A stretch of DNA of 64,000 bases, taken from positions 62,001 to 126,000 of the forward strand of contig NZ_JAAQTO010000006.1 in the NCBI RefSeq assembly GCF_011742165.1. Reading direction: 5' to 3'. This stretch comes from Billgrantia bachuensis (GTDB lineage: Bacteria > Pseudomonadota > Gammaproteobacteria > Pseudomonadales > Halomonadaceae). Below are positions 1 through 64,000 of this stretch, in pieces; the first letter of the stretch is position 1, and each line of letters begins with the position of its first letter. A model generated the notes under the pieces. It did not search any database and had not been told where the DNA came from. It was given only the letters and a program-made list of their open reading frames with translations. The translations under genes and the position numbers were made by a program.

Positions 1-322
1 TATTCCTGCTTGTAAGTTCGAATATTTGATGCTGCATGTAAGTGGGTGAGTCCTGACGGATATCGACGATGACGTCGATGATGGCTCCGCTGATGCAACG
101 AATCAGCTTGTCTTCTCCATGCGGAGCCTTTTGAAAGTGTAAGCCACGTAGTGTGCCTCGCTGGGCCGAGAAAGAGGTATTTTGTTGAACGAAGTCGCTT
201 TCAATGCCTATTGCGGAGAATTCTTCTCGACACATGGTTCTTGCAAAGAAACCTCTGTCGTCGCCTCGAGGCTCAAGTTCCACCAGGTAGGCATCCTTGA
301 GGTCTGTCTGGATGAACTTCAT
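1..322 (-). CDS. RfbC-like sugar-nucleotide 3,5-epimerase, 3' end outside window
   Basis: N-terminal 107 codons of a cupin-fold epimerase related to dTDP-4-dehydrorhamnose 3,5-epimerase (RfbC/RmlC). The translation begins MKFIQTDLKDAYLVELEP and carries the family landmarks: a GDDRGFFART segment, the RGLHFQ motif with the catalytic-type histidine, and the IDVIVDIRQDSPTY strand. The ATG overlaps the stop of the preceding oxidoreductase gene as ATGA and has a run of six G at a suitable distance as ribosome binding site, so it is translationally coupled. In this setting, downstream of a CDP-glucose-forming enzyme, the substrate is more likely a CDP-linked 4-keto sugar than dTDP-4-keto-rhamnose; that is inference. 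The gene continues past base 1. Confidence 0.85.
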   Translation of the reverse strand, partial: MKFIQTDLKDAYLVELEPRGDDRGFFARTMCREEFSAIGIESDFVQQNTSFSAQRGTLRGLHFQKAPHGEDKLIRCISGAIIDVIVDIRQDSPTYMQHQIFELTSRN

Positions 323-1653
323 ACTTCCCCCCTATCGTCAATTTTCTCGAAGAAAACGTTTTCCTGCTCGCGATACAATCGGTCAATCTGGCGTCCTTCA
401 GGAAATCGAACATCATCGAATGTCAGCGGCACATTCTTTTCAATACGCTTTTTCACTACGCAATCGAGTGCCAAGCCTATGGGCAAAAGCCTCTCTCTAC
501 GAATGACTTCCATATTCTCGGCGACTCCGTACACTTCGAAACCGCCAAACTCCCGAATGGTTGTTCCCTCTTCGAGATCCTTCTTGGCAATGGCGACGAC
601 ACCAACCGTCGGGGCGCCACGAGGCGCCAGGACAGGATCGTTGAACAACACGGCTCGTGCGACCGAAGTCGGCACTTCGAAATGGCAAAGATGATAGGGT
701 GTGTAGAAGCAATAGTAAGGTCCCTTTCCCAACTTGTAGAGTTCGAGGTAGTGCTGCTTTCGCGGATCGGATACTGTCCCGATGGCGAAGACGCCAGGGC
801 CCGGCCGTGCCCCCACCACGTAGTCGACGAGACCGGGCCCTGAGGCATCAAGGTAAGGCTCGAAGCTGGATAGCGTTTCTTCGATGGGCACCAGCGGTGA
901 GCCGGGGTCGCCGTTCGAGAAATCAGGGCCGAGCATACCGCGGCGGGCAACTTGCATTCCCGTACCATTCGCCACTATCGCCTGCTCGAATGAGATCTTC
1001 GTACCATCAGCGAAAGAGGCCACCATGGCGGGCTTTTGGCCCCATCGCTCCGCGAACGCTCGTTGCGTTTCAGGATTACGGTAAGGATCATGCAATCCCT
1101 TGATGTTACCGCTCAGTACAGGTTTAATTCCCAATCCTTCAACGAACCGAAGCAGATTCATCTGTACACCCGGTTGATCACCATCCGAGAAGGTATAGAT
1201 CAGGCCGGCTTGTTCCGCCTTGCGCTTCAGGATTGGTCCGATCGTTCCATCTAGCTCCGCATTCATCTGGATGACGTGTTTGCCGCTTGAGATGGCTGTC
1301 AGCACCGCCTCTGCCGCGTATTCGATAGACCCCGTGACCTCGATGATGGCATCCAGGCCGTTGGAAGCGGCCATGGCCGTGGCATCTTCCGTCACCACGG
1401 GCTGCCCCCTGGCGATTGCCGATTCGATCGCCGCCATCGTATCGCAACGCTCGGGGGCGACCCCCACCTGCTCGAATACCGTGACGGCCGATTCGACATG
1501 GCGATTTGCAATGGCGCAAAGGGTCATGCCTGGTGTTGCGGTCATAATCTGTAAGCCGATGCCTTTGCCCTGGAAACCCGCGCCGATCATGCCCACACGT
1601 ATCGGTTTGTTGTCCGCTTCTCGCTTGGCTAATGCCGTATCTACGATGATCAT
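319..1653 (-). CDS. NAD(P)-dependent oxidoreductase with C-terminal SAF domain
   Basis: 444 residues. The N-terminus holds a Rossmann fold with VGMIGAGFQGKG near residue 20, resembling homoserine-dehydrogenase-like NAD(P) oxidoreductases; the C-terminal 90 or so residues (from VGVVAIAKKDLEEGTTI) form a SAF domain like those of sialic-acid synthase and altronate hydrolase relatives. The frame is open for another 75 codons upstream, but those overlap the cytidylyltransferase gene and have no homology-like character, so the ATG at MIIVDTALAK is preferred. It sits 52 bases after rfbF and overlaps the RfbC-like gene by four bases. From memory, similar proteins are found in polysaccharide loci beside rfbF, but I know no assigned reaction; oxidation or reduction of a CDP-sugar or of a branched side chain is a guess. 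Confidence 0.8.
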   Translation of the reverse strand: MIIVDTALAKREADNKPIRVGMIGAGFQGKGIGLQIMTATPGMTLCAIANRHVESAVTVFEQVGVAPERCDTMAAIESAIARGQPVVTEDATAMAASNGLDAIIEVTGSIEYAAEAVLTAISSGKHVIQMNAELDGTIGPILKRKAEQAGLIYTFSDGDQPGVQMNLLRFVEGLGIKPVLSGNIKGLHDPYRNPETQRAFAERWGQKPAMVASFADGTKISFEQAIVANGTGMQVARRGMLGPDFSNGDPGSPLVPIEETLSSFEPYLDASGPGLVDYVVGARPGPGVFAIGTVSDPRKQHYLELYKLGKGPYYCFYTPYHLCHFEVPTSVARAVLFNDPVLAPRGAPTVGVVAIAKKDLEEGTTIREFGGFEVYGVAENMEVIRRERLLPIGLALDCVVKKRIEKNVPLTFDDVRFPEGRQIDRLYREQENVFFEKIDDRGEV

Positions 1654-1705
1654 TGGTCTTTTTTCATCCCGGCTTCTGGTTGAAAGCGAATGGAGAACTA
1701 ACGGC

Positions 1706-2482
1706 TCAGTCTTTCCAGACTTTCCATGGCGGCGTATTCGCCCATGCCGCTTCGAGCACCATCTTGTCACGTAGCGAGTCCATGCTTTGCCAGTAGCCCT
1801 GATGATGGTAATAACCCAACTTGCCCATCTGCACCATGCGCTCCATGGGCTCGTTCTCCCAAGTCGTACGATCATCATCGATCAGATCAAGGACTTCGGG
1901 CTCGCAGACGAAGAAACCGCCGTTGATCAAACCTCCGTCGACGGCGCCCTTTTCACGAAAAGCCATGACGTGATTGCTGCTTTCGTCCAGCCTGAGTGCG
2001 CCATAGCGTCCCGGCTGGGTAACTGCCGTCAGCGTGCACCAGCATCCTGATTGCTTGTGGCTTTCGATCAGTTTACCAATATCCACATCACTGACCCCGT
2101 CTCCATACGTCAAGCAGAAAGTTTCATCGTTGATGAGATGTTTGGCTCGCTTTATCCTTCCCCCCGTTAGTGACGCAGCACCGGTGTCGAGTACCGTCAC
2201 ATTCCAGTCCTCGCTTACGCCATTCAGCCATTCGACTCGCCCCGTTTTAAGATCGATCGTGTAGTCAGTCTGCCTGCCCCGATAATTGAGGAAATAATTA
2301 CGAATGTAGTCGACCTTGTACCCGCCAAGTATTACGAAATCCTTCAAGCCGTAATGCGAATAAATCTTCATGATGTGCCACAGTATGGGGCGCTCTCCCA
2401 CTTCCACCATTGGCTTGGGACGGATAGAGGTCTCCTCACTAAGGCGAGTTCCAAAGCCACCCGCAAGAATCACGACTTTCAT
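1706..2482 (-). CDS. rfbF: Glucose-1-phosphate cytidylyltransferase
   Basis: 258 residues, the normal length for RfbF. It forms CDP-glucose from CTP and glucose-1-phosphate, the entry step to CDP-linked deoxysugars of O-antigens and exopolysaccharides. The nucleotidyltransferase signature GGFGTRLSEETSIRPKPM is at residues 8-25, followed by GERPILWHIM and the metal-binding TYGDGVSDVD segment. The start ATG has GGGAG eight bases upstream. It lies mid-operon between an SDR gene (54 bases upstream) and the SAF oxidoreductase. A classical CDP-glucose 4,6-dehydratase (rfbG) is not in the window; the SDR gene upstream may fill that role or rfbG may lie beyond base 1. Confidence 0.95.
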   Translation of the reverse strand: MKVVILAGGFGTRLSEETSIRPKPMVEVGERPILWHIMKIYSHYGLKDFVILGGYKVDYIRNYFLNYRGRQTDYTIDLKTGRVEWLNGVSEDWNVTVLDTGAASLTGGRIKRAKHLINDETFCLTYGDGVSDVDIGKLIESHKQSGCWCTLTAVTQPGRYGALRLDESSNHVMAFREKGAVDGGLINGGFFVCEPEVLDLIDDDRTTWENEPMERMVQMGKLGYYHHQGYWQSMDSLRDKMVLEAAWANTPPWKVWKD

Positions 2483-2536
2483 GACTATTCTCCCTTATTC
2501 AATTTAATTACTTATTATGATTGACGTTGGATCTCT

Positions 2537-3586
2537 TTAGGATTCCGCTATCCACTCAAGCTTTTCTGACAGCCGCCCTAGCTCGACATGGTCTTGCAAG
2601 ACTTTCAACCGCATCAGATGTGAATCCCGGAACTTAGCATCCGAGAATTTCATGCGAGACAATCCCTCCACCAAACCTTGGATGGAATCTTGAAGGGTCA
2701 TCTGGGGTTGATACTCCGGAGCCAGCTTCTCGAAGAGGCCAAAATCTACCTTGTAGGAGCGGCTATCGACGGCCTCTTTTTCATTGATATCCACGGTCGT
2801 TCCTGGAATTGCTTCGGCGACGGCCTCTGCCAGTTCGCGTACCTGATGATTTCTACGGTTGGAACCGGTATTGACGCTGAGAATGCGTCCCCCGTTATTC
2901 GCCTGACGCTGAATGGCCCAGTCGATCGCTCTCCCCATGTCGCTGACATCGATCAAGGGACGCCAAGGTGTTCCATCGCTGAGCACGGTGATCTTCTTCT
3001 GTGAAAGAGCGCAGGCAACGAAGTCATTCAGCACCAGGTCCAGGCGAAGGCGTGCCGACATACCACAGGCAGTCGCAAACCTCAGGCTGGTGATGACCAT
3101 GTCTCCTTCGATACCTGCAAGCGCATCCTCCGAACCGATCTTGGACTTGGCATATGCGGTCATCGGCGCGAGCGGGTCGGCCTCCTTGCGGGGCTCTCCG
3201 CTTGCCAGGCCGTAGACGCTACAGCTCGACGCAAAGACGAAATGCCTCACGCCGGCCTGCGCCGCCCGTCTGGCAATCCTTACGGTAGCTTCCTGGTTGA
3301 TCTCTTGGGTCACGGTTTCGAAGCGATTACCCATGGGATCGTTGGAAACGGCGGCAAGCTGGACCACGGCGTCATAGCCTTCCAGCAACCCTTCTGGAAG
3401 ATAGCGTATATCCCCGTAATAGTGCCTTTCCAGATGACTTTCAGGACTTCGGTCGACTCCCGTCAGGCAGTGTGCGAAATAGGCATTGTCATAACCATGT
3501 AACACCGACTCAGGATGCCGTCGCTTTAGCTCCCTGGTGACTTCGGGCCCAACGTAACCCATGTTCCCCAGTATCAATACCTTCAT
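2537..3586 (-). CDS. Extended SDR, NAD-dependent sugar epimerase/dehydratase
   Basis: 349 residues of an extended short-chain dehydrogenase. The cofactor motif is GNMGYVG at residues 7-13, the AAVSNDP loop follows, and the active-site region shows ASSCSVYG and Y-A-K-S-K (YxxxK). It acts on a nucleotide sugar, probably the CDP-glucose made by the next gene; whether as 4,6-dehydratase, epimerase or reductase cannot be told from the sequence. The start codon overlaps the stop of the acyltransferase gene as TAATG, indicating coupled translation. GC content is lower than in the genes beyond 6 kb, as is usual for transferred polysaccharide loci. Confidence 0.85.
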   Translation of the reverse strand: MKVLILGNMGYVGPEVTRELKRRHPESVLHGYDNAYFAHCLTGVDRSPESHLERHYYGDIRYLPEGLLEGYDAVVQLAAVSNDPMGNRFETVTQEINQEATVRIARRAAQAGVRHFVFASSCSVYGLASGEPRKEADPLAPMTAYAKSKIGSEDALAGIEGDMVITSLRFATACGMSARLRLDLVLNDFVACALSQKKITVLSDGTPWRPLIDVSDMGRAIDWAIQRQANNGGRILSVNTGSNRRNHQVRELAEAVAEAIPGTTVDINEKEAVDSRSYKVDFGLFEKLAPEYQPQMTLQDSIQGLVEGLSRMKFSDAKFRDSHLMRLKVLQDHVELGRLSEKLEWIAES

Positions 3587-5688
3587 TACCTAGCCTCCCG
3601 TTGCAGATACTCAGAGTCGCCTTGCTGCAAGGCTCCACCAGTTGAGCCACCGTTCAGCATGCTCAGCTTGAGCTCCTCTTCGCTCACCCAACCCTTGCTT
3701 TTCATTTCTTCAAATATCTGTGCTACCAACATCGAAGCACCGGCTACGCTCAAATGATTGTTATCGTAATAAAGAAGTTCTTCTTCGAGCTGGGTAGCGC
3801 AGCGACTGGGCAGGTAGGTATCACAGAATATCCTGGCCGGCTCGATTTTTAGCAGGTTGTCATGTTCCACGACTTTAGCCATTTGCTCGTAAGCTGATGC
3901 TGTACGCTGCTTGAAAATGTCGTAACTGGTAGAGAGGGGAGCAAACCGTTCAATGCCGAACAATCTTTCCTTGACCAGCAAGTAAGGCACATCCCAGCCC
4001 ACCTCAGGTACCGGATAGATCAGGACGACCCGTTTCCCGGCGCGAGCCATTCTCTCGACAGTTTCCTGGAGCAGAGACCCAACCTGTTCAATGCGAAGTT
4101 CTTCATCACTTATATCGAGACGGTTCATGGGTACGGCACGCACAGCTTCATCGTGCTCGATTCCCCCTTCGCCGTTATTGAATGACACACCCTCAAATTG
4201 AAGAGGATATCGTCCCAGCATGATGACCAGTTCGACGCTGTCGTCTGCCAGGACGTACTTCAGCACTTGCTCGTTATGGCGACCACATTCCGGTTCATCG
4301 CTTCTGGTATAACCCGCTATTGGCAGGCAGTTTGTATAAACGAATTGTCTTACCTTCATGCCAAGCGCATCGACTCGTTCAGCTACCGGTCCGACTAACG
4401 GCGTCGCTTGGCTATCACCCCATATCACGACCGTCCTATCTCCGTCCTCGTTGTACACACAAGTCTCATCGAGTGGCAGCAAGTTTCCCGGAGTGCTCTG
4501 ACAGTTTGCGTTAATTTCCTTTTGTGAACGCACCATTACTAGATTTTCAAGCTCTCCGTTGAAGCGCCAGGGGATACCCTGTGAGTAGGTACCGTAGAAA
4601 CCCACACCGATCATCAGGCACGACATTACCAGGGCCGCTCTGAAAATCTGTGTTCGTGTATATTTACTGCGATTACGGAAGGGTAATTCGACATAGTGCC
4701 AGGAAAACCAAGCCAGCAGCAGGGAGAGTATGCTCAACAGAATGAAGTCGATATGGGAGATGGGGCCCAAGCTGCGTTCTCTGGCGAACGCGAACACCGG
4801 CTGATGCCATAGGTAGGCGCTGTAGCTGATCAGGCCGATACCTACCATGGGCTTGAAGGAAAGTACTTTTCCTGTAATGTCTTTCTCGCTGGCGAAGAGT
4901 ATGATTAGAGTGGTCCCTAGAACGGGGATCAAAGCCCACCGACCGGGGAAAGGAACGCTCTGATCGAATATCAATATCGCATAAAGGAGCATCACTATCC
5001 CGACCCCCCCTCCCAGATTGCTTACCCAGAGGGGAGGCTTAGCTCTGTGCCGATGAAGAAAGACTGCTACGATAGCCCCAGCCAGAAGCTCCCAGGCGCG
5101 TGTGGGCAGCAAATAGAAATTAGCTGAGGGATGATGCGTTGAAGCGTAATCCGACAAGGCCAGGCTGACGAGGAAGCACAGCGTCAAAACACCTAGGAGC
5201 AGCCATTTTCTAACCCAGCCTACCAATAACATGAACAATGGAAAGAACAGATAGAACTGCTCTTCTACGGCCAGGCTCCAAGTGTGCAGAAAAGGCTTCA
5301 TCTCTGCTGGACCGGCGAAGTAATCCATGTCCTGCCAGAAATGAATATTGGAGATAAATAAATTAACGGCTACCAAGCTCTTGCTCAGACTCTCGAACTC
5401 TTCCGGTAGCATCCACACCCATGCCACAGCCATGCAAACTATGCTGACAAAAAAAAGTGCCGGAAGAATTCGTCTTGCCCGCCGCTCGTAGAAGTGCGCA
5501 ATTGAAAATTTTCTTTCTACTATTTCATTGTAAATAATCCCTGTGATCAGATAACCACTTATGACGAAAAATATATCAACCCCGACATACCCGCCGCTAA
5601 AGGTTTCGAAACCAGCGTGAAACAATATAACGGGTATAACGGCCACGGCTCTTAGCCCATCAATCTCAGGCCTGTAGTGAGTCGTCAT
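3586..5688 (-). CDS. Membrane O-acyltransferase with C-terminal SGNH domain (OafA/YrhL type)
   Basis: 700 residues. The first half is an acyltransferase-3 domain with about ten membrane segments, opening with RPEIDGLRAVAV (the conserved cytoplasmic motif) and containing HTWSLAVEEQF. The second half is a periplasmic SGNH hydrolase-like domain with VIWGDSQAT (block I) and DNNHLS near the C-terminus (DxxH catalytic pair). Such two-domain proteins move acyl groups across the inner membrane and acetylate surface glycans. It is the first gene after the ops element and has GAGGA five bases before the ATG. It probably decorates the glycan built with the downstream CDP-sugar genes. Confidence 0.92.
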   Translation of the reverse strand: MTTHYRPEIDGLRAVAVIPVILFHAGFETFSGGYVGVDIFFVISGYLITGIIYNEIVERKFSIAHFYERRARRILPALFFVSIVCMAVAWVWMLPEEFESLSKSLVAVNLFISNIHFWQDMDYFAGPAEMKPFLHTWSLAVEEQFYLFFPLFMLLVGWVRKWLLLGVLTLCFLVSLALSDYASTHHPSANFYLLPTRAWELLAGAIVAVFLHRHRAKPPLWVSNLGGGVGIVMLLYAILIFDQSVPFPGRWALIPVLGTTLIILFASEKDITGKVLSFKPMVGIGLISYSAYLWHQPVFAFARERSLGPISHIDFILLSILSLLLAWFSWHYVELPFRNRSKYTRTQIFRAALVMSCLMIGVGFYGTYSQGIPWRFNGELENLVMVRSQKEINANCQSTPGNLLPLDETCVYNEDGDRTVVIWGDSQATPLVGPVAERVDALGMKVRQFVYTNCLPIAGYTRSDEPECGRHNEQVLKYVLADDSVELVIMLGRYPLQFEGVSFNNGEGGIEHDEAVRAVPMNRLDISDEELRIEQVGSLLQETVERMARAGKRVVLIYPVPEVGWDVPYLLVKERLFGIERFAPLSTSYDIFKQRTASAYEQMAKVVEHDNLLKIEPARIFCDTYLPSRCATQLEEELLYYDNNHLSVAGASMLVAQIFEEMKSKGWVSEEELKLSMLNGGSTGGALQQGDSEYLQREAR

Positions 5689-5785
5689 TGTGTCCTCGAC
5701 GCGACTTATCTATGCCAGCAACGTGTCATTTCGTTCTCCATTCTGTATTTACAAGAATTTAATTTTAGGGTGGATTATCCCAGGC

Positions 5786-5797
5786 CACGCTACCGCC
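5786..5797 (-). promoter_or_regulatory. ops element (RfaH recruitment site)
   Basis: The minus strand reads GGCGGTAGCGTG, identical over all 12 bases to the classical ops element that pauses RNA polymerase and loads RfaH. It lies about 98 bases before the ATG of the first operon gene, inside the presumed untranslated leader, which is where ops sites of O-antigen, capsule and LPS-core operons sit. The upstream half of the longer JUMPstart sequence is not recognisable. It implies RfaH-dependent antitermination and translation coupling of a long surface-polysaccharide operon running out of the window past base 1. Confidence 0.85.
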
Positions 5798-5849
5798 AGA
5801 GGAGTTCATAGTGGACCTCCCTTTCCATTCCTACCGGACAGTTTGCATT

Positions 5850-5878
5850 GTTATATTTTCCTACAGAATGTTACTAAA
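5850..5878 (-). promoter_or_regulatory. Candidate sigma70 promoter of the polysaccharide operon
   Basis: On the minus strand, TTTAGT and TATAAC are separated by 17 bases. The -10 is good and the -35 weak. Initiation would fall near 5843, placing the ops element about 45-55 nucleotides into the transcript. Other AT-rich matches exist in this region, so the assignment is tentative. Confidence 0.35.
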
Positions 5879-6043
5879 CGTACTTGAGTTTTGCGTAGTT
5901 GGTTTTTGCCATACTTGGCACCAAGCTTTCGTCATCCTATTGGAAGGGTTTTTCTGACCTGATTAAAAATTTGGTACTTTTCTACTAGAGATAGACTTCA
6001 CTAAGCAAAGCAGTGAAGGTGTTTATAGTAAAATTCATACGCC

Positions 6044-6072
6044 AAAAAAACTGCCCTCCTACGAGAGCAGTT
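6044..6072 (-). terminator. Rho-independent terminator after sthA
   Basis: On the minus strand a ten-pair stem (AACTGCTCTC with GAGGGCAGTT, one G-T wobble, GTAG loop) is followed directly by a run of seven T. It starts about 38 bases after the sthA stop and separates the sthA transcript from the RfaH-type operon. Confidence 0.88.
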
Positions 6073-6109
6073 GACTAGTTAAATAGCGAGGGGATAAAAG
6101 GACGTGCGG

Positions 6110-7501
6110 CTAGAAAACCCGATTCAACCCGTTCTGGGCCGCCACCCGGTAGGCTTCGGCCATGGTGGGGTAGTTGAATGTGGTATTGACGAAGTAGTTG
6201 AGAGTATTGGCCTCGCCCTTCTGCTGCATGATCGCCTGGCCGATATGGACGATCTCCGAGGCCTGATCGCCGAAGCAGTGAATGCCGTAAATTTCCAGGG
6301 TGTCCTGATGGAACAGGATCTTGAGCATACCTACGGTGTCGCCGGTGATCTGGGCACGAGCAGTATCCTTGAAGAAGGCCTGGGCCACCTCGTAGGGAAT
6401 CCTGGCTTCCGTGAGTTCGCGCTCGGTCCGCCCAAAAGAACTGATCTCGGGAATAGTGTAAATCCCCGTTGGGACTTCATTGACGAAGCGGTAGTCCCGC
6501 TCGAGCAATTCGTCGCAGGCATTGAGTCCCTGATCGTAGGCGGCGCTCGCCAGACTCGGCCAACCGATGACGTCACCGGCAGCATAGATGTGGGGAATGG
6601 CCGTGCGGTAATGATTGTCGACCTGAAGCTGGCCGCGGCCGTTGGCCTCGAGGCCGATGTTCTCGAGGCCCAGCTCGTCGGTGTTACCGGTCCGCCCGTT
6701 GGCCCATAGGAAGGCGTCGGCACGCAGCTTCTTGCCGGACTTGAGATAAACCACGACGCCCGACTCGTCGCCTTCGACTCGCTCGTACTCTTCATTGTGG
6801 CGAATCAGCACGCCGTGCTTGCGTAGATGGTAGGAGAGCGCATCGGAAATCTCGTCATCGAGGAATGAGAGAAGACTGTCCCTGTTGTTGATCAAATCGA
6901 CCTTGACCCCGAGCCCGGAGAAGATCGAGGCATACTCACAACCAATCACGCCCGCCCCGAAGATTACCAGTGTGCGCGGCGTATGCGACAGGCTCAGAAT
7001 GGTATCGGAATCGTAGATCCGCGGATGACGGAAATTGATATCGGCGGGACGATAGGGACGTGAGCCCGTGGCAATGACGATCTTCTGCGCGACCAACTCT
7101 TCCAGCGCCTCCTGCCGGTCACGCACCAGCAGGGTATGCTCATCCTTGAAGCGTGCCACACCACTGAAGAGATCGATGCGATTGCGCGCATAGAACTTGG
7201 TGCGCATCTCGACCTGCTGGTCGATGGTGATACGCGATCGCTCCATGACCCTGGGAAAGGAGAACCAGCGCGGCTCGCCGATATCGCGGAACATGCGGTT
7301 GGTATTGAACTGCATGATCTGCTTGACCTGGTGCCGCAGCGCCTTGGAAGGAATGGTGCCCCAGTGGGTGCAATTGCCTCCCAGGACCGGCTGCTTCTCG
7401 ACTACCGCAACCCGCTTGCCGTGCTTGGCGGCGTTGATGGCGGCACTTTCGCCGGCGGGCCCGGTACCGATCACCACGACGTCGTAGTTATGGACTGCCA
7501 T
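6110..7501 (-). CDS. sthA: Soluble pyridine nucleotide transhydrogenase
   Basis: 463 residues, matching the family length. A cytoplasmic FAD enzyme that transfers hydride from NADPH to NAD+, rebalancing NADPH made by catabolism. It starts with [16 protein letters not shown] (FAD site) and has a second Rossmann motif [14 protein letters not shown]. The segment [17 protein letters not shown] replaces one cysteine of the CxxxxC redox pair with threonine, the hallmark separating SthA from lipoamide dehydrogenase and glutathione reductase. The C-terminal dimerisation domain ends in NGLNRVF. It follows nqrM by 89 bases on the same strand and may share the nqr transcript. The ribosome binding site is AGGAGA about ten bases upstream. 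Confidence 0.95.
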
Positions 7502-7590
7502 TGGCTCTTGCGTCTCCTTTCCCTTGTCGATGTTGGTTTTCGGCTCCCCGGGGTTAGCACTGCATTTGTCGCGCCAGATATTGCATAGAC

Positions 7591-7857
7591 CTAGCGACGA
7601 GTGGCGTCATAGCCCAGATCTGCGCCACGACTCTCGTCGCTGGAGCGACGCGCACTGACCGGCTCACCCTTGCGTTTGCGGTTCTCCTCCTCGCATATCT
7701 CGTCCTTGCCACCACAGATATCGCAGCCCTCCTTGAGGCCCAGCTTGTTGAGGCCACCGCAGGAGCCGGCAATGGGCTTGCGCCCCATGATCACGCCGAT
7801 GGCCATGGCAGCCATGATCAGTAGCATGAAGCCCAGTACGACGAGGAAAGTGGTCAT
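7591..7857 (-). CDS. nqrM: Na+-translocating NADH:quinone reductase maturation factor NqrM
   Basis: 88 residues (DUF539 family). An N-terminal membrane helix (residues 3-24) is followed by the conserved four-cysteine segment [10 protein letters not shown]...[11 protein letters not shown]. NqrM is required for assembly of Na+-NQR, apparently for iron delivery to the centre held by NqrD and NqrE. The start is chosen at [10 protein letters not shown], with GGAGGG seven bases upstream; an upstream in-frame extension overlaps the preceding gene and is not protein-like. The C-terminus is charged and probably disordered. Its place just after the nqr genes is the usual one. Confidence 0.93.
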
Positions 7858-7876
7858 TGGGTTACCCTCCAGGCGG

Positions 7877-8653
7877 CTAGGGCTCGAGCCAAGGCTCGAG
7901 GGCCGCGGTATGATGGATTTCGACATCCTGTGGTGTCTTGACAACAACCCTGGCGGCGCTATCCATGGCCTCGGCCAGTTTGACCGCGTCACCTGGAGAG
8001 GCAAGCATCAGCTGCGTTGCCTGACGCATGGCCTCGCTGGCGCTCGGTGCCATGACGCTTACCGCTAGCGGGGTCGACAATGTCACCAGTGGCACCACGT
8101 CCTGGCGCGCAAAGCGGTGTACCAGCGCGGCATTCTGAATCCGGACGTGCCGCGCGCCATCGGGACCGGGCAGCCCGGTTCGTTCAAGCGACAGCCGCCA
8201 GCTCCCCCGGGGTGGAACACCCTGGCCACGCATCACTCCCCCTACCTCCACCATCACGGCGGAGGGAGCGAAGCGATGGCCGTCAAGCCACAGCGCCAAC
8301 CGATCGACGGCAAGCGCATGTACCGTACGATCCGCTTCATGCCGTAGTGCTGATGAAGACAGCCGAAACCAGCCAAAGGCAGCATCCAGGGCTCGGGTGA
8401 AGCCACTTCGCTGCCGTTCGAGACTTGCCAGTTCACCTTCTATGCCGGCTTCGAGTTCAGCGACCTGATCATGATCGAGGTCGGCATAGAGGGTAATGTG
8501 GTAGCCCGTTCCCAGAGCCGTGCCCTGGATGAAATGCTCCTGTGTCTGATCACGGCAAGCGCCGAGCACCATGACCACAAACATCGGAAGAAGGAGCCGG
8601 GCTGGCCCAGAGAGAACCAGCCCGGGGAGTCGCCCATGGGCGAGTGGGATCAT
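7877..8653 (-). CDS. Degenerate ApbE-like lipoprotein in the nqr operon
   Basis: 258 residues; true ApbE (FAD:protein FMN transferase, which attaches FMN to NqrB and NqrC) has about 330-350. A lipobox VLGAC gives a lipidated cysteine at residue 33. [13 protein letters not shown] (44-56) matches the ApbE N-terminal strand and [13 protein letters not shown] (133-145) the central VEIGGEIR-type strand, so the family assignment is firm. But the SHIIDP-type segment and the metal-binding TADGLAT-type motif near the C-terminus are absent: the equivalent stretch reads [12 protein letters not shown]. Its start overlaps the nqrF stop (ATGA) in the position normally held by apbE. Either FMN transfer is done by another ApbE elsewhere or this protein has a structural role. 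Inactivity is an inference from motif loss. Confidence 0.75.
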
Positions 8654-9882
8654 CCGCCAAAGTCATCCAGCATGATGTTCTCGGGCTCGACGCCCAGGTC
8701 GAGCAGCATCTTGATGACGGAGGCGTTCATCATGGGCGGTCCGCACATGTAGTACTCGCAATCCTCGGGAGCCGGATGGTCCTTGAGGTAGTTTTCGTAC
8801 AGCACGTTGTGGATGAACCCGGTGGGGCCGGTCCAGTTGTCCTCGGGCAGCGGATCCGACAGCGCCAGGTGCCATTCGAAGTTGGGGAACTCCTCGGCCA
8901 ACTGGTCATACTCATCGTTATAGAAGGTTTCACGCCAGGAGCGCGCGCCGTACCAGAACGAGATCTTGCGGTCGCTCTTGAGGCGCTTGAGCTGGTCGAA
9001 GATGTGGCTGCGCATCGGTGCCATGCCCGCACCACCGCCGACGAAGACCATTTCGGCGTCGGTATCCTTGGCGAAGAATTCACCGAAGGGGCCCATCACG
9101 GTCACCCTGTCGCCCGGCTTCAGGCTGAAGACGTAGGTCGACATCAAGCCTGGCGGATGGCTGCTACCGGGAGGCGGCGTGGCGATACGGATGTTGAACT
9201 TGAGGATGCCTCGCTCTTCGGGGTAGTTCGCCATGGAGTAGGCACGGATGACTTCCTCGGTGTTCTTGTGGGAGATCTTGAACAGATCGAATTTCTCCCA
9301 GTCACCTCGGTACTCCTCCTCGATATCGAAGTCGGAGAACTTGATATCGTAGGGTGGCGCGACCAGCTGCACATAACCGCCGGCACGGAAGTCGACGTTC
9401 TCGCCCTCGGGCAGCTTGAGATTGAGCTCCTTGATGAAGGTCGCCACGTTGGGATTGGCGATGACCTCGCACTCCCACTTCTTGACGCCGAAGACCTCCT
9501 CGGGCACCTCGATCTTCATGTCCTGCTTCACCGGCACCTGACAGGAGAGACGCCAGCCCTCCTTCTTCTCACGCAAGGTGAAGTGGGACTCCTCGGTGGG
9601 CAGGATGGAACCGCCTCCCTCCTCTACCCGGCACTTGCACTGGGCACAGGAGCCACCACCGCCACAGGCGGAGGAGAGAAAGATGCCATTGGCTGCCAGG
9701 GTGTTGAGCAGCTTGCCGCCGGCCTGGGTAGTGATGGTGTGTTCCGGGTCGCCGTTGATCTCGATGGAAACGTCACCGGTGCTGACGAGCTTGCTGCGGG
9801 CCGCCAGGATCACCACGACGAGGCCGATGACGACCACGGTGAACATGAACACACCGAGCAAGATGATAGATGTTCCAACCAT
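8650..9882 (-). CDS. nqrF: Na+-NQR subunit F, NADH-oxidising subunit
   Basis: 410 residues. One N-terminal membrane helix (about 5-28), then a 2Fe-2S ferredoxin domain with cysteines at 73, 79, 82 and 114, then FAD and NADH-binding reductase domains with RAYSMANYP (FAD) and [14 protein letters not shown] (NADH), ending in LDDFGG. It takes electrons from NADH into the sodium pump. The ribosome binding site AGGAAA precedes the ATG. It is separated from nqrE by 69 bases, the largest gap inside the operon. Confidence 0.97.
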
Positions 9883-9951
9883 GTCGGTTTCCTATTTACT
9901 GTGTGACCTGTTGTCCGGCGATGACGCGCACCGCCGGAAACGCGCCTTGGC

Positions 9952-10569
9952 TCAGAGCTGGATGCCGGAGAACGACATGAAACCCAGCGACATCAGACCC
10001 ACGGTGATGAAGGTGATGCCCAGGCCCTGCAGGCCGGCCGGTACGTCGCTGTACTTGAGCTTCTCGCGAATCCCCGCCAGAGCGGTGATGGCCAGCGCCC
10101 AACCGACGCCGGAACCCAAGCCGTAGACTACGGATTCACCGAAGCCGTAGTTACGCTCGACCATGAACAGTACGCCGCCGAGGATGGCGCAGTTCACGGT
10201 GATCAGCGGCAAGAACACCCCCAGCGCGTTGTAGAGCGCCGGCACGTACTTGTCGAGGAACATCTCGAGGATCTGCACCAAGGCGGCGATGACGCCGATG
10301 TAGGAGAGCAGACCCAGGAACGACAGATCGATGTTCTCGGCACCTTCGATACCGGTCCAGGTCAGGGCGCCCTCTGCCAACAGCGCGTTGTAGATGACGT
10401 TGTTGACCGGAACGGAGATGGTCAACACCACGATCACCGCGATACCGAGGCCAATGGCAGCCGACACCTTCTTGGATACCGCCAGGAAGGTACACATGCC
10501 CAGGAAGAACGCCAGGGCCAGATTCTCGACGAAGACCGAGGCAACGAACAGGCTGATATAGTGCTCCAT
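9952..10569 (-). CDS. nqrE: Na+-NQR subunit E
   Basis: 205 residues, six predicted membrane helices, beginning [19 protein letters not shown]. With NqrD it forms the antiporter-like membrane pair carrying an iron centre. The family cysteines appear in [14 protein letters not shown] and [11 protein letters not shown]. One base separates it from nqrD, so the two are translated together. Confidence 0.97.
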
Positions 10570-10570
10570 G

Positions 10571-11239
10571 TTACACGGCCTCCTTCGGTTGAGTGTTTTC
10601 CTTCATCTTGAACTCGTTCGCCTCGACCTGCTCCGGATGAGTTGAGCGCAGCGCCCAGATGATCAGGCCAATGATGAAGAAAGCCGACGGGGGCAGCAGC
10701 AGCAGGCCGTTGGGCACGTACCAGCCACCATCCTGCACGGTCGGCAGTATGGTAAAGCCGAACACGCTACCGGAACCGAGCAGCTCGCGGACGAAGCCAA
10801 CGGTCATCAGGATGAAACCGTAGCCCAGACCATTTCCGATGCCGTCCAGGAACGACAGCCCCGGCGAGTTCTGCATGGCGAAGCCTTCGGCACGCCCCAT
10901 CACGATACAGTTGGTGATGATCAGGCCGACGAATACCGAGAGCTGCTTGGACATCTCGTAGGCGTACGCCTTGAGCACCTGATCCACCACGATCACCAGC
11001 GAGGCGATGATGGTCATCTGCACGATGATGCGGATCGATGACGGGATATGGTGACGAATGAGCGACACGAACAGGTTGGAGAAGGCCGTTACCGAGATAA
11101 CGGCCAGCGCCATGACCAACGAGACGCTCATGCTGGTCGTCACCGCCAGCGCCGAGCAGATACCGAGTACCTGCAGGGCGATGGGGTTGTTGTTGAAGAT
11201 CGGGGTCGTCAGGACGCCCTTGGGAGTCACAGCGGACAT
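10571..11239 (-). CDS. nqrD: Na+-NQR subunit D
   Basis: 222 residues with six membrane helices, homologous to NqrE and inverted relative to it in the complex. The conserved [10 protein letters not shown] and [11 protein letters not shown] segments carry the cysteines of the NqrD/E iron site. AAGGAG precedes the ATG. Twelve bases separate it from nqrC. Confidence 0.97.
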
Positions 11240-11250
11240 TTTCAGGCTCC

Positions 11251-12063
11251 TTAAGCTTCAGCTTCGAGTTCGACGTCGGCTTCCTGTACCTCTTCATGGT
11301 CGACTCCGCTACGGAAGCGCGCCAAGTAGGTACCGAATCCTTCCGGACTCAACCAGAACTGCAGCATGTTGGTGACGCCGTTGCTGGTCAAGGTAGCGCC
11401 TGACAGAGCATCGATTTCGGTCTCGTCGTTGGCGCCGCCCTTGGTCAGATGGATGGCCGGGGCCAGGTCCGCCTCGTCGGAGAAGATCTTCTTGCCTTCC
11501 CACTGAGCCTGCCAGCGCGGGTTGTTGACCTCGGCACCCAGTCCCGGGGTTTCACTGTGCTCGTAGTAGGTGATGCCGACGATCGTATTGCCATCACCTT
11601 CCACCGACATGAAGCCACGCATCAGACCCCACAGGCCCTGGCCACGAATCGGCAGGATGATCTGGTCCGGGTCTTCGGGGTCGCCGACCAGATAGACCGT
11701 AGCGAAGTTCTCCACGCGGCTCAGACCGGCGATGTCACGATCGCCCGACAGGGTACGCCCCATGGCCGGATCGCGCGCCGCCTGGAAGTGGTCGAAGGTT
11801 TCGGGATCGAACTCGTCGGTATACTCGCCGCTGCGCATGTCCACGACGCGCGGGGTCACTTCGCCGAAAGCCGACTCGACGTCCATGCCCGGTTCGTAGA
11901 GGTTGGCTACGCTCAGGATGTTGGTCTTGCGATCGAGCTCCTGGTTGAGCTGTTGCTTGGGCCGCAGCGCCACCGCCGCGGTCGACACGATGACCGAACA
12001 CACGATACAGAGTGCGAACGCCACCGTGAGGATCTTCTTGATGGAGTTATTGCTCTGTGCCAT
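11251..12063 (-). CDS. nqrC: Na+-NQR subunit C, covalent FMN carrier
   Basis: 270 residues. One N-terminal membrane helix (about 10-32) and a periplasmic FMN-binding domain with the flavinylation motif [13 protein letters not shown], the threonine of SGAT at about residue 223 carrying FMN by phosphoester bond. The C-terminus is an acidic tail ([14 protein letters not shown]). The start codon shares bases with the nqrB stop. Confidence 0.96.
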
Positions 12064-13289
12064 CAGGCAGTCTCCTCGGCCGGTGCACCGACACGCCGCA
12101 TACGGCGCTTGATGTTGGCCTGAACAAAGAAGTGATCGATCAACGGCGCGAACAGGTTGGCGAACAGGATCGCCAGCATGATCCCCTCAGGGAACGCTGG
12201 GTTGACCACGCGGATCAGCACGGTCATCACGCCGATCAGGATGCCGAAGATCAGGCGGCCCGGGTTGGTCATCGAAGCGGACACCGGATCGGTCGCCATG
12301 AATACCATGCCGAAGGCGAAGCCGCCGATCACCAAGTGCCAGTACCAGGGCATGGCGAACATCGGATTGCTCTCGGAGCCGACCAGATTGAACAGCACAC
12401 TGGTACCCGCCATGCCGATCATGCAGCCCAGCATGATTCGCCAGGAGGCGATTTTGGTCCATAGCAGTACTGCGGCCCCGATGAAGATGGCCAACGTCGA
12501 GACCTCACCGACGGAGCCGGGTAGATAACCGATGAAGGCATCCCACCAGCTGTACTGCGAGGTCAGCTCTACCATGCCTTCCTGGAAGGCGATGGAGAGC
12601 GGCGTCGCACCGGTATAGCCATCGGCCGCGACCCATACTGCGTCACCCGAAATCTGCGCCGGGTAGGCGAAATACAGGAAGGCACGGCCGGTCAGTGCCG
12701 GATTGAGGAAGTTCTTGCCGGTGCCGCCGAAGATCTCCTTGCCGATCACCACACCGAAGGTGATACCCAGTGCCACCTGCCACAGCGGAATGGTAGCCGG
12801 CAGGACCAGGGCATAGAGCACGGAAGTCACGAAGAAGCCTTCATTGACCTCATGGCCGCGCTTGACGGCGAACAGCACTTCCCAGAACCCCCCGACGATG
12901 AAGGTCACCAGGTAGATCGGCAGGAAGTAGGTGGCACCGAGTACGAAGTTGGCCCACAAGCTGTCCGGGTCGTGGCCGGAGGCAAGCACCATGAGGATGG
13001 CTTCGCGCCAGCCGTCCATTGAGGCATAACCGTCGGCAATGGCACTGTTGGCCAGCCAGCCGGCGTTCCACATACCGAAGAACATCGCCGGGAAGGTACA
13101 CAACCACACGGTGATCATGATGCGCTTGAGATCGATACCGTCGCGCACGTGGGCCGTGGTCTTGGTGACACTGGGCGGAGAATAGAAGATGGTATCAACC
13201 GCCTCGTACAGCGGGTACCACTTCTCGTACTTGCCACCCTTGTGGAAGTGCGGTTCGAGATTGTCGAGCGTCTGTCGGATACCCATCAT
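12063..13289 (-). CDS. nqrB: Na+-NQR subunit B, membrane FMN/riboflavin subunit
   Basis: 408 residues with about ten membrane helices; the main sodium-conducting subunit. The FMN-attachment motif GYTGATPLS lies near residue 227, corresponding to the threonine known in Vibrio NqrB. The segment GNAGWLAN-type loops and RPGRLIFG-like C-terminal helices are present. The stop and start codons of nqrA and nqrB overlap as TGATG. Confidence 0.96.
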
Positions 13290-14638
13290 CAGGCCTCTTT
13301 CTCGATCATGGTGAGGTTGTCACGCAGGATGGGACCGTACTCGTACTTGCCCGGGCACACGTAGGTGCACAGCGCCAGGTCCTCTTCATCCAGCTCCAGA
13401 CACCCAAGCTGCATACCCGCCTCGATGTCCCCGACGATCAGCGTACGCAGCAGCTGGGTCGGCAGAATGTCCAACGGCATCACTTCCTCGTAGACACCTA
13501 CCGGCACCATGGCCCGCTCGGAACCGTTGGTAGAGGTATTGGGCGCATAGTTGGTGAGCCCCTTGAACTTCGACAGGTAGATCCCCAGCACCGAGTGCCG
13601 GTTGTTGCCCGGCGACAGCCAACCCAGGAAGGCACGCTTGTTGCCCTCTTCGAGCAGAGTGAGCTGATTGTGGAAGCGGCCCAGGTAGCGCAGGCTGCCC
13701 TCAGCGGTGAAGCCGGAGAACACCGAGCCGGAGATCACGCGCGTATCTTCGGGTTGGAGGATTTCTCCCGCCAACAGTTCCTCGGTGCTGGCACCAATTC
13801 GCGTGCGCAGCAGGCGTGGCTTCTCGGCACGCGGCCCACCCACGGCGACGATCCGCGCCATGTCGAGCCTGCCTTCGGCGAACAGCTTGCCGAAAGCGAT
13901 CACGTCCTGATAGCCGATGTGCCAGACACGCTTGTGCAGAGCGACCGGAGAAAGGAAGTGGATATGCGTACCGACTAGGCCGGCCGGATGCGGGCCGCCG
14001 AAGGTCTCGACCTGCACACCCGCCACGTCGCCGCCAGGAATCTGCGCGTCGGGCGCAGTACACAGGAAAACCTTGCCCTGGGTTAGATTGGACAGAACCT
14101 TGAGCCCATCCTCGAAGGCTTCGGCCTGCTCGGAGATGACGTCGACAGGATTCGCGCACAGGGGGTGCGTGTCGATGGCGGTGACGAAGATGTCAGCCGG
14201 CTCGCTGTCGATGGCCGGGCTGCGTGAGAAGGGGCGCGTGCGCAGCGCCGTCCACAGCCCCGATTCGACCAGTTGATCGACGACGACCTGGCGTTCGAGG
14301 GACTCGAGCTTGTCGCGCCCATGGGCCGTGAACTCGACCGCGTCCTCGTTCTCGTCGACCTGGATCACGACCGAGAGCAGCTTGCGCTTCTCGCCACGGT
14401 TGATGGCGACGACTTCGCCGGCAGCCGGTGCCGTGAAGCGCACGCCGGGGTTCTTCTTGTCGGTGAAGAGGAGTTGGCCTAGTTTCACCTTGTCCCCTTC
14501 CCGGACCTCCATGGTCGGCTTCATGCCGACGTAATCGGTGCCCAGGACAGCCACGTGACGCACGGCTCGCGCATCCTCGATGCGCGGCTCGGGCGTCCCC
14601 ATGATGGGGAGATCCAGGCCTTTCTTGACTTCGATCAT
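13289..14638 (-). CDS. nqrA: Na+-NQR subunit A
   Basis: 449 residues, first gene of the sodium pump operon. A soluble peripheral subunit on the cytoplasmic side, with a region of Rnf C-like fold but no cofactor of its own; it binds quinone and stabilises NqrB. The start [20 protein letters not shown] is the family N-terminus. The pump couples NADH oxidation to sodium export, consistent with a halophilic or marine lifestyle. The upstream region holds a TATAAT -10 element. Confidence 0.96.
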
Positions 14639-14766
14639 AGTCTCGCCCAGTTGATGGATCGGAAATGCGAAGGAAAGGGGTTCGAATGGATTCGAATTCT
14701 TGTTGGGTCAGTACGTTACCAGTCAGGCCCGAAGGCACTTCGGACCACCCCGAAAAAATCCACAGT

Positions 14767-14796
14767 ATTATAAAGACAAGCGCGACCAAAGACCAC
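14767..14796 (-). promoter_or_regulatory. Promoter of the nqr operon
   Basis: A perfect TATAAT lies at 14767-14772 on the minus strand in TTTATAATACTGTG. The -35 region (TGGTCT or GGTCTT at 16-17 bases) is poor, so an activator or a different factor may contribute. Initiation would be near 14760, about 120 bases before nqrA. Confidence 0.5.
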
Positions 14797-14963
14797 ACGG
14801 CCTAAGGTCGCAAAAGGGGGCATAAAACCGCTCTGCGCTTGGCTTCGACAGGGTTCAACAGGCGTTGAAAGGCACTCGTATCAAGGGTTGGACAGGCCCT
14901 GATGGAGCAGGTCGACAGTACGCAGGTGTCGCTCGGAATGGCATGAAGATGACCTGGATCAGC

Positions 14964-14990
14964 CATTCCCGACCCCGTGGGTCGGAAATG
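14964..14990 (-). terminator. Hairpin downstream of gap, probable terminator without T-run
   Basis: CATTTCCGACCC and GGGTCGGGAATG pair over 12 positions (one wobble) around a 3-base ACG centre on the minus strand, 15 bases after the gap stop. No T-run follows, so it could be a processing or stability element instead of an intrinsic terminator. Confidence 0.45.
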
Positions 14991-15005
14991 GCCGGCGGCA
15001 CGAGG

Positions 15006-16469
15006 TCAGCCCTGAGCGCGGGGTAACTTCAGGAAATGCACGTTGGAGATATGCTGCAAGATGCGCACCACCTGGCAGCTGTAGCCGAACTCGTTGTCGT
15101 ACCACACATAGAGTACCGCTTGCTTGCCACTGGCGATGGTCGCCTTGGCATCGACGATTCCGGCATGGCGATTGCCGACGAAGTCGGACGACACCACTTC
15201 GGGCGAATCGACGTAATCGATCTGTTTCTGGTAGGAGGAATCGATCGACATGCGGCGCAGGTAGTCGTTGAGCGCCTCGGCATCGGTCTCGCGCCCCAGG
15301 GTCAGGTTGAGGATGGCCATGGAAACGTTGGGGATCGGCACACGGATGGCATTGCCGGTCAACTTGCCGGACAGCTCCGGTAATGCCTTGGCCACCGCCT
15401 TGGCTGCACCGGTCTCGGTCAGCACCATATTGAGCGGTGCACTGCGCCCGCGGCGGTCGCCCTTGTGATAGTTGTCGATCAGGTTCTGGTCGTTGGTATA
15501 GGCGTGCACCGTCTCGACGTGGCCACACTCGATGCCGTACTCGTCGTTGAGCACCTTGAGCACCGGCACGATGGCATTGGTGGTACAGGAGGCCGCCGAC
15601 AGGATATTGTCCTCCGCCACGATATCGCCATGGTTGATACCGAAGACGATGTTCTTGATATCGCCCTTGCCCGGTGCCGTGAGCAGCGCTTTGGAGACAC
15701 CCTTGCATTCGAGGTGTTGGCCGAGGCCCTCTTCGTCGCGCCAGATGCCGGTGTTGTCGACCACGACGGCATTGTCGATGCCGTAGGCGGTGTAATCGAT
15801 ATCGCTCGGTTTGTCGGCGTAGATCACCTGGATCACGTTGCCGTTTGCCGTAATGGTGCGGGCTTCGTAGTCGACGCTGATGGTGCCGTCGAACGGGCCA
15901 TGGACCGAATCACGGCGCAGCAGACTCGCGCGCTTCTCCAGATCCTTGGCGATGTCACCCCGGCCACGCACGACAATGGCACGCAGACGCAGCAGGTTGC
16001 CGCCACCGGCTTTTTCTACCAGTACCCGCGCCAGCAAGCGACCGATGCGACCGAAGCCGTACAGCACCACGTCCTTGGACTGACCGTTGCTGCCGCTGGG
16101 ATCGTGGGTATCGACGATCTCGGCCAGCTCCTCGCGCAGGAAAGCCTTGGCGTCGCCCCCACCACGCTTCTTGAAGGCCACGCCCAGCTTGCCTACGTCG
16201 ACATGAGCCGGCCCCAGATTGAGCTCGGTCATGGCCTGGACCAAGGGCAGGGTATCCTGCACCGAGAGCTCGGTGCCCTCAACCTTCCTGACGAAACGAT
16301 GATCCTTCAGGATACGGATCACCGAGCGGTTGAACAGCGAGCGTCCATAGAGGGTGGTGACCACGTTGTTGTGGCGGTAGAGGCTGCCGATCAGCGGGAT
16401 CATTTGTTCGGCAAACGCCTGATTGTCGTGCCATTCCTGGAAGACGGTCTCGAGGGGTTGCTGACTCAC
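15006..16469 (-). CDS. gap: Glyceraldehyde-3-phosphate dehydrogenase, long N-terminal form
   Basis: 487 residues, much longer than ordinary GAPDH (about 330). The first 150 residues are an extension typical of the long GAPDH of Pseudomonas and Halomonas; the dehydrogenase follows with VVLYGFGRIGRLLARVL (NAD site), the active-site SAASCTTNAI and WYDNEFGYS near the end. It oxidises glyceraldehyde-3-phosphate; related long forms are thought to work in gluconeogenesis. The start is set at GTG (VSQQPLETVFQEW) because AGAGG lies six bases before it and because an ATG 12 codons upstream overlaps the -10 box of the likely promoter. An even longer frame exists but is unsupported. Confidence 0.9.
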   Translation of the reverse strand: MSQQPLETVFQEWHDNQAFAEQMIPLIGSLYRHNNVVTTLYGRSLFNRSVIRILKDHRFVRKVEGTELSVQDTLPLVQAMTELNLGPAHVDVGKLGVAFKKRGGGDAKAFLREELAEIVDTHDPSGSNGQSKDVVLYGFGRIGRLLARVLVEKAGGGNLLRLRAIVVRGRGDIAKDLEKRASLLRRDSVHGPFDGTISVDYEARTITANGNVIQVIYADKPSDIDYTAYGIDNAVVVDNTGIWRDEEGLGQHLECKGVSKALLTAPGKGDIKNIVFGINHGDIVAEDNILSAASCTTNAIVPVLKVLNDEYGIECGHVETVHAYTNDQNLIDNYHKGDRRGRSAPLNMVLTETGAAKAVAKALPELSGKLTGNAIRVPIPNVSMAILNLTLGRETDAEALNDYLRRMSIDSSYQKQIDYVDSPEVVSSDFVGNRHAGIVDAKATIASGKQAVLYVWYDNEFGYSCQVVRILQHISNVHFLKLPRAQG

Positions 16470-16503
16470 GTGAAGCCTCTCTAATAGTCGTAAATTCGTC
16501 GTC

Positions 16504-16532
16504 ATTATCCCGTCCGCGCTTCGCTGGGGCAA
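16504..16532 (-). promoter_or_regulatory. Promoter of gap
   Basis: TTGCCC, 17 bases, GATAAT on the minus strand. The -10 box overlaps the upstream alternative ATG of gap, which would then not be transcribed; this argues for the GTG start 35 bases further on. Confidence 0.5.
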
Positions 16533-16603
16533 TCGCAGGATGGTCGCAGGCGATGTAGGGGGATTACAGAAATCGATGGTTGACTACAAGCGCCGCGTCG
16601 GGC

Positions 16604-16612
16604 TGGTATGAT
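16604..16612 (+). promoter_or_regulatory. Extended -10 promoter upstream of mfd
   Basis: TGGTATGAT forms an extended -10 element (TG, one base, TATGAT). A TTGACT occurs upstream but 21 bases away, too far for a normal spacer. Initiation would be about 85 bases before the mfd ATG. Confidence 0.4.
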
Positions 16613-16704
16613 CGCTCACCTAGCGGATGCAGTGACTTCCAATCAGGCATTGCATGCGGCCTCGACGACCAGCACCCACGACCGACGAAACGTCCGACGA
16701 CATC

Positions 16705-19700
16705 ATGCCCAAATTCTCGCCGCTCGATCCGCCCCGCCCTACGGGGACTCGCGATACCCTCTACTGGCAGACACCGCCGGGCAGTTCGGCTGCCCTGGCG
16801 CTGGCTCACCTTGCCGGCGACGCGCCGCTACTTGTCGTTACGCCGGACACCGCCAGCGCCCAGCGGCTGGAAAACGACCTGAACTTCTTCGCCAAGGTAC
16901 CGGTACTGCCCTTTCCCGACTGGGAAACCCTGCCCTACGACAGCTTCTCGCCGCATCAGGACATCGTCTCGGAGCGCCTGAGGACCCTGCGCCGCCTCCA
17001 GAACGGTGAGCATGGCATCGTGCTGGTGCCGGTCAATACCCTGATGCAAAGACTCCCCCCGGTGGAGTACATCGCCGGGCGCGTACTCACCCTCGAGGTG
17101 GGCATGCGCCTGGATCGCGAGGGCTTCCGCGAAAGCCTGTCCCGCGCCGGCTACCGGGCCGTGGAGACCGTCTACGAACCGGGCGAGTATGCCCTGCGCG
17201 GTGCGTTGATCGACCTCTACCCCATGGGCAGTGAAAGCCCGCTTCGCATCGACCTGTTCGATGACGAGGTCGACACCCTGCGGCGCTTCGACCCCGACAC
17301 CCAACGCAGCGAGGACAAGGTCGAGCGGGTCGAGCTGCTGCCAGCTCACGAATATTCTCTGTCACGCTCGGCGATCGCTTGCTTCCGCGAAGGCTTCGAG
17401 ACGCTGTTCGACGTCGACCCGCGCCAGTGCCCGCTGTATGTCGATGCGCTCAAGGGAATTCCCTCCCCGGGCCTGGAGCAGTACCTGCCACTCTTCTTCG
17501 AGGAGACGGCGACGCTGTTCGAGCACTTGGCCGAAGGCACACGCGTGGCGCTGCTGCCTGACACCTTTGCGGCAGCCGAGCACCATTGGCAAGCCATCGA
17601 GAGCCGCTACGAGAACCTCGGCGTCGATCCTACCCGGCCGCTACTGCCTCCCCACCGTGCCTTCGTGCCCGTCGCCGAAGTTTTCGCCGCCATCAAGCGT
17701 CATCCACGCGTGGAATTGACCGCCGATCCAGAGCACCGCCATGCCCATCAAGCCGCTGCGAGGGCACTGCCTGAAATAGCGATCAATGCCCGTGCCAAGC
17801 AGCCGCTGGCGGCACTGGAGAGGTTCCTCGATGAGCACCGCGACACGCGGGTGCTATTCGTCGCCGAATCGCGCGGTCGACGCGAGGCGCTGGAAGAGAT
17901 GCTGGCGCCGCTGCACCTCGAACTCCCCCACGCCGAGGGATTCGACGTCTTTTGCCAAGGCGGCTCGCGACTGGCCCTTACCGAGGGCGAGGTCAGCAGC
18001 GGGCTATGGCTCGAACAGCCCAGCCTTGCCGTGATCAGCGAGACGGAACTGTTCGGTGATGTGGTGCGCCAGAGCCGGCGCCGCGAGAAGGCCACCGATA
18101 TGGGCGAGCTGGCCATTCGCCACCTTGCCGAGCTACGCCCGGGCGCCCCGGTGGTGCACCAGACCCATGGCGTGGGGCGCTATCGTGGCCTGGAGCGGCT
18201 GGAGGCCGGCGGCCAGGCGGCAGAGTTCGTCGCCCTGGAATACGCCGATGAGGCCAAGCTCTACGTACCGGTGGATAACCTGCATCTCATCTCGCGCTAC
18301 GCCGGCGCCGACGACGAGCTTGCCCCGCTGCACCGGCTCGGCTCAGAACAGTGGGACAAGGCGCGCCGCAAAGCGGCGGAGAAGATTCGTGATACGGCCG
18401 CCGAGCTGCTCGACGTTTATGCCCGTCGCGAGGCGCGCGAAGGTTTCGCCTGCGCTCTTCCCGACGAGGAGTACGCCCGCTTTGCGGCCAGCTTCCCCTT
18501 CGAAGAGACCCCGGATCAGCGCGCTGCCATCAGTGCAGTGATCGGTGACATGACTGCACCACGCCCCATGGACCGCGTGGTCTGCGGCGATGTCGGCTTC
18601 GGCAAGACAGAGGTCGCCATGCGTGCCGCCTTCCTCGCCGTGCACTCGGAGCGTCAGGTAGTGGTGCTGGTGCCCACCACCCTGCTCGCGCGCCAGCATT
18701 ACGAGAACTTCCGCGACCGCTTCGCCGATACCGCTGTGCAAATTGAACTAGTCTCCCGTTTCACCGCAGGCAAGGGCCAGGCGGCCTCGCTCAAGCGTAT
18801 CGAAAACGGCCAGGCCGACATCGTGATCGGCACTCACAAGCTGCTGTCGAAGTCGATGAAATTGCCCAATATGGGGCTGCTCATCATCGACGAGGAACAC
18901 CGCTTCGGTGTCGCCCAGAAGGAGCGACTCAAGGAGTTGCGTGCCGAGGTCGACATCCTCACTCTCACCGCCACACCGATACCGCGAACCCTCAACATGG
19001 CCATGAGCGGCATCCGCGATCTGTCGATCATCGCCACCCCCCCGGCGCGCCGACTGTCGGTGAAGACCTTCGTCCAGCAGCGCGACGACTCGATCATCAA
19101 GGAAGCCATCCTGCGCGAGATCCTGCGCGGCGGGCAGGTCTATTACCTGCACAACGAGGTCAGGACCATCGAGACCGCCGCCGAGACGATCCGCTCGCTG
19201 GTGCCGGAGGCACGCGTGGCGGTGGCCCACGGCCAATTGCCCGAGCGCGCCCTGGAGCGGGTCATGTCGGACTTTTACCACAAGCGCTACAACGTGCTGG
19301 TGTGCTCCACCATCATCGAAACCGGCATCGACGTGCCCAGCGCCAACACCATCGTCATCGAACGCGCCGACAAGTTCGGTCTGGCCCAGCTGCACCAGTT
19401 GCGCGGCCGCGTGGGCCGCAGCCACCACCAGGCCTATGCCTACCTGCTCGCGCCGCCGCCGCGGGCGATCACCAAGGACGCCGTCAAGCGCCTGGAGGCC
19501 ATTGGCGCCGCGGAGGATCTCGGTGCCGGCTTCACGCTGGCCAGCCATGACATGGAGATCCGCGGCGCCGGCGAGCTGCTCGGCGAGGAGCAGAGTGGCC
19601 AGATGGAAGCCATCGGCTACACCCTCTACATGGAGATGCTCGACCGCGCGGTAGCCGCCATACGCGCCGGCAAGACGCCCAATATCGAATCCCCGCTCAG

Positions 19701-20154
19701 CGACGGCGTCGAGATCAGTCTCAACCTGCCGGCACTGATCCCCGACGATTATCTGCCCGACGTCCAGCAGCGCTTGGTGATGTACAAGCGCATCGCAAGC
19801 GCCGCCGACGAAGCCGAGCTCAAGGAGCTGCAGGTAGAGATGATAGACCGCTTCGGCCTGCTGCCGGCACCGGTCAAAACCCTGATTCGCCAGACACGCC
19901 TGCGTCAGCGCGCAGAGCGTCTCGGCATCGTACGTCTGGAGGCTGGCGCCGCACGCGGCCGGGTCATTTTTGGCGGCCAGACCCGGGTCGATCCACTGAC
20001 GCTGGTCAAGATGATCCAGGCAGAGCCACAGCGTTATCGCCTCGACGGCGCCGATACCCTGCGCTTCGAAGCGGAGATGGAAAAGGAAGAGGCCCGCTTT
20101 CAAGCCGTGGAGCAATTGCTCGATACGCTCAATCTCAAGGCTCAGGCCGCCTGA
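16705..20154 (+). CDS. mfd: Transcription-repair coupling factor
   Basis: 1149 residues, the same size as E. coli Mfd (1148). It removes RNA polymerase stalled at lesions and recruits UvrA. The N-terminal UvrB-homology region is followed by the RNA-polymerase interaction domain (VHQTHGVGRYRGLERLE about residue 485), then the RecG-like translocase with Walker A GDVGFGKTEVAMRAAF near residue 628 and DEEH near 728, and a C-terminal TRCF domain. The start at MPKFSPLD is chosen because the 17 upstream in-frame codons do not look like Mfd. It is divergent from gap and apparently a single-gene transcript. Confidence 0.96.
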   Translation: MPKFSPLDPPRPTGTRDTLYWQTPPGSSAALALAHLAGDAPLLVVTPDTASAQRLENDLNFFAKVPVLPFPDWETLPYDSFSPHQDIVSERLRTLRRLQNGEHGIVLVPVNTLMQRLPPVEYIAGRVLTLEVGMRLDREGFRESLSRAGYRAVETVYEPGEYALRGALIDLYPMGSESPLRIDLFDDEVDTLRRFDPDTQRSEDKVERVELLPAHEYSLSRSAIACFREGFETLFDVDPRQCPLYVDALKGIPSPGLEQYLPLFFEETATLFEHLAEGTRVALLPDTFAAAEHHWQAIESRYENLGVDPTRPLLPPHRAFVPVAEVFAAIKRHPRVELTADPEHRHAHQAAARALPEIAINARAKQPLAALERFLDEHRDTRVLFVAESRGRREALEEMLAPLHLELPHAEGFDVFCQGGSRLALTEGEVSSGLWLEQPSLAVISETELFGDVVRQSRRREKATDMGELAIRHLAELRPGAPVVHQTHGVGRYRGLERLEAGGQAAEFVALEYADEAKLYVPVDNLHLISRYAGADDELAPLHRLGSEQWDKARRKAAEKIRDTAAELLDVYARREAREGFACALPDEEYARFAASFPFEETPDQRAAISAVIGDMTAPRPMDRVVCGDVGFGKTEVAMRAAFLAVHSERQVVVLVPTTLLARQHYENFRDRFADTAVQIELVSRFTAGKGQAASLKRIENGQADIVIGTHKLLSKSMKLPNMGLLIIDEEHRFGVAQKERLKELRAEVDILTLTATPIPRTLNMAMSGIRDLSIIATPPARRLSVKTFVQQRDDSIIKEAILREILRGGQVYYLHNEVRTIETAAETIRSLVPEARVAVAHGQLPERALERVMSDFYHKRYNVLVCSTIIETGIDVPSANTIVIERADKFGLAQLHQLRGRVGRSHHQAYAYLLAPPPRAITKDAVKRLEAIGAAEDLGAGFTLASHDMEIRGAGELLGEEQSGQMEAIGYTLYMEMLDRAVAAIRAGKTPNIESPLSDGVEISLNLPALIPDDYLPDVQQRLVMYKRIASAADEAELKELQVEMIDRFGLLPAPVKTLIRQTRLRQRAERLGIVRLEAGAARGRVIFGGQTRVDPLTLVKMIQAEPQRYRLDGADTLRFEAEMEKEEARFQAVEQLLDTLNLKAQAA

Positions 20155-20346
20155 GCGGAGAGGGCTCCCCCGCAAGGTGCGGCGGGACTCCCGCAATGAC
20201 CGGGAACGCTATACTATACACATGTCTTATCGCAGCCTTTCACGAACCTGGCGTCCCCCGAACCGGAGGGCGCATGACCGTCGCCGAGTGATCACGCATG
20301 TCGATATGCGTCCTTCAGGCGACCTTGAGACGAGATCCTGACGTAG

Positions 20347-21423
20347 ATGAAGAACCCGACACTGGCCAGGCGTATCGGCCTTGGCGCTGCCCTGTTCGGC
20401 ATAGCCGCCATGCTGGCGACGACGACCCTTGCCGAAGACGGCTCAGAAGCTCCCCAGGAGCTGCCCCGAGGCCACTTCCATCTGCCCGACGAGGGCAACG
20501 TGATCGGCGAGGCTTATACCGTGACCGTCGAGGAAGGCGAGACCCTGCTCGATATCGGACGCCGCCACAACGTGGGCTACGAGGGGATGCGCATGGCCAA
20601 CCCAGAGGTCAGCGTCTGGGCACCTCGCCCCGGTACCGAGGTGGTAATTCCGGCCCAGTACATTCTCCCGGACGCACCGCGGGAAGGTATCGTGGTCAAC
20701 CTCTCGGAGCTGCGCCTGTATTATTATTCGCGCCCCGGTATCGTCGAGACCTACCCCATCAGCATCGGCCGCGACGGCTTTGCGACTCCCGTAGGCGTAA
20801 CCCGCACCACCGTCAAGGTAAAGGATCCCCACTGGTCGCCACCGCGCTCCATGCGTGAAGAAGCGGCCGCTCGCGGCGAACCGGCACCCGCCATCGTTCC
20901 ACCTGGCCCTGACAACCCACTGGGCCGCCACGCCATCCTGCTCGGCTTGCCCAGCTATCTGATCCATGGCACCAACAGACCCGATGGCGTCGGCATGCGC
21001 GCCAGCCGAGGCTGTATCCGCATGTTCCCCGAGGACATCGAGTCGCTCTACGAGCGCGTCCCCAGCGGCACTCAGGTCAACATCATCGATCAGCCGTTCA
21101 AGGTCGCCTGGTCCGCCGACGGGGTTCTCTACGCGCAATCGTTCCCTCAGCTCGAGGAAAATCTCGGTACCTTCGAGCCGATTCTCAACGCCATGGAAAC
21201 CGTAGCCGGCGCCTTCGGCGAGGAGCCCGCACCGATCGATTATGCCCAACTGCGTCAAGTCGTGGAGCAGCCCGACGGCCGCCTGGTTTCGCTGCTCCGG
21301 GTCGCCGAGGAAGAACCGGCCTCGGAGCGTCAGGAAGAGTCGCTCGACGGCGGACTGTTCTCCGAGCTGGAAATCAGCCAGCAGACTGGCCTGTTCTCGG
21401 AGCTGGAAGTCAGCCATCTCTAG
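20347..21423 (+). CDS. LysM-containing L,D-transpeptidase (ErfK/YbiS type)
   Basis: 358 residues. A signal peptide ends near TTTLAED; a LysM-like peptidoglycan-binding segment follows (YTVTVEEGETLLDIGRRHN to PGTEVVIP, about residues 57-101), then a YkuD domain with HGTNRPDGVGMRASRGCIRM, the histidine and cysteine of the catalytic site. This architecture is that of the ErfK/YbiS/YcfS enzymes that attach Braun lipoprotein to meso-diaminopimelate. The C-terminus ends in a 12-residue tandem duplication (GLFSELEISQQT then GLFSELEVSHL). The next gene, convergent, is an Lpp-like lipoprotein ending in lysine, a plausible substrate. Confidence 0.92.
   Translation: MKNPTLARRIGLGAALFGIAAMLATTTLAEDGSEAPQELPRGHFHLPDEGNVIGEAYTVTVEEGETLLDIGRRHNVGYEGMRMANPEVSVWAPRPGTEVVIPAQYILPDAPREGIVVNLSELRLYYYSRPGIVETYPISIGRDGFATPVGVTRTTVKVKDPHWSPPRSMREEAAARGEPAPAIVPPGPDNPLGRHAILLGLPSYLIHGTNRPDGVGMRASRGCIRMFPEDIESLYERVPSGTQVNIIDQPFKVAWSADGVLYAQSFPQLEENLGTFEPILNAMETVAGAFGEEPAPIDYAQLRQVVEQPDGRLVSLLRVAEEEPASERQEESLDGGLFSELEISQQTGLFSELEVSHL
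21352..21420 (+). repeat. 36-base tandem duplication at the 3' end of the L,D-transpeptidase gene
   Basis: Two imperfect copies, starting at 21352 and 21388, encode GLFSELE(I/V)S. The copies differ mainly at third codon positions, which suggests an older duplication held by selection on the protein. Confidence 0.75.
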
Positions 21424-21479
21424 CCTGACCCACAACGGGGAGGCGCCACGTGCCTCTCCGTTGCGGTTTTCAATCCGAG

Positions 21480-21517
21480 CAACGAGAAAACCCCGCCGAG
21501 GCGGGGTTTTCTCGTTG
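21480..21517. terminator. Bidirectional terminator between the transpeptidase and lpp genes
   Basis: A perfect hairpin: caacgagaaaaccccgc pairs with its complement around a cgag loop, with A and T tracts in the stem, so it can stop transcription from both convergent genes. Confidence 0.92.
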
Positions 21518-21560
21518 CAGAACCACCATCGCCCGAAGGCGACGCGGCGCTCCGGCAGAA

Positions 21561-21824
21561 TTACTTCTGCATGGAACGCTGGAACATGCGGTTCATTTCC
21601 TCGCGGTTCTGCTCGGACATCTGCAGAGCCGCCTGGGCGTCACGCTGCGCCTGGTTGGCAGTGTTCTGAGCCTGAGTGGCAATGCTGCGAGCTTCTGCAG
21701 CGTCGGCCTGGGCGGCTTCAGCAGTCTGGCGAACCTCATCCAGAGCGGCGTTGCTGGCACAACCAGCCAGAATGGCCATAGAAGCAGCAGCGGCGGTCAG
21801 CTTCAGGGTGGTCTTCAGAGTCAT
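21561..21824 (-). CDS. lpp: Lpp/OprI-like major outer membrane lipoprotein
   Basis: 87 residues. A lipoprotein signal with lipobox ILAGC (cysteine about residue 21) is followed by an all-helical, alanine- and glutamine-rich heptad region that should form a trimeric coiled coil as in Braun lipoprotein and Pseudomonas OprI. The C-terminus is RSMQK; a terminal lysine is the residue that L,D-transpeptidases link to peptidoglycan. AAGGAG lies six bases before the chosen ATG; a longer in-frame ATG start upstream would bury the signal peptide. It is flanked by two L,D-transpeptidase genes. Confidence 0.9.
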   Translation of the reverse strand: MTLKTTLKLTAAAASMAILAGCASNAALDEVRQTAEAAQADAAEARSIATQAQNTANQAQRDAQAALQMSEQNREEMNRMFQRSMQK

Positions 21825-21959
21825 GATGTTCTCCTTGAGTCTTCCTTGGTACTGCACGAGTTAAGTACAGCGGCGTTGATGTTGCCTGTGGTCCAGGCTC
21901 CCCTGCTCAGTGCAGGATTCTTGCAGCGACTGCTGCCAAGCACAAGAGTCAAACGCTGT

Positions 21960-21985
21960 TTTATAATAACACACGGCGCTTGTCT
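21960..21985 (-). promoter_or_regulatory. Candidate lpp promoter
   Basis: TATAAA (21960-21965) in an AT-rich patch on the minus strand, with TAGACA or TATAGA at 15-17 bases upstream. Initiation near 21953 gives a leader of about 130 bases. The -35 assignment is uncertain. Confidence 0.35.
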
Positions 21986-22017
21986 ATAGCTCGAAACGTC
22001 CCTTGCGTATCTTGAGC

Positions 22018-22632
22018 CTAGCGGATGACGACGCGAGTGCCAATGTCGATTAGCTCAGAAAGCCTTTCGATCTGCCTGTCGGTCACCGCCACACATCCCT
22101 GAGTCCAGTGATAGCTGGCATGAACCTCTGGGTCCCCCTTACCGACACCATGGATACCGATGAAGCCGCCAAGCACGGTTCGCTGGGGTGGGTAACCGTG
22201 GTGCCGATAGTAGGCGAAATAATCGGCGTAATCCTGCTCCGTGTAAAGCCCTGATTCCAATGCCATGCGTGCATGGGAAGGGGTTGGGTAGTCAAGCCCG
22301 ATGAAAATGTGCCAATCGCTCTCCCAATTGAACCGATTGACGCGAAACTCACCTTTCGGCGTCATGTTGCCCCCCTGAGTCCGCATTATGCTTGCACCGG
22401 ACCGTCCCAGCGAGATGGGAGCGAAGCGCTCGAGAAGCCTGTCACCGCGATAGAGGCTCAACGCGGTCTCACGATCGTCGACCAGGATCCACACTTCGTC
22501 AGCATGACGAGGCAGATGAGCGCGCGCCAGCATGGTCTCTATCAGGTTGGCCTGGGCTTCATGTCCCATCAACAGAGTGAAGGGCGCCAGCAAGGCAAGC
22601 TGGCCGAAGCGACGGCGGGAAACGGATCTCAT
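22018..22632 (-). CDS. Small L,D-transpeptidase with twin-arginine signal
   Basis: 204 residues. The N-terminus MRSVSRRRFGQLALLAP carries an SRRxF twin-arginine motif before a hydrophobic segment, pointing to Tat export, unlike the Sec signal of the neighbouring transpeptidase. The YkuD domain occupies residues 45-204 with HGVGKGDPEVHAS and the catalytic HWTQGCVAV. It has no LysM segment. It may form 3-3 peptidoglycan cross-links or attach lipoproteins; the sequence does not decide. It has its own strong promoter and a GAGGAG site before the ATG. Confidence 0.88.
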   Translation of the reverse strand: MRSVSRRRFGQLALLAPFTLLMGHEAQANLIETMLARAHLPRHADEVWILVDDRETALSLYRGDRLLERFAPISLGRSGASIMRTQGGNMTPKGEFRVNRFNWESDWHIFIGLDYPTPSHARMALESGLYTEQDYADYFAYYRHHGYPPQRTVLGGFIGIHGVGKGDPEVHASYHWTQGCVAVTDRQIERLSELIDIGTRVVIR

Positions 22633-22668
22633 CGGCTCCTCACGGACAGATTGGTACGCTACAGGTGC

Positions 22669-22697
22669 TTTATAACGTATCGCTTGACGACTGTCAG
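22669..22697 (-). promoter_or_regulatory. Sigma70 promoter of the Tat-exported L,D-transpeptidase
   Basis: CTGACA, exactly 17 bases, TATAAA on the minus strand, five of six matches in each box. The leader would be about 30 bases. Confidence 0.65.
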
Positions 22698-22805
22698 TTC
22701 GCTTAACGTAACCGAGCCTTGGCGCGAGTGGCAGCCAGGATGAACGTTACCCAAGCGGCAGGCTATCGCAGGAAATTCGAGAGAAACCAGCCAGTATGAC
22801 TTTGC

Positions 22806-22820
22806 CGCCTTTTGAAGGCG
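22806..22820 (-). terminator. Weak hairpin after the GspE-like gene
   Basis: cgcctt and aaggcg around a 3-base loop, without a T-run, 68 bases after the stop. Only a possible terminator. Confidence 0.25.
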
Positions 22821-22887
22821 CAAGAGTTTATTGTGCACAAGTTTCTTGCTGGATATGTAAAGCAATGCCTGCGAGAAACGCCATGAC

Positions 22888-24129
22888 TCAAGCCGATAGA
22901 ATGGCCCCCATGCGGAACACTTCTCGCAGGCTGGTGACGCCCGCTTCAGCCTTGGCCAGCCCATCGGCCAGCATCAGCTCGACGCCTCGCTCGAGCAGGC
23001 TGCGGCGCAGCTCGGATTCATCGGCATGACGCAGAATCCGGGCATGGTCCTCGGGAGAAAGTTGCCAGATTTCGAACACGCCAATGCGACCGCGGAAGCC
23101 AAGACCATCGCATTGCGGACAGCCCCTGGCGCTCCAGGTCAGCGCTGGCGGAGCATGACCGATCGCCTCCAGCCATTCGCAGTCGCTCCGCTCAGGCGGC
23201 ACCTGCTCGCGGCAGTGCTGACACAGCCGACGTACCAGCCGCTGGGCGATGATCAGCCCCAGGTTGGCGCTGATTTCTCCATCGGTAAGGCCAAGCTGAC
23301 GCATCGAGGTCACCACTCCCACTGCATCGCGACTATGCAGGGTACCCATCAGCGAACGCCCGCTACTGGTTACGCTGAGCGCCGCAAGTGCCGACTCGCG
23401 GTCGCGGATCTCACCAATCAGCACATAATCGGGGTCGAGCCGCAGGAGCGAGCGGGTACCATTGGCGAAATCCAGTCCATGGTCGAGATCCACCTGAATC
23501 TGGTTGATGCCGGGGATGCTGTACTCGACGGGATTCTCCAGAGTGACGACGTGACTGTCGGTCAACTGCAACTGGCCAAGCAGGGTATAGAGCGTAGTGG
23601 TCTTGCCTGCACCGGTTGGCCCGGCCACCAGCAGCATGCTCCCAGTAGCATCCATCCAGCGCCTTATGCCCAGCGCTCCCTCTTCGCCGATACCCAGTGC
23701 CACGATGTCGTCGAAGGTCTGCGGCGGCGCCAGGAAGCGAACTGCAAGCTTCTCACCCGCCACGCAGTGCACCGCCGTGACGCGCAGGAAGATCTCCTCT
23801 TCGTCGCCCTCCTCCGACCAGTGGAAACTGCCTTCTGCGGTGAGCAGGGAAGGTACCGGATTGAGCTTGGCCAGCACCTTGAACTGGTTCACCAGGCGCG
23901 CACCTTGCGCCGCATCGATTCGCAGCGCATCGATGATACGCCCATCGATACGCAGACGGATTCGATAGGCCTCATGCTCGGGATCCAGGTGCACGTCGGT
24001 GGCCCTGGACCGCAGGGCATCACCGAGTAACGCGAATGCCTCGAGGGTCGCGCCCCTCGTCGACTGCTCCGCTTCAAGCAACGGCCACAGTGCGGGAAGC
24101 AAGTGGCGATTGTAGGACTCCTCGGACAC
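22888..24129 (-). CDS. Orphan GspE/PulE-family secretion ATPase
   Basis: 413 residues, shorter than type II secretion GspE (about 500) because the N-terminal partner-binding domain is nearly absent. It keeps Walker A GPTGAGKTTTLYT, the Asp-box region LENPVEYSIPGINQIQVD, Walker B DPDYVLIGEIRD, a His-box GTLHSRDA and the zinc tetracysteine CQHC...CPQC. It would power pseudopilus or pilus assembly as a hexamer, but no gsp or pil genes lie nearby. The ATPase core looks intact. A role in type II secretion, type IV pili or a minor pilus-like system cannot be assigned from this window. Confidence 0.88.
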   Translation of the reverse strand: MSEESYNRHLLPALWPLLEAEQSTRGATLEAFALLGDALRSRATDVHLDPEHEAYRIRLRIDGRIIDALRIDAAQGARLVNQFKVLAKLNPVPSLLTAEGSFHWSEEGDEEEIFLRVTAVHCVAGEKLAVRFLAPPQTFDDIVALGIGEEGALGIRRWMDATGSMLLVAGPTGAGKTTTLYTLLGQLQLTDSHVVTLENPVEYSIPGINQIQVDLDHGLDFANGTRSLLRLDPDYVLIGEIRDRESALAALSVTSSGRSLMGTLHSRDAVGVVTSMRQLGLTDGEISANLGLIIAQRLVRRLCQHCREQVPPERSDCEWLEAIGHAPPALTWSARGCPQCDGLGFRGRIGVFEIWQLSPEDHARILRHADESELRRSLLERGVELMLADGLAKAEAGVTSLREVFRMGAILSA

Positions 24130-24247
24130 GATCTGCTCCTCCCTGATTGTTCCCCGGCACGCTAACGGTGGGAGCCTGCCGATGGAAGCAGTCTAGTCCA
24201 AGAGTGACACACCGCAGCTCGGCGGCCGTCACGACGCCCTCAAGCAC

Positions 24248-24281
24248 AGCGCCCCCGACAGACAAGCCTGTCGGGGGCGCT
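24248..24281 (-). terminator. Strong hairpin after the GIY-YIG-like gene
   Basis: A perfect 14-pair stem (agcgcccccgacag with its complement, acaagc loop) 38 bases after the stop of the upstream gene on the minus strand. No T-run follows on either strand, so termination may be inefficient or factor-aided. Confidence 0.55.
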
Positions 24282-24318
24282 CACTTACCGGGTCCTCGGA
24301 TGTTTTTCACCCACCGAA

Positions 24319-24777
24319 CTAGGCGCGATGCTCCACGGTGAAAATGCTCTGCAGCTTGTCCTTCTTGCCATAGATATGCACCGTGGTCTCGGGGAACGGA
24401 TAGCGATCCAGGTACTCGCTCTCACCGTTGAAACGGGGCTTGTGGGCATGAATCATGGCAGCAGCCAGACGCTCTCGATTCACGTAGCCACTCAACCCCA
24501 TCGAGTACCATAACTCCTCGCCGGGCTGCAGGATGGCACGCCATTTCTCCTTGTCGGGATGGTGCTGCAAGCCGTAACGCACGTTGCGATGCTCGCCCAC
24601 ATAGAGCAATTGCTGGACCTCCATGACGTTCGTCTCCGGATCCGCAGCCGCACGAAAGACGCAATAGATGCCGGAGTCGTCCGGCACTTCACGCAGCGAC
24701 TCATCGTTCCAGTAACCGAGCATCTGGGGGGAAAGAAGATCGTTCGAGATGGAGCTCAACATGAATCGTTCCGGCAT
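24319..24777 (-). CDS. GIY-YIG-like small protein, catalytic glutamate apparently lost
   Basis: 152 residues, not a named family that I recognise. The pattern resembles a GIY-YIG nuclease domain: SGIYCVF (35-41), LLYVGE (57-62), an arginine after it (VRYGLQHH), and R-E-R-L-A-A-A-M-I-H-A-H-K-P-R-F-N (101-117) matching the E..LI...KP..N motif, except that the glutamate position is alanine. So it may be a non-nucleolytic member. The start MPERFMLSS is preferred because AAGGAG lies nine bases before it. An FNR/ANR-type site with a correctly placed -10 box sits upstream, suggesting induction under low oxygen. It appears to be a single-gene transcript. Confidence 0.7.
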   Translation of the reverse strand: MPERFMLSSISNDLLSPQMLGYWNDESLREVPDDSGIYCVFRAAADPETNVMEVQQLLYVGEHRNVRYGLQHHPDKEKWRAILQPGEELWYSMGLSGYVNRERLAAAMIHAHKPRFNGESEYLDRYPFPETTVHIYGKKDKLQSIFTVEHRA

Positions 24778-24905
24778 GGCGGTCTCCTTGATCGTGAGGC
24801 CTATCTGCAGTCTGGCACATAAACTCAACTATCTACGAGCCGCTGCATCTCATCACGAGGCGGCGCACCTCCCCTCGTGTCCTTTGATCAGGGCTTCTTG
24901 CCTTC

Positions 24906-24946
24906 ATCCTAGCCAAAGCCAGTCGCCGGCGCTTGACATATATCAA
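24906..24946 (-). promoter_or_regulatory. FNR/ANR-type class II promoter
   Basis: A palindrome TTGAtatatGTCAA (24933-24946; TTGAC-ATAT-ATCAA on the plus strand) matches the FNR/ANR consensus. On the minus strand TAGGAT follows 21 bases later (24906-24911). The site centre is then about 41 bases before the predicted start of transcription, the classic class II activator position. The start codon of the GIY-YIG-like gene is about 120 bases downstream. Confidence 0.6.
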
Positions 24947-25019
24947 CGGAAGGCGATCCGCCAGTCAGTCGGTCGGGTTGACGGCGTTGCCGCCCTACGA
25001 AAGGCCACGCACAATGGAA

Positions 25020-25484
25020 CTACCACTCTTCACTGGTTTCGCGCAGCGACGCTATCTCCCGCTTGGCCTCACGCAGGCAAGCGCGCAATTCGTCGCCTAG
25101 CGCAGCACTGCTGCCCACCGCGATGAGTCCCTGCTGAGCAGGGTTACGCCGACGCGCTACGCCGGCACTGTCATGTAGCGCATCGAAGCGCTGCAACAGC
25201 CAGCAAAGCCAGCTTTCGGGACGCATCGCCAGCTCACGCAAGCGATGCAGTTCGGCAATTCCACTCCCCTCGGCATCCAACAGCTCGCGCCAGTCATGAC
25301 GCTCCAGCTGAGCATGCTCGGTAACCTCACGCAGCAGCGACTCCAGCGCCAGCTCGGTCAGCGCCAGTGCGGCCTCCTCGGAAGCCATGCGCCGCGCTTC
25401 ACCGTGCTCGTCGTTACCCGGTGGGATGTCCAGAATCAGCTCGGCCTGATAGAGCAGCTGATTGGTACGGGCTCGTGGGCTCAC
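25020..25484 (-). CDS. Uncharacterised protein coupled to topA (resembles DUF6586)
   Basis: 154 residues, soluble, mostly helical, rich in alanine, leucine, glutamate and arginine, with no catalytic motif recognised. The start is GTG inside the topA stop (GTGA), giving [18 protein letters not shown]; a longer ATG frame reads back into topA. Proteins of this kind directly downstream of topA occur in Pseudomonas and relatives, which I recall as DUF6586; that match is from memory. Coupling suggests co-expression with topoisomerase I, but no function can be stated. Confidence 0.75.
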
Positions 25485-28108
25485 TTGCGCTTGTCCTCCA
25501 CTTGCCACCTACCGTTATCATAGGTCGCCCGCCAGCCGGTCGCCTTACCCTCCTCCTCGGTCATGACGAACTGCTCCTTGCTCTTGCGCGAATAGCGGAT
25601 CTGGGCCGGACGCCCCTCGGGATCCTCGCTCGGCGCCTCGAGCAGATAGTGGTACTTCTCCGGCAGCTCTTCGGCATGGGCCTTCAGTTCCTGTACCAGC
25701 GGAGGACGCGTTTCGCGGTTGCGCGGGAACTTGCTCGCTGCCAGGAACAGGCCGCTGGCGCCATCACGCAGCACGTAATGATCGTCTACCTTCTGGCATG
25801 CCAGCTCCGGCATCGGAATGGGGTCCATCTTGGGCGGGGCCACCTCGCCGCTTCTCAGCAGCTTGCGAGTGTTCTTGCACGACTCGTTGCTGCAGCCGAA
25901 ATACTTGCCGAAGCGGCCCGACTTGAGCTGCATCTCGCTGCCGCACTTGTCACATTCGATGGTGGGACCTTCATAGCCCTTGATACGAAACTTGCCCTGT
26001 TCGATCTCATAGCCATCGCAGTCGGGGCTATTGCCGCAAATGTGCAGCTTGCGGTTTTCGTCGATCAGGTAGCTGTCCATGGCCGTGCCGCACTTGGGAC
26101 AGCGATGCTTGGCGCGCAGCGCTTGGGTCTCGGCCTCTTCGCCGGCATCGGCGGGTACCGCCTCATCGCCGGGCAGCAGGTCGATGGTGGTCTTGCAGCG
26201 CTCCTTGGGCGGCAGGTTGTAGCCGGAGCAGCCCAGGAACACGCCGGTGGATGCCGTACGGATCTGCATCTTGCGCCCACAGGTTGGGCAGTCGATATCG
26301 GTGGGCACCGGCTGGTTGGGCCGCATGCCCTCCTCGCTCTCGGCCGCTTCGAGTTCCTCGCGAAACTCGGCGTAGAATGCATCCAGCAGTTCACGCCAGT
26401 TGCGCTCGCCCTCGGCGACCTCGTCGAGGCTATCTTCCATGCGCGCGGTGAAGGAGAAATCCATCAGGTCGGGAAAGGATTCCTTGAGCCGCTCGGTGAC
26501 GATATCACCGAGTTTCTCGGCATAGAAACGCCGGCTCTCCAGCTTGACGTAGCCGCGATCCTGAATGGTGGAGATGATCGAGGCATAGGTCGAGGGGCGG
26601 CCGATACCCCGCTTCTCCAGCTCCTTGACCAGACTCGCCTCGGTATAGCGGGCCGGCGGCTTGGTGAAGTGCTGCTGGGGGTCGAGTGCCTCGAGCCGCA
26701 TGGGCGTACCCTCGGCGAGGTCCGGCAGCGCCTGGTCCTCGTTCTTGCCGGCCGGCTTCATCACCCGGGTGTAGCCGTCGAACTTGAGTACCCGCCCCTT
26801 GGCCTTGAGCTCATAGCCGTCGGCCTCCACGGTCAGGGTGCTGGAGAGGTATTCGGCGGGGGTCATCTGGCAAGCCACGAACTGACGCCAGATCAGCTCG
26901 TAAAGGCGCTCTGCGTCACGCTCCATACCGGCCAAGTCGGGAGCCATGCGATTGACATCGGAGGGGCGGATCGCCTCGTGCGCTTCCTGAGCACCCTCCT
27001 TGCTCGAGTAGCGGTTGGGCGACTCGGGCAGGTAGCGCTTGCCGTACTCCTGCTCGATGTGCTCGCGTGCCATGGCCACCGCATCCTGCGACAGGTTGGT
27101 GGAGTCGGTACGCATGTAGGTGATGTAGCCCGCCTCGTAGAGGCGCTGGGCCAACGTCATGGTCTTCTTCACCGAGAAGCCGAGTCGCCCGCTGGCGGCC
27201 TGCTGAAGGGTCGAGGTGATGAAGGGCGCATTCGGCTTCGAACGGGTGGGCTTGTCCTCCCGCGCCGTAATGGAGAGGCTTGCCTTGCGCAGGCGCTCGA
27301 TACGCTCGAGCGTCTCGGCTTCCGAAGTGGGCCGGAAGGCCTTGCCCTCCTGGCGTACCAGCTCGAAACGCACCGGCTCGCCATCCTTCGAGACGAGATC
27401 GGCATGCACGTCCCAGAACTCTTCAGGAACGAAGGCCCGTATCTCGCGCTCGCGCTCGACGATCAGGCGCACCGCCACCGACTGTACCCGGCCGGCCGAG
27501 AGGCCGCGGGCGATCTTCGCCCACAGCAGCGGCGACAGCATGAAGCCCACCACGCGGTCTAGGAAGCGCCTGGCCTGCTGAGCCTCGACGCGGGGAATGT
27601 TGAGTGTGCCGGGCTCCTTGAACGCCTCCTTGATGGCGTTCTTGGTGATCTCGTTGAAGACAACACGGCGATAACGCTCGTCGGCGCCGCCAATGGTCTC
27701 CTTGAGGTGCCAGGCAATGGCCTCCCCTTCGCGATCGAGATCGGTAGCGAGATAGACGGTATCGGCCTTCTCGGCGAGCTTCTGCAGCTCGGAGACGACC
27801 TTTTCCTTGCCGGGCAGAATCTCGTAGTGGGCCTTCCAGCCATGCTCCGGATCGATGCCCATGCGTCGAACGAGTTGATCCTTGGCCTTGTGCTTCTTGT
27901 ACTCGGCCTTCTCCTCGGGCGACATCTTGCGCGTTGCCGCTGCCTGGCGCGCGCGCTCCTTGGGATCGGAAGCCGCCTTGCCCGAGCCGCTGGTCGGCAG
28001 GTCACGGATATGACCCACGCTCGACTTCACGATGAACTCGCTGCCGAGATACTTGTTGATCGTCTTGGCCTTGGCCGGCGACTCGACGATGACCAATGAC
28101 TTGCCCAT
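25481..28108 (-). CDS. topA: DNA topoisomerase I
   Basis: 875 residues (E. coli 865). It relaxes negative supercoils by a type IA mechanism. The Toprim domain opens with [18 protein letters not shown] and has the DLDREGEAI metal site; the catalytic tyrosine is in [12 protein letters not shown] near residue 330. Three C-terminal four-cysteine zinc ribbons follow ([24 protein letters not shown]), then a basic tail. MGKSLVIVE is the family start; a four-codon longer frame is ignored. Confidence 0.97.
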
Positions 28109-28330
28109 AGTGCTCCACATTCTGCACGGCGGGGTTCTGGAGCCCCACCTGAACGGTTCCGGCCCGCCTGTCCTCGGCGGACGATCCTCGCGGGGTGAAA
28201 AATCCGCTTACCCTACCCCAGCAACCCGTTTCACGCCAGTCGCTTCCGCCATGGCGGCAGTAAAGCAGCAATGTGAAAGTAGCATCAAGTCGGTCATACC
28301 GTTGCCGCAACTTCACGATTGCCAAACGAC

Positions 28331-28362
28331 CAGCGCCCCTGCCGCTTGCGGCAGGGGCGCTG
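28331..28362 (-). terminator. Hairpin after the DUF3141 gene
   Basis: A near-perfect 15-base inverted repeat (cagcgcccctgccgc with its complement) 23 bases after the stop on the minus strand. No long T-run. It separates this gene from topA. Confidence 0.6.
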
Positions 28363-28385
28363 AAACGTGCTGGCAAACCTCTCGC

Positions 28386-30884
28386 TCAGCGCTTGCGCGG
28401 CTTGCGCGAAGCGCCCGGCTTGTTGCTTGCCTCGCTACTGCTAGCGTCGGATTGGCTAACGGCTTTGGGCCTGGAAGCCTGCTTCCGCGCCTTTTCGCCA
28501 GCGGATTGCCTGGGCTGTTCGGGCTTCGGTGTCGCGGGTTCGGACCTGGGTGCCGCGGGTTCGGGCTTGGGTGGTGCGGGTTCCGCCTTGAGCAGTTTCG
28601 CTACCTCGCTGCGGGCTGCAGTCTCGGCCTTGGCGCCCATCGCCACCTCGTCGTGAAGCTCGGCCAGCGCCTGGCGATGCTCAACCGGGTCGACACGCTC
28701 CAGCGCCTCGCCGAACAGTTCACGAATGTGCTCGTAGCGCTTGCGTGCGTGTTCGGAAAGCTCACCGCTGGCTGCCAGCACGTGGTCGATATGCTCAAGG
28801 GAAGCACGAATCGCTTCGGCCCGTTCGCCAGCCAGCAACTGGGGGATTGCTGCCAGTGCAGCGTCGCGATCCAGCTTGAGAATGAAGAACTGCTCGCGCA
28901 CGAGATGCTTGAAGTCGGAGAGACTGCTGCCCGGCTCCAGCTCGGCGCGCGAGGCCCGCAGACGCTTGAAGTTGCGCTCGTCGGTCGTGGGGGCGCCGCC
29001 CAGCACGTGAATCACCGAGCGCATCACGGCCTCATGGATGCCACCCTCGGCTACCCGCTGGCGCAGTTCGTCCTGGCGCCGTTCGAGGAAGCGACGATGC
29101 TCGGGTTCGCTGCCGGGCTGGCGACGATGCACATGGGCGTCGCCGCCCAGTCCGACCATGGCCTGCAGCAGTGGTTGGCCATAGACCGCCAGGAAAAGGT
29201 GCTCGGTGCTCTGGTCGCGAATCTCGCGCCAAGTGTCCAACCCACGGGTAATCTGCTCGGAAACGGCCCTCTCCATGGTACGCAGGACGTTGTCTTCGGA
29301 GACGGGATGGCGATCCTCGCGCACCCACTCGGCGAGCACCGGGAGCGGCACCGACAGGGGGTTGCGATCCGACAGCAGCTTGTAGCCCAGGCGGATCGGG
29401 TGCATGCGGCGCATCAGGCGTGCCGCTTCCGGCGTGATTACCGCACGAATCCAGGGCTGGATGAACTGGCGATAGAGCCCAAGATTGATCTCCGAGATGC
29501 GCGCCACGGTGGCAAAGCGCGCGTCGTCGTCCTCGCGATGATGCAATACGTCCCGATTGAGCCCCTCGATGGAGCGCGCCTTGAACTCGAGCAGGTAGTC
29601 GCGCTCGATCAGCTCGGCATCATCGCGCTCGGCAGCACTAGTCACCGTGGTCTCGTAGAGGCCCGGCGGCAGCACGTCGATATAGTCGATGTTGGCGGTA
29701 AACTCGGCATGCTCCTTGCGTGACACGCTGCTCGACACGAAGATGCCCAGGTGGCCGGTACTGTCATGCACGCAATAAACAATGGTCTGCTCGCTGGCAA
29801 CGATATCGTCGGTATCGCCGTAGAGATCCCGCACCCAGCCCAGCGCCTGCGGCGGCGGGGTGATGTCGTCGCCCTGGGAGCAGAACACCACCACCGGCGA
29901 GCGCACGTTGCGCAGGTCGATGCGGCGTCCGTCCGAGGTGACCAGTTGCGCGGTGGAGAGCCGGTTGCCCACGAACAGGTTGTCAACGATGTACTGGATC
30001 TCCTCACCGCCCAGTACCACGTGGCCACCCCACCAGCGCTCGAAGTTGAGATAGCGTTCGGCCTCGGTATCGACGTTGGCGTAGAGTCGATACTGCTTGC
30101 CCCACCAGGTGTTGGCCGGGTTGAGACGTTCGAAGTTCTGCACCAGCAGGGCGCCATCGAACAGGCCGTCGCCCAGGTCGCTGGCCAGGGTCGTCATCCA
30201 GCTGCCGCCGGTCATGCCACCGGTGTAGCGCATGGGAGCCTTGCCCCGCTCGCCAGCCCAGTAGGAGAGAGGCGCACCGGCGATCAGGATCGGCCCGAAA
30301 CAGTCGGGTTCGAGCGAAGCTGCCATCATGATCTGCCAACCCGCCTGGCAATTGCCCACCACCATGGGCTTTTCGCACGATTGCGGATGATCCTCGATCA
30401 CCCGACGCAGGAAGGCGATCTCCGCCTCCACCACGTCCTCGACCGTCTGGCCAGGCTCGGGATAAGGCAGAAAGCCGATGAAATAGCAGGGATGGCCGGC
30501 ACGCAGGGCAACGCCGATTTCACTGTCCGGCTTGAAGCCGCCGATACCGGGACCGTGTCCGGCTCGCGGGTCGACGACCACGAAGGGCCGCGACTGGAGA
30601 TCGATCTCGACGTCGGGCGGAGGCAGGATGCGCATCAGCTCGTAGTTCACCGGCCGCGGCAGGCTGCGGCCATCCATCACGACTTCGGCGTCGAAGCCAA
30701 GCACGTTGGGCTTGGTCTTCTCGATATGTTCAAGGTACTGATTGCCACGCTCGCGCATCACGTCCATGTACAGCACGCTGCGTTCGACGGCGTCTCGCCA
30801 GTAGTCGAAGGCGGCACGGCCGAAACCGAATGGGTCCAGGAAGCTGAAGGCTTCTTTGGAGGGTGTCGGCAAGAGTGAGTTCAT
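28386..30884 (-). CDS. DUF3141 protein, PHA-synthase-like alpha/beta hydrolase
   Basis: 832 residues. The central part is an alpha/beta hydrolase related to polyhydroxyalkanoate synthases: FVVVDPRAGHGPGIGG, VVGNCQAGWQ (a GxCxxG nucleophile elbow with cysteine, as in PHA synthase), GDDITPP and HDSTGHLGIFVS for the acid and histidine. Family members are larger than PhaC and their reaction is not established to my knowledge. The last 110 residues are low-complexity, rich in Pro, Lys, Ala and Glu with repeated PKPE-type units, and probably disordered; PHA granule binding is possible but unproven. The start MNSLLPTPSKEAF has GGAG seven bases upstream; an upstream ATG lacks one. Confidence 0.85.
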   Translation of the reverse strand: MNSLLPTPSKEAFSFLDPFGFGRAAFDYWRDAVERSVLYMDVMRERGNQYLEHIEKTKPNVLGFDAEVVMDGRSLPRPVNYELMRILPPPDVEIDLQSRPFVVVDPRAGHGPGIGGFKPDSEIGVALRAGHPCYFIGFLPYPEPGQTVEDVVEAEIAFLRRVIEDHPQSCEKPMVVGNCQAGWQIMMAASLEPDCFGPILIAGAPLSYWAGERGKAPMRYTGGMTGGSWMTTLASDLGDGLFDGALLVQNFERLNPANTWWGKQYRLYANVDTEAERYLNFERWWGGHVVLGGEEIQYIVDNLFVGNRLSTAQLVTSDGRRIDLRNVRSPVVVFCSQGDDITPPPQALGWVRDLYGDTDDIVASEQTIVYCVHDSTGHLGIFVSSSVSRKEHAEFTANIDYIDVLPPGLYETTVTSAAERDDAELIERDYLLEFKARSIEGLNRDVLHHREDDDARFATVARISEINLGLYRQFIQPWIRAVITPEAARLMRRMHPIRLGYKLLSDRNPLSVPLPVLAEWVREDRHPVSEDNVLRTMERAVSEQITRGLDTWREIRDQSTEHLFLAVYGQPLLQAMVGLGGDAHVHRRQPGSEPEHRRFLERRQDELRQRVAEGGIHEAVMRSVIHVLGGAPTTDERNFKRLRASRAELEPGSSLSDFKHLVREQFFILKLDRDAALAAIPQLLAGERAEAIRASLEHIDHVLAASGELSEHARKRYEHIRELFGEALERVDPVEHRQALAELHDEVAMGAKAETAARSEVAKLLKAEPAPPKPEPAAPRSEPATPKPEQPRQSAGEKARKQASRPKAVSQSDASSSEASNKPGASRKPRKR

Positions 30885-31025
30885 GTTCGGCTCCAGGTTT
30901 CTCCGATGGCAAACGCATCGACATCGGGAGGAGTAAATATGCTGCGGTGCAACAAGCATAGTACCCCCTGCGCCGTCTCGACGCAGCCGTTTTGTCGATT
31001 TTTTGTGACTGGACGGTGGTTTCGC

Positions 31026-32054
31026 TCAGCCCTGTTCACCGGCAGCGCCCCCCACGCCCCCTGGATCGCCACGCCACTCGGCCAGCGCGCGTCGCTCGCG
31101 ACGGCCAGCCTCCGGCCCATCTCGCCCCCAGGTCAACAGCCGCACTTCAGTCTCGGCAATAGATTGGGAGGACCGATCGAGCCTGACCCCCGGCCCACCG
31201 CACAACTGGCCCGTTATCGAAGAGAGCAGGCGCCAGCGTGCCTGGCCTGGCCGCCCCGGGCCATGCCCCATGTGCCCGACCCGCGGACGCCTGAGGCGTT
31301 CACCCGCCACCAGCCGAATTTGCTCCACCGCCAAGTCGAGACCGGTCAGGACCTCGGCCAGACCCTCGTAGCCCGTCAGGCCAGGGCGCATGCCAACAAA
31401 ACCCAGCCGATTGTCGGTCAGCGAGAAACTCAGCGTTGCCAGGCCGACCAGGCCGAGCGAGCGAGCACCCTGCACGGCAAGCTGCCCGAGATAGGCGCGC
31501 TGCTCCGGGGTCAGTCGCTCACTGGGTGCCATGGCGAACCCTTCGCCGAGCAGCTCATGCTCGACCAGAGCCAGTGCCTGGCCGCGACAATCAGCCAGTA
31601 CCGGCAGGTGTACCCGCGGCGCCGACGCCTCGCCCAAGGGCAGCCCCGCTTCACGCATCAGCTGCCGGGAGGCACCGTCGTCGCACATGACGGCGACAAG
31701 GCTTTCGGGCGGACCGATGAAGGCCAGTCCGGCACGCGAACAACCACGGGCGAGACGCCACTGCTCCTCGGCGGTCGCTTCCCCGGGATGCACAGCGTCG
31801 CAGCCCAGCCGCTGGGCTCGCTCCACCAAGGTATCGCCGGTCGCACCAGCGCTGTCGCACCAGGCCAGCTCGAGTTCAGCGCAGGCCTGGCCGGCACGCA
31901 GCGCAGCCAGCCCGCTACCCGCCAGCAAGACACCGCGCCAGCCCCCCTGGCGCAGAGCATCGAGATAAGGGGCGGTTGGCAACTGCCGTTGCCGGCCGAG
32001 GCTATCGGCATGACCCTGGTCGCCGGCAGTGATAGCATGGATAAGCTTCTTCAA
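31026..32054 (-). CDS. Biotin-carboxylase-like protein lacking the ATP-grasp B subdomain
   Basis: 342 residues. It aligns along its length with the AccC at the other end of the window: GVLLAGSGLAALRAGQACAE with the AccC N-domain, CDAVHPGEATAEEQ and AFIGPPESLVAVM, LPVLADCRGQALALVEHE with [18 protein letters not shown], and LTGLDLAVEQIRLVAGE with [16 protein letters not shown]. AccC residues about 133-209, including the GGGGRG loop, are replaced by about ten residues, and the catalytic stretch [10 protein letters not shown] reads GMRPGLTGYE. Carboxylase activity is therefore unlikely. It starts at TTG after a strong GGGGAGG, so it is translated, not a decayed pseudogene. A LysR gene diverges 33 bases away and may control it. 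Confidence 0.75.
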   Translation of the reverse strand: MKKLIHAITAGDQGHADSLGRQRQLPTAPYLDALRQGGWRGVLLAGSGLAALRAGQACAELELAWCDSAGATGDTLVERAQRLGCDAVHPGEATAEEQWRLARGCSRAGLAFIGPPESLVAVMCDDGASRQLMREAGLPLGEASAPRVHLPVLADCRGQALALVEHELLGEGFAMAPSERLTPEQRAYLGQLAVQGARSLGLVGLATLSFSLTDNRLGFVGMRPGLTGYEGLAEVLTGLDLAVEQIRLVAGERLRRPRVGHMGHGPGRPGQARWRLLSSITGQLCGGPGVRLDRSSQSIAETEVRLLTWGRDGPEAGRRERRALAEWRGDPGGVGGAAGEQG

Positions 32055-32087
32055 CGGGCCTCCCCGACCCTTCTAGCGGATTGATCG

Positions 32088-33077
32088 ATGACGACGCCTA
32101 GCCTGCTGAACCGCCTGACCTTTCGCCAGTTGCAGGTGTTCCAGGCCGTGCATGGCCAACAGTCCTATTCGCGGGCTGCCGAACGGCTGGGCTTGACCCA
32201 ACCGGCAGTCAGCGCGCAGATCCGCCAGCTCGAGCAAGCCCTGGGCCAACCGCTGTTCAAGTATTCCGGCAAGACCCTACATGTGTTGCCGGCCGCCGAT
32301 GCACTGGCGGCATCGACACAGGCTATCTTTGGCCAGGTCTCGCGCTTGCAGATGGCGCTGTCGGACATGGACGGTACGATTTCCGGCGAACTCAACCTGG
32401 CAGCCGTCTCGACGGCCCAGTACGTGGTGCCGCACCTGATCGCCCGCTTCCGCGCCCACTATCCCAACGTTCAGGTTCGGTTGCAGGTGTGCAACCGCAG
32501 CCAGGCACTGGAGCGGCTGGCGGCTCGCCGCGACGACCTGGTGATCATGGCGATGGTTCCCGAGGATGACGACAACCTGGTTTTCATGCCGTTCCTGGAA
32601 AATGAGCTGATTCCCATCGTCTGGCCCGGCCACCCATTGCTCGAGGCTCACTCCCCCACTCTGGAGGATCTGGCCCGACACTATCTACTGATGCGTGAGT
32701 CAGGCTCGGGGGTGCGCACCGCCTTCGAAGAGCTCGCCGCCGAACAGGACGTTGCGCTTCAGCATACCATGGAGCTGGGGACCAACGAGGCGATCAAGCA
32801 AGGGGTGATGGCGCACTTGGGCGTGACGGTGCTGCCGCGGCTGTCCGTACGCCTGGAACTCGGCGCGGGACTACTGGCCGAGCTGTCCCTGCCGGGTTTT
32901 CCCCTGCGCCGCTCCTGGTGCACGGTCTACCCCAGAGATCGCTTTCCCACCCCGGTGACCGAGCTGTTCCTGCGCTTCGTACGCGAGCGACTGGGCGAGA
33001 TCGAGGCGCATTTCAAGGCGACACCGCAGCCGATGCCCGATCATGGCGTGGTCTGCCTGCCGATACCTCCCGGCTGA
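32088..33077 (+). CDS. LysR-family transcriptional regulator, CbbR-like
   Basis: 329 residues. The N-terminal winged helix-turn-helix (FRQLQVFQAVHGQQSYSRAA, then TQPAVSAQIRQLE) is joined to a periplasmic-binding-like effector domain, with AVSTAQYVVPHLIARFRAHYP at its start as in CbbR-type regulators. No Calvin-cycle genes are near. Divergence from the biotin-carboxylase-like gene with only 33 bases between suggests that it regulates that gene and itself. The effector is unknown. Confidence 0.88.
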   Translation: MTTPSLLNRLTFRQLQVFQAVHGQQSYSRAAERLGLTQPAVSAQIRQLEQALGQPLFKYSGKTLHVLPAADALAASTQAIFGQVSRLQMALSDMDGTISGELNLAAVSTAQYVVPHLIARFRAHYPNVQVRLQVCNRSQALERLAARRDDLVIMAMVPEDDDNLVFMPFLENELIPIVWPGHPLLEAHSPTLEDLARHYLLMRESGSGVRTAFEELAAEQDVALQHTMELGTNEAIKQGVMAHLGVTVLPRLSVRLELGAGLLAELSLPGFPLRRSWCTVYPRDRFPTPVTELFLRFVRERLGEIEAHFKATPQPMPDHGVVCLPIPPG

Positions 33078-33260
33078 AGGCTTGACTGGCCGAGCGGCGA
33101 CTCCGGCCGCTGTGCCAGGCAGGCGCGAATATGATAGATTACGGGCCTGCGACCATCGTATCAATTGCCGGCCATGCGGGCTGGTGCTGCCCCGGTACAC
33201 GACGTACCGCGGCACCCAGGCATGGTTGTGGCAGCCGCCGAGTGGAGGGGCTCACACCCT

Positions 33261-34313
33261 ATGAGCGACAACACCTCAAAACGCGTGCCAAGCGGCGCGA
33301 AGTTCCGCACCGAGCATGGCTTTGCCGCCATCAAGGACGGCATGAAGCAGCGCGACCAGGCCGAGGAGCGCCCCGAACCGGGACGCAAGCCGCAATGGTT
33401 GCGCGCCCAGATTCCCGGCGGCGGCCGCTTCGAGGCGGTGAAGCGCAATGTCAACGAGCATCGCCTGAGCACCGTGTGCGCCGAGTCGCACTGCCCCAAC
33501 ATGGGCGAGTGCTGGAGCAACGGCACCGCCACCATCATGCTGATGGGCTCGGTGTGCACCCGCGCCTGCCGCTTCTGTGCCGTCGATACCGGCAACCCCC
33601 GTGGTTGGCTGGATAGCGAGGAACCGGCCAACACCGCCAAGTCGGTGGAGCTGATGGGGCTGCGCTACGTGGTACTGACCTCGGTCGACCGCGACGACCT
33701 GACAGACGGCGGCGCTGCCCACTATGCCGAGTGCGTCCGGGCGATCAAGACCAATACGCCGGCGGTGGTGGTCGAGGCGCTGACGCCCGACTTCGACGGT
33801 GACCCTGCCGCCATCGAGCGAGTGGTCGATTCCGGCCTCGAGGTGTTCGCCCAGAACGTCGAAACCGTGGAGCGGCTCACACACTATGTGCGAGACCCAC
33901 GGGCCGGCTATCGCAAGACTCTCGACGTGCTGGCCCATGCCAAGCGCTATCGCCCCGATGTGCTGACCAAGACCAGCCTGATGCTGGGACTCGGAGAGAC
34001 GGACGAAGAAATACTCGCAACCTTCGACGACCTGCGCGCCATCGATGTGGATATCGTCACCCTCGGCCAGTATCTGCGTCCCACCCGCAACCACCTGCCG
34101 GTCGAGCGCTGGGTCACGCCGGACGAGTTCGAACGCTATCGCCGGCTCGGCCTGGAGAAAGGTTTCATGGAGGTGGCTTCCGGCCCCTTGGTGCGCTCCA
34201 GCTACCGTGCCGATCGGGTATTCGAGAAGAACAATCTGGGACTGGCCGCACCGGCCAAAGTGCCGGGTCAGGCACCCGACCCCGATCGCATTCAGGCGGT
34301 CAATGTCGGCTGA
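33261..34313 (+). CDS. lipA: Lipoyl synthase
   Basis: 350 residues. A radical SAM enzyme that inserts two sulfurs into protein-bound octanoyl groups. Auxiliary cluster cysteines are in [12 protein letters not shown], the SAM cluster is CTRACRFC, and the conserved RSSYRAD serine ligand is near the C-terminus. GGAGGGG precedes the ATG by about 11 bases; an upstream in-frame ATG gives a non-homologous extension. Its partner lipB faces it on the opposite strand instead of sharing an operon. Confidence 0.97.
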
Positions 34314-34344
34314 AACACGCCGCAACCGGATAGCCCAACATGAC

Positions 34345-34369
34345 AAAGGCGACCTTATTCGGTCGCCTT
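34345..34369 (+). terminator. Terminator between convergent lipA and lipB
   Basis: aaggcgacc and ggtcgcctt pair around ttattc, 32 bases after the lipA stop, followed by a mixed T-containing tail. It probably also serves lipB on the other strand. Confidence 0.6.
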
Positions 34370-34408
34370 CGTCGTCGCTGCCTGGTAGCTACGTATTACG
34401 GCGGCATT

Positions 34409-35101
34409 TCAATCGACGCCGGCAGTAGCCGGCCACCCAGACAGTTCCTCTGCATCGACCCGCATCAGGCTGCGCCCCAGCTGGTGTGCCAGGCACTCGG
34501 CCAACCGCACGCCGACCCGTTGGGTGGAGGGCGGCTCGGGGATCAGGTCGGCCAGGCGGGTCATGGCCATGCCGGCATAGCCGCAGGGGTTGATGCGCTG
34601 GAACGGCGCCAGGTCGGCCTCGACGTTCAGCGCCACGCCATGATAGCTCGCACCACGCCGGATACGCAGGCCCAGCGAGGCGATCTTGGCCTCGCCGACG
34701 TAGACCCCAGGCGCGTCCGGGCGCGCCCGTGCCACGACACCCTGTTCGGCCAGCACGGCAATGACGGCATTCTCGAGCGCCGAGACGAGTTCGCGCACGC
34801 CGAGCCGTGCCCGACGTACGTCGAGCAGCGGATAGAGCACCACCTGACCCGGGCCGTGGTAGGTCACCTGCCCGCCACGATCCGTCTGCACCACCGGAAT
34901 ATCGCCCGGCATCAGCAGATGCTCGGGCTTACCCGCCTGGCCCTGGGTGAAAACCGGTTCATGCTCCACCAGCCAGAACTGATCCGGCGTCGCTTCGCCG
35001 CGGTTGTCAGTAAGCTCGCGCATGGCCTGCCACACTGGCAGATAGGGGCGCCGCCCCAAGTCCAGCAGAGCGATTGGTGAGGCACGGCCATCCTCGGTCA
35101 T
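34409..35101 (-). CDS. lipB: Octanoyltransferase
   Basis: 230 residues. Transfers octanoate from acyl carrier protein to lipoyl domains, the step before LipA. Landmarks are [31 protein letters not shown] with the conserved lysine, and the catalytic cysteine in NPCGYAG. Its ATG follows the ybeD stop with no spacer, so the two are translated together as the tail of the cell-wall cluster. Confidence 0.96.
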
Positions 35102-35410
35102 TCACACCACCATGTGCACGCGGCCGGTAGCCTTGAGATCGGCGAAAAGCGCCTTGAGCTGGGCCTCGCCGGTGGCGCGCAGAGTCAGTCTCACCGACAG
35201 GAAGCGAGCATTGCGACTCTCCACCACTTCGATGCTTGACGCATCGAAGCTGGCGTCATGACGCAGCACCACCTGACACACGCTAGCAGTGAAATCCTCG
35301 GCAGCGTCCCCCACCACCTTGATCGGGTAATCGCAGGGGAAGGTGATCGTCGGTGCAGCGACATTTGCTGCCGCTGGCTGACGCAAATCACGCAGTTTGT
35401 TGTCTGTCAT
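35102..35410 (-). CDS. ybeD: YbeD/DUF493 family protein (UPF0250)
   Basis: 102 residues. It matches the YbeD family: ITFPCDYPIKVVGDA near residue 20 and a ferredoxin-like alpha/beta fold resembling ACT domains. It is a conserved partner of lipB and dacA with no established reaction; a small-molecule sensing role in lipoate metabolism is only a suggestion. The ATG at MTDNKLRDL is chosen over an upstream in-frame start that reads into noncoding sequence. Confidence 0.88.
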   Translation of the reverse strand: MTDNKLRDLRQPAAANVAAPTITFPCDYPIKVVGDAAEDFTASVCQVVLRHDASFDASSIEVVESRNARFLSVRLTLRATGEAQLKALFADLKATGRVHMVV

Positions 35411-35477
35411 GGCTCTAAGGTCTCGAAGACAATTTCCGAGCATTTTACTCAACTATTTCCCGTCGACCAAGCCGTCC

Positions 35478-36683
35478 CTAGAGCCAGCCGCTGAGCAGGT
35501 TGCTGAAGAAGCGCCGTACCTGGTCGAAAAGTCGCTTGAACAGTCCGCCCTCCTCGATCGACTCGAGAGCCACCAGCTCCTGTTCGCCCACGACCTCCTC
35601 GCCGAGACGCACCTCGAGGGTCCCGACTCGATCGCCGAGACTGATCGGTGCGGTGAGGTCCGGACGTATGTCCAGGCGAGCGCTTAGTTCATGGTTACGC
35701 GAGCGCGGCAGTGTCATGGCGACATCGCTGTCGACGCCAACGCGCAGCTCATCCTTCTCGCCCCCCCAGATTCGCGGCGTATTCAATACCGCCCCCTGTT
35801 CATAGAGCTTGAGGGTCTCGAAGTAGCGAAATCCGTAGCTGAGCAGCTTCTGGGTCTCCTGTGCACGGGCCTCCTCGGAGCTGGTGCCCATCACTACCGC
35901 GATCAGGCGCATGTCATCGCGTACGGCCGAAGCCACCAGACAATATCCGGCCTCTTCGGTATGGCCCGTCTTCAGTCCATCCACCGTCGGGTCGCGCCAC
36001 AGCAACCGATTGCGATTGGGCTGACGAATATCGTTGTAGGTGAAGTACTTCTCGGCGTAGATGGCGTAATGCTCGGGATAGTCGTCGATGATGTACTGGG
36101 ACAGCAGCGCCAGATCGCGAGCCGAGGAGTAGTGCTCGGGGTGAGGAAGCCCCGTGGCATTGACGAAATGGGTGTTGCTCAGGCCAAGCCGCGACGCGTG
36201 CTGATTCATCATGTCGGCGAAGGGCGCCTCGCCACCAGCCAGGTGTTCTGCTACGGCGATGCTGGCATCGTTGCCGGACTGAATGATGATTCCGTACAGC
36301 AGGTCACGGATCGAGACGTCGGTATTGACTTCGATGAACATCTTGGAGCCGCCCGTACGCCAGGCGTTCTCGCTGATACGCACGCTATCGTCCATGCTGA
36401 TGTTACCGCGATTCAGCTCGCGCTCGACCAGATAAGCGGTCATCAACTTGGTCAGGCTCGCCGGCGGCAGGCGCTCGTCGGCGTTGTGCTCCGCCAGTAC
36501 CCTGCCGCTATCGGCATCCATCAATATCCACGACTTGGCCGCAACCTGCGGTGGTGCGGGTATCAAGGTTTGAGGTTGTGGTGTCGGCACCGTCTGGGCC
36601 AGGACCTGGGAAACGACCAATAGCAGGCTCAGCAGCGTCAACGGCAGGAGCCGTGAGCGGAAACGGGAAAGCAGTACTCGCAT
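35478..36683 (-). CDS. dacA: D-alanyl-D-alanine carboxypeptidase (PBP5/6 type)
   Basis: 401 residues from the preferred start. A secreted, membrane-tethered low-molecular-weight penicillin-binding protein that trims the terminal D-Ala of peptidoglycan stems. After the signal peptide (ending near SQVLAQ) come SLTK (active serine), SGN and LKTGHTEE motifs, then the PBP5_C beta domain and a C-terminal amphipathic helix (FKRLFDQVRRFFSNLL) for membrane attachment. Three in-frame ATGs lie within 15 bases (36698, 36689, 36683); the last has GAG at the best distance. Confidence 0.94.
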   Translation of the reverse strand: MRVLLSRFRSRLLPLTLLSLLLVVSQVLAQTVPTPQPQTLIPAPPQVAAKSWILMDADSGRVLAEHNADERLPPASLTKLMTAYLVERELNRGNISMDDSVRISENAWRTGGSKMFIEVNTDVSIRDLLYGIIIQSGNDASIAVAEHLAGGEAPFADMMNQHASRLGLSNTHFVNATGLPHPEHYSSARDLALLSQYIIDDYPEHYAIYAEKYFTYNDIRQPNRNRLLWRDPTVDGLKTGHTEEAGYCLVASAVRDDMRLIAVVMGTSSEEARAQETQKLLSYGFRYFETLKLYEQGAVLNTPRIWGGEKDELRVGVDSDVAMTLPRSRNHELSARLDIRPDLTAPISLGDRVGTLEVRLGEEVVGEQELVALESIEEGGLFKRLFDQVRRFFSNLLSGWL

Positions 36684-36734
36684 GGGCATGGATCTCATTG
36701 CTGCGTCGAGAAGTATCAAGGGAAAGTGCGCCAA

Positions 36735-37712
36735 TCAATTGGCGCCGTTGACGATAAAGGCCTGGTCGAAGCCGGCACGTCTCAGTTCATCGCGAACGGG
36801 CTCGACCTGCCCGGCATGGGCCAGAGGACCCACCTGGACCCGGTACATACCGGTGCCATCCGCGACACGCACCGGATGCGACAATTCACGCTCGAGACGA
36901 GCCTTGAGCGCCTGGGCATTGTCGGCCGAGCCCAGCGCTGCGATCTGCAGATAGATCGGCACCGAGCCGCCTGCCTCGTCGGGTTTGTCGCCAGCAGCGG
37001 TCTCCGAGACCGTATCGGTACTCGCCGTCGTCGCTGCCGTGTCGCTGCGTGGCGTCGTAACGCTCTCCGGTCGGGCTGGAGCCGCTGCTGATCGGTTCGC
37101 TTCACCGCCGCCATTTTCAGCCAGCCAGACAACAGGATCGATGGCCTCGACCTTCACCCGGCCGGTGCCACGGTCAAGGATATCGAGTCTTGCCGCAGCG
37201 GCATAGGAAAGGTCGATTTCGCGATCGCTGTGAAAGGGGCCACGATCGTTGACACGCACGATCACCGAACGGCCATTGTCGAGACTCGTGACCCGGGCGT
37301 AGGTCGGCAACGGCAGTGAGCGGTGCGCCGCGCTCATCTTGTACATGTCATAGATCTCGCCGTTGGACGTGGCATAACCGTGGAACTTCTCGCCATACCA
37401 CGATGCCGTGCCCTGCCGCGCATAGCCGCGGGCATCCGGGAGCACACGATAGGTCTTGCCCCACACCTCGTAGACCGGACGGTTGCCTCCTCGCGAGGGC
37501 GCTTCGACACGCGGTACGGCATCGGGAATCTGGCTCACGTCCGGCGGGTCCTCCGGGTAGGCATCGCCACTCATGGCGTAGCGCTCCCCTTCCGCCGACG
37601 TTGCGGCGGGCCCCTGCGACACGCCGCTGCGCTGCGCCGGGGCGTTCGAACCGCTGCCGGCACAGCCAGCCACCAGCGTCGTCACGATCAATGCCGCCCA
37701 CACCTTTCTCAC
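36735..37712 (-). CDS. rlpA: Septal ring lytic transglycosylase RlpA with SPOR domain
   Basis: 325 residues. A lipoprotein (lipobox LVAGC, cysteine about residue 17) that cleaves denuded glycan at the division septum. The double-psi beta-barrel domain contains GTASWYGEKFHGYATSNGE and VRVNDRGPF with the catalytic aspartate; a Thr/Ala-rich linker leads to a C-terminal SPOR domain (about residues 248-325), which binds denuded peptidoglycan. It starts at GTG overlapping the mltB stop (GTGA). Confidence 0.95.
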   Translation of the reverse strand: MRKVWAALIVTTLVAGCAGSGSNAPAQRSGVSQGPAATSAEGERYAMSGDAYPEDPPDVSQIPDAVPRVEAPSRGGNRPVYEVWGKTYRVLPDARGYARQGTASWYGEKFHGYATSNGEIYDMYKMSAAHRSLPLPTYARVTSLDNGRSVIVRVNDRGPFHSDREIDLSYAAAARLDILDRGTGRVKVEAIDPVVWLAENGGGEANRSAAAPARPESVTTPRSDTAATTASTDTVSETAAGDKPDEAGGSVPIYLQIAALGSADNAQALKARLERELSHPVRVADGTGMYRVQVGPLAHAGQVEPVRDELRRAGFDQAFIVNGAN

Positions 37713-38773
37713 AGCGACTCCTCCTGCTCGGCGGCTACGGACGCGGACAGCGGAAAGGGCTCGAGGGCGCGCTGATCCGCTATCGCTTCGGCCAGCTCGG
37801 TCACGGCCATGGCATACAAATGACTATGGTTGTAGCGGGTAATGACATAGAAATTCTCGTACCCCAGGCGATAACGCCAGGCCGTATCGTCAGCTTCCAA
37901 CGCCAGCGGAATGACCGTCGTCGCGGCGTCGAGTTCTGCTCGAGGCACGATGCCGGCCTGCTCCAACTCGCTCAGGTCGAGGTAAGGCCGTTGGGTGCGG
38001 TTGAACTCGACCGCCTCGGGAGGCATATCGGGCCCCTCGGCTTCGGCATAGATGGGTTCGTCGCGACGCCAGCCATGCTCAGCGAAATAGTTGCCCACAC
38101 TGCCGATGGCATCGACCGGGTTGGTCCACAGGTCACGCTGGCCGTCGCCATCGAAATCCACCGCGTAGGCGCGGTAGCTGGTGGGAATGAACTGGGGGTA
38201 GCCCATAGCGCCGGCATAAGAGCCCATGAGGCTAGCGGGGTCGACACCCTGTTCGTGGCTGATCTCGAGGAAAGCGGCCAGTTCGCCGCGAAAGAAATTG
38301 CCGCGAGCCGGGTGATGGAAGGCCAGCGTGGCCAGGGAATCGAGTACGCGATGACGTCCGGTGAAGCGGCCGTAGCTGGTTTCGACGCCGATGATGGCGG
38401 CAATGATTTCCGGCGGCACGCCGTACTCTGCTCGGGCGCGGGAAAAGGCGTCGTCATGAGCCTCGATGAAGGCGACACCACGGGCGATTCGTTCCGGCTG
38501 AAGGAAGATCTCGCGGTATTCGTCCCAGCGTAGCCGACGCTCTGCCGCGCCTGCCATGGCATCGAGCACGCCCTGCTGGAAGACGGCATCCTGCAGTGCC
38601 GCCTCCAACCAGTCGCGCTCGATACCGCGCTCAGTGAGCTCGCTGACCAGCCCCCTCGCCCCCTCGTGCTGCGCAGGGGCAAAATCCGCGGCATGCAAGG
38701 CCGGCGCCAGCATCCATAGCGTCGTGGCCACCAGCACACCGCCAGCCCCTTTCCACTTTCTCGATGGCTTCAT
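37709..38773 (-). CDS. mltB: Membrane-bound lytic murein transglycosylase B family
   Basis: 354 residues. Signal peptide MKPSRKWKGAGGVLVATT with cleavage near ALHAAD; no lipobox, so it should be soluble in the periplasm, unlike E. coli MltB. The catalytic glutamate is in IGVETSYGRFTG, with SYAGAMGYPQFIPTSY and DFDGDGQRDLW following. The start at MKPSRKW is preferred; earlier in-frame codons overlap rodA. Confidence 0.92.
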   Translation of the reverse strand: MKPSRKWKGAGGVLVATTLWMLAPALHAADFAPAQHEGARGLVSELTERGIERDWLEAALQDAVFQQGVLDAMAGAAERRLRWDEYREIFLQPERIARGVAFIEAHDDAFSRARAEYGVPPEIIAAIIGVETSYGRFTGRHRVLDSLATLAFHHPARGNFFRGELAAFLEISHEQGVDPASLMGSYAGAMGYPQFIPTSYRAYAVDFDGDGQRDLWTNPVDAIGSVGNYFAEHGWRRDEPIYAEAEGPDMPPEAVEFNRTQRPYLDLSELEQAGIVPRAELDAATTVIPLALEADDTAWRYRLGYENFYVITRYNHSHLYAMAVTELAEAIADQRALEPFPLSASVAAEQEESL

Positions 38774-38834
38774 GCTTGCGCCACTCCCTGATCGGGGCCA
38801 CATCGTCCGGGCTCGCACACTCTGCACCCAGCCA

Positions 38835-39995
38835 TTATCGCGGCAGCAGGCGGCGATGCCCATGAATGGACATGAGAATACCGAATCCCGCCATCAAGGT
38901 CACGCTGGAGGTCCCACCGTAACTGACCAGCGGAAGAGGCACCCCGACCACGGGTAGAATTCCGCTGACCATGCCCACGTTGACGAAGATGTAGATGAAG
39001 AAGGTGAGAATGATACTGCCACCCAGTAAGCGCCCGAAGGTATCGTGCGCGGCGGTGGCAAGCCACAGTCCGCGGACCACGATCAAAAGATAGAGCAGCA
39101 GTATGAGCAGCATACCCACCAGACCGAACTCTTCGCCTAGCACTGCCACGATGAAGTCGGTGTGCCGCTCGGGCAGGAACTCGAGCTGGGACTGGGTCCC
39201 CTGCAACCACCCCTTGCCCCACAGTCCACCGCTACCGATGGCCGTGGTCGATTGAATGATGTTCCAACCGGCTCCGAGAGGGTCGCTTTCGGGATTGAGA
39301 AAGGTCAATACCCGCTGGCGCTGGTAGTTGTGCAGATTGATCCACAGCAGCGGCAGCGCCGCCGCCGCCGCGACGCAGAGCAGACCGATAAAGCGCCACG
39401 AGAGCCCCGCCATCAACACGACGAAGATCCCGGCACACCCCACCAGCAGCGAGGTGCCCAGGTCCGGCTGCTTGGCGATCAGCACGATGGGCACGCCGAG
39501 TATCACCGCACAGACCAACAGGTCCTTCCAGCGCGGGGGCAGTGCGCGCCGGCCCAGCCATGCCGCCAGCATCAGAGGCATGGCCAACTTCATCAGCTCG
39601 GAGGGCTGGAAGCGGATCACACCGGGGATTTCCAGCCAGCGCTGCGCCCCCATGCCCATATCCCCCACCAGCTCGACGGCCACCAGCATCAGCAGGCCGC
39701 CGCCGTAGACCAGCGGTGCCCAGCGCAACAATGTACCAGGCGGCAGTTGTGCCAATACCAGCATCACCACGACCGCGACCAGAAAGCGCGTTCCCTGCGC
39801 CATGACCACTTCGATGCGCTGACCGCTGGCACTGTAGAGAACCCCCAGCCCAGCGACCAGCAGTACCAGCAGCAGCAGCAGCAGCCAGGGGTCGAGGTGC
39901 GTCCGTTCCCAGATGCTCTTGCGCCGCGAAATACCACTTTCCGGAGCCCGCACCGGCCGGGCCCGCAGCCCCCGTGTCAATCCCATCAACGTCAT
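38835..39995 (-). CDS. rodA: Rod-shape peptidoglycan glycosyltransferase RodA
   Basis: 386 residues, ten membrane helices (SEDS family). It polymerises glycan strands for cell elongation with PBP2. Typical segments are YSASGQ, WLEIPGVIRFQPSELMK, AKQPDLGTS with the catalytic-loop aspartate, FLPERHTDFI and PLPLVSYGGTSSV. It begins four bases after the mrdA stop. The first helix is encoded by a six-unit CTG run on the coding strand. Confidence 0.96.
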   Translation of the reverse strand: MTLMGLTRGLRARPVRAPESGISRRKSIWERTHLDPWLLLLLLVLLVAGLGVLYSASGQRIEVVMAQGTRFLVAVVVMLVLAQLPPGTLLRWAPLVYGGGLLMLVAVELVGDMGMGAQRWLEIPGVIRFQPSELMKLAMPLMLAAWLGRRALPPRWKDLLVCAVILGVPIVLIAKQPDLGTSLLVGCAGIFVVLMAGLSWRFIGLLCVAAAAALPLLWINLHNYQRQRVLTFLNPESDPLGAGWNIIQSTTAIGSGGLWGKGWLQGTQSQLEFLPERHTDFIVAVLGEEFGLVGMLLILLLYLLIVVRGLWLATAAHDTFGRLLGGSIILTFFIYIFVNVGMVSGILPVVGVPLPLVSYGGTSSVTLMAGFGILMSIHGHRRLLPR

Positions 39996-39998
39996 CTG

Positions 39999-41906
39999 TC
40001 AGTTCCCCGCCACGCTGCCGGTGTCGTTTTCCATCACCTCACGCACCTCCTCGACGTCCGGGGCCTCCTCTTCCAGTAACCAGGCGTCGGTCATGGCCCG
40101 TGCCAGGTGTGCAGCATGAGTACTTCCCCCGCCGGCATTCTCCACGATCACGGCAACGGCGATCTGCGGATTCTCCAGCGGGGCAAAGGCCATGAACAGC
40201 GCATGGTCGCGTAGTCGCTCCGCCAGCTCTTCGGCGTTGTAGCGCTGGTCCTGCCCCAGCGAAAAGACCTGGGCGGTGCCGGACTTGCCACCCATCCTGT
40301 ATTCGAGATCCACACCGGTGCGCCTGGCCGTTCCCTCTTGCCCGCTGAGAACCTTCTCCATGCCGGTGAAGATTCGGTCCCACCAGCCTTCATTGCTGAT
40401 CACGATATCGTCGGGGGTGTCCGGTAGCTCCGTCGGCACCTCATCGTCACCGATCCGCCTCGCCAGACGCGGCCTCACCCATTGGCCGCGATTGGCGAGC
40501 ACCGCGGTGGCCGTTGCCAGTTGCAGCGGAGTGACCTGCCAATAGCCCTGGCCGATGCCGACCGAGAGCGTTTCCCCGGGGTACCAGGGCTGGTTGAAGC
40601 GAGCCCGCTTCCAATCCCGCGACGGCATCAGCGCACTGCTCTCTCCGAAAACGTCATGGCCGACGCGCTGGCCGAAGCCAAAGGCGCTCATCTGCTCGTG
40701 CAGGCGGTCGATGCCCAGCTCATGCGCCAGCGAGTAATAGTAGGTGTTGTTGGAGACGGCAATGGCGCGCTCCATGTCGACGCGCCCATGTCCCCAGCGC
40801 AACCAGTTGCGGTAGCGACGGCTGTCATTGGGCAACTGGTAGAACCCCGGGTCGTTGATGGTCTTCTCCGGGGTGATGACCCCCTCGGCCAGACCGGCCA
40901 GCGCCAGGAATGGCTTGATCGTCGAGCCTGGCGGATACTGGCCGCGAATGGCTCGGTTGAACAGCGGCAGGTCGATATCCTCCTGCAGCGCGCGGTAGGA
41001 GGCGAAATCGATCCCGGTGACGAACTGGTTGCTGTCGAACCCGGGCGCCGACACCATGGCCAGGATCTCGCCGGTTTGGGGGGCGATGGCGACGATCGAA
41101 CCGCGGCGGTTGTCGAGCAGCTCGTAGGCCAGCAGCTGCAACTCCTTGTCCAACGTCAACGTCAGGTTCTGCCCCGGGACCGGGTCGGTACGGCCCAGTT
41201 CGCGCAGCACCCTGCCACGGGCATTGGTCTCCACTTGACGCAGCCCGGCCTGACCGTGAAGCACGTCCTCGTAGAAGCGCTCCACCCCGGTCTTGCCGAT
41301 GAAATGGGTACCGGCGTAACGCCCGGGATCGAGCTCCTTGAGTTCGTCGGCGTTGATGCGACCGACATAGCCCAGGGCATGCGCCATGACTTGGGCATCG
41401 GGGTAGTAGCGCAGTAGCTGGGCCTCGACCTCGACCCCGGGGAGGCGATGCCGGTTGACTGCCAGCCGGGCGATCTGCGCCTCGTCGAGATCGCTCATCA
41501 GCAGGGCTGGCTGGAACGGCCGCTGACGTTGACGTGCGCGAATGCGAAAGCCCTCGGCCTCTTCGGGGGTCAGCGCCAGCAACTCCTCCAGCCGATCGAG
41601 GGTAGCATCGAGATCCTCGACCCGTTCGCGCGTCAGGGTCAGGTTATAGGTGGGGCGATTCTCGGCCAGCAGTATGCCGTTGCGGTCGTAGATCAATCCA
41701 CGAGTGGGCGGTAGCGGCTCCACCCTTACGCGATTCTTCTCGGAACGGGTACTGTAGACCTCGTGCTGGACCACCTGCAGATACACCAGCCGCCCCATCA
41801 ACAATCCCGTCAAGAGCAGGATCGTCAATACGGCAAGAAACGCCCGCACACGAAAGATGCGTAGCTCTTGTTCGGGGTTCTTCAAAGTGTCACGGCGGTC
41901 GCGCAT
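39999..41906 (-). CDS. mrdA: Penicillin-binding protein 2, elongation transpeptidase
   Basis: 635 residues. One N-terminal helix (about 20-42), a pedestal domain (from RVEPLPPTRGLIYDRNG), and the transpeptidase with PPGSTIKPF (active serine near residue 327), SNNTYY and KSGTAQ. It cross-links the strands made by RodA. The ribosome binding site is weak. Confidence 0.96.
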   Translation of the reverse strand: MRDRRDTLKNPEQELRIFRVRAFLAVLTILLLTGLLMGRLVYLQVVQHEVYSTRSEKNRVRVEPLPPTRGLIYDRNGILLAENRPTYNLTLTRERVEDLDATLDRLEELLALTPEEAEGFRIRARQRQRPFQPALLMSDLDEAQIARLAVNRHRLPGVEVEAQLLRYYPDAQVMAHALGYVGRINADELKELDPGRYAGTHFIGKTGVERFYEDVLHGQAGLRQVETNARGRVLRELGRTDPVPGQNLTLTLDKELQLLAYELLDNRRGSIVAIAPQTGEILAMVSAPGFDSNQFVTGIDFASYRALQEDIDLPLFNRAIRGQYPPGSTIKPFLALAGLAEGVITPEKTINDPGFYQLPNDSRRYRNWLRWGHGRVDMERAIAVSNNTYYYSLAHELGIDRLHEQMSAFGFGQRVGHDVFGESSALMPSRDWKRARFNQPWYPGETLSVGIGQGYWQVTPLQLATATAVLANRGQWVRPRLARRIGDDEVPTELPDTPDDIVISNEGWWDRIFTGMEKVLSGQEGTARRTGVDLEYRMGGKSGTAQVFSLGQDQRYNAEELAERLRDHALFMAFAPLENPQIAVAVIVENAGGGSTHAAHLARAMTDAWLLEEEAPDVEEVREVMENDTGSVAGN

Positions 41907-41947
41907 GCCGAAAATTGTCTCGACTCAGGTTGTCGTAAAGCCGCCGT

Positions 41948-42415
41948 TCAGCGGTGGTAGGGGTGCCCTACCATCAGGGTCCAGGCGCGGTAGAGCTGTT
42001 CGGCCAAAATCACCCTGACCAGCGGATGGGGAAGGGTCAGCGGTGACAGCGACCAGCGTCGGTCGGCCGCCGCCGAAAGTTCCGGGGCCAACCCGTCCGG
42101 CCCACCGACCAGTAACACCACATCGCGTCCCTCATGGCGCCAGGTTTCGGCTTCCCGGGCCAATTGCTCGGTGCTCCAGCTCTTTCCATCGACCTCGAGC
42201 GCGACCGTGAGTTCATCACCACGCAGCCGCTCGCGAATACGCTTGGCTTCGAGCGCCACGGCTCTGGCCGTGTCGGCGTTCTTGCCACGCTGACCGGGAG
42301 CGATCTCCTCGACCTCCATTGCAAAATCGCGAGGCAGACGCTTGCGATACTCCTCGACACCTTCGGTGACCCAGCCAGGCATGCGTGTGCCGACCGCCAG
42401 CAGGCGGATCCTCAT
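41948..42415 (-). CDS. rlmH: 23S rRNA pseudouridine-1915 N3-methyltransferase
   Basis: 155 residues, exactly the family size. A SPOUT methyltransferase acting on assembled 70S ribosomes. LLVGGPDGL and [18 protein letters not shown] form the knotted SAM site. It starts at [13 protein letters not shown], the ATG sharing bases with the rsfS stop (ATGA). Confidence 0.96.
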
Positions 42416-42774
42416 GCGCCACCGTGTTCCTGCTGCTGCTCCGAGTCGCTCGGCAAATCGGCCCACAGCCGTTCCAGGTCGTACAACTGGCGGGTCTCGG
42501 GGAGCATGACATGGACGACCAGATCGCCCAGGTCAACCAGGACCCAGTCGGACCCGGCCTGCCCCTCCACTCCCAGCGGCTGGACACCGTTGGCCTTGGC
42601 CTGATGGACCACGTGCTCTGCAAGCGCAGCAACGTGACGCGTGGAAGTACCGCTGGCCACGATCATCAGGTCGGTAACGCTGGTCAGCCGGGATACGTCC
42701 AGCTGCGCAACGTCCTTGGCCTTCAGGTCATCCAACGCCTCTACCACCAGAGTCTTGAGCGAATCGTTCTGCAT
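42412..42774 (-). CDS. rsfS: Ribosomal silencing factor RsfS
   Basis: 120 residues. Binds ribosomal protein uL14 and blocks subunit joining in starvation. [21 protein letters not shown] and [14 protein letters not shown] are the family motifs. GAGGGG precedes the ATG. It is translationally coupled to rlmH. Confidence 0.95.
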
Positions 42775-42840
42775 AGCCCCTCATCAACGGGAAGTCTTGG
42801 TCGCCGCCATTGTAGCGTCTTGGGAAGCCGCTGGCAGCGC

Positions 42841-43542
42841 TCAACGACGTCGATAAAGCAAGTTGTCGAGAATTCTCCCTTCAACGGCCTCTGGCAGCAG
42901 AAAGCGGACGCTCCTATTCGACGCGAGGCGCCGACGAATCTCGGTCGCCGAGATCGACAAGCGTGTAGGCAACGCAAGGCGCAACAGGCCGCCCGCGGGG
43001 CGCCGCATCAATGCGCCGGGGCTAAAGACTTCTCGCCCCTCGATCAGCTCGGCCAAGGCAGTCGTCAACGGCGCTTCGCAGCCGGGACGATCTATCACCA
43101 CCAAGTGGGCCAACTCGAAGAGGCGCTGCGGTGAGTGCCAGTCTGCCAGGCGCAGGAAGGCGTCATGGCCCAGCGCCATGACGAGTCTTGCCTGATCGCC
43201 ATATTCGCGGCGCAGGCTGGCCAGGGTATCGGCGCTGTACGATGGCCCGTCGCGCTCGAGCTCCCGGGGGTCGGCGACCAGCCCCGGCGTGTCGCCGATA
43301 CCCAGTTGCAGCAGCGTCAGGCGTTCCTCGGGCGTAACCTGGGGCGTGTCACGTAGGGGCGGCACCTTGGCCGGCACCATGTGCACCCGATCCAGTTGCA
43401 GGACTTCGAGCAGCTCCAAGGCGCTACGCAGGTGCCCCAGGTGCACGGGATCGAAGGTACCCCCCAGCATGGCCACTCGCGGCGGTTCCAGAGGAACCGC
43501 GGCACGTTGGGCAGGTAGCGTACTGGTCTGGTGCGAAGTCAC
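42841..43542 (-). CDS. nadD: Nicotinate-nucleotide adenylyltransferase
   Basis: 233 residues. Makes deamido-NAD from nicotinate mononucleotide and [16 protein letters not shown] is the nucleotide-binding motif and [11 protein letters not shown] the C-terminal signature. It starts at GTG overlapping the proA stop (GTGA). Confidence 0.95.
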
Positions 43543-44840
43543 CGGCGAACCTGGCCGTCGCCCAGCACCACGTACTTGCGCGTGGTCAGGCCCTCGAGCC
43601 CCACCGGCCCGCGGGCGTGCAACTTATCGGTGGAAATGCCGATTTCGGCCCCCAGGCCGTACTCGAAGCCGTCGGCGAAACGGGTCGAGGCATTGACGAT
43701 CACCGAACTGGAATCGACCTCGGCCATGAAGCGACGCGCCAGTCCGTAATCTTCCGTGACGATGGCATCGGTGTGGTGCGAGCCGTAGCGCTCGATATGC
43801 TCGATGGCGGCATCGATACCGTCGACTACGCGAACCGCCAGGATCGGCGCTAGATATTCGGCATGCCAATCATCCTCGCCCGCGGCGGCCATACCAGGCA
43901 GAATCGCCCGGGTGCGATCGCAGCCGCGCAGCTCGACGCCGTGCTCGGCATAGGCGTCGGCCAACTGCGGCAACAACGCTGCGGCGACGGGCGCATCGAT
44001 GAGCAGCGTCTCCATGGTATTGCAGGTGCCGTAGCGTTGCGTCTTGGCATTGACGGCTATCGCCAAGGCCTTCTCGGGATCCGCCGTGGCGTCGACATAG
44101 ACATGGCATACCCCGTCCAGGTGCTTGATCACCGGCACCCGCGCTTCGCGCGAGATACGCTCGATCAGCGACTTGCCACCGCGGGGAATGATGACGTCGA
44201 CATATTCCGGCATGGCGATCAGTTGCCCTACCGCCGCACGGTCGGTGGTAGCCACCACCTGTACGGCATCCTCCGGCAAACCGGCCACACGCAGCCCCTC
44301 GCGTATGCAGACGGCAATCGCGGCATTGGAGTCGCACGCCTCGGAGCCTCCACGCAGAATGCTGGCGTTGCCTGATTTCAGGCACAGGCTGGCGGCCTCC
44401 AGGGTCACGTTAGGCCTTGACTCGTAAATGATTCCAATCACGCCGAGCGGTACTCGCATCTGACCCACCTGAATACCGCTGGGGCGAAAGCGCAATCCTT
44501 CGATCTCTCCGACGGGGTCGGGCAGTGCCGCCACCTGCTGCAACCCCTCCACCATGGCGTCGAGCCGGCCCTCATCCAGTGCCAGGCGATCCAGCAGCGC
44601 AGGCTCCAGACCGTTGTCACGCCCACGTGCGATGTCCGCGGCGTTGGCAGCCAGCACGTCGCTGCGGCGATGCTGGAGCTGCTCGGCCATGGCCAGCAGG
44701 GCGCGGTTCTTGTCGCCCGTGACGGCACGGCGCATGTGGGTGGCAGCAATACGTGCCGCCTGGCCAAGGCGAGTCATGTAGGCGGTGACATCACCGATAG
44801 CGGCTTCGGTACGTTCGGTTTGGGAGGCGTGAGCGGACAT
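43539..44840 (-). CDS. proA: Gamma-glutamyl phosphate reductase
   Basis: 433 residues. Second enzyme of proline synthesis, an aldehyde dehydrogenase fold. [20 protein letters not shown] and the catalytic cysteine in [12 protein letters not shown] are present. The start [10 protein letters not shown] has GGAG upstream; a much longer in-frame extension is not homologous. It heads a run of overlapping genes proA-nadD. Confidence 0.96.
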
Positions 44841-44929
44841 GCTGAACGAAGTTCTCCTGGCAGAGCGCCACATGGCGCTGCGGGCGTTATACTGGCGCGA
44901 CTCCACGTCGACCTCCATAGTAAGGCACC

Positions 44930-45799
44930 ATGCAGAGCAAGTACAAAGTCGGGCTGATGCGCCTGAACCTGTGGGCCGCAGCGCTACTGTTGATCCTGCT
45001 GGCGTACCTGTCGGAACGGCTGTCCAGCGCCTTGTTGCTGGTCCTGGCCAGCGTCTGGCTGATGGTGACCGCCAGCCTGCTCGAAATGAGCCACCGGCGT
45101 CCCGCCACCGTGCCCTGGCAGCTGCTGCCCAGCCTGCTGCTGGCCGGCCTGCTCGCCGCCGATCCGGAACGGCACGCGCTGTGGCTGTGGGTCTGGCCCG
45201 CCCTGCTGATGCTGCCACAGCCCGGCTGGGTGCTGACCCTTACCTGTACGCTGGCGGTACTGACATGGTGGATGCTGGCGGATTTGCTGGGGATCGAGCA
45301 GACGCTGTTCTCCGGTCTGGTACTGCTGCCACTGATGCTGCTTGGGCTGGCGCGTAACCGTCACTTGTTGCCGACACGCTCCACCGCACGACAACGTATG
45401 CGCCTGGTGCCGGGGCTCCCCTTGTGGAGCGGCCAGCAGCTTTCCACCGACTTGCGTCGTGAGCGCGCACGCTGCAGGCGCGAAGGGGTGCACGCCGAAC
45501 TGATGCTGCTACGCACTTCGCGACGCCAGCTCTGGCCGCTGGCCCAGGACCTGTGCCGCCTGACTCACGAATTCGAGAACTGCTACCGCCTCGATCACCG
45601 CACCCTGGCCACGCTATTGCTCAGCCGGGACGGCAAACAGGCGAGCGAACGGCGCCATGCGCTACTCAAGGGGCTACGCCCCAGCGCCAAGGTCCGCTTC
45701 GCCCCGTTGAGCGACCTGGGTACGCTGGAGGAAGCGGTGCAGCGTTTCGAGCGCCAGCGCGAAGACCTCCAGATCGAGACGGAGAGCTCTCATGGCTGA
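44930..45799 (+). CDS. Membrane protein with degenerate GGDEF-like domain (first of pair)
   Basis: 289 residues. About five membrane helices occupy residues 10-140. The C-terminal part ([25 protein letters not shown]..., ...[13 protein letters not shown]...) follows the secondary-structure pattern of a GGDEF domain, but no GGDEF signature, metal aspartates or DxLT entry motif remain, so diguanylate cyclase activity is not expected. It overlaps the next gene by eight bases; that gene has the same layout. Function unknown; a regulatory or receptor role is speculative. Confidence 0.7.
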
Positions 45800-46724
45800 C
45801 GACAACCGCACCCATATGACACGTATCGTCGTTGCCTATGCCATTGCCACTCTCTTGCTGGGCGGCTATTCGATCTGGCGTTATCTCATGGGCGATTACA
45901 ATCGCATCCTGCTGCCGGCATCGCTTGCCCTGGTCATGCTGGTGGCCTGCCTGATGTGCATCGCCAGCGCCAGCCAGGCCCGGCTGTCAGCCTATCTGGC
46001 ATTGATAGCCGGCTATCTGATGCTGGCCCTGGAACTGCCACAGCTGGACGAGGCGGGAATCATGTGGCTAGGGTTCGCCCCCTTGCTCACGGTGCTGCTG
46101 CTGCCCCTTGCCTCCGCCATGCTGCTCAACCTTCTGCTGGCTCCGGTCTGGCTCCTGCTCAGCGACACGCAGTTGGATGTTCACCTGGCATTGAGTTATG
46201 TCGCCATGGCACTGGTGGCAGCTCTGGTACCCTGGGAGCAGCGCCGCCAGCAGGCGCTACTGGATGCCACCAACCCCCGCGACCCTCATTGTAACGCCCT
46301 GGCTCGCGAGGCCATGCATGAGCTGTTGGCCAGTGAATACAAGCGCACCCAGTTCCTCGGCCAGCCCTTTGCCGTACTTACGCTTCACTTGCCTCAGTTG
46401 GAGATGGCCAGCGAGCAGTTCGGCAACCGGGCGCGTCAGGCTCTGCTCGATGCGCTTTGTCTGGTCGTCAATCGCTTTTCGCGGCGCCACGACTTCCTCG
46501 GCCGGCAGAGCGCCTCCACTTTCTGGCTGGTACTGCCGGACACCAGCCAGAGCGGTGTCCAGATGGTGCAGCAACGCGTCGGTCAAGCACTTGAAACCAC
46601 GGTACTGGTGGATACCGGGCCGCTGCAGGTGAGAATTGCCCACTGCCAGCGCCTTCCGGGGGAAAGCTGGCCGCGCTTTGAGCAGCGCCTGCTGACCATG
46701 ACGCGACATCTCAGCAACAACTGA
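45792..46724 (+). CDS. Membrane protein with degenerate GGDEF-like domain (second of pair)
   Basis: 310 residues. Five to six membrane helices (about 10-150) then a cytoplasmic region with GGDEF-like order: DATNPRDPHCNALA at the usual DxLTGLxNR place, QPFAVLTLHLPQLE for the first metal strand, and RRHDFLGRQSASTFWLVLPD where RxGGDEF-F would be. The signature residues are replaced (RQSAS), so it should be catalytically dead. Homology to the previous gene is at the level of layout. Together they could form a heteromeric sensor. Confidence 0.72.
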   Translation: MADDNRTHMTRIVVAYAIATLLLGGYSIWRYLMGDYNRILLPASLALVMLVACLMCIASASQARLSAYLALIAGYLMLALELPQLDEAGIMWLGFAPLLTVLLLPLASAMLLNLLLAPVWLLLSDTQLDVHLALSYVAMALVAALVPWEQRRQQALLDATNPRDPHCNALAREAMHELLASEYKRTQFLGQPFAVLTLHLPQLEMASEQFGNRARQALLDALCLVVNRFSRRHDFLGRQSASTFWLVLPDTSQSGVQMVQQRVGQALETTVLVDTGPLQVRIAHCQRLPGESWPRFEQRLLTMTRHLSNN

Positions 46725-46767
46725 AGCGATCGCTGTGTACAGGAGCTGGTAACCAAGGAGCCGATGC

Positions 46768-48165
46768 TTGAGCCTGACCGAAACCCTGCTGCAACTCGCC
46801 CCTTCTCCCGAAATTTTGCTGTTCATCATGGGCGCCATCGCTTTGCTCGAGTCGCTGGCCCTGATCGGCCTGCTGCTGCCCGGCGTGGTTCTGATCACGG
46901 CAACGGCCTCGCTGGCCGGCCATCAGGACATGTCCGTGGCATCGCTACTGCTGGCAGCCTTCGGCGGTGCCATACTCGGCGACGGGCTCAGCTTTACCCT
47001 GGGCTATACCCAGCGCGAGCGGGTCACCCGAATGTGGCCGCTTTCGCGCCATCCAGAGTGGCTGGCTCGAGGCGCACGCTTCTTTCAGCGCTACGGTAGC
47101 CTGTCGGTGTTCTTCGGGCGTTTCGTCGGCCCGGTTCGCCCCATCATTCCGCTGATCGCCGGCATGCTGCACATGTCTCCGCGGGCCTTCCTGTGGGCCA
47201 ACCTGGCCTCGGCGGCCCTGTGGGCGCCGGCCTATGTGCTGCCCGGGTATCTGCTCGGGCAGACCTGGCAGCAGTTGCTGACGATCCCGGCGGGGCTGGA
47301 GGCGTTGCTGATCACACTGGCCGTGATCGTCGTGGTGATGGTAGTAGCCTTCTCGTGGCTGCGTCATCAGGTGAGCCGTTCCGGACGCATTTACCGAATG
47401 CTGGCGCGCGGTGCAAGGCGCCATCCCCTGCTGCGCCGGACCTGGCTGAAACGTAGCTGGCAGGGCGAGATACCGCTGGCCAGCTGGCTGCTGCTGATCT
47501 TCTCGCTCGGTGGGCTTTCAGGCCTGACCATTGCGGTCATTCGCCAGCGCGGCCCCTTCCCCATCGACCTACAGGTGTACGCTTTCTTCGACGCCCTGGT
47601 GGTACCGATGCTGCCCGAAGCGGGTCAATTGCTGGCACGCGTCGGCGATATCGTCGGCATTCTGGCCCTGGTACTGCCCTGGGGCGCCTGGCTGCTGGCC
47701 CGCCGACACCTGGCCGCCCTGGCCCATGTCGGCGCCGGGCTCGGCGGTATCGCCGTGCTGAATATTCTGGGCAAAGCGCTGATCGGCCGTCCACGCCCGG
47801 ATACGCCCGACTACCTGACCGGCTCGTTGGCCTACCCCAGCGCCCACGCCTCGTCCGCCGTGGTGCTGTATGGCCTGGCTGCCGCCTTCATCGCCCAGGA
47901 GCTGCCACCACAGCGACGCTTCTGGGCTTACTGGCTGGCCATTGCCCTGACCTTGCCCATGGCGCTGTCGCGCCTGGTCATCGGCGTGCACTGGCTGACC
48001 GATCTGATCGGCGGCGGCCTGCTGGGGCTGGTGGTCTGCGCGCTGGTGCGGCTGGCCTGGCAGCGCAAGCCTCACGCTCCGCTCTCACCCTGTCCGTGGC
48101 CCTGGCTGACAGTCGCCTCGCTGGTATTGCTCAGCGCCCGGGTGGCGCTGCTGCCGGCCGTGTGA
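46768..48165 (+). CDS. DedA-PAP2 fusion membrane protein
   Basis: 465 residues. Residues 1-200 are a DedA/SNARE-associated domain (AFGGAILGDGLSFTLGY, FFGRFVGPVRPIIPLIAG), a family of undecaprenyl phosphate and lipid flippases. Residues 220-465 are a membrane PAP2 phosphatase with KALIGRPRP, YPSAHASSAV and SRLVIGVHWLTDLIGG. The fusion would couple lipid carrier dephosphorylation with recycling across the membrane; that role is inferred. The start is TTG: AAGGAG lies six bases before it, and the nearby ATG at 46764 is out of frame. It follows the GGDEF pair by 43 bases, possibly one operon. Confidence 0.88.
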   Translation: MSLTETLLQLAPSPEILLFIMGAIALLESLALIGLLLPGVVLITATASLAGHQDMSVASLLLAAFGGAILGDGLSFTLGYTQRERVTRMWPLSRHPEWLARGARFFQRYGSLSVFFGRFVGPVRPIIPLIAGMLHMSPRAFLWANLASAALWAPAYVLPGYLLGQTWQQLLTIPAGLEALLITLAVIVVVMVVAFSWLRHQVSRSGRIYRMLARGARRHPLLRRTWLKRSWQGEIPLASWLLLIFSLGGLSGLTIAVIRQRGPFPIDLQVYAFFDALVVPMLPEAGQLLARVGDIVGILALVLPWGAWLLARRHLAALAHVGAGLGGIAVLNILGKALIGRPRPDTPDYLTGSLAYPSAHASSAVVLYGLAAAFIAQELPPQRRFWAYWLAIALTLPMALSRLVIGVHWLTDLIGGGLLGLVVCALVRLAWQRKPHAPLSPCPWPWLTVASLVLLSARVALLPAV

Positions 48166-48183
48166 CGAGCGCCGCCGCGGATC

Positions 48184-48807
48184 TCAGCCAAACGCCAGCC
48201 AGAGGCCGACGCCAACCATCAGCGTGCCGGCAATGCGATTGAGCAGCCTTATGTTGCCGCTCTCGCCAAGCACGCGCCTCAGGCCGCGGCCGCCAGCGGC
48301 ATACAGCAACAGACTCAGGAACTCGATGGTGAGGATCACTGCAATCAGCGCGCTCAGCTGGCCTACCAGCGGGCGCGAGGCGTCGAGGAAGGGTGGCAAC
48401 AGGGCGACGAAGAAAGCCCAGCCCTTTGGATTGGCCACCGCGGTGACGAAGCCTTGCAGTGCCAGCTGGCCACGCGTGGCCGGCGCCAGCTCGATGCTCT
48501 CGAGCGGAATGGCCATGCGACCGCGCGAGCGCCACATCATCACTCCCAGATAACAGAGGTAAGCGCCGCCGACCCACTTGAACACGGCAAAGAGCCCGGG
48601 CTGACGCAGCATCAGGGTAGCCACGCCGGCGCCGGCCGCGGCCGCCACCAGGCCGACGCCGACGAGCTCGCCGCTCATCATCCACAACGTGCGTTTCACT
48701 CCCTGGGTCATGCCCAGCACCATCGACAGGGTCATGCACATGCCCGGCGTCAGCGAGACGAACAGAAAGGTCGGCACGAACACCGTCAGCAGCGATAGCT
48801 TGATCAT
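48184..48807 (-). CDS. LysE/RhtB-family exporter
   Basis: 207 residues with six membrane helices, the size of amino-acid exporters of the LysE/RhtB family. LFVSLTPGMCMTLSMVLGMTQG matches the conserved first helix with its proline, and ANPKGWAFFVALLPPF the central motif. Substrate unknown (amino acid or homoserine lactone type). It converges on the DedA-PAP2 gene with 18 bases between. Confidence 0.9.
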   Translation of the reverse strand: MIKLSLLTVFVPTFLFVSLTPGMCMTLSMVLGMTQGVKRTLWMMSGELVGVGLVAAAAGAGVATLMLRQPGLFAVFKWVGGAYLCYLGVMMWRSRGRMAIPLESIELAPATRGQLALQGFVTAVANPKGWAFFVALLPPFLDASRPLVGQLSALIAVILTIEFLSLLLYAAGGRGLRRVLGESGNIRLLNRIAGTLMVGVGLWLAFG

Positions 48808-48891
48808 GAGAAGGGTCTCAGGTCTCGTCCTTGTGCACCCAGCCTGCCAGGATTCGATGACACTCGGGTGGCGTCAGTGCGGGTGCGACGC

Positions 48892-49509
48892 TCACTCCCC
48901 CCAGCGCGGCAGCAAGCGATGCTCGATACCAAGCTGGTTGAGGATCCGAGCCACGATGAAGTCGACCAGGTCGTCGACCGTCGCTGGTCGGTGATAGAAA
49001 CCAGGTGCCGCCGGCAGGATCACCGCCCCCATGCGGGTCAGGCTCAGCATGTGCTCGAGATGAATCGCCGACAGCGGCGTCTCGCGCGGCACCAGGATCA
49101 GTTGACGGCGCTCCTTGAGCGCCACGTCGGCGGCGCGCTCGATCAGGTTGTTGCTGGCGCCGGTAGCCACTGCCGAGAGCGTGCCGGTGGAACAGGGGCA
49201 GATCACCATCGCAGAAGGCGCGCCTGAGCCCGACGCCACCGGCGCCATCCAGTCCTCGCGTCCGAAGCAACGAATCTGACCCTCGGCGGCCCCGCTGCGC
49301 TCGATGAGCGCCTGGGCCATCCGCTCGGGTCTCGCCGGCAAGGTAACGTCGGTTTCGGTCTCGATGACCAGGTGGGCGGCCTTGGAGATCATCACCCACA
49401 CCTCGTGGCCGGCCGCCACCAGCGCCTCGACCAGGCGCAGGCCGTACTGGGCGCCCGAAGCTCCGGTGATCGCCACCGTGACCGGTCGGCGCAGCGCCTG
49501 CTCAGCCAT
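48892..49509 (-). CDS. ubiX: Flavin prenyltransferase UbiX
   Basis: 205 residues. Makes the prenylated FMN cofactor for UbiD in ubiquinone synthesis. TVAITGASGAQYGLRL, PCSTGTLSAVATGASNNLIERAADV and PRETPLSAIHLEHML are the family motifs. It overlaps the mpl stop by eight bases. Confidence 0.95.
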   Translation of the reverse strand: MAEQALRRPVTVAITGASGAQYGLRLVEALVAAGHEVWVMISKAAHLVIETETDVTLPARPERMAQALIERSGAAEGQIRCFGREDWMAPVASGSGAPSAMVICPCSTGTLSAVATGASNNLIERAADVALKERRQLILVPRETPLSAIHLEHMLSLTRMGAVILPAAPGFYHRPATVDDLVDFIVARILNQLGIEHRLLPRWGE

Positions 49510-50881
49510 GGGCCACCTCGAGCGCTGCGAGCAGTTTCTCGTGAATGCCGCCGAAGCTGCCGTTGGACATCACCACGATCCGATCGAGTGGGCGCGCCTC
49601 GGCCACCAGCGCCGTTACCAGGACGTCGATATCCTCCTCGATCCGTGCCGGCACGGGACTGGCCTCCACCACCGGAGCCAGCGACCAGTCGAGACCCGGC
49701 GGCTGGTACCAGAAAGCCAGGTCGGCGGCGGCGACGCTCGCCGCCAGGCGCGCGCGCATGGTACCCAGGCGCATGGTATTGGAACGTGGCTCGATCACCG
49801 CCAGCAGGCGTCCGCGCGGCGTGGCGGCACGCAACCCTTCGAGGGTGGCAGCGAAAGCCGTGGGGTGATGGGCGAAATCGTCGATGATCTGAATCCCGGC
49901 GACCTCACCGCGCACCTCCTGACGTCGACGCGGCGTCTCGAAGCGAGACAGCGCGGCGCAGCCTCGCGCCAGATCGACGCCGCAGGCGTGGGCTGCAGCC
50001 AGTGCCGCCAAGGCATTACGTGCGTTGTGGGTGCCGGTCAGCGACCAGTCGACCACGGCGTCCTCGTTCACCTCCCCCTGCTGGTGCACCACCCGGAAGC
50101 GCGAGGCGTCATCGCGCTCCAGCACCAGCCGCCAGGGGCTCGCGGCACCATCGCCGAAACGCTCCACCGGCGTCCAGCAGCCCATGCCCAGCACGCGGTC
50201 GAGTGCTGGCTCGCCATCGGCAACCAGCAGCCGGCCGCGACCCGGGACGGTACGCACCAGATGGTGAAACTGACGCTCGATAGCGGCCAGATCGGCAAAA
50301 ATGTCGGCGTGGTCGAACTCCAGGTTACCGAGGATAGCGATTTCCGGGCGGTAATGGACGAACTTGGAGCGCTTGTCGAAGAAGGCGGTATCGTACTCGT
50401 CGGCCTCGACCACGAAGGGAGATCCCGCAGCGCCGAGGCGGGCCGACACACCGAAGTTGCGCGGCACACCGCCGATCAAGAAACCCGGCTCGAGCCCGGC
50501 CGACTCCAACAACCAGGCGGCCAGGCTCGCCGTGGTGGTCTTGCCATGGGTACCGGCCACGGCGATGACACGACGTCCGCACAGCACATGCTCCGCCAGC
50601 CATTGCGGTCCGGAGGTGTAGGGGATGCCCTGGTCGAGCAGTGCCTCGACCTCGGGATTGCCTCGCGACAGCGCGTTGCCCACCACCACAAGATCGGGGC
50701 GCGGCGTCAGATTGGCCTCGGCATAGCCTTCATACAGGCCGATGCCGGCCTCTTCGAGCTGAGTGCTCATCGGCGGATAAACGCCCGTATCCGAACCGGT
50801 GACGGTATGCCCCAGGTCGCGCGCCAGCAGGGCCAGACTACCCATGAAGGTGCCGCAGATACCGAGAATATGAAGGTGCAT
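49502..50881 (-). CDS. mpl: UDP-N-acetylmuramate:tripeptide ligase (murein recycling)
   Basis: 459 residues. Reattaches recycled L-Ala-D-Glu-mDAP to UDP-MurNAc. A Mur ligase with the ATP loop AGTHGKTTTASLAAW near residue 110, EADEYDTAFFDKRSKF and IIDDFAHHPTA. The N-terminus MHLHILGICGTFMGSLALLA is the UDP-binding fold. It diverges from the phosphofructokinase gene. Confidence 0.95.
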   Translation of the reverse strand: MHLHILGICGTFMGSLALLARDLGHTVTGSDTGVYPPMSTQLEEAGIGLYEGYAEANLTPRPDLVVVGNALSRGNPEVEALLDQGIPYTSGPQWLAEHVLCGRRVIAVAGTHGKTTTASLAAWLLESAGLEPGFLIGGVPRNFGVSARLGAAGSPFVVEADEYDTAFFDKRSKFVHYRPEIAILGNLEFDHADIFADLAAIERQFHHLVRTVPGRGRLLVADGEPALDRVLGMGCWTPVERFGDGAASPWRLVLERDDASRFRVVHQQGEVNEDAVVDWSLTGTHNARNALAALAAAHACGVDLARGCAALSRFETPRRRQEVRGEVAGIQIIDDFAHHPTAFAATLEGLRAATPRGRLLAVIEPRSNTMRLGTMRARLAASVAAADLAFWYQPPGLDWSLAPVVEASPVPARIEEDIDVLVTALVAEARPLDRIVVMSNGSFGGIHEKLLAALEVAHG

Positions 50882-51066
50882 GGAGTTCCGACCTTAATCA
50901 CCTGGTAGAGCTGGCAGGCAGCGCCCGCCGGAAAGGAACCGGCAGACTAGCACGGCCTGATGGCCCCCCTCCAGCGGCGTGCAGGTTCGCCGCCTTTCGT
51001 CTAAAATGTTTCGCCTTGTCGTGAATGAAGCATGAAATGGACATTCCCCAGGAGCACATAAGCCCC

Positions 51067-52326
51067 ATGGCCCAGCATAACGCCTTCTATGCCCAGTCAG
51101 GCGGTGTCACCGCCGTGATCAACGCCAGCGCCTGCGGCGTGATCGAAGCCTGCCGCCAACACTCCGACCACATCGGCAAGGTCTATGCCGGACACAACGG
51201 CATCATCGGTGCCCTGACCGAAGACCTGATCGACGTGAGCCAGGAGTCGGTCGAGGAGATTGCCGCGCTGCGCCATACGCCCGGCGGCGCCTTTGGCTCA
51301 TGCCGCTACAAACTCAAGGACATCGAGAGCCATCGCGCCCAGTACGAGCGCCTGATCGAAGTCTTCAAGGCCCACGACATTCGCTACTTCTTTTACAACG
51401 GCGGCGGCGACAGTGCCGACACCTGCCTCAAGGTCTCGCAGCTCTCCGAGAAGATGGGCTATCCGCTGACTGCCATCCACGTGCCCAAGACCGTGGACAA
51501 CGACCTGCCGATCACCGACAACTCGCCAGGTTTCGGCAGCGTGGCCAAGTACATCGCCACCTCCACGCTGGAGGCCTCTCTCGATATCGCCTCGATGTGC
51601 GCCACCTCGACCAAGGTGTTCGTGCTCGAGGTGATGGGCCGCCACGCCGGCTGGATCGCCGCCGCAGGCGCACTGGCCGGTGAAGGCGAAGGCCAGCCTC
51701 CTCACCTGGTGATCTTTCCCGAAGTGCCCTTCGAGCGCGGCAAGGTCATGGCCCGCGTCGAGGAGTGCGTGAAGAAGTACGGCTACTGCGTGATCGTGGT
51801 TTCCGAGGGCGCGCGCTACGAAGACGGCACCTTCCTGGCCGATTCAGGCAATACCGACGCCTTCGGCCATCGTCAACTGGGCGGCGTGGCGCCGACGCTG
51901 GCCGGCATGGTCAAGCAGGACCTCGGCTACAAGTACCACTGGGCGGTGGCCGACTACCTGCAGCGGGCGGCACGCCACCTGGCCTCGCGCACCGACGTGG
52001 AACAGGCCTATGCCGTGGGCCAGCAGGCAGTGGAACTGGCCGTTGCCGGCAAGAATGCGATGATGCCGGCCATCAAGCGGGTCAGCGAAGAGCCCTATGA
52101 ATGGCGCATCGAACCCGCCCCCCTGGCCGAGGTGGCCAATCGCGAGAAGTTCATGCCGCGCGAGTACATCCGCGAAGACGGCTTCGGTATCACCGACGCT
52201 TGTCGCCGCTACCTGTCGCCGCTGATCCAGGGCGAAGACTACCCGCCCTTCGAGAATGGGTTGCCCAAGGTGGCAAGTCTCAAGCTGGCCAAGGCCGAGC
52301 GCAAGCTGCCCGAATTCAAGCTCTGA
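51067..52326 (+). CDS. pfp: Pyrophosphate-type 6-phosphofructokinase
   Basis: 419 residues, larger than bacterial ATP-PFK (320). PPi-dependent enzymes of this clade phosphorylate fructose-6-phosphate reversibly. NGGGDSADT is at the phosphate-donor site, VPKTVDNDLP is the catalytic PKTVDND form typical of PPi enzymes, and MGRHAGWIAA binds the sugar. The start at MAQHNAFYAQSGG is preferred, with AGGAG 12 bases upstream; a 14-codon longer ATG start is possible. A PPi-hydrolysing ppa gene lies 2 kb further. Confidence 0.92.
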   Translation: MAQHNAFYAQSGGVTAVINASACGVIEACRQHSDHIGKVYAGHNGIIGALTEDLIDVSQESVEEIAALRHTPGGAFGSCRYKLKDIESHRAQYERLIEVFKAHDIRYFFYNGGGDSADTCLKVSQLSEKMGYPLTAIHVPKTVDNDLPITDNSPGFGSVAKYIATSTLEASLDIASMCATSTKVFVLEVMGRHAGWIAAAGALAGEGEGQPPHLVIFPEVPFERGKVMARVEECVKKYGYCVIVVSEGARYEDGTFLADSGNTDAFGHRQLGGVAPTLAGMVKQDLGYKYHWAVADYLQRAARHLASRTDVEQAYAVGQQAVELAVAGKNAMMPAIKRVSEEPYEWRIEPAPLAEVANREKFMPREYIREDGFGITDACRRYLSPLIQGEDYPPFENGLPKVASLKLAKAERKLPEFKL

Positions 52327-52340
52327 GTTGCAGCCCAGCT

Positions 52341-52378
52341 AACGACGAAGCCCCCGCATCGGCGGGGGCTTCGTCGTT
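52341..52378. terminator. Bidirectional terminator after the phosphofructokinase gene
   Basis: A perfect 17-pair hairpin (aacgacgaagcccccgc with its complement, atcg loop) between two convergent genes, with A/T-containing ends on both strands. Confidence 0.92.
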
Positions 52379-52406
52379 TCGGGTAGCACTCGGCGCAACC
52401 ACTTAG

Positions 52407-54137
52407 TTATCGCAGCAACCAGGAGAGCACCAGCAACAGCAGCAGAATCCCGGCCACGCCCTGCCAGAAGTTGGCCGGCTCGCGCAACAAGCGGCGCGGG
52501 TCGCGGCGCTGTGGCTCGCCTCTGCCATTCTGGTGCCGCAACGCATAGAGCAGTTCGGACATGCGCCGGAAGCGCAAGGAGCGCTGGGGATCAAGCGCGC
52601 GCCGCAGGGTATCGTCGAGCTGAGCGGTGATTTCGGGATTGTACAGCCTGGAGCTGCGATAGCTGAGACGCTCGAGATCGGTATGACTGCGCAAGCGATC
52701 CGGGCTCAGCTCATAGGGGAGCTCCCCGGTCAGCAGCCAGTAAACCGTCGAGGCCAGCGAATACTGGTCGCTGCGCCGGCCGACGTTATCGTCCAGCGCA
52801 TATTCCGGTGCACTGTGTTCGGACAAGCCGGTCTGCCGGGCCAGTTCGCGTGAGCGTCGATGACCGTCGAGGTCGCGCATGTGGCAGGCACTGAAGTCGG
52901 TCAGTACCACTTGGCCATGGGCGTCGATCAGGACATTGTCGGGATGGATGCGCTGGTGAAGCACCTCGCGATGATGCAGGGCCTGGACCGCCTTGCCCAG
53001 TTGCGCCGCGATATCGAGTCGCTGGGCCAGGCTGGCCTGGGGGTGGCGCCGGGCCCACTCGGTCAACGTCATGCCCTCCACATAAGCCATCAGGTAGTAG
53101 AGGTAGCGCCGCGGGCGAGAGGACTCCATGACCCGAGCCAGGAACGGTGACTTGACCCGCTCCACGACCCATTGCTGGAGCAGGAAGTGCTCCAGATAGG
53201 CATTGCGATTGGACAGTTCGGGGCTCGGTGCCTTCATTACCATCTCGCGCTCGGTGCGGCTATCGCGAACCCGGTAGACACGCGACTGGGCGGTCCGCGA
53301 CAGCACTTCCTGCACCTCCAGGCCGTCGATACGCTCTCCCGGGGAGAGTTCGGGCGGAATCGGCAGGTCGCCGTATATGCGGCTGGGATGATCCTGCTCG
53401 ATCTCGGGCAACTGGTCGATGCGCACCAATTGGAAGCAGAACTGGTCGGCGCCGTAACCCCGCGCCTGGGCTCTTTCCCGCGCCGCCACGGCCAACCTTT
53501 CGCAGGCCGCATCGAGATCGCTGGCATCCTCACGGATCAGGCGCACGTAATCGGACGGCATCAAGGTGCCGCGCACCGCCTGGGTGGTGAAGAGGAAGAT
53601 ATCGCCCTGCTTGAGCGGCAGTTGGATATAGTCGATGTCGATGCTGCCATCCAGCCCCAGGGCCCGAGACGGGTAGCGATATCCGCCCAGGTCGGTCACG
53701 TGATCGCGGGTGAGCTGCTCGAACTCGGCACCGCGCAGGCGAAAGACCAGGGTATCGCCCATATGGAACAGGTGGGCGTCACGCCCGCGATAGACCATGG
53801 CGGAAAGAGAAGCGACATAGCTGCCTCCCTCGACGAAAGTGCTCTGGCTGTAGCACCAGCCGTTGAGCGCTCGCAGCACGCGAGTGGCTGACGTCTTCAC
53901 GTCCCAATGATCAGGCGTGGAAAAATAATCGGCCAGAAACCCCCTCACGCTGAGATCGCCGGCCTGCTTGGCGATGGCATTGCGCGAGCTGGTATCGCTG
54001 ATTACCGCACAGGCCCCCTTGGCAGCGGACTGGGCGGCCTCGCTGGGGATGCGCACCGACATGGAACTGCGATGATGCCGACGATCCGGCGCCACAAAGG
54101 CCTGCCCGACACTCAACGACAGTCGATTAGATGGCAA
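52407..54137 (-). CDS. PP2C-kinase fusion protein with both catalytic centres degenerate
   Basis: 576 residues: a PP2C-like domain (about 1-235), an STK-like domain (about 260-530), and a C-terminal membrane helix (GVAGILLLLLVLSWLLR). It belongs to the bifunctional kinase/phosphatase fusions known in pseudomonads. In the kinase part the invariant lysine is present (MVMKAPSP), but the HRD loop reads LHQRIHPDN (catalytic Asp is Arg) and DFG reads DFS. In the phosphatase part ISDTSS and HMGDTLVF keep two aspartates, but the RNxD entry motif is gone and the TDG-type motif reads TTQAV. The start is placed at TTG (PSNRLSLSVGQAF), six bases after AAGGAG; an upstream GTG has no such site. Confidence 0.82.
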   Translation of the reverse strand: MPSNRLSLSVGQAFVAPDRRHHRSSMSVRIPSEAAQSAAKGACAVISDTSSRNAIAKQAGDLSVRGFLADYFSTPDHWDVKTSATRVLRALNGWCYSQSTFVEGGSYVASLSAMVYRGRDAHLFHMGDTLVFRLRGAEFEQLTRDHVTDLGGYRYPSRALGLDGSIDIDYIQLPLKQGDIFLFTTQAVRGTLMPSDYVRLIREDASDLDAACERLAVAARERAQARGYGADQFCFQLVRIDQLPEIEQDHPSRIYGDLPIPPELSPGERIDGLEVQEVLSRTAQSRVYRVRDSRTEREMVMKAPSPELSNRNAYLEHFLLQQWVVERVKSPFLARVMESSRPRRYLYYLMAYVEGMTLTEWARRHPQASLAQRLDIAAQLGKAVQALHHREVLHQRIHPDNVLIDAHGQVVLTDFSACHMRDLDGHRRSRELARQTGLSEHSAPEYALDDNVGRRSDQYSLASTVYWLLTGELPYELSPDRLRSHTDLERLSYRSSRLYNPEITAQLDDTLRRALDPQRSLRFRRMSELLYALRHQNGRGEPQRRDPRRLLREPANFWQGVAGILLLLLVLSWLLR

Positions 54138-54288
54138 GACACGCTCCTTCAAGATATCGCCGCTGATCACCGCTCACTCCGCATGGCTGGCCGAACCGCC
54201 TGACGTCGGCCATCATACACGGTTGCAACAGACTCAACCTGTCAACCAAAGCCCAAGTCGACCAACGCCCCACTTCACCTATGTCGCA

Positions 54289-54318
54289 TTGGTAATCGCC
54301 GGGCCTGGTCCGTATAAT
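54289..54318 (+). promoter_or_regulatory. Promoter of ppa
   Basis: TTGGTA, 18 bases, perfect TATAAT. Initiation near 54325 gives a leader of about 45 bases. Confidence 0.7.
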
Positions 54319-54368
54319 TCTTCGCATTTTGCGGTGTCTCCACATTTCGCCTAACGAAGGAAGCGACG

Positions 54369-54899
54369 ATGAACTTCGACCACATCCCTGCCGGCAAGGA
54401 TCTTCCCAACGACATCTATGTCGCTATCGAGATCCCTGCCAACCACGCTCCGATCAAGTACGAGATCGACAAGGAGATGGGCGCCCTTCTGGTTGACCGC
54501 TTCATGGCCACACCGATGTTCTACCCGGCCAACTACGGCTTCATTCCCCACACCCTGGCCGACGACGGCGACCCGCTCGACGCCCTGGTGGTCACGCCCT
54601 ACCCGGTCCAGGCCGGCAGCATCATCCGCGCCCGCCCGGTCGGTATTCTCAACATGACCGACGAGGCCGGCGAGGACGCCAAGCTGGTATGCGTGCCCCA
54701 TGCCAAGCTGACCACGCTCTATGACGATGTCCAGGAAGTCACCGACCTGCCCGAACTGCTGCGTCAGCAAATCGCTCATTTCTTCGAGAATTACAAGGAT
54801 CTCGAAAAGGGCAAGTGGGTGAAGGTGGAGTCCTGGGAAGGTGCCGATGCCGCTTACAAGGCCATCGAGAAATCCGTGGCCGCTTACGCAAAGGATTGA
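54369..54899 (+). CDS. ppa: Inorganic pyrophosphatase
   Basis: 176 residues, family I soluble enzyme. Hydrolyses PPi to drive biosynthesis. [10 protein letters not shown] and the surrounding aspartates bind the magnesium ions, and the N-terminus [21 protein letters not shown] is typical. AAGGA precedes the ATG. A UUCG-loop terminator follows directly. Confidence 0.97.
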
Positions 54900-54922
54900 G
54901 CCGGCTTCCGCCTGCCATCTCC

Positions 54923-54956
54923 ACGGGCCGCCCTTCGGGGCGGCCCGTTCGCTTTC
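54923..54956 (+). terminator. Terminator of ppa
   Basis: An 11-pair GC-rich stem (acgggccgccc with its complement) closed by a ttcg tetraloop and followed by a short pyrimidine tail (tcgctttc). Confidence 0.85.
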
Positions 54957-55105
54957 ATGCGACACCAGGGCGCACCCGTAAGGTTCTAACGCTGCCGTCG
55001 ACTGAGGTATTCTGGAACTCGGCGTTTCGCTGGTGAGTCAATCCAAGCGAGTATCATGCAGCGCTGACCATCGATCGCCTTCGCACTGCCAGAGGACACC
55101 CTGCG

Positions 55106-56965
55106 TTGACTAGCCGTCATCTCGCCATACGCCTGATCTGCTGTCTGCTGCTGTGGCTGCCAGTGGCTACCCATGCCCAGTGGTTCTCCTCGTCGTCCAG
55201 CGGCCAGAGCGACTTCCTGCCGGTGATGGAAGCCTTTCAGCCCAGTGCCTGGCATGACGGCGAAACTCTCTACATCGGCTTCGAAAATGCGGAAGGCTAC
55301 TATCTCTATCGACACCAGCTCGGCGTCGAAAGCCGCAACGACGCGTTCGAGGTCGGCGAGCCGTCCATTCCCGAGGGTGAATTCAAGAGCGACGAGTTCC
55401 TCGGCGATGTCTACGTCTTCTATGATCGTGTGGTTTTCGAGGCGCCGCTGCAGGGCAACGCAGAGGGCCCCCTGGACATCACGGTCAGCTTTCAGGGCTG
55501 TGCCGATGCCGGGCTCTGCTACCCCCCCGAGCGGGTCGCGCTGCAGGCTCCCGCCAGTGCCATGCCGGCTGCCTTCGTCGACTGGCGGGACGCCGGCGGC
55601 AAGGACGACGGGCTCAGCGAAGACAGTGCCGGCGCAACATCCTCCGTTCTGCAGAGCGAGGACGGCCGCTTCAGCAGCCTGATCGGCGAGGCCAGCCTGC
55701 CGCTGGCCCTGGGCCTGTTCTTCCTCGCCGGGCTGGGCCTGACATTCACTCCCTGCGTGCTGCCGATGGTACCTATCCTCTCCTCGATCATCGTCGGCCA
55801 GCACCCCACACGGCCGCGCGCCTTCGTCCTCTCCTCCAGCTATGTCGCCGGCATGTCGCTCACCTACGCCCTGGTCGGCGTGCTGATGGGCCTGTTCGGT
55901 GCCGGCCTCAACCTTCAGGCGCACCTGCAGTCCGCCCCCGTGCTGATCGTCTTCGCCCTGCTCTTCGTGCTCTTCGCCCTGGCCATGTTCGGCACCTTCG
56001 ACCTGCGCCTCTCGCCACGCCTGGCGGGGCACGTCGACGCCTGGCAGGCGCGTGCCCAACGCAGCGGTCCTCTCGGCCTGGCCGGTGCCGGCGCCCTGTC
56101 GGTGCTGGTGGTCTCTCCCTGCGTGTCGGCACCGCTGGCCGGCGCTCTGGTCTTCATCTCCTCCACCGGTGACGCCGTGCTGGGCGGCGCGGCACTGCTG
56201 GCGCTGGGTCTGGGCATGGGAGTGCCACTGTTGCTGGTCGGTACCTTCGGCGCCACCGCCCTGCCGCGCAGCGGCGCCTGGATGAACGGTGTCAAGATCG
56301 CCTTCGGCATCCTGCTGCTCGGCGTGGCCATCTGGCTGATCGAACGCCTGATTCCCGCATCCGTCAGCCTGTTGCTATGGGCGGCGCTGGCAATCGGCAG
56401 CGCCCTGGCGCTTGGCGCGCTTTCGCTCAACCTGACCCAGGGCTGGCCTCGGGTGCGCCAGGCCATCGGCCTGATGCTGCTGGCCTGGGGAGTCGCCCTG
56501 GTGTTCGGCGCCGCCATGGGCGGCAGCGACCCGCTGCGCCCCCTGGCCTCGCTTCCCTCGAGGTCAGGCGACACCGTCGACAGCGCAGAAATCGCAACGG
56601 TGGAGGATCTCGAGGGGCTGCGCAGCGCGCTTCGCGAAAGTTCCATCCAGGGCCAGCCCACCTTCGTGCATTTCACCGCCGACTGGTGCATCTCCTGCAA
56701 GCAGCTGGAGCGGCAGGTCTACCCGAATCCCCAGGTCGCCGAGCCGCTTGCCCGGTTTGCCCGCATCAACGTCGACGTCACCCGCACCAACGCCACTACT
56801 CGCGAACTGCTCGACCACTTCAGCCTGTTCGGCCCGCCGAGCCTGCTATTCTTCAGCGGGGAAGACGAGATCCGCGAAGCCCGCATCCAGGGTGAAGTCG
56901 GGGCCGGCGAACTCGCCAGCCACCTGCGCGGAGTACTCGACTGGTTCGAACGACAGCGAAGTTGA
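55106..56965 (+). CDS. dsbD: Thiol:disulfide interchange protein DsbD
   Basis: 619 residues. Carries reductant from cytoplasmic thioredoxin to periplasmic proteins. After a signal peptide, the N-terminal domain holds the redox pair in GCADAGLCYPP; the membrane domain (about 190-480) has FTPCVLPM and VSPCVSAP; the C-terminal thioredoxin-like domain has WCISCKQLE. It starts at TTG (TSRHLAIRL) with AGAGGA upstream. It precedes accB by 211 bases; in many relatives aroQ lies between, but here it does not. Confidence 0.95.
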   Translation: MTSRHLAIRLICCLLLWLPVATHAQWFSSSSSGQSDFLPVMEAFQPSAWHDGETLYIGFENAEGYYLYRHQLGVESRNDAFEVGEPSIPEGEFKSDEFLGDVYVFYDRVVFEAPLQGNAEGPLDITVSFQGCADAGLCYPPERVALQAPASAMPAAFVDWRDAGGKDDGLSEDSAGATSSVLQSEDGRFSSLIGEASLPLALGLFFLAGLGLTFTPCVLPMVPILSSIIVGQHPTRPRAFVLSSSYVAGMSLTYALVGVLMGLFGAGLNLQAHLQSAPVLIVFALLFVLFALAMFGTFDLRLSPRLAGHVDAWQARAQRSGPLGLAGAGALSVLVVSPCVSAPLAGALVFISSTGDAVLGGAALLALGLGMGVPLLLVGTFGATALPRSGAWMNGVKIAFGILLLGVAIWLIERLIPASVSLLLWAALAIGSALALGALSLNLTQGWPRVRQAIGLMLLAWGVALVFGAAMGGSDPLRPLASLPSRSGDTVDSAEIATVEDLEGLRSALRESSIQGQPTFVHFTADWCISCKQLERQVYPNPQVAEPLARFARINVDVTRTNATTRELLDHFSLFGPPSLLFFSGEDEIREARIQGEVGAGELASHLRGVLDWFERQRS

Positions 56966-57071
56966 TTCAGCCGTTTCCCAGCACAGCGGCAGCCAGCGCG
57001 AACAGTGTTCCCGACCAGCTGGACATCCCCATCGATTTTAGGCACACTCCGGCAACAACGCTTATCAAGGC

Positions 57072-57122
57072 CGATAGATACGGCATTATTCGCCAACTTG
57101 CCGCGATCTATCGAGAGTTGGC
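57072..57122 (+). promoter_or_regulatory. Interleaved inverted repeats in the accB leader
   Basis: Repeat A: cgatagat (57072-57079) with atctatcg (57106-57113). Repeat B: gccaact (57092-57098) with agttggc (57116-57122). Both are perfect and they interlock, so the two hairpins exclude each other. They end 54 bases before accB. They could be an RNA switch or protein operators controlling accBC. Confidence 0.4.
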
Positions 57123-57176
57123 TTGGGTTAACAGCGCCCTGGCCCGCTGCCATTTACCCACCGGTCGAGACTCAAC

Positions 57177-57644
57177 ATGGATATCCGTAAGGTCAAGAAA
57201 CTGATCGAACTGCTGGAAGAATCCAACATCAGCGAAATCGAGATTCAGGAAGGCGAGGAATCGGTGCGTATCAGCCGTCACCCCAATGGTGTCAGCTGGC
57301 CCCAAGCTCCCATGCCGCAGTATGGCGCCCCGCAGGCGGCACCCAGCCAAGCCGCCGCACCGGCACCTGCCGCCGGACCCACCGAGGAAGCCCCGGGGGC
57401 CACCTATCAGGGCCATGCCCTGACCTCGCCCATGGTCGGCACTTTCTACCGCAGTCCGGCGCCCGGTTCGAAGGCGTTCGTCGAGGTGGGCCAGAGCGTC
57501 AAGAAAGGCGAGACCGTGTGTATCGTCGAAGCCATGAAGATGATGAACCAGATCGAGGCCGACCGTGACGGCGTAATCGAGGCGATCCTGGTCGAGGACG
57601 GCGAGCCGGTCGAATTCGACCAGCCGATGCTCATCATTTCCTGA
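57177..57644 (+). CDS. accB: Acetyl-CoA carboxylase biotin carboxyl carrier protein
   Basis: 155 residues. The N-terminal helix [18 protein letters not shown] is followed by a Pro/Ala-rich linker and a biotinyl domain with the biotin lysine in EAMKMMN and the thumb-containing [14 protein letters not shown]. Carries CO2 between AccC and AccAD in fatty acid synthesis. It is 27 bases before accC, same operon. Confidence 0.97.
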
Positions 57645-57671
57645 TCTTTCACCGACACTGGCGGACTCCCT

Positions 57672-59012
57672 ATGCTGGACAAGGTACTCATCGCCAACCG
57701 CGGCGAGATCGCCCTGCGAATCCTGCGCGCCTGCAAGGAGCTGGGCATCAAGACGGTCGCGGTGCACTCCAAGGCCGACCGTGAACTGATGCACGTGCGC
57801 CTGGCCGACGAGGCCGTGTGCATCGGACCGGCCCCTTCGGCACAGTCCTATCTCAACATTCCGGCGCTGATCAGCGCCGCCGAAGTCACCGACTCCAGCG
57901 CCATTCACCCCGGCTATGGCTTTCTTTCCGAGAACGCCAATTTTGCCGAGCAGGTGGAGCGCTCCGGGTTCGTGTTCATCGGACCGCGCGCCGAGACTAT
58001 TCGCCTGATGGGCGACAAGGTCAGCGCCATCGAAGCCATGAAGAAGGCCGGCGTACCCACGGTCCCCGGCTCGGATGGCCCGCTGGGCGACGACGAGGGC
58101 GACAACATCACCACCGCTCGGCGCATCGGCTACCCAGTGATCATCAAGGCCGCCGCCGGCGGCGGCGGTCGCGGCATGCGCGTGGTGCATGCCGAAGGCC
58201 ATCTGCTCTCGGCGATCAACGTGACCCGCACCGAGGCGCACTCGGCCTTCGGCGACGGCACGGTGTACATGGAGAAATTCCTCGAGCGGCCGCGTCACGT
58301 CGAGGTCCAGGTGCTGGCCGACGGCCAGGGCAACGCCATTCATCTCTACGATCGCGACTGTTCGCTGCAGCGTCGGCACCAGAAGGTGCTGGAAGAGGCA
58401 CCCGCCCCCGGCATCGACCCGGCCGCCCGGGCCAAGGTACTCGAAGCGTGTCGTGAAGCCTGCATCGAGATCGATTATCGCGGTGCCGGTACCTTCGAGT
58501 TCCTCTACGAGGACGGGCAGTTCTTCTTCATCGAGATGAATACCCGCGTGCAGGTGGAGCACCCCGTCACTGAAATGGTCACCGGCGTGGACATCGTGCG
58601 CGAACAGCTGCGTATCGCCTCGGGTCTGCCGCTCTCGATCCGCCAGGAGGACGTCAAGGTCCTTGGCCATGCCTTCGAGTGTCGTATCAACGCCGAGGAT
58701 CCTCGCACCTTCATGCCTTCGCCCGGCAAGGTCACCCTCTACCACCCACCGGGTGGGCTGGGTGTGCGCATGGATTCGCACCTCTACACCGGCTACACGG
58801 TGCCTCCCCACTACGACTCGCTGATCGGCAAGCTGATCACCTGGGGCGATAGCCGCGAGATCGCCCTGACGCGCATGCGCAACGGTCTCGACGAGCTGCT
58901 GGTGGAAGGCATCAAGACCAATACCGACCTGCACAAGGATCTGGTCCGCGATGGCCACTTCCAGCAGGGCGGCGTCAACATTCATTACCTGGAGAAGAAG
59001 CTCGGCTCCTAG
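57672..59012 (+). CDS. accC: Acetyl-CoA carboxylase biotin carboxylase subunit
   Basis: 446 residues. ATP-dependent carboxylation of biotin on AccB. Intact ATP-grasp: [12 protein letters not shown] (about 159-170), the [14 protein letters not shown] active site and a full C-domain. It is the functional paralogue against which the degenerate homologue at 31-32 kb can be compared. Confidence 0.98.
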
Positions 59013-59040
59013 GCAGCAGTGGATCCGAACATCGCTCCCG

Positions 59041-59064
59041 GCGGGGTGGCCACGGCCACCCCGC
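59041..59064 (+). terminator. Hairpin between accC and prmA
   Basis: gcggggtggcc pairs with ggccaccccgc with almost no loop, 28 bases after the accC stop. The tail is ttgcgt, so it may attenuate more than terminate. Confidence 0.45.
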
Positions 59065-59088
59065 TTGCGTCATGCACAGGAGATTGCC

Positions 59089-60003
59089 ATGCCCTGGCTG
59101 CAACTCAAGGCCCGCATCGCCCCGGAGCAGGCCGAACTGCTCGAGGAGCTGCTGCTGGCCGAAGGCGCCACCGCCATTACCCTGCAGGATGCCCATGACG
59201 ACCCGGTTTTCGAGCCCGAGCGCGGTACCACGCCGCTATGGAACGAGACGGTACTGACCGGCCTCTATGACGACCTCGAGGGCCTCGAGGCGATGCTCGA
59301 GCGTCTGGCGGCGGCCTGGGCCGAGACCCTGCCCGAAGAGCCCTGCCCCGTCATCGAGCACGAGCTGCTCGCCGATCGCGACTGGGAGCGCGAGTGGATG
59401 GAGGACTTCCAGCCACTGCGCATGGGCCAGCGGTTGTGGATCGTTCCCAGTTGGCACCAGGCGCCCGATCCCGATGCCGTCAACTTGAACCTGGACCCGG
59501 GCCTGGCCTTCGGTACCGGCACCCATCCGACCACGGCGCTGTGCCTCGAGTGGCTCGATGCGCTGGCCTTGGCGGGTGATCTTGATGGCGTCGAGATGCT
59601 CGACGTGGGCTGCGGCTCCGGCATCCTTGCCATCGCCGCCCTCAAGCTGGGTGCGGCGCTTGCCACCGGCACCGACATCGACCCCCAGGCACTTCAGGCC
59701 AGCCGCGACAACGCCGAGCGCAACGACATTGCGGAGCACGAACTCACGCTGCGCTATCCCGAACAGCTGGATAGCGGACGTCGCTTTCCGCTGGTAGTGG
59801 CCAATATTCTGGCAGGCCCCCTGGTGGAACTGGCCCCGATGATTGCCGGCTATGTGGCTCCAGGTGGCCGGTTGGCCCTGTCGGGCATTCTCGAGCGACA
59901 GGCCGACGAGGTGCTCGACGCCTATCGTGACCAGGGACTGATCATGGATGAACCAAGCGTTCGCGAAGGCTGGGTCCGGCTCAGCGGGCGTCGACCGGCC
60001 TGA
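59089..60003 (+). CDS. prmA: Ribosomal protein L11 methyltransferase
   Basis: 304 residues. Trimethylates L11. The N-terminal substrate domain starts [20 protein letters not shown]; the SAM site [19 protein letters not shown] is near residue 171 and [10 protein letters not shown] further on. CAGGAG lies seven bases before the ATG; the longer frame upstream runs into accC. Confidence 0.96.
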
Positions 60004-60081
60004 GCCGCGGTGCCTTTATCGCCTTCACCCCGCCCCTTCGGGGGCGTATGATATGCAACCCCGAGTTCACTGATCCGTCTC

Positions 60082-61125
60082 ATGACCGATAGTCGCCCGC
60101 TGCCCCAGATCGGCCGGCACCGCCTGCCCAATCGCGTCATCCTGGCCCCTATGGCCGGCGTGACCGACCGCCCGTTTCGCCAGCTCTGCCGCCGCCTGGG
60201 GGCAGGGCTGGTGGTCGGCGAAATGGTCACTTCGGATCCTGCCCTGTGGCATACGCGCAAGTCGCGCCAGCGCATGGACCACCGCGGCGAACCCGGCCCC
60301 CGGGCCGTGCAGATCGCTGGCGGTGACGCCGCCATGCTGGCCGAGGCGGCACGCCTCAACGCCGATCAGGGCGCCGAAATCATCGACATCAACATGGGCT
60401 GCCCGGCCAAGAAGGTCTGCAACAAGGCCGCCGGTTCGGCCCTGCTGCGCGACGAGACCCTCGTGGCCGAGATCCTCGAGGCGGTGGTGGCGGCGGTCGA
60501 GGTTCCGGTGACGCTGAAGATCCGCACCGGTTGGTGCGCCGAGAGCAACAACGGGGTGCGCGTGGCTCGCCTGGCGGAAGCCGCCGGCATCCAGGCGCTG
60601 GCGGTGCACGGTCGCCACCGTCAGCAGCGCTACCAGGGCGAAGCCGAGTACGACACCATTGCCGCCATCAAGCAGGCCGTGCACATTCCCGTATTCGCCA
60701 ACGGCGATATCGACTCTCCACGCAAGGCCGCCCAGGTTCTGGACTATACTGGTGCGGATGCGGTGATGGTCGGTCGCGGCGCGCAGGGCAACCCCTGGAT
60801 TTTTCGCGAGATCGACCACTACCTGCGCCATGGGCGCAGCTGCCCGCCGCCCGAGCCGCGGGAGAGGGCCAGTGTATTGCGAGGGCATCTTCACGCCCTG
60901 CATGAATTCTATGGCGACTACATGGGTGTGCGAATCGCGCGCAAGCACCTCGGCTGGTACCTCGCCAGCGACTGCCGTTTCAACACCGAACGGCAGCGCG
61001 AGCTGCGGGCAGCCTTCAATGCCCTCGAGCAGCCTGACGAACAGTATGACTTCATCGACGACCTCTTTTGCCCGGAGGGTAGAGCCGACCTCTCCCGGGC
61101 ATCGCATGGAATCAGTGCCGCATGA
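60082..61125 (+). CDS. dusB: tRNA-dihydrouridine synthase B
   Basis: 347 residues. A flavoenzyme reducing uridine in the tRNA D-loop. VILAPMAGVTDRPFR, INMGCPAKKVCNKAAG with the catalytic cysteine near residue 106, and VMVGRGAQGNPW (FMN phosphate) are seen. Its stop overlaps the fis start (ATGA), the dusB-fis pairing known in enterobacteria. Confidence 0.96.
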   Translation: MTDSRPLPQIGRHRLPNRVILAPMAGVTDRPFRQLCRRLGAGLVVGEMVTSDPALWHTRKSRQRMDHRGEPGPRAVQIAGGDAAMLAEAARLNADQGAEIIDINMGCPAKKVCNKAAGSALLRDETLVAEILEAVVAAVEVPVTLKIRTGWCAESNNGVRVARLAEAAGIQALAVHGRHRQQRYQGEAEYDTIAAIKQAVHIPVFANGDIDSPRKAAQVLDYTGADAVMVGRGAQGNPWIFREIDHYLRHGRSCPPPEPRERASVLRGHLHALHEFYGDYMGVRIARKHLGWYLASDCRFNTERQRELRAAFNALEQPDEQYDFIDDLFCPEGRADLSRASHGISAA

Positions 61126-61460
61126 ATCGTGAAGCCTTCAATCGCAACGCCGATCTGCCAGGCCTGGAAGCCAGCTCCTGTGCCGGTCTGCCGGAACTCG
61201 ACAGCCTCTCACTGCCATCGGCCACGTTGGCTGAGCAGCCACTGCGTGAAGCCGTGGACGCCGCCATGCGACGCTACTTCGACCATCTCGATGGCGGCAC
61301 CGTGACCGACCTCTACGCCATGGTGATGGCCGAGGTCGAGGCGCCGCTGCTGGCCAGCGTGCTCGAATACACCCAGGGCAACCAGACCCGTGCCGCCGAG
61401 ATGCTTGGCCTCAATCGCGGCACGCTGCGCAAGAAACTCAAGCAGCACGACCTGATCTGA
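61122..61460 (+). CDS. fis: DNA-binding protein Fis
   Basis: 112 residues. Nucleoid protein and growth-phase regulator. The C-terminal helix-turn-helix [21 protein letters not shown] is closely conserved; the N-terminal 40 residues are variable and longer than in E. coli (98 residues). The ATG overlaps the dusB stop. Confidence 0.96.
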
Positions 61461-61534
61461 ATCCGGCCGGCGCGGCAGCCTCGGCTGCCCGTGCCGGTTT
61501 ATTTCCACATCTCAACATAGAGTTGCGTCCCATC

Positions 61535-63115
61535 ATGGCCCAAGCCTCCCCCACCCCGGTACGCCGCGCGCTGATCAGCGTCTCCGACAAGACCGGCATC
61601 GTCGACTTCGCCCGAGAACTGTCCGGGCACGGCGTCGAACTGCTCTCCACCGGCGGCACTTTCCGTCTGCTGCAGGAGAAGGGCATTGCCGTTACCGAGG
61701 TGTCCGAGCACACCGGCTTCCCCGAGATCATGGACGGTCGCGTCAAGACCCTGCATCCCAAGATCCACGGCGGCATCCTGGGACGTCGCGGCCAGGACGA
61801 TGAAGTGATGACAGAGCACGGCATCGCGCCCATCGACATGGTGGTGGTCAACCTCTACCCCTTCGCCCAGACCGTGGCCAAGCCGGACTGCTCCCTCGAG
61901 GATGCGATCGAGAACATCGATATCGGCGGCCCGACCATGGTCCGCGCCTGTGCCAAGAACCACGCCCACACCACCATCGTGGTGGACGCTGGCGACTATG
62001 ACCGGGTGCTGACCGAGATTGCCTCCAACGACGGTGCGGTGAGCGACGCCACGCGCTTCGACCTGGCGGTGAAGGCCTTCGAGCATACCGCCGGCTACGA
62101 TGCCGCCATTGCCGACTATCTGGGCCAGCGGGTGCCGGGCGGCGAGGATGGGTTCCCGCGCACCTACAACGTACAGTTCGTCAAGAAGCAGGCCATGCGC
62201 TACGGCGAGAACCCGCACCAGAGCGCGGCGTTCTACGTCGAGGCCGACGCCAGCGAAGCCAGCGTCGCTACCGCCCGCCAGCTGCAGGGCAAGGAATTGT
62301 CGTTCAACAACGTGGCCGACACCGACGCCGCCTTCGAGTGCGTCAAGAGCTTCACCGACAACGCCTGCGTGATCGTCAAGCATGCCAACCCCTGCGGCGT
62401 GGCGGTCGGCACCACACTCCGCGAAGCCTACGACAAGGCATTCGCCACCGATCCCACCAGCGCCTTCGGCGGTATCATCGCCTTCAACCAGGCGCTGGAT
62501 GCCGACACCGCCCGTGCCATCATCGACCGCCAGTTCGTCGAGGTGATCATCGCCCCCGGGATCGATGAGGCAGCGGTCGCCATCGTGGCCGAGAAGCAGA
62601 ACGTGCGCCTGCTCGACGTGGGTGACAACTGGCCCGGCCAGCGCGAGCAGGCCCATGACTTCAAGCGCGTCACCGGCGGGCTGCTGGTGCAGGACCGCGA
62701 TTTGGGCATGGTCGGCCGCGACGAACTCACCGTGGTCACCGAGCGCGTTCCCTCCGAGCAGGAGATGCGCGACCTGGCCTTCGCCTGGAAGGTGGCCAAG
62801 TACGTCAAGTCCAACGCCATCGTCTATGCCAAGGGCGGCCAGACCATCGGCGTCGGCGCCGGCCAGATGAGCCGCGTCTACTCGGCAAAGATCGCCGGCA
62901 TCAAGGCCGCCGACGAAAACCTCTCGGTGCCCGGCTCGGTGATGGCCTCGGATGCCTTCTTCCCGTTCCGCGACGGCATCGACGCTGCAGCAGCGGCCGG
63001 TATCACCGCGGTGATCCAGCCCGGCGGCTCCATGCGCGATCAGGAAGTGATCGACGCCGCCAACGAGGCGGGTATTGCCATGGTGTTCACCGGGATGCGG
63101 CACTTCAGGCACTGA
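61535..63115 (+). CDS. purH: Bifunctional AICAR transformylase/IMP cyclohydrolase
   Basis: 526 residues. Last two steps of IMP synthesis. The N-terminal cyclohydrolase ([26 protein letters not shown]) is followed by the transformylase with [16 protein letters not shown] and [11 protein letters not shown]. The start is at [11 protein letters not shown]; an upstream TTG in frame is less likely. A bidirectional terminator follows. Confidence 0.97.
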
Positions 63116-63166
63116 CGCCGCTGGCGAGCTAGAAGAAGGAAGCCAAGTTGGCGGCTGCCTCAAGCG

Positions 63167-63206
63167 CAAGAAACCCCGCAGGACGACCGCGGGGTTTCTT
63201 GTTTCT
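63167..63206. terminator. Bidirectional terminator between purH and the aldehyde dehydrogenase
   Basis: caagaaaccccgc pairs perfectly with its complement 63189-63201 around a nine-base loop, followed by tttctt on the plus strand and A/T-containing stem ends for the minus strand. Confidence 0.9.
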
Positions 63207-63237
63207 TCCCTCTTATCTCTTCCTTCTTACATCTCAG

Positions 63238-64000
63238 TCAGCCCAAATCGATGCAGAGGTACTTGGTCTCCAGAAACTCCTCGATGCCCTGGTGGCCGCC
63301 CTCGCGGCCGAGGCCGGATGCCTTGACGCCGCCGAACGGCGCCGCGGTGTTGGAGATCAGGCCGGTGTTGATGCCCACCATGCCGTACTCCAGCGCATCG
63401 GCGACGCGCCACACACGCCCCAGGTCGCGGGAATAGAAGTAAGAGGCGAGCCCGTACTGGGTGTCGTTGGCCATGCGTACGGCGTCTTCCTCGTCCTCGA
63501 ACGGAAATACCGCTGCCAGCGGGCCGAAGGTCTCTTCCTGGGCCACCTTCATGTCGCCATTGGCGAAGCTGATCAGCGTCGGCGAGAAGAAGTTGCCGCC
63601 CAGCGGGTGGGGGTGGCCGCCGAGTAGCAGCTCCGCCCCCTTGTCGACGGCATCGTGCACGTGCTCGCTGACCTTGGTCACGGCATTCTCATCGATCAAC
63701 GGCCCGATGTTGATGTCGGGTTCGGTGCCGTCGCCTACCTTGAGTTCGCTATTCATGGCCACTGCCAGTTTCTCGCAGAAGGCATTGACCACGCTGGACT
63801 GAACCAGGAAACGGTTGGTACAGATGCAGGTCTGGCCGGCATTGCGAAACTTGGCCGCCATGGCTCCCTCGACCGCTGCATCCAGGTCGGCATCCTCGAA
63901 GACGAGGAACGGCGCGTTGCCGCCCAGCTCCAGCGAGATCTTCTGAATATGCTGCGAGGCCCGCGACATCAGTTCGCGCCCCACCTCGGTGGAGCCGGTA
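63238..64000 (-). CDS. gabD: NAD(P)-dependent succinate-semialdehyde dehydrogenase, 5' part outside window
   Basis: The last 254 residues of an aldehyde dehydrogenase are present; the frame is open to the window edge and continues upstream. TGSTEVGREL, KISLELGGNAPFLVFEDADLD (catalytic-glutamate motif) and the nucleophile in NAGQTCICTNR are seen, and the C-terminus GVKASGLGREGGHQGIEEFLETKY is characteristic of the GabD branch that oxidises succinate semialdehyde in GABA breakdown. Cofactor preference cannot be told. Confidence 0.88.
   Translation of the reverse strand, partial: TGSTEVGRELMSRASQHIQKISLELGGNAPFLVFEDADLDAAVEGAMAAKFRNAGQTCICTNRFLVQSSVVNAFCEKLAVAMNSELKVGDGTEPDINIGPLIDENAVTKVSEHVHDAVDKGAELLLGGHPHPLGGNFFSPTLISFANGDMKVAQEETFGPLAAVFPFEDEEDAVRMANDTQYGLASYFYSRDLGRVWRVADALEYGMVGINTGLISNTAAPFGGVKASGLGREGGHQGIEEFLETKYLCIDLG

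Follow-up and report, generated by a model that had tools for sequence, protein, structure and literature searches.

A trimmed pycA gene beside pycR in Halomonas and Billgrantia, probably encoding a pseudoenzyme retained under selection

Genes of the locus and the parentage of pycA'

The window analysed here, a stretch of 64,000 nucleotides from Billgrantia bachuensis, carries a reduced biotin carboxylase gene, named pycA' in this report, between a divergent LysR-type regulator gene and a gene that we take to belong to the DUF3141 family; the gene beyond the regulator is presumably lipA (Table 1). The 342-codon frame opens with a TTG preceded by GGGGAGG, and 33 bases separate it from the LysR gene, as the initial annotation of this DNA had described; the GGGGAGG lies four bases upstream, and the LysR start is at 32088. 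Pfam recognizes part of the biotin carboxylase N-domain, PF00289 (residues 72-118), and part of CPSase_L_D2, PF02786 (residues 152-255) in the product and reports no C-terminal domain PF02785. Rfam returned no RNA family at gathering score between 30500 and 32600, and a generic scan for promoters and terminators returned no consensus promoter but two terminator-like sites, where shuffled sequences average 1.0.

Table 1. Coordinates of the features discussed, in window positions
Feature	Position	Strand	Remarks
Reduced pycA (pycA')	31026..32054	-	342-codon frame; true start uncertain
Alternative pycA' start, e.g. codon 43	31928	-	TTG here, ATG in relatives L005-L009
Former ATP-grasp core, codons 151-260	31275..31604	-	omega 0.04-0.06; block pLDDT 93-98 (residues 151-250)
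Short linker replacing B subdomain, codons 140-146	31617..31637	-	from spacing comparison
Former catalytic stretch, codons 221-230	31365..31394	-	now mostly xMxPGLxGxE
GGPGVRLD motif, codons 286-293	31176..31199	-	holds Arg of PycA 365, 58/58
pycR, LysR-type regulator	32088..33077	+	divergent from pycA in full-length loci
Conserved element TGATAGCAT	32030..32038	+	possible extended -10 of pycR promoter; inside codons 6-9 of listed ORF
DUF3141 gene	28386..30959	-	downstream of pycA', same strand
lipA	33165..34313	+	conserved flank used for synteny and tree
accC, intact biotin carboxylase, 446 aa	57672..59012	+	comparison only

The initial annotation took pycA' for a paralogue of AccC that aligned with it from end to end. 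BLASTP bears out part of this description, namely that AccC residues about 133-209 have given way to some ten residues and that the active-site stretch now reads GMRPGLTGYE: AccC residues about 130-206 have no counterpart in pycA', and the AccC active-site stretch faces this very sequence. The alignment itself falls into two pieces (residues 42-139 and 146-326, 27% identity each), and the last 47 residues of PycA are gone. AccC shares a common fold with pycA' but is more distant from it than PycA is, and it exists as an intact enzyme elsewhere on the same contig. Bit scores are 90 and 76 against the full-length PycA P0059, compared with 45 and 43 against AccC. PRK07178 scores highest of the NCBIfam models, with 96 bits against a curated cut-off of 768; the accC model TIGR00514 gives 68.9 bits against 626.5, so that neither comes near its cut-off.

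Gene order points the same way. Seventeen full-length loci (L034-L048, L050, L073) were retrieved from other genera, and in every one of them pycA is divergent from a LysR gene with 51-80% identity to that of the window; DUF3141 is found in nine of these stretches and a lipA of more than 75% identity in eight, several stretches having ended early at contig ends or limits. The flanks around the reduced gene are those of the full-length loci. Twelve genomes represent further families of the order; in 10 of them the top LysR match stands divergent beside pycA, and the other two gave no match. Since pycA lies beside a divergent LysR gene across genera and families, we identify the regulator of the window, by gene order and identity, as PycR. 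In Pseudomonas aeruginosa, PycR is linked with the operon that encodes pyruvate carboxylase (PMC5059739 and PMC9765439, both in part). Synteny, bit scores and NCBIfam scores together rule out the AccC paralogue, and the gene is almost certainly the orthologue, in its ancestral place, of pycA, which encodes the alpha (biotin carboxylase) subunit of two-subunit pyruvate carboxylase.

The partner gene pycB is missing. A PYC_OADA match, taken as pycB, adjoins pycA in three genomes (G009, G012, G014) and lies between pycA and DUF3141 in the latter two, as pycB does in both full-length loci checked (L038, L042). No pycB is present at the locus in the reduced genomes G155, G217, G205, G213 and G162, whose PYC_OADA matches lie elsewhere. 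In the 29 reduced loci that were measured, 1-158 bases separate the reduced gene from the longest DUF3141 frame, too few to hold pycB. Relocation of pycB within the window's own genome was considered and rejected, as the sole PYC_OADA match there adjoins OAD_beta and is oadA.

The protein has many relatives of its own kind. Among the best 120 of 817 database matches, the first 58 are short proteins of 295-345 aa (P0001-P0058), which come from Halomonas and Billgrantia wherever the source gives an organism; those that follow are full-length biotin carboxylases, mostly about 471 aa. Some of the short proteins (P0012, P0014, P0020) bear public names such as 'pyruvate carboxylase subunit A' and 'acetyl-CoA carboxylase biotin carboxylase', and such names on probably dead proteins would mislead metabolic models. 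One of them, P0020, belongs to Halomonas sp. KM-1, a strain studied for bioplastic and oxaloacetate production (PMC5698238, in part). Among the papers listed by a literature search, none described the pycA' protein, and the consulted sections of PMC5698238, which deal with pyruvate carboxylase, say nothing about it.

Trimmed segments, fixed residues and predicted fold

The losses were mapped in PycA P0059 numbering on 58 reduced proteins, consisting of the window's and 57 of the 58 database proteins. Seven segments of at least three residues are absent in more than 90% of them: 34-57, 135-203, 230-234, 338-345, 355-359, 374-379, and 425-471. The second is the B subdomain, which the initial annotation had called cleanly missing; the subdomain is indeed gone, while the loss is wider than that description allowed. 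Residues P139 and L153 are 14-17 residues apart in all 58 reduced proteins and 85 apart in all 26 full PycA proteins.

Little of the catalytic machinery is left. The Gly-rich loop, the hinge EK and the QRRN motif are deleted in all 58 reduced proteins, PycA residues K115, H207, E274, E286, N288, R290, Q292, E294 and H295 are replaced in most or all, and E209 is replaced in all but nine. From biotin carboxylase biochemistry we take K115, E209, E274, E286, N288, R290 and R365 to form the ATP, metal, biotin or bicarbonate site; if this assignment holds, R365 is a site residue that was retained, as R291, in 58 of 58. Also kept throughout are E60, R319 and R322. Other residues are new and equally fixed: Q56 (PycA R19), E92 (PycA Y81), G204, G218 and G228 in all 58, and P224, G225 and E230 in 57. 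Compared with PycA, then, pycA' resembles it in orthologous locus, fold, divergent pycR and best sequence match, and differs by the loss of seven segments (the B subdomain and the PycB-docking helix included), of nearly all catalytic residues and of an adjacent pycB. The catalytic residues of AccC are likewise absent. That the protein is catalytically dead is hardly in doubt, and the initial annotation finds support in so far as it saw here a relative of biotin carboxylase that has been retained, very probably without enzymatic activity.

New fixed residues at the old active site and the retained Arg of PycA 365 would also suit a protein whose remodelled cleft takes another metabolite, as a small-molecule binder or a new enzyme. 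No catalytic residue set is evident, however, and the motif is absent from the copy of genome G162 (L049), which has the large deletions, Q56 and R53 but lacks E92, P224, G228 and E230; the new active-site motif is therefore not universal. A metabolite-binding or enzymatic role of this kind appears quite improbable.

A laboratory construct offers a close parallel to the central loss. For crystallisation of Methylobacillus flagellatus pyruvate carboxylase, residues 131-201 were replaced by a GSSG linker, and the protein purified like the wild type but was inactive; the C-terminal helix of this enzyme, 454-472, docks on the beta subunit (PMC5059739, in part). The piece removed is nearly identical to the natural one (131-201 against about 135-203), and the engineered enzyme (PDB 5ks8) still assembles. 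It was made, however, with its beta subunit present, while the natural protein lacks that subunit and has lost six further segments. When the family profile is compared with PDB sequences, the alpha subunit of this enzyme, 5ks8_A, comes first, its score probably helped by the missing B subdomain of the construct.

The surface that remains bears on a possible partnership with acetyl-CoA carboxylase, akin to the decoy role that the initial annotation had considered, in which the dead subunit would form mixed dimers with AccC or hold BCCP and so throttle or scaffold the enzyme. Interface positions E23 and (by count) R401 of the M. flagellatus enzyme are kept in all 58 proteins as E60 and R319 (interface roles from PMC5059739, in part), and the non-biotinylated BADC proteins of plant plastids regulate acetyl-CoA carboxylase or help it assemble (PMC11926652, in part). 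Like pycA', BADC proteins are related to a carboxylase component but do not catalyse, their own part being in regulation or assembly; they are, however, related to BCCP rather than to biotin carboxylase and have a separate origin. Full PycA proteins conserve E60 and R319 just as strictly (26 of 26), so that these two residues are perhaps only structural, interface residue R19 has become Q in 58 of 58, the C-domain is partly gone, and the M. flagellatus alpha subunit alone is a monomer in solution (PMC5059739, in part). Partnership with AccC or AccB is accordingly rather unlikely.

Predicted alone by AlphaFold2, as the initial annotation had proposed, the product has a mean pLDDT of 86.2 and a pTM of 0.83, from an input of 84 sequences that included 26 full PycA proteins and so favours the PycA fold. 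Ten-residue pLDDT means lie at 93-98 over residues 41-250 and fall below 50 at 1-24, 260-266 and 334-342. Each of the 50 Foldseek rows shown is either a biotin carboxylase or a biotin-dependent carboxylase, with TMq of 0.69-0.75. The model thus predicts a biotin carboxylase fold kept without its B subdomain.

Distribution, history and selection

The reduced form occurs in 39 genomes of a sample of 250 from the family: 38 of the 73 of the window's genus and G162 of a second genus, g11. This sharing rules out an assembly error or a recent deletion. The initial annotation had named an unconserved frame in related species, or orthologues with an intact B subdomain, as signs against its reading; the frame is conserved across these 39 genomes, and intact orthologues exist but in other genera, which points to an old reduction rather than an assembly error. 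Of 293 genomes of the order, only two of which belong to the window's genus, 63 had a match to the family profile at 1e-25 or better; leaving aside the window's own genome, the other 62 all hold full-length frames, at least 472 aa long. Named genomes were scanned as well and yielded 38 loci, of which 28 are titled Halomonas or Billgrantia, one Litchfieldella and nine other bacteria. The reduced form accounts for 26 of the 28, with L091 and L101 too short for classing; the Litchfieldella locus (L102) is full-length, as are seven of the other nine, two being unclassed. The reduced protein is found here only in Halomonas and Billgrantia relatives.

All 39 genomes with the reduced gene also carry pycR. 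Five of the 73 genomes of the window's genus have pycR without any pycA, and 30 of the 73 have neither gene by the thresholds used. The 12 g11 loci that were retrieved and entered in the tree likewise have pycR alone. Among 12 genomes lacking both, a lipA match was found in eight, and DUF3141 lies directly beside lipA in six of these (L113-L118); of the remaining two, L112 ends too near lipA to tell and L119 has topA beside lipA. Across genomes, this one locus offers a natural progression from the full enzyme through the trimmed one to loss of the gene beside a surviving regulator and, finally, loss of both. In the g11 loci L059-L064, L066-L069, L071 and L072, pycR is divergent from DUF3141 with no pycA between them, and DUF3141 may be a PycR target.

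A tree was built from LipA, DUF3141 and LysR (PycR itself included) of 52 loci, 29 reduced, 17 without the gene and 6 full-length, by a quick method with SH-aLRT support and with 6 of the 17 full-length loci. A single branch sets the full-length loci apart from the rest, and four changes suffice to explain the pattern (one reduction, three losses), although the tree has open forks, among them the branching order of the two genera's clades. Because G162 nests within g11 with a support of 100, the reduction is probably older than the separation of the two genera, barring in-place transfer. The gene was thus lost at least three times on the tree, and this repeated loss, together with its absence from the 30 genomes of the genus that also lack pycR, indicates that pycA' is dispensable.

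The history of PycR can be followed in the same loci. Nine of its columns separate reduced from full-length loci (53, 86, 93, 117, 127, 155, 220, 221 and 266 in ungapped L074 numbering), and gene-less loci share the reduced state in seven of them; no column separates reduced-gene loci from gene-less loci at the thresholds set. PycR thus appears from these columns to have shifted along with the enzyme loss. This bears on a second candidate role, in which the protein would bind PycR, or supply or remove its ligand, and thereby tune the PycR regulon. The two genes are divergent neighbours and the reduced gene is never found without pycR (38 of 38 in the genus, and G162), but their adjacency is ancestral, and loci that have lost the gene still keep PycR, with no consistent change in it, which weakens the case. 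A PycR cofactor must be regarded as an improbable role.

Upstream of pycR, most reduced loci contain the element CATGCTA(T/G)CAC. It is conserved in all 18 aligned loci (L003-L020); in the window it lies within the first ten codons of the listed pycA' frame, inside codons 5-10, where the structural model is disordered. Of 30 reduced loci, 28 match its 17-base form with at most five mismatches, at a distance of 25-59 bases from the start of pycR, and so do 7 of 17 gene-less loci; up to six mismatches admit 14 of the 17 gene-less loci and none of 18 full-length loci (L038 and L102 being one genome), but shuffles average about 7 mismatches, so that weaker matches alone lack significance. On the pycR strand the element reads TG-N-TAGCAT, and it may be the extended -10 box of the pycR promoter, which was perhaps remodelled when pyruvate carboxylase was lost. 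A GGAGG-like stretch precedes the TTG in most close relatives. The TTG start is nevertheless doubtful, since this conserved DNA lies inside the first ten codons and L010-L020 have ATG codons downstream of it.

Selection on the gene was gauged by Nei-Gojobori dN/dS on the longest frames, a comparison across orthologues that had been proposed from the outset, and the values are well below 1. They are 0.12-0.30 in 13 of 17 pairs and 0.40-0.48 in three more distant pairs; the near-identical pair L014/L015 has four nonsynonymous and no synonymous changes, which makes its ratio meaningless. For PycR these pairs give 0.01-0.24, and for DUF3141 seven pairs range from 0.054 to 0.253; full-length pycA runs lower than pycA', at 0.046-0.095 in six of seven pairs with one saturated. 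A frame control that pools 11 pairs puts the true frame at 0.204 and one antisense frame at 0.324, with 1.38-2.27 for the remaining four. The weaker constraint of the antisense frame (0.32 against 0.20) rules out a coding gene on the opposite strand (30906-32084, +), and we read its low value as a mirror of the true frame's third positions. The pycA' ORF is not a chance one, as it has 58 short relatives in the protein database and its frame is the constrained one.

Constraint is uneven along the gene. Five overlapping pairs from the window's own clade give an omega of 0.41 for codons 1-24, 0.37 for 25-42, 0.33 for 43-72, 0.23 for 73-150, 0.06 for 151-215, 0.04 for 216-260, and 0.18 for both 261-310 and 311-342. 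The lowest values fall on the former active-site core, although nearly all of its catalytic residues are gone.

Repeated complete loss, evolution faster than that of the flanking genes and one copy apparently out of frame would fit a slowly dying relic, a non-functional remnant with residual similarity. In that copy, P0021 from Billgrantia tianxiuensis, the final third seems to have left the frame, possibly a recent loss in one species. A relic is hard to reconcile, however, with an omega well below 1 and of 0.04-0.06 in the core, or with frames that are open in 39 of 39 genomes; an internal stop flagged in G187 proved to be the gene's own end. In a substitution-only neutral simulation, 53, 9, 2 and 1 of 400 frames remained stop-free at branch lengths of 0.15, 0.3, 0.6 and 1.0. 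We consider a relic very unlikely, and it is highly probable that selection maintains the reduced gene. Open frames, low dN/dS and new residues fixed at the dead active site lead us to describe the product as a putative pseudoenzyme, one that lost its catalytic residues and was retained under selection, old and derived in place from pycA.

A proposed role for the retained subunit

Comparison of the loci supports a history in which an ancestor of the Halomonas/Billgrantia clade (and g11) lost pycB and its pycA shed the B subdomain, a catalytic loop, the N-domain insert and the PycB-docking C-terminal helix. The resulting protein should no longer carboxylate biotin, but its core is under purifying selection and new residues are fixed at the old active site. 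Pyruvate carboxylase itself may have been made dispensable by a Na+-pumping oxaloacetate decarboxylase (Oad) and PEP carboxylase, which in Halomonas elongata divide the anaplerotic flux (PMC7545133, in part). OAD_beta is present in all seven tested genomes with the reduced gene or no pycA and in three of five tested full-length genomes; since it also occurs in the latter, Oad may have preceded the loss of pyruvate carboxylase, and it is a plausible reason why the enzyme could go.

The leftover alpha subunit, divergent from pycR, would then have been kept as a non-catalytic binding protein with a biotin carboxylase fold. An independent binding protein fits better than a dead-weight relic or an obligate partner of PycR, because the predicted fold is kept, the old site is the most conserved part and carries new residues, and no PycR column, at the thresholds set, differs between loci with and without the gene. 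We give about even chances to a retained, non-catalytic binding protein of whatever partner, a reading that overlaps with those that name one. That it works by protein contact, as an adaptor or regulator using the remodelled active-site face, is a guess that we hold tentatively and consider somewhat less probable. A known case of a carboxylase protein turned to another use is the pyruvate carboxylase of Hansenula, which serves as an assembly factor of alcohol oxidase (PMC10672435, in part); it is, however, a full-length enzyme, and the title of a work cited there names the transcarboxylase domain as the part needed.

In a more specific and less probable version of the binding protein, sodium-driven halophiles would have dropped pyruvate carboxylase and turned its alpha subunit into a stand-alone regulator, whose former active-site cleft binds a partner or metabolite from the pyruvate/oxaloacetate node. 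If true, a carboxylase would have been turned into a sensor by trimming its ATP lid. A shrunken subunit that is still under selection suggests a new, non-enzymatic job, and a subunit kept after losing both its partner and its catalysis makes the capability of a stripped carboxylase testable in culturable halophiles.
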